A DNA stretch of 64,000 nt from Rikenella microfusus (GTDB lineage: Bacteria > Bacteroidota > Bacteroidia > Bacteroidales > Tenuifilaceae): positions 62,001 to 126,000 of the forward strand of contig DYKO01000001.1 of the NCBI GenBank assembly GCA_020722565.1, read 5' to 3'. Below are positions 1 through 64,000 of the stretch, piece after piece. The position numbers and the translations under genes are program-made. The notes under the pieces were generated by a model that saw nothing but the letters and a program-made list of their open reading frames with translations, searched no databases and was not told where the DNA came from. The first letter of the stretch is position 1, and each line of letters starts with the position of its first letter.

Positions 1-1139
1 CCTGTGGTCTCATTGCTTTCCAACTTGGCAATATTTACCCGATGCTTATCGCGTCTAATCTTTTCGATTAACAGGTAAATACCGGCATATCGGTCATTAA
101 TAATCAACTCACAAAAAGCTGTTCGCGGTGCATACCTCGCCATTTTTCTACCTAAATTGTACGCCAATGCATTTCTGATAAGCGACTTGTCGTTATAGGG
201 GCCGTAGAGCACCCAATCGTTTCCCGGGGGCATACCCAGCAGGGCCGAATCAATATTCTCCTCATTGGAGTTTATGAGCTCAACGTTATAGCTTTTCTTG
301 GGCCAGTCGTTCCAATAGGAACTTTGTCCGTGGTACTCAATGTGAATAAACCCGTTGTAGGGAAAAACAGTATCGATAGCAGCATTTGGTGCATCGGAAC
401 AATCAACCACCCTCATTGAGGCAATAATTTCTGAATCTTTCAGAATGGTCTGCCCTTTTGTATCGATAATGATTATTGGCAAATTGCTTGTGAGATTGAT
501 AACTGGTGGAACAAACCAGTCAGGAGTTGACCTGAAATACGATTGGCTACTGCCAACAGCAAAAGAAAGATAGGGGATTATGCTTAAATCCGACGAAATG
601 GAACTGGTATTGTGTACCTCAATAGCCAAAACATTGGTACCATTTCTTATAATATTCCGTAATCGTTCTTCTTCAATTACATAAGAATTAGGTAATCCAC
701 CAAGATACATTTGGGCCTCCCTGCTCTCCGATGATGGGGTATTCCATAAAACATCGATACTGTTAAGACCAGCCGAGCGGGCTATCTCTACGCCGTTGAG
801 CCATGCGATAAAAGCGTCATCGTAATCGACATGAAGCACAGCCATAATCAGGTCATTGGAATTGGTAATAGTAAATTCAGTGCGTATGCTAACCGATATA
901 CAAGGCTGAACAATAGATGTGTCATCATTATCACCGTATCCAAATCCGCCTTGTCCCGGTGGCCAAAATGAATCATCGAATTCTGGTAAAAACCATCCTG
1001 TGGGTGAAGTTGAATCGTTCGCCCTATAACGCCAAAAGTCATCGGCAAATACTACGGTTTCCCAATGGTTTATGGATTGAGAAAGCACTGATAAAGTTGA
1101 AGTAAACAATACGATAATAACAATAATAAAATTTCGCAT
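1..1139 (-). CDS. CotH kinase family protein, 3' part outside window (partial)
   Basis: Not in ORF track because no stop lies in the window. Minus-strand reading from ATG at 1137-1139 is open to base 1: MRNFIIVIIVLFTSTLSVLSQSINHWETVVFADDFW...PKKSYNVEL...GMPPGNDWVLYGPYNDKSLIRNALAYNLGRKMARYAPRTAFCELIINDRYAGIYLLIEKIRRDKHRVNIAKL; typical CotH motifs plus signal peptide. Confidence 0.85.
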   Translation of the reverse strand, partial: MRNFIIVIIVLFTSTLSVLSQSINHWETVVFADDFWRYRANDSTSPTGWFLPEFDDSFWPPGQGGFGYGDNDDTSIVQPCISVSIRTEFTITNSNDLIMAVLHVDYDDAFIAWLNGVEIARSAGLNSIDVLWNTPSSESREAQMYLGGLPNSYVIEEERLRNIIRNGTNVLAIEVHNTSSISSDLSIIPYLSFAVGSSQSYFRSTPDWFVPPVINLTSNLPIIIIDTKGQTILKDSEIIASMRVVDCSDAPNAAIDTVFPYNGFIHIEYHGQSSYWNDWPKKSYNVELINSNEENIDSALLGMPPGNDWVLYGPYNDKSLIRNALAYNLGRKMARYAPRTAFCELIINDRYAGIYLLIEKIRRDKHRVNIAKLESNETT

Positions 1140-1234
1140 CTGGGGCAGTCAGGATTATATGGCAAAAATAACTAAGTAAAGGTTGATTGTTGAAATGTGA
1201 TAAACAAAATGTTGCAATTGATGGGGAAATAAAA

Positions 1235-1255
1235 AAGCCGCTTTTGAAGCGGCTT
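1235..1255 (-). terminator. Rho-independent terminator of HIT gene
   Basis: Inverted repeat aagccgctt/ttg/aagcggctt followed on minus strand by a T-rich run. Confidence 0.7.
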
Positions 1256-1257
1256 GG

Positions 1258-1653
1258 TTATTTAAACTCAGCAGCAATTTTCTGAGCAATCTCGTTAAAC
1301 TCTTTCTCTGTAAGTTTAAGTTTGGGTTTATGGAAATCGATATCAGACTCCCTGTTCAGGGGTACCAAGTGAATATGTGCGTGGGGAACCTCGAGACCAA
1401 GCACAGCAACACCAATACGCTTACAGGGAATAACCCGTTCAATGGCCTTAGCCACACGTTGGGCAAACAACGTAAGCCCTGCCAGTGTTTCAGGATCTAA
1501 ATCGAAAATGTAATCCACTTCAACTTTAGGAATAACCAAAGTATGCCCCTTAGCCAATGGATTAATGTCCAAAAAAGCATAAAAGCGATTGTCCTCTGCT
1601 ATTTTGTACGAGGGAATTTCGCCCTTTGCAATTCGGCTAAAAATTGTTGGCAT
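1258..1653 (-). CDS. HIT family (histidine triad) protein
   Basis: FSRIAKGEIPSYKIAEDNRFYAFLDI and HAHIHLVPL triad motif. Confidence 0.95.
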   Translation of the reverse strand: MPTIFSRIAKGEIPSYKIAEDNRFYAFLDINPLAKGHTLVIPKVEVDYIFDLDPETLAGLTLFAQRVAKAIERVIPCKRIGVAVLGLEVPHAHIHLVPLNRESDIDFHKPKLKLTEKEFNEIAQKIAAEFK

Positions 1654-1667
1654 GATATTAATTTTTA

Positions 1668-2141
1668 TTAAAGTGAGATACTAAGAATCTCGAATTTGAT
1701 TAAACCCGAAGGTACTTGAACGTCAACCACATCTCCAACCTTTTTCCCTATCAGTGCTTTAGCTATTGGAGTGGCAATTGACAGTTTATTTTCTTTGAGA
1801 TTAGCTTCAGATTCCGCTACAAGGGTATATTCCACCACTGCATTAGTTTTAAGGTTTTTAAGTTTAACCTTATTGAGTATCTGCACCTGGGTGGTGTCAA
1901 TTTTTGATTCATCAATAATGCGTGCACTGGCAATTAGATCCTCCAGTTTTACGATACGCATCTCGAGCATACCCTGTGCTTCTTTGGCTGCATCGTACTC
2001 AGCATTTTCCGATAGGTCGCCCTTGTCACGGGCCTCAGCTATCATGCGCGAAATTGCCGGACGTTCAACAGTCTTAAGATGCTCAAGTTCCTTGCGCAAC
2101 TTATCAAGGCCTTCCTCAGTTAAATAGGTTATTTTTGTCAT
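1668..2141 (-). CDS. greA: Transcription elongation factor GreA
   Basis: 157 aa; YLTEEGLDKLRKELEHLKTVERPAISRMIAEARDKGDLSENAEYDAAKEAQG is the GreA N-terminal coiled coil. Confidence 0.97.
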   Translation of the reverse strand: MTKITYLTEEGLDKLRKELEHLKTVERPAISRMIAEARDKGDLSENAEYDAAKEAQGMLEMRIVKLEDLIASARIIDESKIDTTQVQILNKVKLKNLKTNAVVEYTLVAESEANLKENKLSIATPIAKALIGKKVGDVVDVQVPSGLIKFEILSISL

Positions 2142-2161
2142 TTTACCTCCTAAATATGAAA

Positions 2162-2194
2162 CAAAAAAGAATCCCGACCAGCTATCGGAACTCT
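2162..2194 (-). terminator. Hairpin plus U-tract: terminator of upstream gene and/or 5' leader hairpin of greA
   Basis: Arms agaatcccga (2168-2177) and tcggaactct (2185-2194), followed on minus strand by TTTTTTG. Confidence 0.65.
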
Positions 2195-2200
2195 TTGTTG

Positions 2201-2208
2201 CAAAGATA
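2201..2208 (-). promoter_or_regulatory. Putative Bacteroidota -7 box for greA
   Basis: Minus strand TATCTTTG matches TAnnTTTG; -33 TTG only weakly placed. Confidence 0.45.
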
Positions 2209-2243
2209 TAAAAAATTTAATTCAATTCATCAGCAGCTAACCG

Positions 2244-2858
2244 TTAGAAATATTTCGGACGAATAATTTCAGAGTAAACTATGGCTTTCAATGGATCAAA
2301 ATCATCAAGAAGCGATGCCTTAGGTTGGGTTTCGGTTTTTGACAGTTCCTCATCGGGCAGATCCTTTTTTTCAACGTCTAACAACGTTTCGTTTAACGAC
2401 TCCTGAAAATCGTAATCACCAATGGGGCCTTCAACCTTTGAAATGGGAATATCTGTGTAGGCCTCTGAAATAGTAGCAGCATCAATTACTTGAGCCTGTT
2501 GCAAAGGATATAGCTCTTCTTCGCTCAGGGGTTTATCAATGGTAAATTCAGCTTCATCTAACACTGCTTCACCAGAGCTATGGGATGATTGGGTTTCGGA
2601 TTCTTGTGCTGTTTCGTTTGCATAGCTATGCTGCGAGGCTTCATCCCCCATTTTATAAGAAGCTACATTAGGTAACTGATCCGGTTCCTCACCCAAAAGC
2701 CCCCGAAGCTTCTGCTCCAGAGTATTTTCTTCCACAGGTTCTGTAGCCGTCTGTGGTTTCTTCTCCTGTGCCTTTTTCTTTTTATTGCTGTTGGCAACAG
2801 CATTGAGAATTGCCAAAACAATCGCTATAATAATGTAAATGAAATCGCCTGCATCCAT
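2244..2858 (-). CDS. Hypothetical membrane-anchored acidic protein
   Basis: 204 aa with N-terminal TM segment (FIYIIIAIVLAILNAVAN), Lys-rich stretch, then acidic low-complexity tail. Confidence 0.75.
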   Translation of the reverse strand: MDAGDFIYIIIAIVLAILNAVANSNKKKKAQEKKPQTATEPVEENTLEQKLRGLLGEEPDQLPNVASYKMGDEASQHSYANETAQESETQSSHSSGEAVLDEAEFTIDKPLSEEELYPLQQAQVIDAATISEAYTDIPISKVEGPIGDYDFQESLNETLLDVEKKDLPDEELSKTETQPKASLLDDFDPLKAIVYSEIIRPKYF

Positions 2859-2867
2859 GTTATAATG

Positions 2868-3278
2868 TTATTTATATCGCCATAACCTTAATCTCTGTCG
2901 GAGATTTCGGAACGGTCGGTTCTTTTCTGCCTCCTTTTGCGACTCCTGCATGTGCTTTTGCACATTGGGATGCTGCATTTTTAAATGTTCTCGTGCAATA
3001 CTGCTATTAACCTTACCCTCCCTTTGCATGCGTTTTCCCGATTCTGCTTTAGCCTCACGGGTAAGCCTCTCAGTTTTTCGTTTATGAAGGTAGGCCTGCA
3101 ATGCCCTTTGCTTTTCGTTTATCTCAACACTAAACCTACTCTGTCCGGGTAGAGCAGGCACCACATTAGGAGCCAATTGCTTACCACATCCCACCAGAGT
3201 GGTAAAGATAATCAAAAGAAAACAAATATTTTTGCTATTTTTACGCAACACAAATGCAAAAATTATCCATGCAAACAA
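2868..3278 (-). CDS. Hypothetical small basic lipoprotein
   Basis: Hydrophobic N-terminus with lipobox-like LVGC, Lys/Arg-rich C-terminus. Start uncertain (GTG/TTG downstream possible). Confidence 0.55.
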   Translation of the reverse strand: MFAWIIFAFVLRKNSKNICFLLIIFTTLVGCGKQLAPNVVPALPGQSRFSVEINEKQRALQAYLHKRKTERLTREAKAESGKRMQREGKVNSSIAREHLKMQHPNVQKHMQESQKEAEKNRPFRNLRQRLRLWRYK

Positions 3279-3694
3279 AGATACTTTATATTTTTCTTAT
3301 TGCAATCCCTATTTTCATCACATGCGATGATACAGCTACTGAAATAATACCCGATGTACCCGTAAATATCGAATTTAGCCTAAATGAACCAGCCTATTCG
3401 AATCTGAATGTTGTAATGGGTGTGGTAAAGGTTCAGGGTTATGGCTACCGAGGTAATGGTGTTATTGTTTTCAGGCAAAGCGAAAACGAAATTGTAGCCT
3501 TTGACGCCACCTGTCCCAATCACATAACCGAAAATACCTCGGTAAACATAGATGCTATTGGATCAGGCACAGCAACTTGTCCGCACTGTGGTCGGGTTTA
3601 CTTCCTTGTTAACTATGGATATCCTAAAGATGGTTACCCTTTGAAACAGTACAGGGTAATTTGGAATGGGAACTTCGTTAGAGTTTACAACTAA
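3254..3694 (+). CDS. Rieske-like domain lipoprotein
   Basis: Lipobox IFITC; CPNH...TCPHCGRVYFLVNYG...GYPLKQYRV. Second in-frame Met at 3269 is an alternative start. Confidence 0.65.
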   Translation: MQKLSMQTKILYIFLIAIPIFITCDDTATEIIPDVPVNIEFSLNEPAYSNLNVVMGVVKVQGYGYRGNGVIVFRQSENEIVAFDATCPNHITENTSVNIDAIGSGTATCPHCGRVYFLVNYGYPKDGYPLKQYRVIWNGNFVRVYN

Positions 3695-3697
3695 TAA

Positions 3698-5713
3698 CTA
3701 CCGTTTTACAATTAAGTCATCCTTAATCATACGTGTATTGTACTGCTGTATAATTGCCTTAAGAAACCCTTCCATTTTTTGCTGTATCTCAATCTGAGTA
3801 CCCAAAATATTATGCTCCAGCAGCGAATCGGTCTTAAAATCGAACATGCCCTTGGTTTCTTTCCCATCGAAAACCAGAAGGTAATTCTTCATAAAAAGTT
3901 GGTAGCTGTTATTGGTATAGTTAACCACAAATGGTTCACTATTACTATCAAATAGATTGCGTCCAAAGGCCACGAAGGGTTTGCTGTAGCCCAAATACCC
4001 TAGCACCGTTGGGAAAATATCAATTTGCTGAGCCAGCTTGTCAACCCTTCCGTTTAAGCTGTTATCGGGCTTATAGAGCACCACAGGCACTGCAAATGCC
4101 CCCGCATTGGTTTTATATTCAGGATAGTACGGCTGGTTAGCATGGTCGGCAGTTATAACAAAAAGGGTATTGGGGTACCAATCCATTTTCTGTACGGTTT
4201 CAAAAAAACGTTTTAAGGCATAATCAGTGTAGGCAATGCATTGATGAATGGGAAGTGTGCCTTTAGGAAACTTTCCCTCGTAACGTTCGGGAATCCTAAA
4301 TGGATGGTGCGATGAAACCGAGAATATAGCTGCGCAAAAGGGCTTGCTAAACTGGTTGAGCTTTTGAGCAAAAAATTGGAAAAACTCTTCATCCCACACT
4401 CCCCACATCCCATCAAAGTCTCGAGAATCGGGGTATTCGCTCATGCCATAGTACTCCTGAAAACCTGCCACATTGGCAAATGCCTGAAATCCCATTGAAC
4501 CATTGGGTGCCCCATGAAAAAAGGCGGTATGGTATCCTTCAGCTTTTAAAAGCGAAGCAATGCTATTAATCTTGTTCCCTGAATAGCTGGTTAAAAAGTA
4601 GGGCTCAACCATCATGGGAATCCCAGCCAGTATCGAGGGCATGGCATCGATAGATTTACGTCCATTGGCAAAAGAGTACCTAAACCACATGGAATGGGAC
4701 ACAAGCGAATCAAGAAACGGTGTAAAACCCTTATAACCATCCTTTTCGTAAAGATGCTTATTATATGCGCCAATGTACTCCTTTCCAAAGCTCTCCAAAA
4801 TGAAAATTACCACGTTCATTCTCTTAAGCGAATCTGCTACCTGCTGCTTATGAACAGGTGTGTAAACCGCCTCAAGTTCATTGTCAGATTTGTAGTACTC
4901 CACGGGGGCAAGCGCTTTTTTCCCAAGGGTGCGGTAAATAGCAAAGGGCGTATTAAGAACAATGGCTGCTTCAAGGGGTTCGCTTACATATTGTCCGGCA
5001 TTACTAAGAGTAATGGGACGTGTGCTGTGACGAAATCCACCACGCATGCCACCTATCATAAAGGTAGCAAAAAACAATAGCAAAATCAACCCGTTAAATC
5101 CGTAAACCAGATGAAATTTAAAACCACTACCTCTTTTAATGGGCTTTACCTTACCATAGAGCACTACAAGCAATATGGTTAAGCCAATCCAAATCAAAAA
5201 CACATACCAATAATCGGCAATAAATTTGGGTAATAACGAACCAAAATTAGTCTCATGCTTAAACTCATCAAAGACTGTTGCGGTGGTTCGCCTCATGGTA
5301 AAGCGGAAGTAGATAAAATCGGCACAATTGGCCCCAAGGGCCAAACTATTGGTTACAATATACAAATACTTGAGTATTGTTTGATACCAACGATTGTACC
5401 TAAAGGTAAAGGGCAGCAAAAACAGTAAAATATAAAGCAAGTTGGTATATATCAGAGCGCTGGTATCGAACCATAGCCCTCCAGCCATAATCCTGAGGAA
5501 CCCATTAAAAGTAAGGTTTGAGAAAAAATCGGCATTGAATCGGTAGAATAACACCCGGCTAACAGAAAAAATTAGCATTACCAGTAGGAAACGCCAGAAA
5601 AGCATAAGATAGATATTCCCCTTTTTGGGGATATCGGAAAAATATTCTTTAAATACACTCAGCATAAATTGATCTAACTTTTTTGAAACGCAAAAATAAC
5701 ATTTACTTAACAT
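3698..5713 (-). CDS. LTA synthase family / sulfatase-like membrane phosphotransferase
   Basis: Five N-terminal TM segments then alkaline-phosphatase-superfamily domain (NVVIFILESFGKEYIGAYN, HHPFRIPERY, TADHANQPYY). Real start is probably Met at 5665. Confidence 0.88.
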   Translation of the reverse strand: MLSKCYFCVSKKLDQFMLSVFKEYFSDIPKKGNIYLMLFWRFLLVMLIFSVSRVLFYRFNADFFSNLTFNGFLRIMAGGLWFDTSALIYTNLLYILLFLLPFTFRYNRWYQTILKYLYIVTNSLALGANCADFIYFRFTMRRTTATVFDEFKHETNFGSLLPKFIADYWYVFLIWIGLTILLVVLYGKVKPIKRGSGFKFHLVYGFNGLILLLFFATFMIGGMRGGFRHSTRPITLSNAGQYVSEPLEAAIVLNTPFAIYRTLGKKALAPVEYYKSDNELEAVYTPVHKQQVADSLKRMNVVIFILESFGKEYIGAYNKHLYEKDGYKGFTPFLDSLVSHSMWFRYSFANGRKSIDAMPSILAGIPMMVEPYFLTSYSGNKINSIASLLKAEGYHTAFFHGAPNGSMGFQAFANVAGFQEYYGMSEYPDSRDFDGMWGVWDEEFFQFFAQKLNQFSKPFCAAIFSVSSHHPFRIPERYEGKFPKGTLPIHQCIAYTDYALKRFFETVQKMDWYPNTLFVITADHANQPYYPEYKTNAGAFAVPVVLYKPDNSLNGRVDKLAQQIDIFPTVLGYLGYSKPFVAFGRNLFDSNSEPFVVNYTNNSYQLFMKNYLLVFDGKETKGMFDFKTDSLLEHNILGTQIEIQQKMEGFLKAIIQQYNTRMIKDDLIVKR

Positions 5714-5856
5714 TTAAGTAATTTCCTCAAACATTTATAATTGAATTTGATTTTGAAGATTTTCTAATAAAAACTGCAAATAGCTATTCACCGTTCCTGT
5801 TCGCATCTATTCTATAATCATCAGTTTACATATCAATTAAAAAGTTTAACAGCTAC

Positions 5857-6573
5857 ATGTTTACTATGTTTGCAGAAAAAATAATGAAAACAATCGGGCT
5901 TATTGGCGGATTGAGCTGGCACTCTACGATAGGATACTACAGCATTATTAATCAAATAGTCAATCAACGGCTTGGGGGTTCGCACTCTGCTAAAATTTTG
6001 CTTTACTCTGCCGATTTAGAAGAATTCAAATCGTCTCAGGAACAAGGCGCCTGGATCAGAATTGAACAAATGCTTTCCGAAATTACAGTCAAACTGCAAA
6101 ATGCAGGATCGGAATGCTTAGCCTTTGCCTCCAACACTCCGCACGTTGTAGCCGATAGGATAGCACAAAGGCTAAGCATACCCTTGCTGCACATTGCTGA
6201 GGAAACCGCAAAGGAAATCGTTAAGCACGACATCGTTAAAGTAGGGTTGTTGGGGACAAGGTTCACCATGGGAAGTTCATTCTTTACAGACCACCTAAGG
6301 AAAAATGGAATTGAAACTTTAGTTTCAAATTCTGATGATAGAAACTTTATACATGAAACAATTTTTGGCGAGCTTACAAAGGGGATGGTAACCCATAGCA
6401 CCAAAATAAGATATCTCAAGATAATTGAGCGATTAAAAGTAAGTGGTGCAAATGGAATTATACTGGGATGCACAGAGCTATCGCTGCTGATTAATCAAAC
6501 CAGTATCGATTTGAAACTATTTGATACTACCGATATCCACGCCAGGGCTATTGCAGATTTTGCTCTTTCCTGA
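5857..6573 (+). CDS. Aspartate/glutamate racemase family protein
   Basis: MKTIGLIGGLSWHSTIGYYSIIN...ASNTPH...GLLGTRFTM...GCTELSLL. Start more likely at 5884. Confidence 0.92.
   Translation: MFTMFAEKIMKTIGLIGGLSWHSTIGYYSIINQIVNQRLGGSHSAKILLYSADLEEFKSSQEQGAWIRIEQMLSEITVKLQNAGSECLAFASNTPHVVADRIAQRLSIPLLHIAEETAKEIVKHDIVKVGLLGTRFTMGSSFFTDHLRKNGIETLVSNSDDRNFIHETIFGELTKGMVTHSTKIRYLKIIERLKVSGANGIILGCTELSLLINQTSIDLKLFDTTDIHARAIADFALS
5865..5872 (+). promoter_or_regulatory. Putative -7 box of racemase gene
   Basis: TATGTTTG (TAnnTTTG) 11 nt upstream of ATG at 5884, inside the longest ORF. Confidence 0.4.
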
Positions 6574-6622
6574 TACTCTTTCAAGTTTGCTAATCGTCTA
6601 TTCGCATTTTAAAAAACGAAAA

Positions 6623-6642
6623 AGCCCGGCAGAAGCCGGGCT
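6623..6642 (-). terminator. Terminator in convergent intergenic region
   Basis: agcccggc/agaa/gccgggct; U-rich run on the minus-strand side. Confidence 0.7.
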
Positions 6643-6660
6643 ACAATTTTACAAGATAAT

Positions 6661-6948
6661 TTACTCCTTAATAAGTTTGCTCAACTTGGTAAAGCTCTCA
6701 TCAATAGTTTTAAGCATATCTTCCTGAACTGCCCTGTAGTACTGCTTAACTGCTTTTCTATCTCCCTTATTTTGAGGGTGCTTTAGTTGGTGAATTAAAT
6801 CGTTGCGTTTCTCAAGAACAGACTCAATGATTGCAATAGCCTCATCATGTTTTTTATCACCATTCATCAACATGAATGTGTAGCAATCACCAATAACCTC
6901 GCTTATCAAATAGTCAAAGTCCTTTTTCAAATCTCTTTTGCTGGCCAT
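6661..6948 (-). CDS. Hypothetical helical protein (95 aa)
   Basis: Intact ORF between terminator and promoter-containing gap; no recognised family. Confidence 0.65.
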   Translation of the reverse strand: MASKRDLKKDFDYLISEVIGDCYTFMLMNGDKKHDEAIAIIESVLEKRNDLIHQLKHPQNKGDRKAVKQYYRAVQEDMLKTIDESFTKLSKLIKE

Positions 6949-7015
6949 ATTAATTGATTTACGGTTTGAATACTAGATGCAAAGTTAAAACTATTTCTTT
7001 GAATGGCAACTTCAA

Positions 7016-8401
7016 TTAAACGATATCAGCATCAGCTACCAGTTCATCGTCATCGGTAACATGGGACTTGACAACCGACTTGTTTTTCCACTTTCCCATT
7101 CGATAGTAAATTACCGAAGCCACAGCCCCCATGAACCAGCCTATGGGAATTGACCACCAGATGCCGGTTTCACCAAGTTTCAGATTGTAGCTAAGCAGGT
7201 AGGCTAAAGGGATACGAACCACCCAAAGCGAAAAAAGTGTGATAAACATTGGGACAACTGCAGCACCGGCTCCGCGAAGTAATCCATTAATGCTGAACAT
7301 TACTGCAAAGGTTACGTAGAACAGACTTACAATGGTTAAATAATGATGCCCTATTTCAATAATCTGAGGGTTAGTGATAAAAATGGTAATCATTTTATCG
7401 CCCCAAATTATGATAATCAGTGTGATGGCTATGCTAAATAGCATCGACATTCGAAGGGTAGCCCAAAGTCCCCTTTTTACCCTGTCGATTTTTCCGGCGC
7501 CGATATTTTGGCCTACAAACCCCGAAAGTGAAGCGGCAAAATTCATTATGGGAATAACCGCAAGGCTATCGATTCGGCTAGCTGCCGAGAAGGCAGCAAT
7601 AACCGGGGTGCCAAAAGTATTTACAATTCCCATTAAAGCCATGCCTCCCAAAGCAACAAGGGTTTGCTGAATTCCTGTAGGCAAACCAATTCGTACCGTT
7701 TGCCAAAATATTTGCCAATCAAAATTCATTCCCCTAAATGTTATGCGCAGCATATGTTTCCGCCTGTGCATGTAAATAACAGCAATTATCAACGATAAAG
7801 TTTGAGCTACAACAGTAGCCCAAGCGGCACCAGCAATTCCCCATTTAAATCCGAGAACAAACAAAATATCAAGGGCGATATTGGCAAATGTGGATACAAT
7901 TAAAAAATAGAGTGGAGTTTTAGAATCGCCAACCCCTCTAAGCGTGCTCGATATAGCATTAAAACCAAACATAACCACCATGCCGTACATGTAGATATCG
8001 AGATAGGTTTTGGCCATTCCAATGAGTTCATCGGGTAACCGCATAAACCGGAAAATGTACTCTCCGCTTAATACACCTATGAGGGTTATCATAATTCCGG
8101 CAAAAAACAGAAAAATGTAGGTGGTATCGGTTGCTTTCTTTACGTTTTCGTAGTTCTTTGCCCCAAAATACTGCGATATAACAACCGACGAGCCAATACC
8201 AATTCCTATTATTAGCGCAATTACCAAAAAAATAATGGGAAATGAGGCACCTACAGCAGCCAAAGCCTTCTCGCCCAGGTACCTACCCACAATTATACTG
8301 TCAACCACATTGTATAGTTGTTGGAATATGTTCCCAACCAGCATGGGTAAAGCGAAGCGAAAAATCAACTTTGACTCGCTACCGGTAGTAAAATCCTTCA
8401 T
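7016..8401 (-). CDS. MATE family efflux transporter
   Basis: GSESKLIFRFALPMLVGNIFQQLYNVVDSIIVGRYLG; 12-TM pattern. Confidence 0.97.
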   Translation of the reverse strand: MKDFTTGSESKLIFRFALPMLVGNIFQQLYNVVDSIIVGRYLGEKALAAVGASFPIIFLVIALIIGIGIGSSVVISQYFGAKNYENVKKATDTTYIFLFFAGIMITLIGVLSGEYIFRFMRLPDELIGMAKTYLDIYMYGMVVMFGFNAISSTLRGVGDSKTPLYFLIVSTFANIALDILFVLGFKWGIAGAAWATVVAQTLSLIIAVIYMHRRKHMLRITFRGMNFDWQIFWQTVRIGLPTGIQQTLVALGGMALMGIVNTFGTPVIAAFSAASRIDSLAVIPIMNFAASLSGFVGQNIGAGKIDRVKRGLWATLRMSMLFSIAITLIIIIWGDKMITIFITNPQIIEIGHHYLTIVSLFYVTFAVMFSINGLLRGAGAAVVPMFITLFSLWVVRIPLAYLLSYNLKLGETGIWWSIPIGWFMGAVASVIYYRMGKWKNKSVVKSHVTDDDELVADADIV

Positions 8402-8506
8402 TACCTGAAATAATTAAAACACCTGCAAAGTAGGTCAAAAAAAGGTAGAAAACGAAATTTCCATGGTATAAACCCTCGGGGGGACAAATTGTTTTAAAAA
8501 TTAAAA

Positions 8507-8533
8507 GTGCTGCTACCCTATGGGTAACAGCAC
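8507..8533 (-). terminator. Terminator downstream of tryptophanase
   Basis: gtgctgctaccc/tat/gggtaacagcac hairpin with T-rich run on minus strand. Confidence 0.65.
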
Positions 8534-8550
8534 CTGAAAAAAAGTACGGT

Positions 8551-9927
8551 TTACCTAATAGGCTGAAGTTCTACAGTGAAGTGACGCATAATGGGGGCTT
8601 CCCATACGATCTCCAGCCCCTTTGTTATTTGCTCCCTGCGGTCGTAAACATTTTTTAAAGCAACGGCAACAACATCCATATGATTGTTGGTGTAAACCCT
8701 GCGGGGAATTGCTAAACGCAATAGTTCCAGTTTAGGGTAACGATTCTCACGGGTTTCAGGGTCACGATCGGCCAGCAGGGTGCCAATTTCAACTCCGCGA
8801 ATTCCCGCCTCAAGATAGAGTTCAATGGCAAGGGTTTGCGCCCTGAACTGCTCGCGTGGAATATTGGGTAAAACCTTATTGACATCCACAAAGATGGCAT
8901 GCCCTCCGGCTGGCTTTTGGTATGGAATACCGAACTCATCGAGGCGGCCTCCCAGATACTCCACCTGTTTGATTCGACTTTCAAGGTAATCGAACTCAGT
9001 TCCCTCATCAAGGCCAACCGCCAAAGCGTTCATGTCGCGACCCGACATGCCGCCATAGGTTACATAGCCCTCGAACATGATGTTGAACTTTGAGCATTGG
9101 CGCCATAGGTCTTGGTCGCGCATGGCAATAACCCCCCCCATGTTTACAATGGCATCCTTTTTACTGCTCATGGTCATGGCATCGGCATAGGAAAACATTT
9201 CGCGAACTATTTCCTTGATGGATTTTTGCGCGTAGCCCTGCTCACGGGTTTTGATAAAGTAGGCATTTTCAGCAAAGCGTGCAGAATCGAACACCAGTAG
9301 CTTTCCATATCTGTTGCAGATTTGCCTTACCTGCCGTAGGTTCTCCATGGAAACCGGTTGTCCTCCGGCAGTATTGTTTGTTATGGTAACAATTACGAAG
9401 GGAACCCTATCAGCATTCTTCTTCAAAAAGTCTTCGAGTTTTACAAGATCAACATTACCCTTAAAAGGGTGTATCAACTCTGTATTGGCTGCCTCGTCGA
9501 TGGTACAGTCCACTGCATGTGCGCGGCGGAACTCTATATGTCCCTTGGTGGTATCGAACTGAGAGTTTCCGGGAATGAAATCTCCCTCCTTTACCAGAAC
9601 CGAGAAAAGCACATTTTCGGCGGCACGCCCCTGATGAGTGGGCATAACGTAATCAAACCCCAAAATGTTTTTTATGGCATTCTTCAGGTTGAAGTACGAT
9701 GATGCTCCGGCATAACTTTCATCGCCAAGCATAATAGCGCTCCACTGGCGGTCGCTCATGGCACCAGTACCGGAATCGGTTAGCAAATCAATAAAAACCT
9801 GGTCGCTGCGAAGGTTGAACAAATTGTATTTGGCATCCCTAATCCATTGCTCTCGCTCCTCACGGGTGCTTCGACGAATGGGTTCAACCATTTTAATCTT
9901 ATAAGACTCAGCAAATGGCAGTTCCAT
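8551..9927 (-). CDS. tnaA: Tryptophanase
   Basis: Beta-eliminating lyase; FIDLLTDSGTGAMS, TITNNTAGGQPVS, DSARFAENAYFIK, SSKKDA; C-terminal VEIG and RHFT resemble tryptophanase rather than tyrosine phenol-lyase. Confidence 0.9.
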   Translation of the reverse strand: MELPFAESYKIKMVEPIRRSTREEREQWIRDAKYNLFNLRSDQVFIDLLTDSGTGAMSDRQWSAIMLGDESYAGASSYFNLKNAIKNILGFDYVMPTHQGRAAENVLFSVLVKEGDFIPGNSQFDTTKGHIEFRRAHAVDCTIDEAANTELIHPFKGNVDLVKLEDFLKKNADRVPFVIVTITNNTAGGQPVSMENLRQVRQICNRYGKLLVFDSARFAENAYFIKTREQGYAQKSIKEIVREMFSYADAMTMSSKKDAIVNMGGVIAMRDQDLWRQCSKFNIMFEGYVTYGGMSGRDMNALAVGLDEGTEFDYLESRIKQVEYLGGRLDEFGIPYQKPAGGHAIFVDVNKVLPNIPREQFRAQTLAIELYLEAGIRGVEIGTLLADRDPETRENRYPKLELLRLAIPRRVYTNNHMDVVAVALKNVYDRREQITKGLEIVWEAPIMRHFTVELQPIR

Positions 9928-10363
9928 ATTATTAGTGTTTTTAGTTATACAAACGAAAATGGAAACAAAACCTCCTAAGAAAGAGATAATCTCAATAGTG
10001 TAGGAACAATTGTAATGCTAAAAACTATCGCGATTCTTGATATTAAGAAACACGTATTTGGCGGCAAATGAGAGATGAATATTTAGCGCAAATACCACCA
10101 TGAATCTGAATTAGTTTACGCAAAAATATGAAAAAATAATTTTTAACCGAAAACGATTTCAGCATCAATGTATGGTAAATTTGTATCTAATAAAAGCCCA
10201 AATCCCTTTACCAGCTACGCTCGATATTTAATCATGTATCACTCAATTTTTTTGAGTTTAAAACCGATAAAATAGCAATTGGTCTCAGGCTTTAGCTGCA
10301 AGCAAACAGTGAGTACAAATTGATATTTCAGCGGTAGCCAAAATTTCTTAATACCCTTTATAA

Positions 10364-11230
10364 CTATAATGGAAACAGGATTGATAGGATATTAAAAAGA
10401 GCAAAGATAATGCTGGCCAATCCATTGGTAGTTGCAAAAGCAAGATTAACCTTAGATATATCGCCCGGTTTAACCAGTGTATGCTGGAAAATCATTAGAG
10501 CAACAAAAAGGAGAGCGCCAATCCAGTAAAGCAGGTTAAATCCAGTTAGAACTCCAATAGCAATAACCAAAAACGCACTAAAAAGGTGCAGCAATTTTGC
10601 TACGATTAAAGCTCGCCTGGCTCCCAAAACAGCAGGTATTGACTGCAGCTTGAAGTTTCGATCAAAATCCTCATCCTGTAGGGCATAAATGATATCGAAA
10701 CCAGCCACCCAAAAAAGAACTACCAGCGAATATAAAATGGGCAAAAGGGTAAATTCTCCAGTAACGGCAAGAAAAGCCCCAATTGGAGCCAGCGATAGTC
10801 CTAGGCCTAAAACTATATGGCTAAACATGGTAAAGCGCTTGGTGTAGCTGTAAAGCAGCACTACTCCCAAAGCAATAGGCGAAAGCCCAAAAACCAACTT
10901 GTTGATTAAAAGGGTGGTTAAAACAAAAAGTACCGAATTTACAATCGTGAAAAGCAATGCCGAATGGGGTGAAATTATTCCCTGTGGAATCTCGCGCATA
11001 CGGGTTCGTGGGTTTTTCTCATCAATGTATCTGTCAACCAAGCGATTAAAACTCATGGCTGCACTTCGGGCAAATACCATGCAAAGAATTACCTTGATAA
11101 GCAATACCCAATTCCATTCAACCAATTTCCCATAAAATGCCAGAAAATACCCTATAAGAGCAAAGGGCATAGCAAAAATTGTATGGCTAAATTTTATAAG
11201 CGATAAGTAGCTTTTAAACCTGAACAGCAT
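10364..11230 (-). CDS. UbiA family prenyltransferase (4-hydroxybenzoate octaprenyltransferase-like)
   Basis: NRLVDRYIDEKNPRTRMREIP and YALQDEDFDR Asp motifs in a polytopic protein. Confidence 0.93.
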   Translation of the reverse strand: MLFRFKSYLSLIKFSHTIFAMPFALIGYFLAFYGKLVEWNWVLLIKVILCMVFARSAAMSFNRLVDRYIDEKNPRTRMREIPQGIISPHSALLFTIVNSVLFVLTTLLINKLVFGLSPIALGVVLLYSYTKRFTMFSHIVLGLGLSLAPIGAFLAVTGEFTLLPILYSLVVLFWVAGFDIIYALQDEDFDRNFKLQSIPAVLGARRALIVAKLLHLFSAFLVIAIGVLTGFNLLYWIGALLFVALMIFQHTLVKPGDISKVNLAFATTNGLASIIFALFNILSILFPL

Positions 11231-11291
11231 AAATATTTAACTAATAGCGTGTGTAAAAGTAGCCATTTTTGGAATAATAGCTATCTTAGCA

Positions 11292-13541
11292 TTGTTAAGG
11301 TATATGTCAACTCATAAAAAAATATTACTGTTCACCACCTGTTTGATGCTATGTGTGATTCATGTATCCACGGGGCAAACAGACACTTTGTCATTTTCAG
11401 CCAAAGAATCGGAAAATAGCAAAGCCAGTGATTTAATAGCACAGGGGCAGCTCCTTTTAAAAAAAAATCCCGATAAAACGCTGGATATAGGCCTACAAGC
11501 CCTGGTTGCTGCAAAAAAAGAGCGTGACTCCCAAAGCGAAGCTGCTGCATTGCTACTACTGGCCGATGCCAATCTGAATCTGTTGCAATTTGATAACTCA
11601 ATCCGCTACTTCAATAGGGCTCTCAGCATCTTTACCTCGGTCAACAACAAGGAGATGATGGCCAAATCGATGCTGGGGATTGCAAAAGTTTACGAATTAA
11701 CTAAAAATGTTGATTTGGCCATTCAGCCATTGGAAATGGGTTTCAAGGTTTTTGAAAGTTTATCAAACAAAAGCCTTTTTGTAGATTATCTACTAAAATT
11801 AGGCGAACTTCATATTGAGCAAGGAACCCATAAACGTGCTCAACATTATATTTCAGAAGCCCTTGGACTTTTAAGCAAAAAATCGATTAGGATTAATCCT
11901 CGCGAAAAATTTCAGATCAGGGCTAATAGCTTAATGGGACAAGCCCTAAAGAATTTAGGCGATCTTAAGGGAAGTTTGAATTATTACAGGACCTCAGGTA
12001 GCATAGCTATTAAATTACACGATACCCTTTCGTATGGTTATATACTAAGGGAAATTGGCATTTCCTTTTTTTTGACCCAGAATCTTGACAGCGCACTACA
12101 CTATTTTACACTTTCTTACAGCATAAGCCAAAACATCTCCGACACATTGGGGCTTATACAAAGTTTGGAGGGATTAGGCGACTATCATTTCGAAACCCAA
12201 AGCTACAACCAGGCTATTACCTACTATACTCAAGAATATACTCTAGCCAGTATATTGAAGAATATTACTAGTTCCATAGCAGCACTGGTAAAAATATCGA
12301 GATGTCAATTTGCATTGGGTGACTATCCCACCTCCACACGATACTTAAACAGAGCTCTGACCATAGCTCAGGAAAATAACCTTACCTCATCAAAAGCCGA
12401 TGTTTACCGGTATCTGGCTGCCATTAACGAAGCACAGGGGAGATACAAGGATGCCCTTGATTACTACAAAATGTGGACAGAACTTCGCGACTCCATTTAC
12501 TATGAGGAAACCGGACAACGACTGGCCAAGCTGCAGATTCTTTATGAAATTACCCAAAAGGATAAGGAAAACGAAATTCTTAAGCAAAACTCAGAAATCC
12601 AAAAACTGCAAATTGCAAAATCGCGTTACCAAATGCGCTTTCTCATTACAGTTCTTATTGTAATTGCTATTATCCTGGTATTTTTAGTAATGCTTTACCG
12701 CAATAAGCAAAAGGAAATAGCCAAGCAGCGCGAAACCGAACAGCGCATAACCGAAATCAACAAGGAATTGGAAAGGCGTATGATTGAGGAAATTAAGAAG
12801 CAGGAAAAACAACAGCAACTTCTCGCACAAAAATCAAAACTTGAGTCGTTGGGAACGTTGGCTGCAGGTATTGCACACGAAATCAATCAGCCCTTGGGCG
12901 GTATTTCTATGGGATTGGACAACATTCTCATGAAAATGTCCGATAAGAACTGCAATGAGGAATACCTAAAGGATAAGATAAACTCCCTTTTCGAAAACGT
13001 TGAGCGTATTAAAAAGATTATTGACCATATACGGTACTTTTCAAGAACCCAAAAACCGGTTACATTTTCTTCGGTTAACCTGAACGATGTGGTAAAAAGC
13101 GCACTATTTATGGTTTCGGCACAGTATGAGAACCATGGCGTAACCATTGAAACCGTACTTGATAAATCATTACCCTCAACAACTGCCGATAAGTACAAAC
13201 TTGAACAGGTGCTACTCAACCTGCTATCCAATGCCAAGTATGCTCTTGATGAAAAGGGAAAAAAATCGAATGACCCCACTTACCGCAAAAAAATTAGAAT
13301 TGAAACCCTTAAGGATGAAAATATGATTTACCTTAAGGTTTGGGATAATGGTACCGGCATACCCCAAAAGATTATTGAAAAAATATTCGACCCGTTCTTT
13401 ACCACAAAGGGCGAAGATAAAGGAACCGGTCTGGGCCTTTCAATCTCTTATGGATTTATTAAAGACCTTTTAGGCGAATTCAGGGTGGAAAGCGAACCCG
13501 GCGAATACACCCTGTTCGAAATATCCATTCCCAGAGAATAA
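11292..13541 (+). CDS. TPR-repeat sensor histidine kinase
   Basis: Signal peptide, TPRs, TM, HisKA ([20 protein letters not shown]), N/G1/G2 boxes ([26 protein letters not shown]). Confidence 0.95.
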
Positions 13542-13562
13542 TCCTCAAAAATTCTATCCGTT

Positions 13563-14942
13563 ATGAAAGAAATCAAGATTCTGGTTCTCGACGACGAAAA
13601 GGTGTTCCGTGATGAAATACGAGAATTCCTCGAAGGCGACAAATTCACCGTGCATACCGCCGAAAAGCCATCGGAAGCATTTAATATTGTCAATGAAAAT
13701 CAAATAGATATTCTAATACTCGATCTCCGATTACCCGAAATGGATGGCCTTCAGGTTCTGGCAAAAATTAAAGAGGAGCACCCAGAGATCGAAGTAATCA
13801 TGATTACCGGACATGGCGATATGGATGCTGTTATCAATGCCATGCGTCTTGGCGCACTTGAATTTTTCCCTAAGCCCTTCCGTTTGCTCGATATGCGCGC
13901 AGCTATACAACGAACCAAACGCTACATATCGCTTCATGAGCAATTTAAAGAAATCAACCAAACCTTTTCATTGGTTTCAAAAGACCTTATTGAGAGCATT
14001 GGTAACGAGATACTGGGCGAATCGTATGGCATTAAACAGGTGGTAGAACTTATGGGCAAGGTAGCCAAAGCTGAAAATACATCGGTTTTAATTACCGGCG
14101 AAAGCGGAACCGGGAAGGAACTTGTTGCACGAGGTATTCACTACTTAAGCTCACGCAAGAAGGGATACTTTTACGCCGTAAACTGCTCTGCCATACCCGA
14201 TACCCTATTCGAAAGCGAATTCTTTGGTCATAAAAAGGGCTCCTTTACCGGGGCCAACGAGGATAAAGCCGGATGGTTTGAAGTAGCCAACGGTGGCACT
14301 CTTTTTCTCGATGAGGTAGTTGAAATGCAACCTGCCATGCAAACCAAACTGCTCAGGGTTCTTGAAGAACGTAAAATCCGAAGGATTGGCTCCAGTGCCG
14401 ATATCCCTGTTGATGTGCGCATTATTGCTGCAACCAATCAGGACATCAATAGGTTAATTGATGAGGGTAAGTTCCGCAGCGATTTATACTATAGGCTTAA
14501 TTCCTTTGTAATTCACATTCCTCCACTGCGCGAGCGCAAAGAGGATATTCCTATTCTTTTCGATTACTACGTAAAGCACATCGCCGCAAAACTGGGCAAA
14601 AAAATTACCCAAATTGACCCTGCCATTGTCAAAGCCATGATGAGTTACAATTTTCCAGGAAATGTAAGAGAGCTACGCAACATGATTGAGCGGGCCCTTA
14701 TTCTTTCGGATGGTGGTCGGCTTTCAATAAAAAATTTTTCCGGGCTGATAGCACCAGAAGGCATATCAAATGTATCGGGGGTTATAGGCGAGGATGTCTT
14801 CGACCTTGACCTAATTGAGAAAATTGTCATTATGAAGGCACTGGAACGCACAGGTTACAAAAAAACAGAGGCTGCCCAGCTACTAAATATTACAAGACAG
14901 GCATTGGATCGAAGATTGGAAAAGTATAATATTAACCTTTAA
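13563..14942 (+). CDS. Sigma-54-dependent response regulator (NtrC family)
   Basis: REC domain (ILILDLRLPEMDG), AAA+ Walker A GESGTGKE, GSFTGA loop, C-terminal Fis HTH (GYKKTEAAQLLNITRQALDRRL). Confidence 0.97.
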   Translation: MKEIKILVLDDEKVFRDEIREFLEGDKFTVHTAEKPSEAFNIVNENQIDILILDLRLPEMDGLQVLAKIKEEHPEIEVIMITGHGDMDAVINAMRLGALEFFPKPFRLLDMRAAIQRTKRYISLHEQFKEINQTFSLVSKDLIESIGNEILGESYGIKQVVELMGKVAKAENTSVLITGESGTGKELVARGIHYLSSRKKGYFYAVNCSAIPDTLFESEFFGHKKGSFTGANEDKAGWFEVANGGTLFLDEVVEMQPAMQTKLLRVLEERKIRRIGSSADIPVDVRIIAATNQDINRLIDEGKFRSDLYYRLNSFVIHIPPLRERKEDIPILFDYYVKHIAAKLGKKITQIDPAIVKAMMSYNFPGNVRELRNMIERALILSDGGRLSIKNFSGLIAPEGISNVSGVIGEDVFDLDLIEKIVIMKALERTGYKKTEAAQLLNITRQALDRRLEKYNINL

Positions 14943-14950
14943 ATGCCTTG

Positions 14951-15460
14951 TTACACCCGATTTAGCAGTTCTCTATAAATTTGATAGTTCTCTTCATCAA
15001 AGCACACAAAAACAACCCGTTTGGGGAAGGTGTTACGATAACAAAAATCAGTTACCGTTTTAATGGCTATTTGAGCAGCTATTCGCTTGGGAAACCGATA
15101 AACTCCTGTGCTGATGTTTGGAAATGCAACGCTGTCCAGTTCATGTATTGCTGCAAGTTCCAAACTATTGATATAGGCGCTTCGGAGTAGTTCCGTTTCT
15201 TTATGATTTCCACCCTGCCAAATTGGGCCAACGGTATGAATAACAAAGTGCGCTTTGAGCTCGTAACCCTTGGTTAAACGTGCCTCTCCAGTTGGACAAC
15301 CGCCAATGCTTCGGCACTCCCCCAGTAGCAGAGGCCCTGCAGCCCTATGAATAGCACCATCCACCCCGCCACCACCCAAAAGCGTCTCATTTGCTGCATT
15401 TACAATGGCATCTACCTCAAGTTGGGTAATATCACCCTTTATTAGTTCTATTTCCTCCAT
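14951..15460 (-). CDS. Macro domain protein (O-acetyl-ADP-ribose deacetylase-like)
   Basis: [26 protein letters not shown]...[22 protein letters not shown]...[12 protein letters not shown]. Confidence 0.96.
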
Positions 15461-15466
15461 TTAATG

Positions 15467-17923
15467 CTACCGAAGCTGAGCCCCAAGTTCACGAGAGTAT
15501 ACATCTATCAATCGCTTCATTACCCTATCGATTTGCTCATCGGTAAGAGTCTTCGTTTCGTCCTGCAAAATATAGCTAATGGCATACGATTTCTTTCCCT
15601 CAGGTATGTTTTTACCCTGATAAACATCAAATAGATTGACCTGCTTAAGCAACTTCTGCTCTGTTTCGAATGCTAACTTGCGTATCTGTGCATAGCTAAC
15701 CGTGGAATCAATTAATAAGGCTAAATCGCGACGAACCTCAGGGTACTTGGGCAATTCGGCATACTGAATTTTATGGTTGGCAAACTGCTGCATTATCGAG
15801 TTCCAATCAATTTCGGCAAAGAATACATCAGTTTTAATATCGAAAACAGAAAGAAGGGCGGAGTTTACCCTACCAAGATTGGCTACAACCTTTCCTTTAT
15901 GTGCATAGCTTAAACCATAGGCAAAAACATCCCCTGGTGCTTCGGTTACATCAAAACTGTCAATTTCTAAACCGAATCGCGAAAGGATGGTATGCACATA
16001 CCCCTTAAGGTGGTAAAAATTCAGCTTCCCAGGTTTTGTCATCCAGTGCTCAGCTACATCATCACCGGTAAGCCATATGCCTAAACAAAAATGTTCTGAA
16101 TAGCTGCTCAGCGGGTTCTGAGCATCAACTTTCGGATTTAAAAGGTATCGATTGCCAAATTCGTAGAGCTTCAAATTGGTGTTACGGTAGTTGATGTTAC
16201 GCTGAATACTTTCCAGACCGCCAAACAAAAGGGTTTGCCGTAACACATTTAGTTCATTGCTCAATGGGTTAAGAATTCTAACCGATTGGCTATCGGGAAA
16301 CGTAGAAAGTTTCTCATAGTAGGCCCTGCAGGTTAATGAGTTGCACATAATCTCATTAAAACCGTTCGATGTCAGAAAATCGGAAACCATATTCTGCATC
16401 TGGAAACCGTCGGGTTTCCGACGGTAGCTCAAGGTGCTGTAAACCTTTTGGCTGATCTCAACATTATTATATCCGTAAATGCGAAGTACATCCTCAACCA
16501 CATCGGCTTCGCGCCTTACATCTACCCTATAGGTAGGAACGGCCAGAAGCCATTGCCTACCCTGACGACTCAATATCTCTATTTGAAGCGAAGAGAGTAT
16601 GGTTTCCAGTTCATTATCAGGTATTTGTTTCCCAATAAGAGCCAAGGCCCGATCAACATTAAATTCAACATCAAAATGTTTTATGGGATTAGGGTAAACA
16701 TCAACAATTTCAGACGATATTGTACCTCCAGCCACCTCCTTTATTAAAAGGGCAGCGCGCTTTAGCGCCCAAATGGTAATGTTCGGATCGGTTCCCCGTT
16801 CAAAACGGAAAGAGGCATCGGTATGCAAATCGTGCCGACGGGCAGTTTTACGTATGAAAACCGGATTGAAACATGCGCTTTCCAAAAATACCCGGCTGGT
16901 TTTATCAGTTATTCCAGAGTGCAGGCCACCAAAAACTCCAGCAATGCACATGGAGCTGCTCTCGTTGCAAATCATCAAATCCTCTGACGATAGCTTACGC
17001 TCTACCCCATCAAGGGTAACAAATGGGGTTCCCTCGGGCATGGTACGTACCACTACCCTATTCCCCGATATGGCATCAACATCAAAAGCATGAAGTGGTT
17101 GACCAACCTCATGAAGTACAAAGTTGGTAACGTCAACCACATTATTGATTGGGTTAAGCCCAATGGCTCGTAGACGCTTCTGAAACCAATCGGGCGAAGG
17201 ACCCACTTTAACACCGGTTATGGTAATGGCGCTATACCGGGCACAAGCCTCGGGCAAAGCTACCTCAACTGGAATATGTAAGTTGTTGCTATCAACCCTA
17301 AATCCATTAACATCGGGTAATTGTGCAGCAATTCTGCTCTTATGATGAAACGTAAGGTAGGCAGCCAAGTCCCGGGCCACACCAAAATGTGAGGCTGCAT
17401 CAATTCGGTTTGGAGTAAGGCCTATCTCGTATATATAATCCTTTTCCAACTTCAGGTATTCTGCTGCGGGCAAACCAATGGGGGCATCATTGGGCAATAC
17501 CATTATTCCATCATGGGAATTTCCAAGCCCCAGCTCATCCTCGGCACAGATCATACCCTCGGAGAGCTGCCCTCTGAGTTTTGCTTTCTTTATGGTTATT
17601 TCCTGTGCGTTAAAATACAGCGTTGTTCCAATGGTTGCAACAAAAACCTTTTGCCCCGTGGCAACATTAGGTGCACCACAAACTACATTCAACGGTGTAC
17701 CCGTGCCTACATCAACAGTGGTAACACTGAGTTTATCGGCATCGGGATGTTTTTCACAGGTAAGTACCTGACCCACTACTACCCCCGCGAGTCCACCTTT
17801 AACTGTTTCATAGGCCTCCAAATTTTCAACCTCAAGACCAATGGATGTAAGAATTTGAGCAATTTGCTCTGGCGATTTATCTGTTTTAACGTATTGTGTA
17901 AGCCAGCTGTGCGAAATCTTCAT
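15467..17923 (-). CDS. pheT: Phenylalanine--tRNA ligase subunit beta
   Basis: 818 aa with tRNA-binding N-domain, B3/B4, B5 and C-terminal anticodon-binding domain. Confidence 0.98.
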   Translation of the reverse strand: MKISHSWLTQYVKTDKSPEQIAQILTSIGLEVENLEAYETVKGGLAGVVVGQVLTCEKHPDADKLSVTTVDVGTGTPLNVVCGAPNVATGQKVFVATIGTTLYFNAQEITIKKAKLRGQLSEGMICAEDELGLGNSHDGIMVLPNDAPIGLPAAEYLKLEKDYIYEIGLTPNRIDAASHFGVARDLAAYLTFHHKSRIAAQLPDVNGFRVDSNNLHIPVEVALPEACARYSAITITGVKVGPSPDWFQKRLRAIGLNPINNVVDVTNFVLHEVGQPLHAFDVDAISGNRVVVRTMPEGTPFVTLDGVERKLSSEDLMICNESSSMCIAGVFGGLHSGITDKTSRVFLESACFNPVFIRKTARRHDLHTDASFRFERGTDPNITIWALKRAALLIKEVAGGTISSEIVDVYPNPIKHFDVEFNVDRALALIGKQIPDNELETILSSLQIEILSRQGRQWLLAVPTYRVDVRREADVVEDVLRIYGYNNVEISQKVYSTLSYRRKPDGFQMQNMVSDFLTSNGFNEIMCNSLTCRAYYEKLSTFPDSQSVRILNPLSNELNVLRQTLLFGGLESIQRNINYRNTNLKLYEFGNRYLLNPKVDAQNPLSSYSEHFCLGIWLTGDDVAEHWMTKPGKLNFYHLKGYVHTILSRFGLEIDSFDVTEAPGDVFAYGLSYAHKGKVVANLGRVNSALLSVFDIKTDVFFAEIDWNSIMQQFANHKIQYAELPKYPEVRRDLALLIDSTVSYAQIRKLAFETEQKLLKQVNLFDVYQGKNIPEGKKSYAISYILQDETKTLTDEQIDRVMKRLIDVYSRELGAQLR

Positions 17924-17969
17924 GGGTATTATCGATTATAATAATTCATCAATCAAACTTACAAACAAG

Positions 17970-18000
17970 CAAAAGTAATACTATTAAGATTTAACCCAAA
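17970..18000 (-). promoter_or_regulatory. Putative Bacteroidota promoter of pheT
   Basis: Minus strand TTTG-N19-TACTTTTG, good match to TTTG...TAnnTTTG. Confidence 0.6.
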
Positions 18001-18062
18001 ATCGACACAAAAAAAATCGATGTATTATTTTTCTTTAAAGATGTTGTTTCAAAGAAAAATCA

Positions 18063-18070
18063 TATATTTG
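18063..18070 (+). promoter_or_regulatory. Putative -7 box of lysC leader transcript
   Basis: TATATTTG (TAnnTTTG) with TTG at 18044-18046. Confidence 0.4.
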
Positions 18071-18091
18071 AAGCGTATAAATTTACACCAG

Positions 18092-18288
18092 ATGATTTTT
18101 TCGGCTTGTAATAGCACCTTTAGAAAACACCATCTCATGCTTACCATGGGCATGAAACAGATGTCGATTTGCATAAAGAAACAGGGCAATAAGCAAGCCG
18201 TACGCACCATACTCAAAAATATCACCACGTAAAAACTGAAATAATTTATAAGTGTGAAGGCCTGCAAACAAAGATGCAGGCCTTTTTT
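18092..18288 (+). ncRNA. Candidate structured leader/attenuator RNA or small RNA upstream of lysC
   Basis: CGGCTTG (18102-18108) pairs with CAAGCCG (18194-18200), enclosing hairpin CATCTCATGC...GCATG-AAAC-AGATG (18131-18163), then terminator 18257-18288. Contains sORF 18092-18232 (46 aa). Confidence 0.35.
18257..18288 (+). terminator. Strong intrinsic terminator 30 nt upstream of lysC start
   Basis: Perfect 10-bp stem aaggcctgca/aacaaaga/tgcaggcctt plus T-run. Confidence 0.85.
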
Positions 18289-18318
18289 ATGTTTAACCCC
18301 TAAAAAGTACCTGTAAAA

Positions 18319-19668
18319 ATGAAAGTTTTAAAATTTGGCGGAACATCGGTTGGAAACGCCGAACGCCTAAAAAGGGTAAGTACCCTTTTACCCAAAAACG
18401 AACCCTGCATCCTGGTGCTCTCGGCCATGTCGGGAGCTACCGATTGGTTAATTGAAATTACCGAACTTGCCCAAAACAAAAAAATGGTTGATGCCATTGA
18501 GAAGGGCAAGCAGTTGAAAGACAAACACATTAAAACCGCCAATGAACTATTTGAAACCAAGATGTATCGAAAAAGGGGTGAAGAATTTGTAGCCAACATT
18601 TTTCATCGAATTATTTCTAAGTTAGTCGATAGCTTCGATAGCGACGATTCCAAAGGGATTGTGGCCATGGGTGAACAACTTTCAGTGGGTCTCTTCCACA
18701 TGCTACTCACCGAGCAGGGGAAGCGTGCCACATATTTGCCCGCACTTGAATATATGAGAATCGACAGGGAATCAGAGCCCGATCTGTTCTACATTGAGCA
18801 AAACATCAATCGTTTGCTGCACAGCAATCCATTTTCAACTATTTATGTTACAGAGGGTTTTATCTGCCGAAACGCACAGGGTAAAATAGATAATCTGGGA
18901 CGCGGTGGAAGCGACTATAGCGCTGCTATTATAGGTAACGTTGTTAATGCCACCGAAGTTCAGATTTGGACCGATATCGACGGTGTTCACAATAACGACC
19001 CCCGCTACGTTGATAATACAACCCCACTACGTTCACTCTCCTACGATGAGGCGGCAGAACTGGCATACTTTGGCGCAAAAATATTACATCCCCAAACCAT
19101 TCACCCCTGTCGTATGAAGGGAATACCCGTTTTACTGAAAAATACTCTTAACCCACAGGATGAGGGAACCTTATTAACCGAAAAGGTTAGGGCTAAGGGT
19201 ATCAAGGCGGTGGCTGCCAAGGATGGAATTACCGCTATCAACATCCGCTCATCGCGTATGCTTTTGGCCTACGGATTCCTTAAAAGGGTATTTGAGGTGT
19301 TTGATACCTACAAAACCCCCGTTGATATGATTACAACCTCCGAGGTATCAGTATCCCTAACCATCGATAATAACACACACCTGAACGAAATTATTCAGTC
19401 AATAAGTTGGTTTGCTCAGGTTGAAGTGGAGCGTAACCAAACCATTATTTGTGTTGTGGGCGACTTTTTGGCCACGCACAAGGGCTACGCCGCCAGAGTT
19501 CTGGACTGTCTTCGCGAGGTGCCTATCCGCATGATCTCCTACGGCGGAAGCCACAACAACATTACCCTGCTGGTCGATAGCCACTATAAGGTTCAGGCTT
19601 TAAGTATGCTTCAGCACCTCTTTATATCAAATCCAATTCGACCTATAGCAAATAGTATCGAGGTTTAA
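18319..19668 (+). CDS. lysC: Aspartate kinase
   Basis: MKVLKFGGTSVGNAERLKRV; GRGGSDYSAAIIG; C-terminal ACT region. Confidence 0.96.
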   Translation: MKVLKFGGTSVGNAERLKRVSTLLPKNEPCILVLSAMSGATDWLIEITELAQNKKMVDAIEKGKQLKDKHIKTANELFETKMYRKRGEEFVANIFHRIISKLVDSFDSDDSKGIVAMGEQLSVGLFHMLLTEQGKRATYLPALEYMRIDRESEPDLFYIEQNINRLLHSNPFSTIYVTEGFICRNAQGKIDNLGRGGSDYSAAIIGNVVNATEVQIWTDIDGVHNNDPRYVDNTTPLRSLSYDEAAELAYFGAKILHPQTIHPCRMKGIPVLLKNTLNPQDEGTLLTEKVRAKGIKAVAAKDGITAINIRSSRMLLAYGFLKRVFEVFDTYKTPVDMITTSEVSVSLTIDNNTHLNEIIQSISWFAQVEVERNQTIICVVGDFLATHKGYAARVLDCLREVPIRMISYGGSHNNITLLVDSHYKVQALSMLQHLFISNPIRPIANSIEV

Positions 19669-19679
19669 AAACAATAGCC

Positions 19680-20816
19680 ATGGAAACTCCATACTACCAA
19701 TACGATATCGACCTACTGCAAAATACTTTAAGTATTGCTCAGCAAAAGGCAAACCGATTTGGGTACACAATACATTACGCCATGAAAGCTAATGCCAACC
19801 CGAAGCTGCTGCGTATTATATCGGAAACCGGTTTTGGTGCCGATTGCGTTAGCGGTAACGAGGTGCGAGTGGCACTTGAGCATGGGTTTAAACCATCCGG
19901 TATAGTATTTGCCGGGGTTGGTAAAACCGATAGTGAAATTGCATATGCAATCTCGCAAAAAATTTCATGTCTGCACTGCGAATCGGTTCAGGAACTGGAG
20001 GTGATAAACAGCATATCAGGAACATTGAATAGGGTAACGGATGTTGCCATCCGCATAAACCCCAATATCGATGCACATACTCACAAAAACATTACAACAG
20101 GTTTAAGTTACAATAAATTTGGCATTAGCCTCGACGATGCCAGATATATCCTAACGAATTTAAGCCGATACCCCAATACCAACCTTATAGGGCTTCACTT
20201 TCACATTGGCTCACAAATACTTAATACTGATGTTTTTAAACGGTTTGCAGAAAGGGTTAACGCCATCCAAAACGAATTGGGAACTCTATCGCTACCCTAC
20301 CTCAACCTTGGAGGCGGACTGGGAATTAATTACAGCAACCCCGAGAATCACTCCATCCCCGATTTTTCATCATATTTCGAATCCATTCATCAGGTATTAA
20401 AACCGGGTAGTGGACAATCCACACACTTTGAATTGGGGCGCTCACTGGTAGGACAATGCGGCAAGCTTATATCCCAGGTGCTTTTCACAAAAAAATCCGG
20501 TCCCAAAAGATTTGCTGTAGTAGATGCAGGAATGAATGCCCTTATACGCCCAGCGCTGTATGGCGCCCGGCACAAAATTGTTAACCTTAGCAAGCGAAAT
20601 CAACCGATCGTGGAAAGCTATAATATTGTTGGTCCAATTTGTGAAACCACCGATTTTTTAGGCGAGGAGATTAGGCTCCCTTTAACCGAACGGGGCGATA
20701 TCTTAGCCATTTTATCGTGCGGCGCTTACGCTGAATCAATGGCCTCGGATTACAACCTTAGGGGCAAACCTGAATCCCTATTTATTCATCCGAACGCTGT
20801 TGCATTTAAAACTTAA
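19680..20816 (+). CDS. lysA: Diaminopimelate decarboxylase
   Basis: YAMKANANPKLL, GLHFHIGSQI, LNLGGGLGI, GPICETTDFLG, CGAYAESMASDYN. Confidence 0.95.
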   Translation: METPYYQYDIDLLQNTLSIAQQKANRFGYTIHYAMKANANPKLLRIISETGFGADCVSGNEVRVALEHGFKPSGIVFAGVGKTDSEIAYAISQKISCLHCESVQELEVINSISGTLNRVTDVAIRINPNIDAHTHKNITTGLSYNKFGISLDDARYILTNLSRYPNTNLIGLHFHIGSQILNTDVFKRFAERVNAIQNELGTLSLPYLNLGGGLGINYSNPENHSIPDFSSYFESIHQVLKPGSGQSTHFELGRSLVGQCGKLISQVLFTKKSGPKRFAVVDAGMNALIRPALYGARHKIVNLSKRNQPIVESYNIVGPICETTDFLGEEIRLPLTERGDILAILSCGAYAESMASDYNLRGKPESLFIHPNAVAFKT

Positions 20817-20834
20817 ACTGCTATAACAAAAATT

Positions 20835-20863
20835 AAAAAGGCTGTGAAATTCACAGCCTTTTT
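20835..20863. terminator. Bidirectional terminator between lysA and acyl-CoA ligase gene
   Basis: aaaaaggctgtg/aaatt/cacagccttttt. Confidence 0.85.
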
Positions 20864-22549
20864 TTATTCCCTGTATAGGAAACGCTTAATTTTTTGTGTG
20901 GGTGTTTTAACAAAGGGCTCCTCCTGTTCAACTATTTGATTCAACCTTGCAAACCTCGACACCTTAGTGTTCACGTAGGCCATTATATCATCCAGCACCT
21001 TGCGGGTACGCTCCTCTGCATTATGCTGCCACCCCTTTGCCGACGATTTCATATCGCTATAGTACTTTTCAAGAGCCTCCTTATTGAGATGCACGCGGGC
21101 AATAATTTTACCACGAATTTCAAAAACCAGCGACTCCTGTACTAAATGATGCTTATTGATAACATCTTCTATCTCCTCGGGATAGATGTTTTCTCCTGAA
21201 GCGGTAAGAATCATATTTTTAGAACGACCCCTGATTTCGAGGTAACCATCCTTATCAAGGTAACCCAAATCGCCTGTTCTCAGCCAGCCATCAACAAATA
21301 TATTTTGGGTTTGCTCAGAGTCCTTGTAGTATCCAACCATAACATTGGCACCCCTCACCAGTATCTCTCCCTCGCCTGTTTGGGGATTGGGATTGTGAAT
21401 TTTCAGCTCCTGTCCTGGCAGGCAAAAACCTGCGGTGCGGAAACGCACCAGTTTGGAAGAACTTCCGGTTATCAAAGGCGATGTTTCGGTCATGCCATAG
21501 CCAATGGAATAGGGAAACCTACCCTCATTAAGGAATCGTTCAGCTTCAAATGAAAGTTTGGCGCCGCCAATTCCGAAAAAGTGCAAGCATCCCCCAAAAG
21601 TTTTATGCAACCTGCGAGCTGCAATTCTGTGTAATAACTTTCGAGTAAGAGTAAATTTATATAGCGTACGCTTAAAACCGCTGGATGTAAGTTCGGGTTT
21701 AATTTTATTCTTATAGATTTTTTCAATAATCAAAGGAACAGTAAGAATCATGGTGGGCTTAACCTCCTGCATGGCAGGAATCAGGACCGATGGTGTTGGT
21801 GCCTTATCGAGGTAGTAAACGGCTGCGCCTGATGCCATGGGAATCAGAAAGCCAATGGTGCACTCATAGGTATGCGATAACGGAAGTAGCGATAGTAAAC
21901 GGTCGTTCTCGTTAACATTCTGGATCATTAGGGTTGATAAAATGTTTGAGACGATATTTTTGTGAGTGAGCATCACCCCCTTGGAGCGTCCCGTTGTTCC
22001 CGAAGTATAAATTATAGCAGCCAGATCTTCCTCGTTGGGACTAGGAAGCTCACAGTTACAGTAATCGATATTTACAATTGCCTTGGGAGTTTCATAAGGC
22101 ATAGAAGAATTAATTTCTGTTGAAGCCTCATCAAAAGGCTGAAGGTTGTTCAAAAGAATATAGGCAAACACCCCAGGTATATTTTCCCGATTAAGTTGGT
22201 TGTATAGCTTTGCTGAAACAAAAACCACCTTGGCTTCGCTATGGTTGATTATGCTCTCCATTTCATGACTCGAGAAATCGGGCAGAATGGGCACCACTGT
22301 TGCCCCCATTGAGGTTATAGCAAGGTAGGCCATGCCCCAGTTGGGGCTATTCTCGCCAATGAGTGCCACCTTATCACCCTTAGCTATACCCAGGGTATAA
22401 AGCATACCCGAAATGTTGGTCACAATTACGCCCATATCGGCATAACTGATGGGATCCTTTCCCACAAAGGCCAACGCTAGTCTTTGGGAATACACCATCC
22501 GCGAACGTAATAGTATATCCCTGGTTGTTAACTTCTTAAATGATACCAT
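20864..22549 (-). CDS. AMP-binding long-chain fatty-acid--CoA ligase-like protein
   Basis: AIIYTSGTTGRSKGVMLTHKN, GYGMTETSPL, GWLRTGDLGYLDKDGYLEIRGRSKNMI. Confidence 0.95.
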   Translation of the reverse strand: MVSFKKLTTRDILLRSRMVYSQRLALAFVGKDPISYADMGVIVTNISGMLYTLGIAKGDKVALIGENSPNWGMAYLAITSMGATVVPILPDFSSHEMESIINHSEAKVVFVSAKLYNQLNRENIPGVFAYILLNNLQPFDEASTEINSSMPYETPKAIVNIDYCNCELPSPNEEDLAAIIYTSGTTGRSKGVMLTHKNIVSNILSTLMIQNVNENDRLLSLLPLSHTYECTIGFLIPMASGAAVYYLDKAPTPSVLIPAMQEVKPTMILTVPLIIEKIYKNKIKPELTSSGFKRTLYKFTLTRKLLHRIAARRLHKTFGGCLHFFGIGGAKLSFEAERFLNEGRFPYSIGYGMTETSPLITGSSSKLVRFRTAGFCLPGQELKIHNPNPQTGEGEILVRGANVMVGYYKDSEQTQNIFVDGWLRTGDLGYLDKDGYLEIRGRSKNMILTASGENIYPEEIEDVINKHHLVQESLVFEIRGKIIARVHLNKEALEKYYSDMKSSAKGWQHNAEERTRKVLDDIMAYVNTKVSRFARLNQIVEQEEPFVKTPTQKIKRFLYRE

Positions 22550-23244
22550 TAAAACTGTGTTACGTGAATATTAAAAGGCAATGCATCGAAATTCCACCAT
22601 GCAAATATATTAATAATAACATAAACTTGTTACAAATTATTCCTTTTTCGCTCACAAACAATGCTAATTCACCTGTAACACATTGATTATTTTAATATTT
22701 CGTATATTACAATTTTAAATGCAGATAAAACATTTAATGGACAGGAAAAGTTCGAATTTTGAACACGGTATGTAAAAAATTCATGTAGCTGTAAACTTGA
22801 ATGCGCGAGAACGCAAAAGTTTTTATCGATTATTGCTATTAAAAGTCACTTAAAAACCTTTTTATTAAAATACAAAAAACAGTTCACGGTAAATATTTTG
22901 CATTTTTTCTAGCTCAATACTGAAAATCCTTAGTACCAGAAGGTTTAAAATAAATAGGTGTTCAAAAGGTATTAAGATAAAAGTTAACACAAAAAACCAT
23001 TCTCCCCGTGTAAGTATGGATACAAGCCCACTCTTCCCCAAGCCATAGTTGCATACTTTGCAATCCCTTAATTAATTTGTATTAAAGCAAGAATGAACAA
23101 GAAATTTTTGGAAATCTTAAATTAGTCAATTTCAATTAGCCGCATGAATACCAAATATGAAATTCATCAAAACCAAGCAAGTCTTAGAACTTGGGAATAT
23201 ATTATTTACGAATAGCCAGGTATAAATAACTTTAATAATAAATC

Positions 23245-23274
23245 AAAATAGGCTGCCTATGAGCAGCCTATTTT
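23245..23274 (-). terminator. Terminator of gap
   Basis: Perfect 12-bp inverted repeat aaaataggctgc/ctatga/gcagcctatttt. Confidence 0.75.
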
Positions 23275-23290
23275 GTTACGATGAGTTTAT

Positions 23291-24298
<1,008 letters not shown>

Positions 24299-24458
24299 TT
24301 ATGTGTTAGTTATAGAGTTAGTTGCTCATTTTTAATCCAAACAAAGGTAAGTAAAATTAAAAAAATTGAAAGCCTGTTTGTACTTGTTACAACAATTTTT
24401 AACGCAAACGGTTGAAAACCAAAGAGAGAGTTTTCTTAATGATAGTAAGCATCCAGAA

Positions 24459-25049
24459 TTAAAGTTCAAGCGCATTCAAATCATCAGGGGTGTTGATGTT
24501 GTAAAACGACATAGCCGTTTTAAAATCGTCGGATAGAGCTAAGTAGCTGGTTTGCGATTGATTCAGAAGCTCTGTTATGGGATGCCCTATACCATCGGAA
24601 AGTATTTTAGATATTTTAGGCACTAATGCTTTGCTGTATATTCCAAATAATGGTTCTAAATATTCACCGTGTTTAGGAACAACAATATCGGCTCTGGTTT
24701 CAAAGTAATTCTCAACGAGACGGCTAAATATACTTAAACTCACAAAGGGCATATCAACAGAAACAATAAAAACTGCAGGGTAACGGGCGTGTGTTAGAGC
24801 ACTATGTATGCCACCCAATGGGCCACAGTTTTTTATGATATCGGGGAAAACACTAACGCCAAATACTTTGTGATCGTCATTGTTGGAAATCAATAAAATC
24901 TCATTAGTAAGATTGCGAAATTGGTTTATTATTCTTTGTGCTAAGGGAATGCCATCGACCTTAATTTTAGCCTTGTCCCTTCCGCCTAAACGTGTTGATT
25001 TGCCTCCGGCAAGAATTGCCAACGTAATTTGACCTGATGCCTCTACCAT
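24459..25049 (-). CDS. mobA: Molybdenum cofactor guanylyltransferase
   Basis: AILAGGKSTRLGGRDKAKIKVDG; CGPLGGIHSAL; VSVDMPFV. Confidence 0.9.
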   Translation of the reverse strand: MVEASGQITLAILAGGKSTRLGGRDKAKIKVDGIPLAQRIINQFRNLTNEILLISNNDDHKVFGVSVFPDIIKNCGPLGGIHSALTHARYPAVFIVSVDMPFVSLSIFSRLVENYFETRADIVVPKHGEYLEPLFGIYSKALVPKISKILSDGIGHPITELLNQSQTSYLALSDDFKTAMSFYNINTPDDLNALEL

Positions 25050-25666
25050 ACCAGTTCGCCTAAACCCTCCCTGACGATAATGGGTTCATCGCCCGAACAG
25101 TCAACAATAGTGGAGGGTATATTCCCCCCAGCACCCGCATCAATTACCATATCCACTAAGTTATGGTAGTTTTCATAGATTTGTTTGGGGTCAGTGGTGT
25201 ACTCTACCAGTTTATCATCATCCTTTAACGATGTGGTTAGGATTGGATTGCCCAGCCGATCGACTAATTCAATGGGTACCCTGTGGTCAGGTATTCTAAT
25301 ACCTACGGTTTTACGCTTGCTGATAAAGTAATCGGGGACTCTGTGTAAACCCGGTAAAATAAATGTGAAAGGGCCAGGAAGATTCTTCTTCATTAATTTG
25401 AAGGTGGGATTGCTAACCTTAGCGTAATCGGCAATATTACTTAAATCCTTACAAATAAATGAGAAGTTAACGTCTTTGGGTTTGAGCCCCTTAAGTTTCA
25501 TTACCCTTTCCACTGCTTTGGTATTGGTTATGTCGCAGCCAATACCATAAACCGTATCAGTAGGATAAATAACAACTCCACCCCTTTGCAGAACCTCAAC
25601 TGCGCGATTCAGATCGCGTAAGTTGGGATTCTGTGGGTGAGCCTGTATATATATGCACTCGGGCAT
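25043..25666 (-). CDS. L-threonylcarbamoyladenylate synthase (Sua5/YciO/YrdC family)
   Basis: GGVVIYPTDTVYGIGCDITN; GPFTFILPG; KTVGIRIPDH; PSTIVDCSG. Confidence 0.93.
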   Translation of the reverse strand: MPECIYIQAHPQNPNLRDLNRAVEVLQRGGVVIYPTDTVYGIGCDITNTKAVERVMKLKGLKPKDVNFSFICKDLSNIADYAKVSNPTFKLMKKNLPGPFTFILPGLHRVPDYFISKRKTVGIRIPDHRVPIELVDRLGNPILTTSLKDDDKLVEYTTDPKQIYENYHNLVDMVIDAGAGGNIPSTIVDCSGDEPIIVREGLGELVW

Positions 25667-26323
25667 CTAACCGTTTACTTTTTTATAATCGTCGAGGAAT
25701 TTCTTCAAACCGATATCGGTGAGGGGATGATTGAGCAAACCTAAAATGGCACTGAGCGGACAGGTTGCCACATCGGCTCCGGCCTCAAGGCACTGGATAA
25801 TATGCATGGTATGACGTATAGAAGCAGCAAGTACCTGTGTACCATATTCGTAGTAGTTGTAAACATCAACAATTTTACGAATCAAATCAACGCCATCGGT
25901 TGAAACATCGTCGAGCCTACCAATAAAAGGCGACACGTAAGTAGCGCCAGCTTTGGCAGCCAGTAATGCTTGGCCCACCGAGAAAACCAGTGTACAGTTG
26001 GTACGGATACCGTTATCGGTAAAATATTTGATTGCTTTTATACCATCCTTGGTACAGGGCACCTTTACCACAATTTGGGGATGAAGAGCAGCCAATTCCT
26101 TACCCTCACGGATCATTCCATCGTAATCGGTAGCAATCACCTCGGCGCTTACATCACCCTTAACAATATTGCAAATATCAACGTAGTGCTTTTTAATATT
26201 TTCTGCACCACGAATGTTCTCCTTTGCCATAAGCGAAGGATTTGTAGTAACCCCATCGAGAACGCCCAAATCGTTTGCCTCGCGGATTTGGTCCAAATTT
26301 GCTGTGTCAATAAAAAATTTCAT
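25667..26323 (-). CDS. fsa: Fructose-6-phosphate aldolase / transaldolase-like
   Basis: MKFFIDTANLDQIREANDLGVLDGVTTNPSL; VVKVPCTKDGIKAI; ATYVSPFIGRLDD; about 218 aa short form. Confidence 0.93.
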   Translation of the reverse strand: MKFFIDTANLDQIREANDLGVLDGVTTNPSLMAKENIRGAENIKKHYVDICNIVKGDVSAEVIATDYDGMIREGKELAALHPQIVVKVPCTKDGIKAIKYFTDNGIRTNCTLVFSVGQALLAAKAGATYVSPFIGRLDDVSTDGVDLIRKIVDVYNYYEYGTQVLAASIRHTMHIIQCLEAGADVATCPLSAILGLLNHPLTDIGLKKFLDDYKKVNG

Positions 26324-26422
26324 GGTCGTTTCGTTTTATCTCAAAGTTGGTGCAAAGCTAAAGCTTTTTGGAGAAAATGAAAATCAATTTAAGGCAAAGG
26401 GATAAAGCGATTAAATTAACAG

Positions 26423-29400
26423 CTATGGTAAAGGAAAGGTAAGGCGAAACGTAGTTCCTTCACCAGGTTTACTGGTGATTGTGAGAATGCCGTTACTCTT
26501 TTTTACAAACTGCTGAACCAACTTAAGTCCCAGTCCTGTTCCCTTTTCGTCGGCCGTACCGGGGGTACTGTAAACATCCTGCTCGTTGAGTACCCGGCTG
26601 ATTACATCAGGACCCATGCCTACACCGTTATCGGTAAATTCAACTACAATGCTCTCTTTTTGCTTAAATGCGATGATCACTATTTTACCCCCACTGTTAG
26701 TAAACTTAATGGCATTTGAAATCAAGTTGCGGGCAATAGTTCTAAACATTCGCCTATCGGCAAAAATTGAACATTCCCTATCTATTTGTTTATCAAGTTG
26801 TATGGATTTCGACAAAAGAAGAGTGTTAAATAGGTTTAGTATTCCCTCTATCTCTGCATCTACATTGAGAATTTCGAACTTAGGTTCGTTTTGCTGACTT
26901 CGTGCCCACTCCAAAAGGTTCTCAAGTAGTATTTCACTTTCCTTCAGCGACTTTTGCATTAGTCCCAAAGTTTCAGCCCTGGTCTCTGAATTTAAAGTAT
27001 CAAATTCGTTGATATATATGTTCAAGAGTTGGCTTACGCCGCCCAGTGGGCTTCTTAAATCGTGGGCAATAACAGAGAATAGCTGATCCTTCATAAGATT
27101 AGCTTCCCTCAAAGCTATTTCGGCTTTTTTGATCTTTGTAATGTCAACAAAGGATATTATAGTTTCAGGCTGACGGCTTAATGAGTTGTAATTTTTCCCG
27201 AGGCTCATCCTCAGGGAAACCGGTTCATGCCCCTTCCAAATGAATGTTGTATTCAGTGTTTCCGACCGATTCTCGTTTAACCAAACACTATCCATGGCCA
27301 TGATAAACTTTTCCCTATCCAATGGATTTAACTGATCAAGAAACTTGTTATAGTAAAAGGGTCTGTCGTTTTCGGACCAGCCAAGAATACTAATCGCTTT
27401 ATCGGTAAGAAGCATTATAGGGCTATTTTGAGGAATTATACAAATTCCAAGATCGGCAATATCTTGAGCTCGCTCCATTTTTTTCTGGTTTTCAAAGGCA
27501 AGAAGTTCGGCTTCCTTTTTCAGGCTAATGTCTTCAACAAGCATTACCAAGCTTGAAATAGAACCCTGAAGTGTCTTTACTACCGAAACCGAAACATTGC
27601 AGAAGACTACCCTTCCATCTTTCCGAATAAATCGTTTTTCAAGCGTATAACTATCTCTTTTCCGCTGTATGATTTCCGAAAAAAGTTTTTGTTCGTATTC
27701 AAGATCCTCTGGAATTGTTAACCTGTCCCATGTTGTTAGCTTTAGCTCTTCAGACCTATAGCCAAGCATGTTGGCTAATCGGGTGTTAAAACTAATCCAC
27801 TCCTTGAACATTGAGACCTCAGCCATTCCCATCAGATTCGACTCAAAAAATATCCGGTATTTCTGCTCCCTCTCAGCCAGCCGAAACTCTGCATTTCGAC
27901 GAAAAGTTACATCCCTAACAATGGCGAAAATAAAACTCTTTTCGGACAGATCAATTTTCACCAGGGTCCCTTCAACCCAAAAATCTTCTCCGCTCTTTTT
28001 TATATGCGTTGTTGCAATTAGTTTTGAATAACCTTTTTTTAGTGTATTATTTAAAATCAGAGTAAACTTATCACGACTATCAACTAAAATACTTACAGGT
28101 TTGCCAACTATATCAACCTTTTCCCAACCATAAACGGATTCAAAGGCGGGATTTACATCCACTATGAGGTAATCGGGAATGCTAATGTAGAAAACAGGAT
28201 CAATATTAGACTCAAAGATTGCACGGTATAGAGCCTCTTTCTCTTTTGCAACTTTCTCAAAATACCAAACATCGGAAATATCAGTGAATAGTCCAATAAT
28301 TTGTTTAGAACCGTTTTTTTTATCAAAAACCCTTCCTGTGATTTTAAAGTATTTTTTTTCAACATTTACTAAAACACCTACGGTAAGATTTATATCGATA
28401 TTAAGATTTAAAGCATTGGCTACCGATTCCTCAACAGCGTTCCTGTCTTCTATTTGCAACTGAGACACTAAAGAGCTCCAGTTCAACTCATTTTGATCTG
28501 TTGAAAGATTCAACATTTTTAGAGCGTTTTCCGAAAATCTGATAAGATTTTTTTGGCTTTCAAACTCCCAAATGCCCAAATAAAGAACCGACTCAACATC
28601 CCCAAGCAAGGTCTTACTTTTTCTAAGTTCAGCCTCTATTAGTCCCTTAGCTTCAATCTCATAAATTAATTTATCGTTTAGTTCCCTGTAAAACTCAACC
28701 TGCCTGTTAATTTCCCTTTCCACCTCAGCCTTGCTCTCCCTCATTACTGTAAGGGCATTGTTCAATTCGTTTTTTTGTGCAGCTACAATCAAATACATTA
28801 CAACTAGAGCAGTACATATTGAAATATTGCCAACTGCAACATCAGGGCTTGGGTTTAGAAAGAGTGAATAACCAGCAAATATCAATGAAAAAAATAGAAC
28901 AACAATTGCAGCCTGCTTACTGGGTAGCTTCCAAACAATATTATAGGATACAAGCAACATGATAATAAGGAAAAGGTCCTGTTTAGGTAAATAATAGTAA
29001 ATTGATATTGTTGAAGCTAATGCTATAGATAATATTAAAATATTAAATACCTGAATACTACCATATTCCACTTTCAAACCAATAACCAAACACAGAGGAA
29101 CGATAGATAAAAGCAGAAAAATCGAAACTATCATAATCCGAATCAGCCATGCCAGCCTATTCGGTTCCATACTCACAGAAAAAATAAAACTATATAATGC
29201 CGCCAATGCAGTCAATAAAACAAGAACAATAGCAGTATGGAGATAGTACAACCTGATGTCATCGGAAAAAATAGGGGAAATAACACCCTTAATAACGGTT
29301 AATGAAATTAAAGCTATTGCAAAATCAAGGAAAAAAGGGACATAGCCATAGGGTAAAAAGTTTTCGGGCAAAAACAAATAAGCAGCAATTGCAGTGGTTA

Positions 29401-29572
29401 CAATTGAAACAAATAACATATTTCTATGCTCCTTTTCCTTTGAAAATGTACAGCAAAGCGCTACAAGAACCAGCGAGGGCCAGATTAGAATACCTCCCGT
29501 TGACATGCTGGTTAACAGTATTCCCAATGCTGTAAGTATGGGGTATAGAATAAGTATTAAATATCTTTTCAT
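26423..29572 (-). CDS. Multi-PAS sensor histidine kinase
   Basis: About nine N-terminal TM segments, several PAS/PAC domains, HisKA (VIAHDLRSPLGGVSQLLNIY), HATPase (NAIKFTNSGG, DNGVGM, GTGLGLKLV). Confidence 0.95.
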   Translation of the reverse strand: MKRYLILILYPILTALGILLTSMSTGGILIWPSLVLVALCCTFSKEKEHRNMLFVSIVTTAIAAYLFLPENFLPYGYVPFFLDFAIALISLTVIKGVISPIFSDDIRLYYLHTAIVLVLLTALAALYSFIFSVSMEPNRLAWLIRIMIVSIFLLLSIVPLCLVIGLKVEYGSIQVFNILILSIALASTISIYYYLPKQDLFLIIMLLVSYNIVWKLPSKQAAIVVLFFSLIFAGYSLFLNPSPDVAVGNISICTALVVMYLIVAAQKNELNNALTVMRESKAEVEREINRQVEFYRELNDKLIYEIEAKGLIEAELRKSKTLLGDVESVLYLGIWEFESQKNLIRFSENALKMLNLSTDQNELNWSSLVSQLQIEDRNAVEESVANALNLNIDINLTVGVLVNVEKKYFKITGRVFDKKNGSKQIIGLFTDISDVWYFEKVAKEKEALYRAIFESNIDPVFYISIPDYLIVDVNPAFESVYGWEKVDIVGKPVSILVDSRDKFTLILNNTLKKGYSKLIATTHIKKSGEDFWVEGTLVKIDLSEKSFIFAIVRDVTFRRNAEFRLAEREQKYRIFFESNLMGMAEVSMFKEWISFNTRLANMLGYRSEELKLTTWDRLTIPEDLEYEQKLFSEIIQRKRDSYTLEKRFIRKDGRVVFCNVSVSVVKTLQGSISSLVMLVEDISLKKEAELLAFENQKKMERAQDIADLGICIIPQNSPIMLLTDKAISILGWSENDRPFYYNKFLDQLNPLDREKFIMAMDSVWLNENRSETLNTTFIWKGHEPVSLRMSLGKNYNSLSRQPETIISFVDITKIKKAEIALREANLMKDQLFSVIAHDLRSPLGGVSQLLNIYINEFDTLNSETRAETLGLMQKSLKESEILLENLLEWARSQQNEPKFEILNVDAEIEGILNLFNTLLLSKSIQLDKQIDRECSIFADRRMFRTIARNLISNAIKFTNSGGKIVIIAFKQKESIVVEFTDNGVGMGPDVISRVLNEQDVYSTPGTADEKGTGLGLKLVQQFVKKSNGILTITSKPGEGTTFRLTFPLP

Positions 29573-29587
29573 TTACCTTTAAAATTA

Positions 29588-29621
29588 TTTGTAAATATTA
29601 AAAAAAAGTTTTATAACTTTG
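29588..29621 (+). promoter_or_regulatory. Putative Bacteroidota promoter of LytTR regulator
   Basis: TTTG-N22-TAACTTTG. Confidence 0.5.
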
Positions 29622-29677
29622 ATTGTATGAGTTCCAAAAATTGGAGTGGATTATTTAGAAAATTTGATATGTAGAGC

Positions 29678-30439
29678 ATGGAAACAGTTATTAAAACGAT
29701 TATTGTTGACGATGAGCCCAACTCGCGGGATATGATTGAATTTCTTCTTCAAACCAATCCAGATGTTTTAGTTTTGAATAAGTGCAATAATATTGACGAT
29801 GCATTTGTATCCATCAAAACAAACAAACCCGATATTGTTTTTCTGGATATTGAAATGCCCGGAGGAACAGGATTTGATTTGCTCCATAGGCTCCATGACA
29901 CACCCTACATACCCACCATTGTATTTGTTACCGCCTACAATCAGTTTGCCATTAAGGCCATTAAGCATGCAGCGTTCGATTACCTGCTTAAACCCATTGA
30001 CGTGGATGACATCAATGAAACACTGACACATTTTAGGGAAAAACGGGACAAACAAAAAAACCAATACATTAAAAACAAATCCAAATTACTGCTCAATAAG
30101 TTAAGTGAGTTTCAGAAGTTGAAATTTAATATGCGTAATGGGGTTCTTTTTGTCGATCCCGATGAGATTTTATGGTTTGAAGCCAGCGGAAGCTATTCCA
30201 TCATCCATTTTCACTCCCGTAAAGATGAGGTTGTGTCGGTATCGCTTAAGAATATTGAGGAGCAACTTATAGGTCTCATTTTTTTTAGGGTTAGCCGTTC
30301 GGCCATTATTAATCTAAAATACCTTACCCGTATTGACCGTCGAAACAAGCTATGCGTTGTTCAGAAAGATAATCAAGTATTTAAGATTTCCGGTTCACCT
30401 CTACAGCTTCGTCAGTTAGAAAACGGATTAGCACAATAA
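29678..30439 (+). CDS. LytTR family response regulator
   Basis: REC domain (DIVFLDIEMPGGTGFDLL) plus LytTR domain (ILWFEASGSYSIIHF; FFRVSRSAIINLKYL). Confidence 0.97.
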   Translation: METVIKTIIVDDEPNSRDMIEFLLQTNPDVLVLNKCNNIDDAFVSIKTNKPDIVFLDIEMPGGTGFDLLHRLHDTPYIPTIVFVTAYNQFAIKAIKHAAFDYLLKPIDVDDINETLTHFREKRDKQKNQYIKNKSKLLLNKLSEFQKLKFNMRNGVLFVDPDEILWFEASGSYSIIHFHSRKDEVVSVSLKNIEEQLIGLIFFRVSRSAIINLKYLTRIDRRNKLCVVQKDNQVFKISGSPLQLRQLENGLAQ

Positions 30440-30578
30440 TTGCCATATTGTACAAGTTCATAGCCCAAAAACATCAGTTCATAAACGTAAAAAGCCATTT
30501 CAAACAATAAGGGTGCTTAGGTATTTCAATAGTTTTTGAATATTCATAAATTGCTGATATAATTCATTTAAACACTAT

Positions 30579-31022
30579 ATGGGTGAACTCGAGCAATTCG
30601 ACTGGGAGGGGAAACAAATTCTCATAGTTGAAGATGATAAACCAAGCACAATCCTCTTAACTTTGCTGCTCAATAAAACCAAAGCCAAACTTTTATATGC
30701 CACCAACGGGCTACAGGCTATCGAGATATTTAAGCAAAATAATAAAATTGACCTAATTCTCATGGATATCAAATTGGAGGGCATCAATGGTCTTGAAGCG
30801 GCACGTATAATTCATAACCAAAATCCCAATGTACCCATTATCGCTCAAACCGCTTGTGTAATGCATGGCGATAAGGAGCACTGCCTAATGGCTGGATGTG
30901 TCGACTATATATCAAAACCCATCGATGCTATTCTGCTACTAACCACCATGGATAAATACCTTTCAAAGGAGAGCTCCCCAAAAAAAATAGAGCCCACCAC
31001 TAAGAACCATACATTCAACTAA
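30579..31022 (+). CDS. Stand-alone response regulator receiver (CheY-like)
   Basis: ILIVEDDKPS; DLILMDIKLEGINGLEAAR; AQTA; YISKPID. Confidence 0.95.
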   Translation: MGELEQFDWEGKQILIVEDDKPSTILLTLLLNKTKAKLLYATNGLQAIEIFKQNNKIDLILMDIKLEGINGLEAARIIHNQNPNVPIIAQTACVMHGDKEHCLMAGCVDYISKPIDAILLLTTMDKYLSKESSPKKIEPTTKNHTFN

Positions 31023-31043
31023 ATTAATAGCTAAACAAATAGC

Positions 31044-31075
31044 GGGGGAACATAACGGGTTCCCCCTTCTTTTTA
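31044..31075 (+). terminator. Terminator upstream of uvrB
   Basis: gggggaac...gttccccc followed by ttcttttta. Confidence 0.75.
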
Positions 31076-31083
31076 TACTTTTG
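31076..31083 (+). promoter_or_regulatory. Putative -7 box of uvrB
   Basis: TACTTTTG ends 5 nt before uvrB ATG. Confidence 0.35.
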
Positions 31084-31088
31084 TAATC

Positions 31089-33098
31089 ATGGAATTCAAG
31101 TTGATATCGGACTATAAACCGGCAGGAGATCAGCCCGAGGCCATAGAACAGTTAATCCGCGGAATTAATAGTGGCGAAAGGTTTCAAACCCTGCTTGGGG
31201 TTACTGGTTCTGGGAAAACGTTTACCATTGCCAATGTTATTGCCAAGATGAATCGACCGGTGCTGGTCTTAAGCCACAATAAAACCCTTGCAGCCCAACT
31301 TTATGGAGAATTCAAATCGTTTTTCCCTGAAAACGCTGTGGAGTACTTTGTTTCCTATTACGATTACTACCAACCTGAGGCCTACCTTCCGGTTACCGAT
31401 ACTTACATTGAAAAAGATTTATCCATTAACGATGAGATAGAAAAGTTGCGCCTTAGTGCTACATCTTCTCTGCTATCGGGCCGACGCGATGTTATTGTGG
31501 TTTCGTCTGTCTCCTGTTTATATGGCATTGGTAATCCGCAAGATTTCTATAATAGCAAAATCACGGTTCAAAAAGGCCAGCATATTACCCGGAATTTATT
31601 GCTCCGGCAACTGGTAGATAGCTTATACTCCCGAAACGAGGTGGAGTTTAAACGAGGAACCTTTAGGGTGAAAGGCGATACCGTTGATGTGTTCCTTGCC
31701 TATGGGGACAGGGGCGTTCGAATAATATTTTGGGACGATGAAATTGAGTCGCTCGAGGTGTTTGATCCCATTTCAGGATCACTTTTGGAAACATTAGATG
31801 AAATCATAATTTATCCCGCCAACATTTTTATTGCCGGTAAAGACAGAGTAAATCAGGCCATATACCAAATACAAAACGATTTGGCAAAGCAAATTGAATT
31901 TTTCCAAAGTCAGGGGAAACTTTTTGAAGCCAAGCGAATAAAAGAGCGGGTGGAATACGACCTGGAAATGATTCGTGAACTGGGGTACTGCCCCGGTATC
32001 GAAAACTACTCCCGCTACTTCGATGGTCGCCCACCGGGTATGCGCCCCTTCTGCTTACTCGATTACTTTCCCGACGACTTTATAACCATTATAGACGAGA
32101 GCCATGTAACCATCCCACAAATCAGGGCCATGTTTGGTGGCGATAGTTCCCGTAAGCAAACCTTGGTAGAATACGGATTTCGATTACCTGCAGCCATTGA
32201 TAATCGTCCCTTACGTTTTGATGAGTTCGAAGAACTTATTGGTCAGGTGATTTTTGTTAGTGCTACCCCAGCCGACTATGAGCTAACCAAATGCCAAGGA
32301 GTTGTAGTTGATCAGGTGGTAAGGCCTACCGGTCTGCTTGACCCGCCCATAATTGTTCGCCCCTGTCAAACCCAGGTTGACGATCTTATTGGGGAAATTA
32401 ATCGGTGCGTTGCACGCGATGAACGCGTGCTGGTTACCACGCTGACCAAGCGTATGGCCGAAGAGCTTACCAAGTACTTAACCCGCCTTGAAATTCGCTG
32501 TCGTTACATCCATTCCGATGTAGATACGCTGGAAAGAGTCCAAATTATGGAGGATTTACGTAAGGGGCTTTTTGACGTATTGGTGGGAGTAAACCTTCTT
32601 CGCGAGGGTTTAGACCTTCCGGAAGTTTCGCTGGTGGCCATACTCGATGCCGATAAGGAGGGTTTCCTACGCTCAGCTCGCTCGCTCACCCAAACCGCTG
32701 GCCGTGCTGCCAGAAACATAAACGGTAGGGTTATCATGTATGCCGATAAAATAACTGAATCGATGCGAATTACCATTGATGAAACCAATAGACGAAGGGA
32801 AAAACAGCTCCGCTACAACGAATTGCACGGCATCACCCCCAAGCAAATTGTCAAAGCTCAAAAGAGCATAATGGCCAACCTTAAAGAGTCAAAAGCATAC
32901 GTAGAACCGGAAACCATTGATTATGCAGCCGATCCCGTAGTACAATATATGACCCGTGATGAACTCATTAAGGCCATTGAAAGAGCAAAAAAAGCAATGG
33001 AAGCCGAAGCCAAACAGCTCAACTTTATTGAGGCCGCCCGCTACCGCGACGAGATGTTCGCTCTCCAAAAAATACTTGATAAATTTGTTGATAGCTAA
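31089..33098 (+). CDS. uvrB: Excinuclease ABC subunit UvrB
   Basis: GVTGSGKTFTIANVI; YYDYYQPEAYLP; HSDVDTLERVQIMEDLRKG; C-terminal UVR motif. Confidence 0.98.
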   Translation: MEFKLISDYKPAGDQPEAIEQLIRGINSGERFQTLLGVTGSGKTFTIANVIAKMNRPVLVLSHNKTLAAQLYGEFKSFFPENAVEYFVSYYDYYQPEAYLPVTDTYIEKDLSINDEIEKLRLSATSSLLSGRRDVIVVSSVSCLYGIGNPQDFYNSKITVQKGQHITRNLLLRQLVDSLYSRNEVEFKRGTFRVKGDTVDVFLAYGDRGVRIIFWDDEIESLEVFDPISGSLLETLDEIIIYPANIFIAGKDRVNQAIYQIQNDLAKQIEFFQSQGKLFEAKRIKERVEYDLEMIRELGYCPGIENYSRYFDGRPPGMRPFCLLDYFPDDFITIIDESHVTIPQIRAMFGGDSSRKQTLVEYGFRLPAAIDNRPLRFDEFEELIGQVIFVSATPADYELTKCQGVVVDQVVRPTGLLDPPIIVRPCQTQVDDLIGEINRCVARDERVLVTTLTKRMAEELTKYLTRLEIRCRYIHSDVDTLERVQIMEDLRKGLFDVLVGVNLLREGLDLPEVSLVAILDADKEGFLRSARSLTQTAGRAARNINGRVIMYADKITESMRITIDETNRRREKQLRYNELHGITPKQIVKAQKSIMANLKESKAYVEPETIDYAADPVVQYMTRDELIKAIERAKKAMEAEAKQLNFIEAARYRDEMFALQKILDKFVDS

Positions 33099-33399
33099 TG
33101 GCGAACAACTATCGTTGTTCAATAATTGTTTTGCTATTGGTTGCTTTCAAAAACTAAAAGTAAAGTATCGTTCACTATTCAAAATTCAACAGCTTCAAGT
33201 CTTCAAAAGTTGACCAGCCCCACAAGATTCCTTCGACCGGTGTAACAGATTCATCGTTTTCTCTTTTGTATTCTGCTTTGTGGATACTATTTACTTGCAT
33301 CTTTTGCCAAAGTGGATTATATTATTCAAATAGCGATTAAAGCATTCCATCAATCAACTGATTTAAAATTAATTAATAGCCATAACTATTGTATTACCA

Positions 33400-34413
33400 T
33401 TAACTGTATTTGAGTTTATTGAATTGCCTACGACGAAAGATAAAGAAATCTACCAGAATTAATCCCCTGTATCTATTTGGATTTGCTTTTCTTGGTAAAA
33501 GAGTACGCTTACTATTTAGGCTTTTTAACCTTTTCAGGTAATCCCTATGGGCTGAAAATACAGCTTTAGCAAACGGTAGCTTTCCGTTTATCAGGTAAAC
33601 AAGAGATGAAAGAATATCGAGGATTAGCCGAACCGGAAGAATAACCCAAATAGCACGGGTTGAGAGGTTTTTATGAAGCATAAAGAGGTTGTTTCGGTAG
33701 TTCAGGTAAAGTTTAAATGGGTTATTGTTTGGCAGGGTTCCTCCCCCCACATGGTAAACCCTTGATTGGGGCACTGAGTATATACTATAACCGTTGAGCT
33801 GAAGCCTCCAGCAAAGGTCAATCTCCTCCATATGTGCAAAAAAATCCTCATCTAAACCACCCACCTGCCAAAACAAATTAGATCGTACCATCATACAGGC
33901 TCCGCTTGCCCAGAAAATTGGCATAGGTGTATCGTACTGTCCACTATCGGCTTCAATTTCTGAAAGTATGCGACCACGGCAAAAGGGGTAACCAAACATA
34001 TCGATAAACCCACCAGCTGCACCGGCATACTCAAAGAACTCTTTTTGGTTGTAATCGAGCAACTTTGGGGCACATGCAGCAACATCGGGATGTGCCTCCA
34101 TAAATTCAATAAGCGGAGCTAACCACCCCTCAGGCACCTCAATATCGGAATTAAGCAATATGTAATAATCAGCATCAACCTGTTTCAATGCCCTATTGTA
34201 ACCGCCAGTATAGCCAAAGTTTTTCTCAAAAGCAATGGTCCGCACCGTTGGAAACTGCCCTAAAAGTTCCCGGGAACCATCGGTTGAGCCATTATCGGCA
34301 ACTATCACTTCAGCACCCGGGAAATTTGAGTTAGTAACAACGTTTTTTAAAAATTTACGCAGAAAGTTTTCCCCGTTCCAGTTTAGTATTACAATTGCAA
34401 CCTTGGCAGCCAT
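33400..34413 (-). CDS. Glycosyltransferase family 2
   Basis: VAIVILNWNGENFLRKFL; VIVADNGSTDGS; LLNSDIEVPEGWL; rhamnosyltransferase-like. Confidence 0.95.
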   Translation of the reverse strand: MAAKVAIVILNWNGENFLRKFLKNVVTNSNFPGAEVIVADNGSTDGSRELLGQFPTVRTIAFEKNFGYTGGYNRALKQVDADYYILLNSDIEVPEGWLAPLIEFMEAHPDVAACAPKLLDYNQKEFFEYAGAAGGFIDMFGYPFCRGRILSEIEADSGQYDTPMPIFWASGACMMVRSNLFWQVGGLDEDFFAHMEEIDLCWRLQLNGYSIYSVPQSRVYHVGGGTLPNNNPFKLYLNYRNNLFMLHKNLSTRAIWVILPVRLILDILSSLVYLINGKLPFAKAVFSAHRDYLKRLKSLNSKRTLLPRKANPNRYRGLILVDFFIFRRRQFNKLKYS

Positions 34414-34424
34414 TGGGTATAGGA

Positions 34425-35309
34425 TTAGTTTCGGGAATGCTTCCAGCGCCTATGTGACCAAAGCCAGTACTCAGGGGCTTCGTTAATAACGCGTTCAAGT
34501 GCTTTAACATGCATTTGGGTTATTTCATAAGGTTTTGTTTCTGCTGGATTTTCGGTAAGGAGTTCCAATTCAACTTCATACAAGCCCCTTCGAACCTTTC
34601 GCATGATGCAGAAGAATATCGGTTGGTTAAGTTTTTTGGCAATCTTTTCAACCCCAAGAAATACAGGTGTATCCTGATTTAAAAAGGTTGTCCAGTAATG
34701 AATATCGCCCCTTGCAGGTGTTTGATCAGCAATTAAGCCCAAAAAAAAGAGTTTCTTCTCGCTGGCATACTTAAAAGTAACTCTTGGCGTTTCTTTCATG
34801 GTAACAGCAATACCACCAAATCGCTCGCGCGATGCATTCACAAATCTTTCAAAATACTTATTTGCAAGAGGTTTATAAGCACCAAGGGAAATATGCTTTA
34901 AATACAATCCAAACATTCCATACAGCTCCCAGTTCCCATAATGACCGCTGGCAACCACTAAACTCTTTCCCTTTTCGTAGTATTGATTTGCTATTTCTAT
35001 ATTCTTAAAACGGCATAACTTAGTCGCCTTTTCGGCATTAGCATGAAAAATATAAAACTGTTCAACAAACAAATCGCATAAATGGCTGTAGAATTTACGT
35101 TCAATATTTTTTAGTTCTTCGGATGTCTTATTAGGGAATGCATTTTTTAGGTTCTTTCTCACAACGCTGACCCGGTATCCAATAATTTTATAAAGAATAA
35201 CATACATTATTTCCGAAACGGCATAAAGCCATCGCAACGGCATAAACTTAAACGGGAAAGTAAGGATTCTAAAGATGTAAAACGATATGGCATGGAGGAG
35301 ATTTCTCAT
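34425..35309 (-). CDS. Lysophospholipid acyltransferase family (LpxL/HtrB-like)
   Basis: VVASGHYGNWEL (HX4-5E-like); GLIADQTP; WLWSHRRWK. Confidence 0.93.
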   Translation of the reverse strand: MRNLLHAISFYIFRILTFPFKFMPLRWLYAVSEIMYVILYKIIGYRVSVVRKNLKNAFPNKTSEELKNIERKFYSHLCDLFVEQFYIFHANAEKATKLCRFKNIEIANQYYEKGKSLVVASGHYGNWELYGMFGLYLKHISLGAYKPLANKYFERFVNASRERFGGIAVTMKETPRVTFKYASEKKLFFLGLIADQTPARGDIHYWTTFLNQDTPVFLGVEKIAKKLNQPIFFCIMRKVRRGLYEVELELLTENPAETKPYEITQMHVKALERVINEAPEYWLWSHRRWKHSRN

Positions 35310-36106
35310 GGCTCACCAAACATTAATTTACTAATAATCGATTTAAACTCATTATGAACCAGTTGATTTGAGGCAATAATTTCGCCACCAAAAATGTAAC
35401 CCTTGCCGCCGCTAAAATCGCAAACGCTGCCGCCGGCCCGTTCAACAATGAATGCACCGGCAGCTACATCCCATGGGTTCAGGCCATATTCATAGAAGGC
35501 TTCAAAACGGCCGCTGGCCACATAAGCCAAATCGGTTGCTGCCGAACCCAGCCTACGCAATCCATGCGAGTTCCGCATTAGGTATTCCATTGTTTGAAAG
35601 AATGGTTCTATTCGAGAGTAATCGTAATACGGAAAGCCGGTTGCAACAAGTGAGTCGTTAACTTTTGAAACAGTAGAAACACTAATGGGGTTTCCATTTA
35701 GCATTGCCCGTTCGTTTGCAGTAGCCCAGAAGCACTCTTGCTGGTTAACCTCATAAACTACACCCAATATGGTTTGATTGCCCTCCATAAGGGCTATGCT
35801 AACGGCAAAGGGCGACAAACCATGTATATAGTTAGTAGTACCATCAAGTGGGTCAACAATCCAGTTAAGCCCGTCGGAATTTCTGCTCCCAGTTCCCTCT
35901 TCGGCAATAAAACCGGACTTGGGCAATGTATTTCCAAGTGCATCAACCAGCATTGCCTCGCATTGCTTATCGACATACGAAACAAAGTTATGCTTACCCT
36001 TAACCTCAATCCTATCGGTAGTAAATTTGGCACGCTCTGCTTTGGCCCAATTTCCAGCCCGTTTTGCCGCTTCAATTGCCTGTTCGCAAATTAATTCAAT
36101 ATTCAT
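35306..36106 (-). CDS. Inositol monophosphatase family protein
   Basis: GFIAEEGTGSR; WIVDPLDGTTNYIHG; PWDVAAGAFIVERAGG. Confidence 0.96.
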   Translation of the reverse strand: MNIELICEQAIEAAKRAGNWAKAERAKFTTDRIEVKGKHNFVSYVDKQCEAMLVDALGNTLPKSGFIAEEGTGSRNSDGLNWIVDPLDGTTNYIHGLSPFAVSIALMEGNQTILGVVYEVNQQECFWATANERAMLNGNPISVSTVSKVNDSLVATGFPYYDYSRIEPFFQTMEYLMRNSHGLRRLGSAATDLAYVASGRFEAFYEYGLNPWDVAAGAFIVERAGGSVCDFSGGKGYIFGGEIIASNQLVHNEFKSIISKLMFGEP

Positions 36107-36117
36107 TGTAAGTGCGT

Positions 36118-36672
36118 TTAAAATCCAAGAGAGGGAGCAATGGGGATGAGAGCATTAAGTGCAAGTTGAACAAACTCATCTAAACTTAGACCAATCTTTT
36201 CGCACTCCATAATGGTATCGCGATTTACTGAAGCGGCAAATTGTTTTTCTTTCATACGTTTGATAACCGATTTTGGCTTAACACTGGCAATTCGCTTATC
36301 GGGATAAACCAGTGCGGTGGCAAAAATGAGCCCAGTAATGGTTTCCCCTGCAGCCAATGCGTGCTGAAATCGAGTGGTACGTTCCATTCCTGTGGCCATC
36401 TCGTTATGCATTCGAATAGCATCTATAGCATCTGCTGGCAAAATTCCCTCGAGCATCTCGGCAGCAACCAGGGCATGTTTTTTGGAATCAGCATTGGTAA
36501 GTTCAACATCTAAATCGTGTAGCAAACCGGCAACTCCCCACACATCCTCATCCTCTCCAAAATGGCGGGCCAAGGCACGCATTACAGCCTCTGAGGCCAA
36601 GCAGTGGGCAACCATTTTTTGATTTGAAATATGCTTATTGAGTATTGTAAGGTAAAAATCGCGCTGTTCCAT
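36118..36672 (-). CDS. HD domain protein
   Basis: VAHCLASEAVMRALA...WGVAGLLHDLDVELT. Confidence 0.9.
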   Translation of the reverse strand: MEQRDFYLTILNKHISNQKMVAHCLASEAVMRALARHFGEDEDVWGVAGLLHDLDVELTNADSKKHALVAAEMLEGILPADAIDAIRMHNEMATGMERTTRFQHALAAGETITGLIFATALVYPDKRIASVKPKSVIKRMKEKQFAASVNRDTIMECEKIGLSLDEFVQLALNALIPIAPSLGF

Positions 36673-36710
36673 GAGATGAAAAAATATTCAGCAAAAGTAA
36701 AAAATTGACA

Positions 36711-38009
36711 CTAATTATCTGTATTATTAATATCAACGTTTTTAACCTTAACAAAATTTAATCGTTTCCTAAGAAACCATCCATAAATTGCTCTCAACCT
36801 GTTGTACTTATTCAGTAATGGCAGTAAGATACTTGTAATTAATATGCTAATAAAAACTACCGAATAGGTAACATCCTGCATAATTTGACCGCCGGCTATC
36901 CCCTTTTGCAAGGGAATACCCGCTAATACTGCAGCAGCAAGTCCTTTGGGCACAATAACGGCCATTGTAACCCTATCGTTTACATTAATTTGGTCATTCG
37001 ACGAAAAACGCACAATGGGAATACGAAAAAGAAATAGAGTTGTGGCTAATAGTATGCCAATTAACAACAGAAAATAGTCATCAAGCCTAAGTGAGATTCC
37101 TATGTAAACGAAAAAAAAGGTTTTAAGAAGAAAAACCATTTCGTTAAAAAATGTCCTTTCGGTTTCTTTTAGCGAAATAGGAGTATCGGTAATGTAACGC
37201 TTCAGTGCGGTTGAACGTAAACCATCCAGATTAACCAGCGTAGCACCAAATACCAGAGCTGAAATGGCTCCGCTATATCCAAGCGTCTCAGCTACCCCGT
37301 AAACAATAAAAACAAAAGCAGGTGTTGTGAATATAGACGTTTTAAATGCCTTAAAGTTAACGAGTATTGCCGACCACGCTATAGCTGAAGTAAAACCAAC
37401 TATTGATGCCAACAGGAACGATGAGATAATTTTCCCGGCAATCAAACCCGGTTGAACCGATGAACCGCTGAGCCCCTCGATAAATGCAAGTGCAAAAACA
37501 ATACAGAGCACATCGCTGAGGGCCGACTCAAGTATCAGGTAATTTTTTGGAACATCGCCTATCTTGATTTGCCGAATCATGGGAATAACAACTGCCGAAG
37601 AGGTTCCCCCTAAAGTGGCACCGAAAGCAAGCGAAAGAAGGAGTGATAGGTTTAAAAAAAAGTAGGCAAAAAGTCCAACAACAATCATTGTTATTAAAAA
37701 ATTTACTATTGTGAGTTTCATAGCCCCTCCCACCGATTTTTTCAAATCGGAAATATTGATGCCTATTCCACCCTCAAAAAGAATGATAATCAAGGTTATT
37801 GAGGTAAACATAGGACCAGCAATCCCAAAATCTTCGGGTTTAACCAATCCCAAAACCGGTCCAACAAAAACACCAACTAACATTAAAAGAAGGACATCTG
37901 GCACACCTTTTCGCTCGAATATGCTTGAAAACCAATGTGCCAGAAATACAATTATCCCCAGCATCAGTATTGTGAATGTATTGTTCATATGGCATTGCTT
38001 TAAACACAA
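36711..38009 (-). CDS. Cation:proton antiporter (CPA1/NhaP-like)
   Basis: Polytopic; LLLMLVGVFVGP; LFEGGIGI; GATLGGTSSAVVIPM; LESALSDVLCIV. Confidence 0.92.
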   Translation of the reverse strand: MCLKQCHMNNTFTILMLGIIVFLAHWFSSIFERKGVPDVLLLMLVGVFVGPVLGLVKPEDFGIAGPMFTSITLIIILFEGGIGINISDLKKSVGGAMKLTIVNFLITMIVVGLFAYFFLNLSLLLSLAFGATLGGTSSAVVIPMIRQIKIGDVPKNYLILESALSDVLCIVFALAFIEGLSGSSVQPGLIAGKIISSFLLASIVGFTSAIAWSAILVNFKAFKTSIFTTPAFVFIVYGVAETLGYSGAISALVFGATLVNLDGLRSTALKRYITDTPISLKETERTFFNEMVFLLKTFFFVYIGISLRLDDYFLLLIGILLATTLFLFRIPIVRFSSNDQINVNDRVTMAVIVPKGLAAAVLAGIPLQKGIAGGQIMQDVTYSVVFISILITSILLPLLNKYNRLRAIYGWFLRKRLNFVKVKNVDINNTDN

Positions 38010-38177
38010 AAATACTAAATATCAATATCAAATCGAGCAATAAAATAAAAACAAGAGCGATAATTCAAATTAACATTGATATACTCAGCCCTTAAATTGA
38101 CAAACCCAACCGATATGAATTTTTTTTCTTTTCGATTGCTTTTTTTTTGACATATTTGTAAAAAATATTTTAAGCCT

Positions 38178-39359
38178 ATGATTTCGTTGGATAAGGCTAT
38201 CGAATTGGTTATCAACAGCGTTTGCATGACCGACCGGTTGGAGCAGGTTTCCTTGTCGCAGGGTATTAACCGAATTTTGGCGCGGGATGTGGCATCGGAT
38301 ATAAACATGCCACCCTTTCGAAAAACTGCGGTCGATGGTTACGCTTGCCGTATGCAGGATATAGCTAACCCTTTGGTAGTTCTAGAGGTAATTGCAGCCG
38401 GCAACCTGCCCACAAAACCCATAACCGAAGGCACATGTTCTAAAATCATGACCGGTGCGCCCATTCCCGCTGGAGCTGATTGCGTTATTCCCGTTGAAGA
38501 TACCAAAATACTTACCGATGGTAAAATTTTGTTCACGGCTACCAATCCCAAAAGCAACATTTGTGAAATTGGCGAAGACATTAAAATTGGAGAATCGCCC
38601 GTGACAAAGGGAACGCACATAAAACCCCAGCACATTGCCATAATGGCAGCGCTTGGTTGCCATAAACCAATGGTAGCAAGTCAACCTAAGGTATCAATCC
38701 TACCCACAGGCGATGAACTGGTTGAACCCACGGAAGTACCACATGTTGGACAGATACGAAATAGTAATGGTCATCAGCTAATTGCACAGGTATCCGCCTG
38801 TGGAGCTATACCCATTTACCAGGGCATTGTAAGGGATACCGAGGCAGAAACCGAAAATGCCCTAAAAGCTGCACTCAACGAGAGCGATATGGTTATTCTT
38901 ACAGGAGGTGTATCAATGGGCGATTTCGACCATGTTCCAGCTATAATGGAACGATTAGGCATCAAAATTCTGTTCGACAGCATTGCGGTTCAGCCGGGTA
39001 AACCCACCACATTTGGAGTAACCAATAATAAATTAATTTTTGGTCTGCCCGGGAACCCTGTTTCATCGTTCATCCAATTTGAACTTCTTGTAAAACCAGC
39101 CATTTTAAAAATGATGGGTTGCTCTAATCCCTTCCCGCCCATTTATCGTTTACCCCTTGCCACCCAATATACCCGCAAACATGCCGAGCGAATGGGATTT
39201 TTCCCGGTTCAGATTACCCCCGAAGGGCAAGTGATGCCAATTGAATTTCATGGCTCCGCTCACATTTTTGCATTGGCAAATGCCAATGCTATTGCATCTA
39301 TTGCCCTTGGTGTAAAGGAACTTAATAAAGGAGACTTAGTAGATGTTCGACCAATTTAA
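38178..39359 (+). CDS. moeA: Molybdopterin molybdotransferase
   Basis: MPPFRKTAVDGYACR; GAPIPAGADCVIPVED; ILPTGDEL; GGVSMGDFD; GLPGNPVSS. Confidence 0.95.
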   Translation: MISLDKAIELVINSVCMTDRLEQVSLSQGINRILARDVASDINMPPFRKTAVDGYACRMQDIANPLVVLEVIAAGNLPTKPITEGTCSKIMTGAPIPAGADCVIPVEDTKILTDGKILFTATNPKSNICEIGEDIKIGESPVTKGTHIKPQHIAIMAALGCHKPMVASQPKVSILPTGDELVEPTEVPHVGQIRNSNGHQLIAQVSACGAIPIYQGIVRDTEAETENALKAALNESDMVILTGGVSMGDFDHVPAIMERLGIKILFDSIAVQPGKPTTFGVTNNKLIFGLPGNPVSSFIQFELLVKPAILKMMGCSNPFPPIYRLPLATQYTRKHAERMGFFPVQITPEGQVMPIEFHGSAHIFALANANAIASIALGVKELNKGDLVDVRPI

Positions 39360-40143
39360 CAGGCGAATCAATTATCTCCGCATTTCGGTTACCGACCGAT
39401 GCAACCTAAGGTGCACGTATTGCATGCCCGAAGAGGGAATTGAGGCCATTCCCCACAGTCAAATACTTACATTTGAAGAAATTGTTGAATTTACCAAAAT
39501 AGCAGTAGCTAAAGGTTTTGATAAGTTTCGTATAACAGGAGGTGAACCCCTTGTCCGGAAGGGGATTGTGAATTTGGTGGGCATGCTCTCGCAAGTTAAA
39601 GGCATTGCCGATTTAGGGATGACCACCAATGGTACACTACTAGCCAGTTTTGCTAAAGACCTATACGACGCTGGCTTAAAGCGAATTAACGTCAGCCTCG
39701 ATACGCTTGACCCTGAAAAATACCAAAAAATAACGCGCATAGGTAATCTGAACGATGTCCTCGATGGTTTGATGGAAGCCAAACGGGTGGGTTTTAATCC
39801 CATTAAGTTGAATTGTGTGGTGGAAAAGAACTCATCGGAACCCGATGCTCAGGGAGTAAGGGAATTTGCCCGACAACATGGATTCATTCCCCGCTTCATT
39901 CCAAAAATGAGCCTCGAAGAAGGGACGTTTAGCGTGGTTGAGGGAGGCGATGGAGGGCATTGCTCCACATGCAACCGAATTCGCTTAACATCCAACGGAG
40001 TTCTAAAACCCTGTCTATTCAGCGATAACGGCTATAATATTCGAACCCTAGGATTCGAAAAGGCCATTGAAATGGCCATCAAAAACAAACCTGCCCATGG
40101 AACTATTAACCATACCGGAAAATTCTATAATCTTGGAGGCTAA
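39343..40143 (+). CDS. moaA: GTP 3',8-cyclase MoaA, compact form (266 aa)
   Basis: RISVTDRCNLRCTYCMPEEG; RITGGEPLVRKG; second cluster CSTCNRIRLTSNGVLKPC; C-terminal GG. Confidence 0.9.
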   Translation: MFDQFNRRINYLRISVTDRCNLRCTYCMPEEGIEAIPHSQILTFEEIVEFTKIAVAKGFDKFRITGGEPLVRKGIVNLVGMLSQVKGIADLGMTTNGTLLASFAKDLYDAGLKRINVSLDTLDPEKYQKITRIGNLNDVLDGLMEAKRVGFNPIKLNCVVEKNSSEPDAQGVREFARQHGFIPRFIPKMSLEEGTFSVVEGGDGGHCSTCNRIRLTSNGVLKPCLFSDNGYNIRTLGFEKAIEMAIKNKPAHGTINHTGKFYNLGG

Positions 40144-40145
40144 CA

Positions 40146-40604
40146 ATGAAACTTTCGCATACCGACGATAAGGGCAAAGCCAACATGGTGGATGTTGGGC
40201 ATAAACCCAATCAGATACGGGAGGCATGGGCTAAAGGTTTTATCCACTTGCTACCCAGTACTATCAATCTTATACGCGACAACCAAATGAAAAAAGGCGA
40301 TGTGCTCACCATTGCCCAAATTGCAGGAATACAGGCAGCCAAACGCACTCCCGAACTCATTCCACTATGTCACACTCTTTTACTGACAAAAGTTGATGTT
40401 AAGGCATCGCTAACCGATACAGGTGTCGAAGTTAACAGCTATGCCAAGTGCATTGGTCAAACCGGAGTAGAAATGGAAGCGCTAACAGCCGCTTCGGTTA
40501 CGCTACTAACGGTTTACGATATGTGTAAAGCCGTTGATAAAGCTATGCGTATCGAAAATATAGAACTTATTAGTAAAACTAAAGCAGATATCATTCAGCC
40601 GTGA
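40146..40604 (+). CDS. moaC: Cyclic pyranopterin monophosphate synthase
   Basis: MVDVGHKPNQIREAWAKG; AGIQAAKRTPELIPLCHTL; GVEMEALTAASVTLLTVYDMCKAVDKAM. Confidence 0.97.
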   Translation: MKLSHTDDKGKANMVDVGHKPNQIREAWAKGFIHLLPSTINLIRDNQMKKGDVLTIAQIAGIQAAKRTPELIPLCHTLLLTKVDVKASLTDTGVEVNSYAKCIGQTGVEMEALTAASVTLLTVYDMCKAVDKAMRIENIELISKTKADIIQP

Positions 40605-41548
40605 ACCAGAATAATAGCATAGTAGTTAAAGTTTTATCCGTAAACATTTCGGAGCGTAAGGGAACAACCAAACATCCCGTTGATGTAATTGAATTGAATA
40701 CTTTGGGCGTATCGGGCGATGCCCATGCCGGTGCATGGCACCGACAAGTTAGCATGCTTGGCGTTGAAAGCATCGAAAAGTTTACCAACGCTAGCGGGCT
40801 CCCCGTTAAATATGGCGATTTTGCCGAAAACATAACTACCGAGGGCATAGAGCTTTATAAAACAATTCCCGGCGACCGGTTCATTGGTAATGGATTGGAG
40901 CTTATGGTGACCCAAATTGGGAAATCGTGCCATGGCGATAGTTGTGTTATTTACCGTAAGGTGGGAAGCTGCGTAATGCCCAAGGAGGGTATTTTTGTTA
41001 AGGTTATCAAACCAGGTAAATTGAAAGCCGGAAATGAGTTAACCTTTATTCCTAAAACATATAGGGTTATGGTTATAACCCTTAGCGACAGGGCCAGCCG
41101 TAGGGAATATGAAGATTTGAGTGGACCCGAAGTGGCCAAATTAGCAACTGAAATGTTCAATAGCTATGGCTGGCGGCACCAGATTGACACCCACGTAATA
41201 CCTGATGATGCATCATCGCTCCAGCAACTATTGAAATCGGCACGCAACAGCAATTATGATATGGTTATAACCACTGGTGGCACAGGTATTGGACCAAGAG
41301 ATATCACTCCCGATGTGGTAGCAGAACACCTTGACAAGCAACTTCCGGGAATCATGGAACACATTAGGGTAAAGTATGGAGCTGAAAAGCCCAATGCCCT
41401 CTTGAGCCGTGGCGTAGCAGGTGTAATGGGGAACGCCTTTGTTTACACCCTCCCCGGCAGCGTTAAAGCAGTACGGGAATACATGAGCGAAATAGCAAGG
41501 GTTCAGAAACACCTTTCCCTTATGCTAATGGGTATTGACAGCCATTAA
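40601..41548 (+). CDS. MOSC domain - MogA/MoaB fusion protein
   Basis: GTG start overlapping moaC stop. N-half MOSC (GVSGDAHAGAWHRQVSML; YGDFAENITTEG; QIGKSCH); C-half MogA (ITLSDRASRREYEDLSGPEV; ITTGGTGIGPRDITPD; FVYTLPGSVKAV). Confidence 0.92.
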   Translation: MNQNNSIVVKVLSVNISERKGTTKHPVDVIELNTLGVSGDAHAGAWHRQVSMLGVESIEKFTNASGLPVKYGDFAENITTEGIELYKTIPGDRFIGNGLELMVTQIGKSCHGDSCVIYRKVGSCVMPKEGIFVKVIKPGKLKAGNELTFIPKTYRVMVITLSDRASRREYEDLSGPEVAKLATEMFNSYGWRHQIDTHVIPDDASSLQQLLKSARNSNYDMVITTGGTGIGPRDITPDVVAEHLDKQLPGIMEHIRVKYGAEKPNALLSRGVAGVMGNAFVYTLPGSVKAVREYMSEIARVQKHLSLMLMGIDSH

Positions 41549-41552
41549 AACA

Positions 41553-41578
41553 AAAAAGGAGCCCTTGTGCTCCTTTTT
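41553..41578. terminator. Bidirectional terminator
   Basis: aaaaaggagc/ccttgt/gctccttttt between convergent genes. Confidence 0.85.
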
Positions 41579-41619
41579 AATTTTAAGTTTTTTGAAACCA
41601 AAAAATGTATCTGAATGGT

Positions 41620-41976
41620 TTACTCTACGCCAAGCACATCCTTAAAGGCTTTCTTAAAGGTATCCTTTGGTAGCGCACCCATAGCCATTTGTGGCTGGTC
41701 GTTAACCGGAATGAAAAGCAACGAGGGTATGCTCCTTATACCAAATACTGCAGCAAGCTCCTGCTCCGCTTCGGTATCTACCTTGTAGATATCAAGTTTT
41801 CCTTCGTACTCTGTTGCAAGTTCCTCGAGAATTGGGGCAACCATTTTACATGGGGCACACCAATCGGCGTAAAAATCTATTATAGCGGGTTTGATTCCCT
41901 CGAACTTCCACTCGCTATTCTTTTCGTAATCAAATACCTTCTTCTTAAAGGTTTCAGTTGTTAAATGCTCAATCAT
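41620..41976 (-). CDS. trxA: Thioredoxin
   Basis: PAIIDFYADWCAPCKMVAPILEELA. Confidence 0.95.
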   Translation of the reverse strand: MIEHLTTETFKKKVFDYEKNSEWKFEGIKPAIIDFYADWCAPCKMVAPILEELATEYEGKLDIYKVDTEAEQELAAVFGIRSIPSLLFIPVNDQPQMAMGALPKDTFKKAFKDVLGVE

Positions 41977-42190
41977 TGTGTTACAAATTTAAATTATCTT
42001 ATTTACCTATCTACATATTTTTGTGCAAAGATAATACCAAAACATTTAATGGCATAATTTTGTTAAGAAAAAGCAGTTTATATATTTCAGCATCTCATCT
42101 TACCCCATGAAAGTTTGATACCAATTAGCAAACAAAATTTTAGGCTAAAAGTTCATTTAGTTGTAATTTTGTCAGTCTTAATAAAATATC

Positions 42191-43606
42191 ATGCGCGAGT
42201 TTCTTTCAAGCAATATTTTCAAAACCATATCGGAAGTAGCAGAAATTGAAGGGGTTGATGTTTACGTTATTGGTGGCTTTGTACGGGATATCTTTTTGCA
42301 TCGAAAGTCAAAGGATATTGATATAGTTGTTGTAGGCAGCGGAATCGATTTTGCAAGGCAGGTAGCAAAACATTTGCGCAGCAAACAGGTATCGTATTTC
42401 AAAAATTTTGGTACAGCCCAACTAAAGCACAACGAGTGGGATATTGAATTTGTTGGAGCTCGGAAGGAATCGTATCGTCTCGATTCCCGTAAACCAATTG
42501 TTGAAAACGGCACTTTAGAGGACGACCAGAAACGTAGGGATTTTACCATTAACGCACTGGCGCTGAGCCTAAACAAAAGCAACTTTGGAGAGCTGCTTGA
42601 TCCCTTTAACGGGCTTAACGATTTAAAACAGGGTATCATCCGCACACCCTTGGAGCCAACCACAACCTTTTCCGATGACCCGTTACGCATGCTCAGGGCC
42701 ATCCGCTTTGCCACACAGCTAAACTTCAGCATCGAAGATAAATCCCTCGCAGCTATTGAACAAATGGCCAACCGTTTAACCATTGTATCGGTTGAACGGA
42801 TAATGGATGAGATTAATAAAATGATGATGGCAGACATTCCATCTACCGGTTGGCTACTTTTGGATAATACAGGGCTACTGCCCTACATCCTTCCTGAGCT
42901 ATCCGCCATGAAAGGGGTTGAAAATCGGAATGGTATTATGCACAAGGACAACTTTTACCATACCCTTCAGGTACTCGACAACCTGGCCACAAAATCCGAC
43001 GATCTTTGGCTTCGGTGGGCTGCGCTGCTGCACGATATTGGCAAACCCAAAACCAAGAAGTTCATTCCTGGACAGGGTTGGACTTTCCATGGCCACGATT
43101 TTCTGGGAGCTAAAATGATTCCCGAAGTTTTCAGAAAACATAAGCTCCCCCTGAATGAAAAGATGAAGTTTGTGCAGAAAATGGTTCTGCTCCATCTACG
43201 CCCCATAACCCTATCGCAGGAAGAGGTAACCGATTCTGCCATTCGCCGCCTTCTTTTCGATGCTGGCGATGATATCAATTCGCTGATGACACTCTGCGAA
43301 GCAGATATCACCTCAAAAAATGATATGACCGTAAAAAAACACCTTTCCAACTTCAGAATTGTAAGAAAAAAGTTGAAAGAGATTGAGGAAAAGGACGCCA
43401 TTAGGAACTTTCAACCCCCCATATCGGGCCAACTCATTATGGACACATTCGGCCTAAGCCCCTGCAAGGAAATTGGTATAATAAAGAACCGAATTAAGGA
43501 TGCCATCCTGGATGGCGAAATCCGAAACGATTTCAACGAGGCCTACTCGCTTATGCTCAAAACCGCCGAGGAACTCGGACTTAAACCAACAAAACCTATT
43601 GGATAA
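42191..43606 (+). CDS. CCA tRNA nucleotidyltransferase / poly(A) polymerase family with HD domain
   Basis: VIGGFVRDIFLHRKSKDIDIVVVG; RRDFTINALAL; DDPLRMLRAIRFATQL; LHDIGKPKT. Confidence 0.94.
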   Translation: MREFLSSNIFKTISEVAEIEGVDVYVIGGFVRDIFLHRKSKDIDIVVVGSGIDFARQVAKHLRSKQVSYFKNFGTAQLKHNEWDIEFVGARKESYRLDSRKPIVENGTLEDDQKRRDFTINALALSLNKSNFGELLDPFNGLNDLKQGIIRTPLEPTTTFSDDPLRMLRAIRFATQLNFSIEDKSLAAIEQMANRLTIVSVERIMDEINKMMMADIPSTGWLLLDNTGLLPYILPELSAMKGVENRNGIMHKDNFYHTLQVLDNLATKSDDLWLRWAALLHDIGKPKTKKFIPGQGWTFHGHDFLGAKMIPEVFRKHKLPLNEKMKFVQKMVLLHLRPITLSQEEVTDSAIRRLLFDAGDDINSLMTLCEADITSKNDMTVKKHLSNFRIVRKKLKEIEEKDAIRNFQPPISGQLIMDTFGLSPCKEIGIIKNRIKDAILDGEIRNDFNEAYSLMLKTAEELGLKPTKPIG

Positions 43607-43651
43607 TAAATTGCTTTTTAGGTTATTTTTTATCTTGTAAAAAAATTAGGC

Positions 43652-45766
43652 ATGAACAAGAATAATAGAATTGGAATAAAAGATCTGCTCAAAATAATAT
43701 ACTTTTTGGCAGCCACTTTAATTATACTATTTTTCATGCCCCAACAGGGTAGGTTCAAGTACGAATTCCAAAAGGGAAAACTATGGATGCACGAGGACCT
43801 TTATGCTCCTTTTGATTTTCCCATATACAAATCGGAACAGGAAATTTTTGCTGAAAAAAACAAGATGCTGAAAGAGTTTAAGGCTTTTTTCCGATACGAC
43901 TCCACCGTTTATGTTCTTACACTTAACAAATTTTCCGAAGACTTTGATGTTGCCCTTTCACGATTTGTAAAGGAACATCATCAAAACGACCCTAAAGTTC
44001 AGAAACAAATTGCTGATGCCGGAAGGCAAATTAAATTGGAACTTGAAAAAGGTTTTACCCATATCTACTCTAAAGGCATTATCAATCAAGGCAATGGCGA
44101 AATAGGTATCGACTTGTTAAGCAAGGGGTTATCGGTTATCATTAATAATATTGCCCTTGATAAATGGTACGAAGATGTTTACACACAACCAAAAGCAATA
44201 GCATACCTCACCACACTCGCAGAAACCTCCACTCAGGTGCACTATCCCAAACTACGGGAATTCTGGAAAACCTTATATCTAAAAAATTATGTCCAGCCCA
44301 ACCTGTTGTACGACGATTTTACCACTCAGAAATTTAAAAATGAACTCATCTCCAATATCTCAACTACAAAGGGGATGGTTCAGGCTGGAGAACGAATAGT
44401 AACCAAGGGCGAAGTGGTTAACACGGAAATTTATCAAATGCTGGAATCGCTTAAGATCGAGTATGAAAAGCATCTGGGGAACAGAAATCAGCTTTCCGTA
44501 ACCCTGGGGAACGGTGTTCTCATAACCTCATTATTCATTGTTCTGTTTTTGTTTCTATTGAATTTCAGACCCGAAGTACTAAACGAGAACAGGAAATTGC
44601 TATTTGTTTTAATGCTGATAATCCTCATGGCATTAGTTTCCAACCTAATCATCAGAACCAGGTTTGTCAGTATTTACATAATTCCCTTGGCAATTATTCC
44701 TATTTTTATAAAAACTTTTTTCGATTCCCGATTGGCTTTATTTGTACATCTAGTTACTATTTTTCTTGTAGCCTTTCTGGTTCCAAACAGTTTCGAATTT
44801 GTTTTCACCAACTTTATAACGGGTATAGTGGCAATATTAGGACTAACCAACATGTATAGGCGCAGCAAACTTTTCAAAACCGTTGGTCTTATATATCTAA
44901 CCTATCTCATACTATACCTTAGCCTTGCAGTTATTGAAGATGGCAACCTAAAGGGCATGAACTGGCTGGTCACCCTTTGGTATGGTATTAATGCACTGCT
45001 GTTACTGGCATCCTATCAACTGGTTTACATCTTTGAAAAGGTATTTGGTTTTATTTCCGATATTACCCTAATTGAGCTATCCGATACCAATTCGGACCTA
45101 CTCCGTAAATTGGCCGAGGTTGCCCCCGGAACTTTTCAGCACTCGTTACAGGTTGCCAATTTGGCAGAAAGTGCTGTACAGTACGTTGGGGGTAATCCGC
45201 TGTTGGTAAGAACCGGAGCGCTATATCATGATATTGGGAAGATTACCAATCCCCTCTATTTTATAGAGAATCAGCAGGGAGGGTTTAACCCTCACGATAA
45301 TATAGATAACACTAAAAGCGCCGAAATCATTATTAGCCATGTTGAGGAAGGTTATAAAATTGCTCAAAAATCGGGCCTTCCCCAACAAATTACCGACTTC
45401 ATAACCATGCATCATGGCACCTCCAAGGTAAAGTACTTTTACGATAAGCAAAAACAAAACATAGGCGATGCAACCGATATTGAAAAGAAATTTACCTATC
45501 CAGGACCTGAACCCCAAACCAAGGAAACCGCTGTTGTGATGATGGCCGATGCGGTAGAAGCTGCTTCGCGCAGCCTCAAGGAATACTCTGTTCAAACCAT
45601 TGACGAACTGGTTGATAAAATTATTAATGAGCAACTTGCATCGGGTCAACTTAGCTATGCCGACATCAACCTAAAAGATATATCAACAATTAAAACGATA
45701 TTTAAAAAGAAGCTGCAAAATATTTACCACGTGAGAGTTGAGTATCCCAGCAATAAGAAAGACTGA
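43652..45766 (+). CDS. PgpH/YqfF-type 7TM-HD phosphohydrolase
   Basis: Extracytoplasmic 7TMR-HDED domain, seven TM segments, HD domain (APGTFQHSLQVANLAE; ALYHDIGKITNP). Confidence 0.93.
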   Translation: MNKNNRIGIKDLLKIIYFLAATLIILFFMPQQGRFKYEFQKGKLWMHEDLYAPFDFPIYKSEQEIFAEKNKMLKEFKAFFRYDSTVYVLTLNKFSEDFDVALSRFVKEHHQNDPKVQKQIADAGRQIKLELEKGFTHIYSKGIINQGNGEIGIDLLSKGLSVIINNIALDKWYEDVYTQPKAIAYLTTLAETSTQVHYPKLREFWKTLYLKNYVQPNLLYDDFTTQKFKNELISNISTTKGMVQAGERIVTKGEVVNTEIYQMLESLKIEYEKHLGNRNQLSVTLGNGVLITSLFIVLFLFLLNFRPEVLNENRKLLFVLMLIILMALVSNLIIRTRFVSIYIIPLAIIPIFIKTFFDSRLALFVHLVTIFLVAFLVPNSFEFVFTNFITGIVAILGLTNMYRRSKLFKTVGLIYLTYLILYLSLAVIEDGNLKGMNWLVTLWYGINALLLLASYQLVYIFEKVFGFISDITLIELSDTNSDLLRKLAEVAPGTFQHSLQVANLAESAVQYVGGNPLLVRTGALYHDIGKITNPLYFIENQQGGFNPHDNIDNTKSAEIIISHVEEGYKIAQKSGLPQQITDFITMHHGTSKVKYFYDKQKQNIGDATDIEKKFTYPGPEPQTKETAVVMMADAVEAASRSLKEYSVQTIDELVDKIINEQLASGQLSYADINLKDISTIKTIFKKKLQNIYHVRVEYPSNKKD

Positions 45767-45767
45767 C

Positions 45768-46139
45768 CTAGTCGACTCTTATACCCAGCACACAAATATC
45801 ATCGAGTTGGTCGGCGCCATGCAAATGGTTTTCCATCATTTGCGAGAGCAAATTACCCTGCTGGGCCATTGGCTTTGAGTATGGCTGCATTAGCAAATCA
45901 AAAAAGCGTTGATGACCAAACTTTTTCTTATCACTACTAATCTGATCCGAGTAGCCATCGGAAAAAAGGTAGATATAGGTAGGTGTAATTAAGTCAATCT
46001 TAATATCTTCAAAGGGTTTAGCACCAGCGGGCTGAAACCCTCCGGTTGAACGTATATTGCCGTTAATTTTTTGCAACGAACCGTTCTGTATTACCACCAA
46101 TGGCCTACCGGCACCACTGAAAAATATTCTTCGATTCAC
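45768..46139 (-). pseudogene. C-terminal fragment of SpoIIE-type PP2C phosphatase, frameshifted from upstream ORF
   Basis: NRRIFFSGAGRPLVVI...THIYLFSDGY-like (TPTYIYLFSDGYSDQ) completes the phosphatase domain missing in 46136-47965. Confidence 0.8.
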
Positions 46140-47965
46140 CTTATCAATGGTAACAAATGCAATATCGATACCGCAAGAACCTTGCTCCCGCTTTCGTTCT
46201 GTTTCAGTGCATCCTGCAGCTGAACATTCAGCGATTCGAGCACTTTAGATGGCTTATTGACCCTCCATTCGTTTACAATTTTATTCAGCAATGTATTGCC
46301 AATCATCGACATAAAAGCGCCAGGTACGCCATGACCGGTACAGTCCATTACTGCAGCATACACGTAATTGCTATCCCCTCCTACCCAGTAAAAATCGCCA
46401 CTAACAATATCCTTAGGTTGATAAATCACAAAATGATCAGAAAATAGTTCAGCAAACTTCTCGGGTTTGGGAAGTAGAGCGTTCTGAATGGTTTTAGCAT
46501 ACTCAATGCTGCTTACCATACGCTCATTCTTATCAGCAATAATTTGCTGTGTCTGCTCCAGGATGATATTCTTTCGTTCAATCTCATCGCGTTGGGCCAA
46601 AATTTCCTCCTGCTGCTGTTGAAGCTCCTCGTTCTTTTCAAGAATTTCCCTTTGATGGTTAGCTAGTTCCTCATTTTTCCTTTTAATCTTTGATAGATAG
46701 AAAAGAATAAAGGTAACCAATATTGCTCCAAGGCTAATGATTGCTACCAACGAATAACGAACAGTTTTTTCGCGCCTAAGTCGCTCGGCATATTCAGCAT
46801 CGCGCTTGGCCTGCTGTATTCGAGCATCCTCCTGCTGACGCTCAAATTGGTAAAAAAACTCAGCCTGAATAGATTTTCGGGTATTATCTTCATTAAAAAG
46901 GCTATCGCGGGTGGCAATAAACCGCTTAAAATGATAGTAGGCCTGCTTGATTTGCCCGAGCTGCTCATAAATCTCTCCTAACCGTTGATGGGCGTTACTT
47001 TCTATTTCTTTTAAACGATCCGGAATTGATAGCTGAAGCGCCTTATTAAAATGTTCCACAGCCATCTGCGGGCTCCCCCTCTTCAGGTAGTAATTCCCAA
47101 AGTTTAGTTCACATTCGGCTAAACGTAAGGGATTATTTAGTTTTGTAAAGGTTTCGCGAGCCCTGTCCAGATACTTTACCACATCATCCAGTGAACCATG
47201 ATCGATGTTAATTCCAGCCAGCTCATTGTAAATTGTTCCAATACCATCCAAATCGCCAGAACGATTGGCATATATTAGCGCCCTTAGATAGTAATCGGAG
47301 GCCTTTGATAAGTCACCACGCTTGCGGTGCACCTCTCCTATGTTTAGGTAGGATGTGCCTATTCCCTCATCGTTCTTAAGTTTTTCCTCTATACTCAGCG
47401 ATTTGTTGTAGTATTCTAGAGCCTTATCGTAAAGCTTTTGATACAGATGAACAACCCCGATATTATTTAATACCGTTGATATCCCTGATTCACAACCGAT
47501 TTTTTGATATATGGAAAGGGCTTTAAAATAGTAATTAAGAGCATTAGGAAATTCGCCCCGTAATCGATAAATGGCGCCTATCTGATTAAGCGTTGAGGCC
47601 TCACCACGTTGGTTACCTGTTTGCTGATAGTATTCAAGCACATTACCAAAATCGGCCATGGCGTTACTATACTGTCCCTTCTCCCTATAAATAGCTCCAC
47701 GACGGGTTAAAACATAAATAACATACTTATTAAGCCCTAACCGTTCAAAGTAGGGTATTGATTTATCAATAATCAAAAGACAGCTGTCAAGCTGTTCGCT
47801 GTAAAAAAAAGTATCGACTCTATCAATAAGTTCTGCAGCAAATAGTGAATCGCGCCTAAAATCTAAAGAGGAATATTCTGACTTTTGAGCATAAAGCTTT
47901 TCACCGGTAGTAATTACAACCGAAAAGCACAGAAACCAAAACAACCATTTCCCCACGATAAACAT
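46136..47965 (-). CDS. TPR protein with SpoIIE phosphatase domain, C-terminally truncated by frameshift
   Basis: Signal peptide, TPRs, TM, coiled coil, SpoIIE start (VSGDFYWVGGDSNYVYAAVMDCTGHGVPGAFMSMIG). Confidence 0.88.
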   Translation of the reverse strand: MFIVGKWLFWFLCFSVVITTGEKLYAQKSEYSSLDFRRDSLFAAELIDRVDTFFYSEQLDSCLLIIDKSIPYFERLGLNKYVIYVLTRRGAIYREKGQYSNAMADFGNVLEYYQQTGNQRGEASTLNQIGAIYRLRGEFPNALNYYFKALSIYQKIGCESGISTVLNNIGVVHLYQKLYDKALEYYNKSLSIEEKLKNDEGIGTSYLNIGEVHRKRGDLSKASDYYLRALIYANRSGDLDGIGTIYNELAGINIDHGSLDDVVKYLDRARETFTKLNNPLRLAECELNFGNYYLKRGSPQMAVEHFNKALQLSIPDRLKEIESNAHQRLGEIYEQLGQIKQAYYHFKRFIATRDSLFNEDNTRKSIQAEFFYQFERQQEDARIQQAKRDAEYAERLRREKTVRYSLVAIISLGAILVTFILFYLSKIKRKNEELANHQREILEKNEELQQQQEEILAQRDEIERKNIILEQTQQIIADKNERMVSSIEYAKTIQNALLPKPEKFAELFSDHFVIYQPKDIVSGDFYWVGGDSNYVYAAVMDCTGHGVPGAFMSMIGNTLLNKIVNEWRVNKPSKVLESLNVQLQDALKQNESGSKVLAVSILHLLPLIR

Positions 47966-48110
47966 TAATTACCATTCAAGTTACACCTAATTCCAAATTT
48001 ACCATTTTTTTTTAAGTGCATTATGGACTCAAACCCTTTTTGATTTCAATATTTTTGACCAATTAGCCCGATTAAAACATATGTGTAGTAACAGAAGTGA
48101 CAAAAACAAA

Positions 48111-48133
48111 AAAACCGGTTCCAAACCGGTTTT
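48111..48133 (-). terminator. Terminator downstream of THX gene
   Basis: aaaaccggtt/cca/aaccggtttt flanked by A/T runs on both sides. Confidence 0.75.
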
Positions 48134-48155
48134 TTTTAAAAAAAATAGTCTGACT

Positions 48156-48281
48156 TTACTTTGCCTGGGCTTTAGCCTTCTCGCGTTTTGCCTTACTAAT
48201 TACAGACTTTTTGGGACGTGTATTTCCAAACGATCCCTGGAATATTTTACCCCTACGGGTCTTTTTATCTCCTTTTCCCAT
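48156..48281 (-). CDS. 30S ribosomal protein THX
   Basis: Below ORF-track length cut-off. Translation MGKGDKKTRRGKIFQGSFGNTRPKKSVISKAKREKAKAQAK (41 aa), typical THX (MGKGDKKTRRGKI...G..RP). Confidence 0.93.
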   Translation of the reverse strand: MGKGDKKTRRGKIFQGSFGNTRPKKSVISKAKREKAKAQAK

Positions 48282-48445
48282 GACGTTTATAATGTTAAAG
48301 GTTCATCGTATTGAGCAACAAAATTAAACGATTATTTTGATTTATAAAGCCAAATTGCAAAATTTATAACAAACATGTTATTTAACAATGCTGAAAAACA
48401 GCGAAATCCATTGAAATATTTATGTGTAAACTTAACTATACAGAG

Positions 48446-48453
48446 TAACTTTG
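48446..48453 (+). promoter_or_regulatory. Putative -7 box of methylmalonyl-CoA decarboxylase operon
   Basis: TAACTTTG upstream of mce. Confidence 0.4.
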
Positions 48454-48481
48454 CAAAAAATTAAACAAAAAACTTTCAGCC

Positions 48482-48892
48482 ATGAGTATATCACATATAG
48501 AGCACATCGGTATAGCCGTAAAAAGTTTAGAGAATTCCATCCCCTTTTATGAAAAGGTGCTGGGTTTAAAGTGTTACAATATCGAAGAGGTAAGAGATCA
48601 AAAGGTAAGAACCGCCTTCTTCATGGTAGGACAAACAAAAATTGAGCTACTTGAATCAACTGATCCCGAGGGTCCAATTGGCAAGTTCATTGAGAAAAAA
48701 GGAGAAGGGATTCACCATATTGCTTTTGCAGTTAAGGGGATTGAGGATCAGCTTAAGCGTATGGAAGAACAAGGTATTATGCTTATCGACAAGGCTCCCC
48801 GCAAGGGTGCAGAGGGACTCGACATTGCCTTCCTACATCCAAAGTCAACACTTGGGGTTCTCACTGAGCTCTGCGAAGATAAAAACAAGTAA
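48482..48892 (+). CDS. mce: Methylmalonyl-CoA epimerase
   Basis: IEHIGIAVKSLENSIPFYEKVLGL; ELLESTDPEGPIGKFIEKKGEGIHHIAFAV. Confidence 0.95.
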   Translation: MSISHIEHIGIAVKSLENSIPFYEKVLGLKCYNIEEVRDQKVRTAFFMVGQTKIELLESTDPEGPIGKFIEKKGEGIHHIAFAVKGIEDQLKRMEEQGIMLIDKAPRKGAEGLDIAFLHPKSTLGVLTELCEDKNK

Positions 48893-48925
48893 TAAGTTGT
48901 ATATTCCCCAAACACACATACCAAC

Positions 48926-50488
48926 ATGAGCACACAGGAACAAAAGATTAAGGAACTAATTGAGATGCGGGAGAAAGCCAAACTTGGTGGTGGCCCAAAG
49001 CGAATTGAAGCACAGCACAAAAAAGGGAAAAATACTGCCCGTGAACGCATCGATATGCTGCTTGATGAAGGCAGCTTCGAGGAGTTCGACATGTTCGTAT
49101 CGCACCGCTGTATCGATTTTGGCTTGGATAAGGAAAACTACCTGTCCGACGGTGTTGTTACCGGTTACGGAACAATTGACGGACGGTTGGTTTACGTTTT
49201 TTCGCAGGATTTTACCGTATTTGGCGGTTCGCTTTCTGAGATGTTCGCTGCCAAAATTTGCAAGGTGATGGATATGGCCATGAAGGTAGGCGCTCCGGTT
49301 ATTGGCATTAATGATAGCGGTGGAGCCCGCATTCAGGAAGGAGTAAAGAGTTTAGGAGGCTATGCCGATATTTTCCAACGCAACATTCTTGCCTCGGGGG
49401 TAATTCCACAAATTTCAGCCGTATTTGGTCCCTGTGCCGGTGGTGCAGTTTACTCTCCCGCCCTCACGGACTTCATCATTATGTCGCGCAACACCAGCTA
49501 CATGTTTGTAACCGGGCCCAAAGTGGTTAAAACCGTTACCGGAGAAACCGTTACCTCCGAAGAACTTGGCGGTGCTAGTGTTCATTCCACCAAATCGGGC
49601 GTTGCCCATTTTCTTTCGGACACTGAAGAGGAAGGCATCATGCTAATCCGCAAGCTGCTCAGCTACCTACCCCAAAATAACCTTGAGGAACCTCCCCTAC
49701 AACCCTGCAACGACCCAATTGATAGGCTAGAGGATTCACTCAACGAGATTATTCCCGACAGCCCTAACAAACCCTACGATGTAAAAGATGTAATAGCTGC
49801 AGTTGTTGACAACGGCGAGTACCTTGAATTGCAGCGCGATTATGCCCCTAATATTTTAACCTGTTTCGCACGATTCAACGGCCAATCAGTAGGAATTGTA
49901 GCCAACCAACCCAAGTACCTTGCTGGTGTTTTGGATATTAACGCATCGCGTAAAGCAGCTCGATTTGTTCGCTTCTGCGATGCCTTTAACATTCCCATTG
50001 TTACATTAGTTGACGTTCCGGGATTCCTACCAGGCACCGCACAGGAATACAATGGCATCATTATACATGGCGCTAAACTTCTTTACGCCTACGGCGAGGC
50101 GACCGTACCAAAGGTTACAGTAATTCTCCGAAAAGCTTACGGTGGTGCTTACGATGTAATGAGCTCCAAGCATCTGCGCGGCGATATCAATTACGCTTGG
50201 CCAAGCGCTGAAATCGCTGTCATGGGACCCAAAGGTGCCATTGAAGTTCTTCTTAGCCGTGAACTTGAAACCATTGAGGATGAAAAAGCCAAAGTGGAAT
50301 TTCTATTACGTAAGGAGCAAGAGTATAAAGAGAAATTTGCCAACCCCTATGTGGCTGCCAAATTTGGCTTCCTCGACGATGTAATTGAACCCCGAAATAC
50401 CCGTTTTCGCATTATAAGAGCACTTCAGTCACTGGCAACTAAAAAGGATGTTATGCCTCCCAAAAAACACTCAAACCTGCCCCTGTAA
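48926..50488 (+). CDS. mmdA: Methylmalonyl-CoA decarboxylase / acyl-CoA carboxylase carboxyltransferase subunit
   Basis: Carboxyltransferase family: [67 protein letters not shown]. Confidence 0.95.
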
Positions 50489-50498
50489 CATTAAACAG

Positions 50499-51413
50499 AT
50501 GGAAAAAATGAAAAAGGTATATTTCGTTATACTATCAATTGCCTTTGGGTTACTCGCTGCGGATAAAATAAATGCTCAAAGCATTTATGATATTCGCATA
50601 AACGAGGTTATGCTGTTTAACCATACCAATTACATCGACAGCTATGGCGAACGGAGCGCATGGATTGAGCTGATGAACACGGGGTACAACAGCGTTAATG
50701 TTGCAGGCTGCTATTTTACCAATAGCCCTAACCATCCAACCATGTACCGCATTCCTTCCAGCGATCCCATTACCAAAATTCCACAGCAGCAGTTCCTTGC
50801 ATTTTTTGCCAGCGGCAAAAACCAGCATGGAACGCTTCATCTTAACTTTACCATCGATAGCGTGAATCGTTTTATTGCCCTCTTTGCCCCAGATGGCAAA
50901 ACACTGCTCGACAGCCTAACCATCCCTCAATTAGACCCCGACAAATCGTTTGCTCGGCTACCCAACGGCAAGGGGAACTGGAAGATTACTGAATTTTCTA
51001 CACCAAACTCATCTAATGAGCTGCTCATACCAAACGTCAACAGGGGCGATAGAATTGGGAAAATTGACCCTTTAAGTATTGTTATGTCCATAACAGCCAT
51101 GGGGGTAGTTTTCACAGCTCTCTTGGTTCTGTACCGCTTATTCAAATTCACTGCACGTTTTATTCAGAATCCCATACGGTTAAAACGAAGTAAAAACTTA
51201 CCTCTATTGGAGGGACAAAAAGAACCTAAGGAAATTTCGGGTGAGGTTTTTGCTGCCATCTCGGCTGCTCTATACTTATATGAAACTGACAAACATGACC
51301 AGGAATCAACTATTCTAACCATTGAGCGTGTTTCGCGCCGTTACTCACCCTGGAGCTCAAAAATATACACACTTAGACAGGTTCCCCAAAGGATAGCGGT
51401 TAACAGAAAGTAA
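50499..51413 (+). CDS. Lamin-tail domain / OadG (gamma-subunit) fusion protein
   Basis: ORF called from 50448; ATG at 50499 follows the mmdA stop. Signal peptide, IRINEVMLFN...WIELMNTGYNSVNVAGCYFTN lamin-tail-like domain, then IDPLSIVMSITAMGVVFTALLVLYRLFKF OadG TM segment. Confidence 0.8.
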   Translation: MEKMKKVYFVILSIAFGLLAADKINAQSIYDIRINEVMLFNHTNYIDSYGERSAWIELMNTGYNSVNVAGCYFTNSPNHPTMYRIPSSDPITKIPQQQFLAFFASGKNQHGTLHLNFTIDSVNRFIALFAPDGKTLLDSLTIPQLDPDKSFARLPNGKGNWKITEFSTPNSSNELLIPNVNRGDRIGKIDPLSIVMSITAMGVVFTALLVLYRLFKFTARFIQNPIRLKRSKNLPLLEGQKEPKEISGEVFAAISAALYLYETDKHDQESTILTIERVSRRYSPWSSKIYTLRQVPQRIAVNRK

Positions 51414-51443
51414 TACTAAATAAAACAACAAGTAAATAAGAAC

Positions 51444-51881
51444 ATGAAAGATTTTAAGTTCAAGATAAATGGCAATGAATACGTTGTTCACATTGCAAAT
51501 GTAGAGGGCAACATTGCCGAATTGGAGGTAAATGGCACTCCATACAGGGTTGAGCTCGATAAAGAGCTTAAGCAAACCAAAACGCCCAAGTTGGTTCGTC
51601 CGGAGGCAATACCAGCCACCGATTCGCATCCTGCAATCGCAAAAACAGTTAGCCCAGGGGCATCTACTTCAGGTGCTGTTAAGTCTCCACTACCCGGTGT
51701 TATACTTGATGTTCACGTTAAACCCGGTGATACGGTTAAAATAGGGCAACATTTACTGGTTCTTGAGGCCATGAAAATGGAAAATAATATCGACTCAGAT
51801 AAGGAAGGCAAGGTACTTGAGGTTAAGGTACACAAAGGTGATTCTGTTCTGGAAGGTGATGTACTTGTTATAATTGGTTAG
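51444..51881 (+). CDS. Biotin carboxyl carrier subunit
   Basis: SPLPGVILDVHVKPGDTVKIGQHLLVLEAMKMENNI biotinylation motif. Confidence 0.95.
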   Translation: MKDFKFKINGNEYVVHIANVEGNIAELEVNGTPYRVELDKELKQTKTPKLVRPEAIPATDSHPAIAKTVSPGASTSGAVKSPLPGVILDVHVKPGDTVKIGQHLLVLEAMKMENNIDSDKEGKVLEVKVHKGDSVLEGDVLVIIG

Positions 51882-51883
51882 CT

Positions 51884-53047
51884 ATGGAACAAAGCGAAGG
51901 ATTTTTCTCATTTCTATTGGACAACCTTAGCCAGTTCCTATCGTTTACGGGTTTTGCCAACTTCACTCTCGGACACGGTATAATGATATTGGTAGGGTTG
52001 ATATTCATTTACTTAGCCATTGCTAAGGAATTTGAACCCATGCTGTTGGTTCCCATTGGCTTTGGTATAATTGTGGGCAACATTCCCTTTTCTCCCGGAT
52101 ATCAAATTGGCGTTTACGAAAGCGGGAGCGTACTTAACTACTTATATTTTGGCGTACTCAATGGGGTATATCCCCCATTAATTTTCCTAGGAATAGGTGC
52201 CATGACTGATTTTAGCGCACTTATATCTAACCCAAAACTAATGCTAATTGGCGCTGCAGCACAGCTAGGGATTTTTGGGGCCTACATGCTAGCGCTTATC
52301 CTTGGTTTTTCACCACAGGAAGCCGGGGCAATAGGCATTATTGGTGGTGCCGATGGGCCAACGGCTATATTCCTATCCTCTAAACTGGCACCGGAACTAA
52401 TGGGTGCTATTGCCATTTCGGCATACTCGTATATGGCCCTAGTTCCGGTTATTCAACCTCCAGTTATGAAGCTGCTTACCACCAAAAAGGAACGCGTTAT
52501 CCACATGAAACCTCCCCGACAGGTTACCAAACTAGAAAAAATTATGTTCCCCATTATAGGTATGCTTTTAACCACCCTTATAGTTCCCTCAGGCTTACCC
52601 CTGCTTGGTATGCTTTTTTTTGGAAATCTCCTTAAGGAAAGCACCGTAACCAAACGCCTAGCCGATACAGCAAAGGGTCCGCTTATCGATATTGTGACCA
52701 TACTCATTGGGCTCACCGTTGGTGCCTCAACACAGGCAACAACCTTTTTAACACCAAAATCCATTGGCATTTTTGTTCTTGGGGCAATATCGTTTGTGGT
52801 GGCAACCTTTAGCGGGGTAATCTTTGTTAAGTTCCTAAACCTCTTTTTGAAGGAAGGCCACAAGATTAACCCGCTTATAGGAAATGCTGGCGTTTCTGCA
52901 GTACCGGATAGCGCCCGAGTTTCCCAAATTGTTGGTCTAGAATATGATAAAACTAACCACCTGCTTATGCACGCCATGGGACCCAACGTAGCAGGTGTTA
53001 TTGGTAGCGCAGTAGCTGCCGGTATCCTGTTAAGCTTCCTTGCTTAA
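51884..53047 (+). CDS. mmdB: Sodium-ion-translocating decarboxylase beta subunit
   Basis: OadB/MmdB family; PLIFLGIGAMTDFSALI; GGADGPTAIFLSSKLAP; GNAGVSAVPDSARV. Confidence 0.95.
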   Translation: MEQSEGFFSFLLDNLSQFLSFTGFANFTLGHGIMILVGLIFIYLAIAKEFEPMLLVPIGFGIIVGNIPFSPGYQIGVYESGSVLNYLYFGVLNGVYPPLIFLGIGAMTDFSALISNPKLMLIGAAAQLGIFGAYMLALILGFSPQEAGAIGIIGGADGPTAIFLSSKLAPELMGAIAISAYSYMALVPVIQPPVMKLLTTKKERVIHMKPPRQVTKLEKIMFPIIGMLLTTLIVPSGLPLLGMLFFGNLLKESTVTKRLADTAKGPLIDIVTILIGLTVGASTQATTFLTPKSIGIFVLGAISFVVATFSGVIFVKFLNLFLKEGHKINPLIGNAGVSAVPDSARVSQIVGLEYDKTNHLLMHAMGPNVAGVIGSAVAAGILLSFLA

Positions 53048-53066
53048 GATTTTTTTATTATTCCGA

Positions 53067-53098
53067 TAAAAGCCCCTCCGCTGGGGCTTTTATTTTTT
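53067..53098 (+). terminator. Terminator of mmd operon
   Basis: taaaagcccc/tccgct/ggggctttta plus T-run. Confidence 0.88.
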
Positions 53099-53188
53099 TA
53101 TTTAAAAATTTTTCCACCCTCATGCAGCAAAATCTGTTTAAATTGCAGTCTATATAGTAGAATTTTAACTCTTTCTATTTCGGGTTTT

Positions 53189-53767
53189 ATGGATATAAGC
53201 GGCCAACTAATTGAACGATGCCGAAAGGGGGATAGTAAAGCTCAATTTGAACTGTACGGGTTATACGCCAACGCCATGTACAATGTAAGCCGCAGGATTA
53301 TATCCGACACCATGGAAGCGGAAGATGCCATGCAGGAAGCGTTCTTTAAGGCATTCGATAAGATTCACACCTTTAGGAACGAGGTGACATTCGGGGCATG
53401 GTTAAAACGCATAGTGGTTAACACTTGTATCGACCACCTTAAGCGTAAACGGCTGCTAACTGTTTCGGTTAACGATACTCCCGAACTAACAGCTATTCCC
53501 GATAACGACGATTATAACCCCGAATCAATAGAGGAAATCAGGGTTGCCATGGAGCAGCTACCCCAGGGCTATAAACTGGTGCTTACCCTTATTCTTATTG
53601 ATGGATACGAGTATGAAGAAGTAGCGGAAATTTTGGCTATTGCTCCATCATCTGTACGGTCGCAATTTGTAAGGGCTAAACAAAAACTGATTGCTATTTT
53701 AAAAAACGATAAAAAAAGTAGAGGCAATGAAATCGTTAGAGAAATTTATCAGGGAAAACAGGAATGA
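53189..53767 (+). CDS. ECF-type RNA polymerase sigma factor
   Basis: Region 2 (EAEDAMQEAFFKAFDKIHTFRNEVTFGAWLKRIVVNTCIDHLKRK) and region 4. Confidence 0.95.
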   Translation: MDISGQLIERCRKGDSKAQFELYGLYANAMYNVSRRIISDTMEAEDAMQEAFFKAFDKIHTFRNEVTFGAWLKRIVVNTCIDHLKRKRLLTVSVNDTPELTAIPDNDDYNPESIEEIRVAMEQLPQGYKLVLTLILIDGYEYEEVAEILAIAPSSVRSQFVRAKQKLIAILKNDKKSRGNEIVREIYQGKQE

Positions 53768-54242
53768 GTTTAATTATTTCAGCATTCCCGATGGCCATGA
53801 GGAGCGTTTCAGGTTAAAACTTCAGGCTAAGCAGCGTTCAACAAATGTTCGCTCTTTAATTAGGGCTGCCGCCACAATAGCTGTTGTAATAGCTCTAACC
53901 GGAGCCATCAGCCTTTACTATAACAGCCATTTTGCACCGGCACTTTTGCGTCACATCTCAAGCGAAAATGCCAAACAGCTTTACGAGGTGGAAGCATACT
54001 ACCGTAGTCAACTGCTGCGCAAGTACCGCGCCATTGAAAAAATTGCTCAAGCCGATGATGCCAAATTGCCATCACCCGAGCAAATCGTGGGCGAATCGCT
54101 TACCGATAAATCCTCTATCAGTTCCGAAATTGTAAGCGGTCCTAAAAGTGACGTTTTTGTTGGAGCCATTATCCAGAGCTACCAAATAAGGCTCGAAACA
54201 ATGGATAGAGTTGAAAAACAACTTAAGGAAGTTGAAAAATAA
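53727..54242 (+). CDS. Putative anti-sigma factor, single TM
   Basis: Overlaps sigma gene by 41 bp; one central TM (AAATIAVVIALTGAISLYY). Confidence 0.7.
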   Translation: MKSLEKFIRENRNEFNYFSIPDGHEERFRLKLQAKQRSTNVRSLIRAAATIAVVIALTGAISLYYNSHFAPALLRHISSENAKQLYEVEAYYRSQLLRKYRAIEKIAQADDAKLPSPEQIVGESLTDKSSISSEIVSGPKSDVFVGAIIQSYQIRLETMDRVEKQLKEVEK

Positions 54243-54260
54243 AATTTAGAACATACAACC

Positions 54261-55343
54261 ATGAAAATATTAAAAATTACTGCCGTTTCCTTGCTTCTGT
54301 TTACCATTACTACTACAGCCATAGCGGGGAAAGTTCCTCAAACCAAGGAATACAGCAAAGAATTTTCAATAACCCCAAACACCAAGCTACGGGTTGATAA
54401 TCGATTCGGACAGGTTAACATACAGAATTGGAATAATCCGTCAATTTCAATTTATGTACTGGTAAAAGTAGATAACGGCAATGCTGAAAGGACTCAGGAG
54501 CTCCTGAAATCAATTGAGGTAACCCTTACCCAAGAAGATGACCTAATTTCAGCAATCACTAAAATAGATGAGGATTACATCCATAAACCTCGTCGACTAT
54601 TTCAATCAACATACAACGAAATTAGCATTGATTATACCATCAAAATGCCAGCCTATGTTGATGTTAGCGTTATTAATAGGTTTGGCGATATTTTTATTAA
54701 CGAGTTAAATGGTCACCTTGAAGTAGAGCTCAAGTATGGGAATCTCAGGATTAACCAGCTAAGACGCGGCGACAAAGAACCACTATGCCACATCAACCTA
54801 AGTTATGGAAATGCCACCATTGATGAGGCCAACTGGTTAAAAATAGATTTACGGTACGGAAAAATTGAGGTCGATGAGCTAACGGCTTCCGTAATTTTGT
54901 CGCGCTACTCCAAAATTGCCATTGCCCGGTCAAGTTCACTGGTAATCAACTCAAAATACGACAAGTTTGAACTGGGTGAGGTAAATAATATTACTGGTGA
55001 ATCGGGTTACACCACCTTTATTATCGATGTTCTTAACAAAAAGTTTAGCCTTGATGCCAAGTACGGTGATGTTAAGATAGCAAACGTCTCCAAAAATTTC
55101 GAAAAAATCTACTTTAATGGCTCTTATGCAGGGCTTACTGCAGGAATACCACAAGATGCCAGTTACCTACTTAACGCAAGGGTTTCGTACGGCAAGGTAA
55201 ACCTTGGGGACCAACCCAACAAAATAAACAGAATAGAGAGCAACACATCTATTGAACTCAACGGAGCTGTTGGCAAAAATGATAATCCACGATCGAGGGT
55301 AAACCTCAACATGCGCTATGGGAATGCAGTTCTCACCCATTAA
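54261..55343 (+). CDS. Secreted repeat protein, adhesin/DUF4097-like
   Basis: Signal peptide and about a dozen [RKS][FY]G-x-h-x-h repeats. Confidence 0.7.
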   Translation: MKILKITAVSLLLFTITTTAIAGKVPQTKEYSKEFSITPNTKLRVDNRFGQVNIQNWNNPSISIYVLVKVDNGNAERTQELLKSIEVTLTQEDDLISAITKIDEDYIHKPRRLFQSTYNEISIDYTIKMPAYVDVSVINRFGDIFINELNGHLEVELKYGNLRINQLRRGDKEPLCHINLSYGNATIDEANWLKIDLRYGKIEVDELTASVILSRYSKIAIARSSSLVINSKYDKFELGEVNNITGESGYTTFIIDVLNKKFSLDAKYGDVKIANVSKNFEKIYFNGSYAGLTAGIPQDASYLLNARVSYGKVNLGDQPNKINRIESNTSIELNGAVGKNDNPRSRVNLNMRYGNAVLTH

Positions 55344-55367
55344 AGCCACTACCCAACTCAATATCTA

Positions 55368-55395
55368 AAATCCGACTTAACGTCGGATTTTTTTA
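55368..55395 (+). terminator. Terminator of sigma operon
   Basis: aaatccgac/ttaac/gtcggattt plus T-run. Confidence 0.85.
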
Positions 55396-55459
55396 TACCG
55401 AAGTTCAAGTTATGCAGCTCTCTTTTTTCCTACCTTTGAATCTCAAAAAGGTTATATCG

Positions 55460-56269
55460 ATGTTTTTCATAAACGACAACATTTCCCACCTGCAGTTCGA
55501 TAACCTAAGTTGCTTTTCCGAGCAAATTACACATTTTGTAACCACCCGTAATGCAGGTGAAGATAACAGATTTACCATAGGCATAAACGACTACCAGCCC
55601 CTTGATGTTGTTGTGAGTAACAGAATCCGTATAGCACAGAAGTTTGGTTTTGAAATCAACGATTTTGTTTTTGCCGAGCAGGTTCATGGCAACATGGTGG
55701 AGGTTATCACTCCAGAAATGAAGGGCAAAGGTGCCCTCAGTAAAGCCGATTCTTTACCCCACTCCGATGGTTGGATTACCAACCAACCGGGCATTTGCCT
55801 TGTAGCCCAAAGCGCCGATTGCGTCCCAATTCTATTTTACGACCCTATTAGGCATGCTATTGGCGCTGCCCATGCAGGCTGGAGGGGTACTGTTAAAAAA
55901 GTGGCTTTATGCGTTGTAAAAACCATGCAAGAAGTGTACGGCACCAATCCTCAGAACATAGTTGTAGGGATAGGACCATCCATTGGACCATGCTGCTATG
56001 AGGTGGGAATAGAGGTTGCGGAACAGGTTGAACGTTCGTTTCCCTCCCATCAGGCGCTACTGCTCTATAATCAGAAAAACCCAAAACCCATTTTTAACCT
56101 TTGGAAAGCAAACTATACAGCCCTGCTTGAAGCCGGAGTCAAACCAGAAAATATTGAGATTGCCGAAATCTGCACAAAATGTAATAATTCATACTTTTTC
56201 TCAGCTCGCGCTGGCGATAGGGGACGCTTTGGAGGATTTATTATGCTGAAAAAGCATGTCAAAAATTAA
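55460..56269 (+). CDS. pgeF: Peptidoglycan editing factor PgeF / laccase-domain protein (YfiH family)
   Basis: ORF called from 55412 but ATG 55460 fits better after the terminator. ADCVPILFYDP; GAAHAGWRGTVKKV; GPSIGPCCYEVG; FFSARAGDRGRFGGFIML. Confidence 0.93.
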   Translation: MFFINDNISHLQFDNLSCFSEQITHFVTTRNAGEDNRFTIGINDYQPLDVVVSNRIRIAQKFGFEINDFVFAEQVHGNMVEVITPEMKGKGALSKADSLPHSDGWITNQPGICLVAQSADCVPILFYDPIRHAIGAAHAGWRGTVKKVALCVVKTMQEVYGTNPQNIVVGIGPSIGPCCYEVGIEVAEQVERSFPSHQALLLYNQKNPKPIFNLWKANYTALLEAGVKPENIEIAEICTKCNNSYFFSARAGDRGRFGGFIMLKKHVKN

Positions 56270-56380
56270 TTTTCTACTAAAAGTTGCAAATGAATATCAT
56301 TTTGCATAAAATTTTGTAGGTTTGACTTTCAAAATACTATTAATGTTACCATTAAACTAATAACCTAAAACCTAGCTAAA

Positions 56381-58369
56381 ATGTCGCACGAATCCGTTGA
56401 AAAAATAAAAGGACTTCCGGAAAATGCTTACACAGAGCTAAAAGAGGGCGAAGAGTATCAGCCCGTTTTACCGCCCAATAAAGCCGTTCCTGAGGTTAAC
56501 ACATGGAGCGTAACCTGGGGGCTGATTATGGCAATTATATTCTCGGCTGCAGCAGCCTATTTGGGGCTTAAAATAGGTCAGGTTTTTGAGGCTGCTATTC
56601 CTATTGCCATTATTGCCGTAGGTTTATCAACACTAGCTAAACGCAAAGGCGCTTTAGGAGAAAATGTAATTATACAATCCATTGGAGCCAGTTCCGGGGT
56701 AATTGTGGCCGGTGCTATCTTCACACTTCCGGCACTATACATACTCAACCTTGAGGCAGAATTTTTCCAGGTTTTTCTTTCATCTCTTTTTGGGGGTATA
56801 CTGGGCATCCTCTTTTTAATTCCCTTCCGTAAATACTTTGTAGCCGATATGCACGGCAAATTTCCATTTCCTGAGGCAACTGCAACCACCGAGGTACTTG
56901 TTTCAGGCGAAAAGGGAGGTAAACAAGCACAGCTACTTGTTGTAAGCGGATTAATTGGGGGTATCTACGACTTTATAATTGCCACCTTTGGATGGTGGAG
57001 TGAGGTGGTTACCACCCGCGTTATCCCTGCTGGCGAAGCGCTTGCCGAAAAGGCCAAGTTGGTTTTCAAATTAAACGTGGGCGCTGCCGTTATGGGTATT
57101 GGTTACATTATAGGCTTAAAATATACCGCCATAATTGCAGCTGGCTCGTTTGTGGGCTGGTTTGTAATTATTCCCATAATCAACTACTTTGCCCCTGGCC
57201 TAACCCAAGCCGTTGGAAGCAATATAACACTAACGGTTAGTCAAATGAGTGCCGAGCAGATTTTTTCGTATTATGTTAGGCCAATTGGTATTGGAGGCAT
57301 AGCCATGGCCGGAATAATTGGCATTATTCGCTCAAGCGCTATCATCCGCAAGGCCTTTGGTTTAGCTGTTTCTGAAATTGCTGGCAAACACTCATCAATG
57401 CCCAAGGAACAACTTCGTACCCGTCGCGATTTACCCATGTCGATTATTGCCGGAGGTATATTTTTTACCACAATTCTATTGCTGATTTTCTTCCAGTTTG
57501 GAGTTGTACACAACATTGGCCATGCCTTAATTGCTCTCGGCATAGTAATGGTTATTGCTTTTCTGTTCACCACAGTAGCGGCCAATGCCATTGCCATTGT
57601 AGGAACCAATCCCGTTTCGGGCATGACCCTTATGACCCTTATTATCACCTCGTTGGTTATGGCTTCTGCCGGACTATCGGGTACATCCGGAATGGTGGCT
57701 GCTCTTATAATAGGTGGTGTAGTGTGCACTGCGCTTTCAATGGCCGGAGGTTTCATCACCGATCTTAAGATTGGATACTGGCTGGGCACCTCGCCATACA
57801 AGCAGCAAACATGGAAGTTCTTGGGCACTTTTGTTTCAGCAGCCACTGTTGGTGGGGTAATCATACTACTCAACAAAACCTATGGTTTTACCGGAAAAGA
57901 TGCGCTGGTAGCCCCACAAGCAAATGCCATGGCTGCTGTTATTGAACCCATGATGAGCGGCAAACCTGCCCCATGGGCGCTATATGCAGCAGGAGCATTC
58001 CTTTCGCTCATCTTAACCATGATTGGAGTTCCTGCATTAGCCTTCTCACTTGGAATGTTCATTCCCTTGCAGCTAAACACACCGCTTCTGGTTGGTGGAA
58101 TTATTGCCCACATTGTATATACCCGCTCTAATGATGCTGCTCTAAATCGCGCCCGAAAGGAACGCGGAACGTTAATTGCCTCAGGGTTCATTGCCGGCGG
58201 TGCTCTAATGGGAGTGGTTAGCGCATTGCTCCGATTTGGAGGTATCAACTTTGTTAACTCAGAATGGTTCGAATCGCACTCCGCCGAGGCACTGGGGTTT
58301 GTCATGTTCCTTATCCTCTGCGGCTATCTTATTTGGGAAAGCTTAAGGGCCAAACCCGATGATAATTAG
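56381..58369 (+). CDS. OPT family oligopeptide transporter
   Basis: Polytopic 662 aa; AAAAYLGLKIGQVFEAAIPIAI; GKFPFPEATATTEVL. Confidence 0.94.
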   Translation: MSHESVEKIKGLPENAYTELKEGEEYQPVLPPNKAVPEVNTWSVTWGLIMAIIFSAAAAYLGLKIGQVFEAAIPIAIIAVGLSTLAKRKGALGENVIIQSIGASSGVIVAGAIFTLPALYILNLEAEFFQVFLSSLFGGILGILFLIPFRKYFVADMHGKFPFPEATATTEVLVSGEKGGKQAQLLVVSGLIGGIYDFIIATFGWWSEVVTTRVIPAGEALAEKAKLVFKLNVGAAVMGIGYIIGLKYTAIIAAGSFVGWFVIIPIINYFAPGLTQAVGSNITLTVSQMSAEQIFSYYVRPIGIGGIAMAGIIGIIRSSAIIRKAFGLAVSEIAGKHSSMPKEQLRTRRDLPMSIIAGGIFFTTILLLIFFQFGVVHNIGHALIALGIVMVIAFLFTTVAANAIAIVGTNPVSGMTLMTLIITSLVMASAGLSGTSGMVAALIIGGVVCTALSMAGGFITDLKIGYWLGTSPYKQQTWKFLGTFVSAATVGGVIILLNKTYGFTGKDALVAPQANAMAAVIEPMMSGKPAPWALYAAGAFLSLILTMIGVPALAFSLGMFIPLQLNTPLLVGGIIAHIVYTRSNDAALNRARKERGTLIASGFIAGGALMGVVSALLRFGGINFVNSEWFESHSAEALGFVMFLILCGYLIWESLRAKPDDN

Positions 58370-58435
58370 TAGATAAGTTATAGCTTAATAAACATAGCAA
58401 CCAAAAGCGTTTTGTAACTTCAAACTTTTTAAATA

Positions 58436-59674
58436 ATGATTAATAAAGATAATTTGATTAATCGCTTCATCAAATACACAAAAATTGATACGCAAAGCGA
58501 TGATACGGTAACCGATAGGTTCCCCAGCACCGAAAAACAGCTGGTTTTATCCAACCTACTGGTTCAGGAACTCAAGGAGCTGGGTGCCCAGAACGTAGAG
58601 ATTGACCAGTTTGGATATGTTATGGCTACAATCCCCTCCAATACCGATAAAGAGGTTCCAGTTCTGGGTTTTCTTGCACACGTTGATACAGCACCTGATA
58701 TGTCAGGTAAAAATGTAAACCCAAGATTCATTGAGAACTACAACGGAGACGAAATTATTCTTAACAAGGATAGTAATGTTGTTTTATTGCCATCTGAATT
58801 TCCAGAACTTAAAAACTATATAGGGCAAACCCTAATTGTAACCGATGGGACAACTCTTTTAGGGGCCGATGACAAGGCTGGCGTTGCTGAAATCATGACT
58901 GCCGCTGAATATATCCTTAAAAATCATGGTTTTAAGCATGGTAAAATTCGAATTGGCTTTACCGTTGACGAAGAGGTGGGTCGTGGTGTCGATAATTTTG
59001 ATGTGACTCGCTTCGGTGCAAATTATGCCTATACACTCGATGGGGGCGCCATAGGCGAGCTGGAGTTTGAGAACTTCAACGCCGCAGGAGCAAAAATTAC
59101 CATTCAGGGTCGCAATATCCATCCGGGTTACGCCAAGGATAAGATGCTTAATGCCATTCATATAGCACAGGAATTTAATGGATTGCTACCCGCCCATGAG
59201 CGTCCGGAGCATACTGCCGGATACGAAGGATTTTATCATCTCATCAAGATGGATGGCACTGTTGAGAAGGCCACCTTTCAGTATATTATTCGCGATCACG
59301 ACCGCAAAAAATTTGAAGACCGTAAGGCCTATATGCAGCGTATTGCTGATTACCTAAATACCAAATACGGCGCAGGTGTTGTGACCCTTGAACTCAAGGA
59401 TCAATACTACAATATGCGCGAAAAGGTTGAACCCGTATTCCATGTGGTGGAAACCGTAATTAAAGCAATGGAGGAGGTTGGCATTAAGCCAAAGGTTAAA
59501 CCAATCCGTGGCGGAACAGATGGAGCCCGACTATCCTATATGGGACTCCCCTGCCCCAATATTTTTGCAGGCGGTGAAAACTTTCACGGAAAATATGAGT
59601 ATGTTCCTGTTGAAAGCATGGTTAAAGCCACGGAGGTAATACTTAAAATTGTCGAACTTTACGCATCAAAGTAA
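58436..59674 (+). CDS. pepT: Peptidase T
   Basis: [83 protein letters not shown]. Confidence 0.97.
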
Positions 59675-59701
59675 TCTTATAAACAACGCTTTAACAAAAC
59701 G

Positions 59702-59728
59702 AAACGAGGGGCTTTTGCCCCTCGTTTT
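59702..59728. terminator. Bidirectional terminator
   Basis: aaacgaggggc/tttt/gcccctcgttt. Confidence 0.88.
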
Positions 59729-59730
59729 AT

Positions 59731-60594
59731 TCACTTATTGTTTATAGGTTCTAAAACCTCCCAAATTATTCTTTCCCCTCCGGGGCCTGAATAGTTATAG
59801 TAAAGGTAAATATTACTTGTTATGGGATCGTAATGGGAATACAAGAGTGAGTTATTGGGATCACCCTCTTGTACAATGTAGTCAAAAGCCTCAACCTCAA
59901 GAGATATTGAGTTATCGGGGTTAAAGGTTAGGTAGATAGTCTCACCCTGGCTACCCCAAAGTCCAAAATCTGTGTAACAGGTACTTCCATCCAATGTTAC
60001 AAGTTGCTTTAGCACTGGGTAGTCTTCATAGTAAGGCTGGTCAGGATAGGATCCAAAGAGGGGATGGAAAAATGTTATATAGCTCATATAATAACCGGCA
60101 TAAGAGTTTGCCACAAGAACCTGTGTGGTGGCATTGCTAGTTACCTCACGGTCATCATCTAGTACCGATACATACTTAAGTAGAAAGTAATCGCCAATAT
60201 CAGCATTTTTAGGATCATCGGGTAGGGTGTAGTCATCATAAGTTATACCCTGTATAAGGGTACCCCATTCATAAGTTTTAGATAATTCCAGTGTATCAGC
60301 TGTATTTTGACCGTCAACATTGATATTATCCAGCAGAATGTAGTCCGAAGTCTTGCCGGTAGCTAAATGCACAAACTGCTTATAAACCTTAATCGCTTTA
60401 ACAGCAGGGCCCTGGTAAATCAAAATATCTACATCAACACCCTGCGATGATTCAGGAAGGTACTGAACAAATCCTGAGGGATTGAGCAGGCCACCGACTT
60501 TGGCATCGGCAGTCATCAAATCATCATTTTCTAAACACGATGTAAGACATGCTGCAGCAAATAAAACAGCTATAAAAAGTATTTTGGTTTTCAT
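59731..60594 (-). CDS. Hypothetical SusE-position lipoprotein
   Basis: Lipobox CLTSC; third gene of SusC-SusD operon. Confidence 0.75.
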   Translation of the reverse strand: MKTKILFIAVLFAAACLTSCLENDDLMTADAKVGGLLNPSGFVQYLPESSQGVDVDILIYQGPAVKAIKVYKQFVHLATGKTSDYILLDNINVDGQNTADTLELSKTYEWGTLIQGITYDDYTLPDDPKNADIGDYFLLKYVSVLDDDREVTSNATTQVLVANSYAGYYMSYITFFHPLFGSYPDQPYYEDYPVLKQLVTLDGSTCYTDFGLWGSQGETIYLTFNPDNSISLEVEAFDYIVQEGDPNNSLLYSHYDPITSNIYLYYNYSGPGGERIIWEVLEPINNK

Positions 60595-60627
60595 AGTTTT
60601 TACTCCTTTTCATTAACAAAAGAACCT

Positions 60628-62193
60628 TTAATTATCGGCCACATCCCACCAAACGCGGGTGTTCAGGTTATCGGGGCCCTGGCGCTCAATGGCTTCGCTT
60701 AGCTTAACACCATTACGGGCATACTCGTCAGAAGGATAGCGCAAGCGCTGGGGTATTCTGCCATCATTGAGCCCATCCACCGCAGGAGTAAGCAACGGGT
60801 AACCGGTTCTACGCCACTCAAACCATGCCTGCAAGCCCTGATCGAACATGGCCACCCATTTTTGGTTGTATATTTTTTCTAATTCTTTACCAGTTTCCCA
60901 AGCCCCATCGTGTGCTAGAAAGTCGTTAATGTAATCATCAATTGATCTGGCTACTCCCTGATATTCATCATAGTAAATGGGGACATTTTCAACTATTTCT
61001 TGAGCAAACTGCCGATACGATTCCCCTATGCCCTGCTCATAGTAGCCCTGTGCGGTTTGGGTAGCCACAGTAAGCAACCCTCTAAAGGTTGCCTCTGCCA
61101 AAAGGAAGTTAACCTCTGCGCTGCTTATAAACATACCAGGTGCATCGGGTTTTCTAAAGTACTCCCCTAATTTTGAAGTTCTTCGAATACCATTGCCTAG
61201 GTAAACAGCTGCTTTAGCCGAAGTTAAACCATTGGGCAACCCAATCCAGAACCCTCCGGCTGCGGGAGTTTCGGCATAAACCACTATACGCCAATCGGGG
61301 TGTTCATGCTTGTTGGGATTGTACATGGCATCAATCAGGGTTTTACTTACCCTATGATCGTCACGGGTTTTATAGGTCTCGTTAAGAGGATTATTGTTGG
61401 GGTATGAGCCCAAATATATTAATGCCGCGTTTTGAGAGTTATCGCTTATTAATGGATAAACTGCAGGGTTAGCAATCATTTGATCAATTTCCTGTCTAAT
61501 ATAGTCTTGATAATCAGACTTATTAGACATTCTCATTAGCAGCCGCAACCGGAGTGAATTGGCAAATCGCTTCCAAAGGGTAATGTCACCATCAAACAAT
61601 ATATCACCAGCAATTTTGGAACTGCTTGACGAAAGAAGTGAATCATTTGCTATTTTCAATGAAGCGATTATATCTAAATAGATTGATTCCTGTTGGTCGT
61701 AGCTTGGGGTATAGGTGCTATCAACTTTAAAAGCCTGCGAATAGGGAATATCACCGTATATATCGGTTAATACCGAGAAGATGTAACTTTTAAGCACAAG
61801 GGCAACCCCTTTATAGTTTTTGTTCCCTAAGCTATCGCCAATTTCATATATGCGTTGCACCTCAATGCCGGGGCCTGCATACAACTCGTTCCAAACCATA
61901 TTTATCACATCGTTACGGGGTACATAGCGGTCCTCATCGGTATATTGCACCTTAGCCATATGCTGAACCCAGCAGGAACCAATCTCATGTCCAAGCCAAA
62001 CGTCGAAAACCCGATCGGCAATACCCTCGATGGCATTGGCTAAAAGTTTATCGGGATAATTTTTATTTATATCAATGGCATTGGAATTCCTGTTTATTTC
62101 CACAAAATTATCGGTGCAAGAAAGCATAAAAATGCCACCCAAAACCACTAGTACCTGCAATATTTTAAATCTCCTTTTCATGGCTGTTGTCAA
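60628..62193 (-). CDS. SusD/RagB family nutrient-binding lipoprotein
   Basis: Lipobox FMLSC; AEVNFLLAEATFRGL; EKIYNQKWVAMFDQGLQAWFEWRRTGYP. Confidence 0.95.
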   Translation of the reverse strand: MTTAMKRRFKILQVLVVLGGIFMLSCTDNFVEINRNSNAIDINKNYPDKLLANAIEGIADRVFDVWLGHEIGSCWVQHMAKVQYTDEDRYVPRNDVINMVWNELYAGPGIEVQRIYEIGDSLGNKNYKGVALVLKSYIFSVLTDIYGDIPYSQAFKVDSTYTPSYDQQESIYLDIIASLKIANDSLLSSSSSKIAGDILFDGDITLWKRFANSLRLRLLMRMSNKSDYQDYIRQEIDQMIANPAVYPLISDNSQNAALIYLGSYPNNNPLNETYKTRDDHRVSKTLIDAMYNPNKHEHPDWRIVVYAETPAAGGFWIGLPNGLTSAKAAVYLGNGIRRTSKLGEYFRKPDAPGMFISSAEVNFLLAEATFRGLLTVATQTAQGYYEQGIGESYRQFAQEIVENVPIYYDEYQGVARSIDDYINDFLAHDGAWETGKELEKIYNQKWVAMFDQGLQAWFEWRRTGYPLLTPAVDGLNDGRIPQRLRYPSDEYARNGVKLSEAIERQGPDNLNTRVWWDVADN

Positions 62194-64000
62194 TTAAAAC
62201 TTAAAACTCAGATTAACACCAAAGCTTCGGGAGGTAGGATGCTGCCCAAACTCCAACCCCTGCACATTGGAGTTGCTAAAAGCAGTTTCCGGATCGATAT
62301 GGGGTACTCGTGCGTATAAAAGGGCTAAATTGCGTCCCACTATCGATATGGAAACATCCCTTATTGAGGTTTTACCTATTTTAGGGAACGTGTACCCCAA
62401 TTGAACCTCTCTCAATTTAACAAAACTTGCATCAAATATACTGGGGAAGGCAATATTATTGTTGTAAGCGGCCTTATTGAACTCTTCGGCCGATACCACA
62501 ACATTATTTTCGACCCAACGACCTTGCCCATCGGGCATTACGCCCACACCAACGATTCCACCCTCGCGCCCCTTTAGGGTTTCCTTTAGCACCCCGGAAT
62601 ATCTTCCCCAGGTAGTTGTCATTGAGTAAATTTCGCCTCCCCAACGGGCATCAAACAATAAGCTAAACGAAAGGTTTTTGTACCTAATAGTATTTGACAA
62701 ACCAGCTATCCAGTCGGGCGTGTAATTGCCAAGGCTCTTTAAATCGCCCTGTTGGGGCAACCCATCAATATAAACAATACTACCATTTTCGTCGCGTTCA
62801 AAATCGTAGCCATAAAGTTCACCAAATGGTTTACCCGGTTCAGCAATGACATTCAGGCTCCAGTAGGTATCGAGCACATACTGATCGAGCCCCGATACCA
62901 ATTCTTTTACCCTGTTAGCATTTATTGCAAAGTTAAGCCCCGTGGTCCATTCAAAACCGCTTCGGGTTCGTACAGGGATTCCGTTAATTGTCAGCTCCAC
63001 TCCCCTGTTATCGATTCTACCTGCATTTACAATGGTTGAGCTATAGCCGGTGGTGGTACTAATTGGTAACCTGATTATCTGATCATAGGTACTTTGTGAG
63101 TAGTAGGTCAAATCAAAAGCCAATCGGTTCATGAAAAGCCTCACATCGGCACCTAGTTCAAACGACTGTGTGCGCTGGGGTTTAAGATTGGGATTAGGTA
63201 AATCGTTGGGAATGTATATCTGTGCAATTTTTGTACCGGCTTGCCAACCGTCGTTAAAGCGATATACGGGTTTAAGCTGGTATGGACCTGTATCGGCACC
63301 CACCTGGGCCCAACCGGCACGTAGCTTGGCAAAGCTAAATGTTCGGGTTTGGATGTCAAATAAATCGGTGAGGACTGCCGAGAGGTTGAATGAGGGATAA
63401 AAGTAGGAATTGTTTTCCGTTGGCAACGTGCTCGACCAGTCGTTACGACCGGTGAAATCGAGGAACAGCGCATTTTCCCAAACGAATTGTCCATTAAAGT
63501 AAAGGCTGTTCATCCGTTTCTTTGCAAGATAGTTCATGGTTACCACTGGAACACGGGAGTTCTCAAAGGTGTAAACATCTGGTACGCTTAACTCGGTTAT
63601 GTAGGCGCTAATGGTTTGCGCATACTGATCCATTCTGTTTCCTCCAAAATTGAAGCTAAACGAGAACTTTTCCGAGAACGTTTTATTAATCATAAACATA
63701 AAGTCGGTATTTACCTCTCGGAAGGTTTGCTTCGATTCGCTCAAAAAGCCATAAGGGCTCTCAATATCGTCGTATGCCGATTGGGCATGATTGTAGTTGG
63801 TGTAGTAATCAATACCTATGCCGGTTTTAAAGCTCAGCCATTCGGCAATTTTTATGGTTGATGTTGCTTGTCCCAGCAACCTGTCCCTATCTAAACCGTT
63901 GAGGTTTTCGTAAAGGGTAAAGTAGGGATTATTATGGTAATTGTAGTTCCAGTTTCGCTTACTTCCATCGGGATACTCGTACTGCTTAAGATCTGCCACA
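62194..64000 (-). CDS. SusC/RagA family TonB-dependent receptor (C-terminal part; N-terminus beyond window)
   Basis: LDFTGRNDWSSTLP; LRAGWAQVGADTGPY; PQRTQSFELGADVRLFMNRLAFDLTYYSQST; TPDWIAGLSNTIRYKNLSFSLLFDARWGG; open at right edge. Confidence 0.95.
   Translation of the reverse strand, partial: VADLKQYEYPDGSKRNWNYNYHNNPYFTLYENLNGLDRDRLLGQATSTIKIAEWLSFKTGIGIDYYTNYNHAQSAYDDIESPYGFLSESKQTFREVNTDFMFMINKTFSEKFSFSFNFGGNRMDQYAQTISAYITELSVPDVYTFENSRVPVVTMNYLAKKRMNSLYFNGQFVWENALFLDFTGRNDWSSTLPTENNSYFYPSFNLSAVLTDLFDIQTRTFSFAKLRAGWAQVGADTGPYQLKPVYRFNDGWQAGTKIAQIYIPNDLPNPNLKPQRTQSFELGADVRLFMNRLAFDLTYYSQSTYDQIIRLPISTTTGYSSTIVNAGRIDNRGVELTINGIPVRTRSGFEWTTGLNFAINANRVKELVSGLDQYVLDTYWSLNVIAEPGKPFGELYGYDFERDENGSIVYIDGLPQQGDLKSLGNYTPDWIAGLSNTIRYKNLSFSLLFDARWGGEIYSMTTTWGRYSGVLKETLKGREGGIVGVGVMPDGQGRWVENNVVVSAEEFNKAAYNNNIAFPSIFDASFVKLREVQLGYTFPKIGKTSIRDVSISIVGRNLALLYARVPHIDPETAFSNSNVQGLEFGQHPTSRSFGVNLSFKF

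Follow-up and report, generated by a model that had tools for sequence, protein, structure and literature searches.

The 64,000-nucleotide stretch of Rikenella microfusus DNA analysed here (the window) carries, between the divergent pheT and lysC-lysA, a leader region with a promoter-like box, a 46-codon ORF and a strong terminator, which very probably acts as a trp-type, ribosome-mediated leader-peptide transcription attenuator. In the full model, which we consider likely, a ribosome slowed at Met codons 16–24 of the leader would allow readthrough into lysC-lysA. Judged by its sequence-level features the element is of a known kind, and all of those expected of an attenuator appear to be present save a clear match between control codon and operon product; the surprise lies in the codon choice. 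The features referred to throughout are the following.

18063–18070, plus strand: Bacteroidetes-type −7 promoter box TATATTTG, identified by sequence.
18092–18232, plus strand: leader-peptide ORF of 46 codons, MIFSACNSTFRKHHLMLTMGMKQMSICIKKQGNKQAVRTILKNITT; the frame is open in 17 of 17 leaders and shows in-frame ATG bias.
18102–18109, plus strand: segment 1 (CGGCTTGT, codons 4–6), which pairs with segment 2 and covaries with it across clades.
18131–18163, plus strand: central hairpin over the Met codons, in both the MFE and the centroid fold of the window leader.
18137–18163, plus strand: putative control codons Met16, Met19, Met21 and Met24 (plus Lys22); a ribosome stalled at any of the four Met codons would leave segment 2 uncovered.
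18193–18200, plus strand: segment 2 (GCAAGCCG, codons 34–37; GCAGGCCG in relatives), complementary to segments 1 and 3.
18256–18266, plus strand: segment 3, the terminator 5′ arm GAAGGCCTGCA and also the antiterminator partner, from sequence and pairing.
18275–18288, plus strand: segment 4, the terminator 3′ arm (TGCAGGCCTTT, 18275–18285) with its T run, from sequence; the 3:4 fold is worth −18.3 kcal/mol.
18319–19668, plus strand: lysC, monofunctional aspartokinase with ACT domains (TIGR00657, 310 bits above cut-off).
19680–20816, plus strand: lysA, diaminopimelate decarboxylase (TIGR01048, 376 bits above cut-off).

A preliminary description of this region had proposed conditional termination of lysC-lysA by a structured, riboswitch-like leader, or alternatively an independent small RNA, and its individual elements are found where it placed them. 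The −7-like box begins at 18063, and comparable TA-N2/3-TTG boxes lie ~20–45 nt upstream of the leader ATG in other leaders; transcription would start at ~18077. CGGCTTG (18102–18108) and CAAGCCG (18194–18200) form a perfect 7-bp helix, the central hairpin is present, and the terminator (10 Watson-Crick pairs and one G-U, with T's after it) ends 30 nt before the lysC ATG at 18319. GCAAGCC (18193–18199) matches GGCCTGC (18259–18265) at 6 of 7 positions, as suggested for an antiterminator. The helix partners and the terminator recur in 17 distinct leaders, and this comparison, with the pairing evidence given below, supports both the antiterminator and conditional termination. The part that does not stand is the class: what was overlooked is the conserved 46-codon ORF, which spans both arms of the 7-bp helix, and the position of the arms within an ORF that looks translated and has a strong codon bias, together with the lack of any Rfam family match, points to ribosome-mediated attenuation and away from a riboswitch or small RNA. 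The central hairpin sits exactly over the Met codons and is possibly an RNA polymerase pause hairpin; it could also account for part of the local ATG/CAT content. A related inverted repeat is visible in same-genus leaders. Of 200 dinucleotide shuffles, only 1 folds at least as well as leader and terminator together (z = −3.0). The leader alone shows only a weak excess of stability (z = −1.5), and the reality of the leader structure thus rests on conservation.

That conservation was evaluated in 17 distinct leaders, comprising the window, 15 further genomes of its family and one genome (G102) of another family in the same order; since these leaders are related, counts over them are not 17 independent trials, and they span seven clades. 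The lysC of the window (lysC1) is found in 16 of the 27 genomes of the family, and all 16 have the leader; a profile search finds one copy per lysC1 genome and none in family genomes without lysC1. In every one of the 17 leaders an ORF of 37–46 codons precedes the terminator, a TA..TTG promoter-like box lies upstream, and the terminator, with GGCCTGC-like arms, follows 21–34 nt past the stop codon. Wherever a leader-bearing locus is long enough to show it, lysC is followed by lysA; lysC identity across these loci is 55–77%, and searching the lysC protein against a named genome collection matched two Bacteroidales MAGs only. In the family-wide profile search for copies before other genes, only the lysC copies were significant and the weak extras inspected look like chance. 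Neither the Met operon nor any other part of the retrieved stretches yielded a Met-rich leader with a terminator; lysC loci class-wide showed no comparable leader with a terminator, and plasmid records gave no match.

Mutually exclusive 1:2, 2:3 and 3:4 pairings are present across the leaders, with 2:3 weak in the window copy. The window 1:2 helix is worth −13.8 kcal/mol, and none of 300 shuffles is equally good. Segment 1 varies by clade (CGGCTTGC, GACCCGCAA, TTTGGC..TGCAC, CACC..CTACAG, TTTCACC..), with complementarity to the matching flank of segment 2 retained. When segment 1 was swapped among seven clade representatives (5040 permutations for each of 48 choices of representatives), the native partners outperformed the exchanged ones with every choice, only 1–17 of the 5040 permutations being as good or better (p ≤ 0.0034); the weakest single cases are G171, G007, G021 and G023. 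In 16 of 17 leaders hardly any shuffle pairs 2:3 as strongly as the native sequence (−12.6 to −17.4 kcal/mol), the window's own helix being the weakest, with one A.C mismatch and −9.8 kcal/mol, no better than shuffles. G102 shows a joint change of segments 2, 3 and 4 (CTGTAGGC / GCCTACAG / CTGTAGGC). The variant GCAAGCC, in place of GCAGGCC, occurs in segment 2 of the window (18193–18199) and of the G021 leader (L068), which belong to separate genera; it leaves 2:3 one mismatch weaker and keeps 1:2.

Over the 17 ORFs there are 87 internal ATGs in frame versus 3 and 2 in the two remaining frames (12.5 ± 3.4 in frame are expected from shuffling), and Met makes up 12.6% of leader-peptide residues versus 2.4% in the proteins of the window. 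Lys codons are enriched as well (14.9% versus 6.2%), with 103 AAR triplets in frame versus 39 and 47 in the other two; codons for Thr favor no frame. Purifying selection on the leader peptide, looked for as proof of coding, was not found: changes between species fall at all three codon positions, and the majority of changed codons are nonsynonymous. One Met column is invariant. Since little of the peptide beyond Met and segment 2 is conserved, the ORF is read as a leader and not as a working protein, and it matches no Pfam or NCBIfam family. What appears to be conserved is the Met codons and the open frame, not the peptide itself, a pattern that fits a leader peptide.

The same data bear on explanations that do without codon-dependent stalling. 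In one of these the nascent peptide would itself sense a small molecule, as an arrest peptide like TnaC or SpeFL, through a recurrent M-x-M-S-I/M-x-x-K-K pattern. This loose pattern is indeed common to distant clades, as is the invariant Met column, but the number and spacing of Met residues vary widely and the remaining peptide, with its mostly nonsynonymous changes, is hardly conserved, so that we regard peptide sensing as improbable. Still less probable is a separate transcript, either a small RNA or the message of a functional Met-rich small protein, that ends at the terminator, with lysC served by its own promoter. A promoter-terminator unit of ~210 nt would suit such a product, and a peptide containing Met, Cys and His could bind metal; against this, the 30 nt between terminator and lysC are few, the ORF is complementary to a terminator arm, and the element always lies directly 5′ of lysC-lysA, once per genome, and is absent where lysC1 is absent. 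A metabolite-binding riboswitch controlling the terminator would be in keeping with a structured leader before a biosynthetic operon, in a genome that has a SAM riboswitch at its Met operon, but we consider it extremely improbable: Rfam covariance models, at gathering and at permissive thresholds, return nothing above chance in the leader, and the helix sequences change freely among clades while the coding bias is kept.

Within attenuation, which amino acid is sensed was approached through codon placement. The control region was defined as the codons upstream of about codon 29, where a stalled ribosome (A site) leaves segment 2 free, with an assumed footprint of 13 nt ahead of the A-site codon. 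It holds 68% of the codons and 78 of the 87 Met codons (90%; p = 2e-6), or 33 of 36 when one leader per clade is taken (p = 6e-4), whereas 73 of 103 Lys codons lie in it (p = 0.3), that is, no placement bias. The Met codons are thus positionally biased and the Lys codons enriched without placement, in front of an operon that makes lysine and not methionine. Given attenuation, we favor charged tRNA-Met as the main signal, with modest confidence, from this placement. In the competing version lysine is the signal of the same attenuator, stalling occurs at Lys22 and Lys29–30, as is presumably the case for Lys-rich leaders elsewhere in the Bacteroidales, and the Met codons are secondary or support the peptide or hairpin. 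The operon's product, the in-frame enrichment of Lys codons and the composition of those separate leaders (see below) speak for lysine, but Lys density falls only slightly past the control region (13.5 versus 15.6% inside) while Met is concentrated within that region (16.6 versus 4.1%), and several leaders have only 3–4 usable Lys codons; a lysine signal therefore appears rather unlikely. The Met codon is a rare one, and theory predicts that attenuation is sensitive when its regulatory codons are rare (PMC1183508).

The Lys-rich leaders precede lysC-lysA in two other groups, f19 (L207, L208, L210, L219, L221, L057) and f99 (L075, L226, L230, L231), and differ in sequence from the window leader. 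They have 16–28 codons and, over 11 leaders counted, 28.6% Lys and only 4% Met; most of the 11 have their own antiterminator pairing, with segment 2 placed on or close to the stop codon. They share with the window leader the operon and the plan of promoter, leader ORF, antiterminator and terminator, and both families belong to the same order. The simplest history suggested by these sequences would be Lys-codon control in several families, with the window's clade using Met codons, perhaps together with Lys. In one f19 genus (L211–L218 and L222) a different conserved leader, AAAATCCGCC..., lies ~30–190 nt upstream of lysC with the terminator GAAAGTTGGGG/GCCCGGCTTTT and no obvious Lys-rich ATG-started ORF.

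The proposed Met-codon attenuator would operate as follows. RNA polymerase would start near 18077 and a ribosome would translate the 46-codon leader. If charged elongator tRNA-Met were short, the ribosome would slow at Met codons 16–24 (Lys codons may contribute), leaving segment 2 uncovered to pair with segment 3, so that no terminator would form and lysC-lysA would be transcribed; segment 1 would likewise be kept away from segment 2 if a following ribosome occupied the start region behind a stalled lead ribosome. A ribosome that reached the stop codon would leave segment 3 free for segment 4, and transcription would stop. In untranslated RNA, 1:2 would form, segment 3 would pair with segment 4, and termination would again result. 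The sequence comparison lends good support to conditional termination governed by ribosome position; the ORF, the bias and placement of its Met codons and the conserved competing pairings are seen directly in the sequences, and from them we infer translation, stalling, readthrough and the signal.

The transcript was folded with a partition-function model as far as the terminator loop, before segment 4, a calculation that describes equilibrium without kinetics and from a guessed transcription start. In this model most leaders have 2:3 available with a ribosome at the Met codons, and in six of them (G003, G010, G021, G023, G016 and G102) a ribosome at the stop codon almost abolishes 2:3. In other same-genus leaders the stop codon is further from segment 2 and modeled masking is partial or absent; where 26–32 nt separate segment 2 from the stop codon, segment 2 is left exposed by a terminating ribosome. 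Most relatives favor 2:3 with no ribosome on the RNA at all and, masking being incomplete as well, kinetic timing must account for part of the control. In the window copy the model favors 1:2, and 2:3 takes over only when a second ribosome sits on the start as well. The folding numbers thus support a ribosome-dependent switch without settling its details.

The arrangement resembles the enterobacterial trp, his and thr leaders (thr is RF00506) in its short ORF with regulatory codons, its segments 1:2, 2:3 and 3:4 and its terminator just before the operon. It differs in that segment 2 lies inside the ORF, 14–32 nt before the stop codon, and not after the stop as in the enterobacterial leaders, and in that the main regulatory codon here would be Met; the sequences are unrelated, the RF00506 match being at chance level only. 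In other bacteria lysC is under the lysine riboswitch (L box, RF00168); the covariance model of that family finds no match and no aptamer here. Nor is there a covariance-model match in the window to a T-box leader or SAM riboswitch, or one to the Bacteroid-trp RNA (RF01692). Leader-peptide attenuation, with leaders before amino-acid biosynthesis operons, has been reported in Flavobacterium psychrophilum of the same phylum (PMC9723704), where the accessible part of the report names no lysC or Met leader, and B. thetaiotaomicron has sORFs reminiscent of leader peptides (PMC7366714). The Sinorhizobium sORF SEP5, with a cluster of Thr and Lys codons, has been proposed as the leader of an aspartate-pathway gene (PMC10117765); like the lysC leader it carries codons of several aspartate-family amino acids, but it is alphaproteobacterial and uses Thr/Lys, not Met. 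A literature search, with subscription papers and supplements outside its reach, found no description of a Met-codon or lysC leader. To our knowledge, no Met-codon leader-peptide attenuator has been known before.

The best equivalog for lysC is lysine-sensitive aspartokinase 3, with a score below that model's cut-off. All 27 family genomes have at least one further aspartokinase-like gene (partial in less complete genomes); that of the window's genome is located elsewhere and has no clear ACT match. One family member (L129, G023:C101:5137–7560) has an extra bifunctional aspartokinase-homoserine dehydrogenase in an 850-codon frame. The Met operon of the window's genome, metY-metX-hom-metH-metF, is preceded by a SAM-I riboswitch (RF00162), so that Met synthesis there is under separate control; SAM-I riboswitches also occur at the hom/metH cluster in L203 (5384–5487), L204 (14548–14650), L205 (12624–12730) and L206 (1567–1664). 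We give an even chance to the idea that a Met-codon attenuator, evolved from or beside Lys-codon leaders, raises the lysine operon when methionyl-tRNA is short, a cross-branch control within the aspartate family. The leader would represent an amino-acid attenuator in an order, the Bacteroidales, where regulation of this type has received little attention, and sister families would differ in the control codons that the leaders of one operon carry. Should Met be what is sensed, the lysine operon would be tied to methionine supply through translation, with S-adenosylmethionine watched by the riboswitch at the Met operon.
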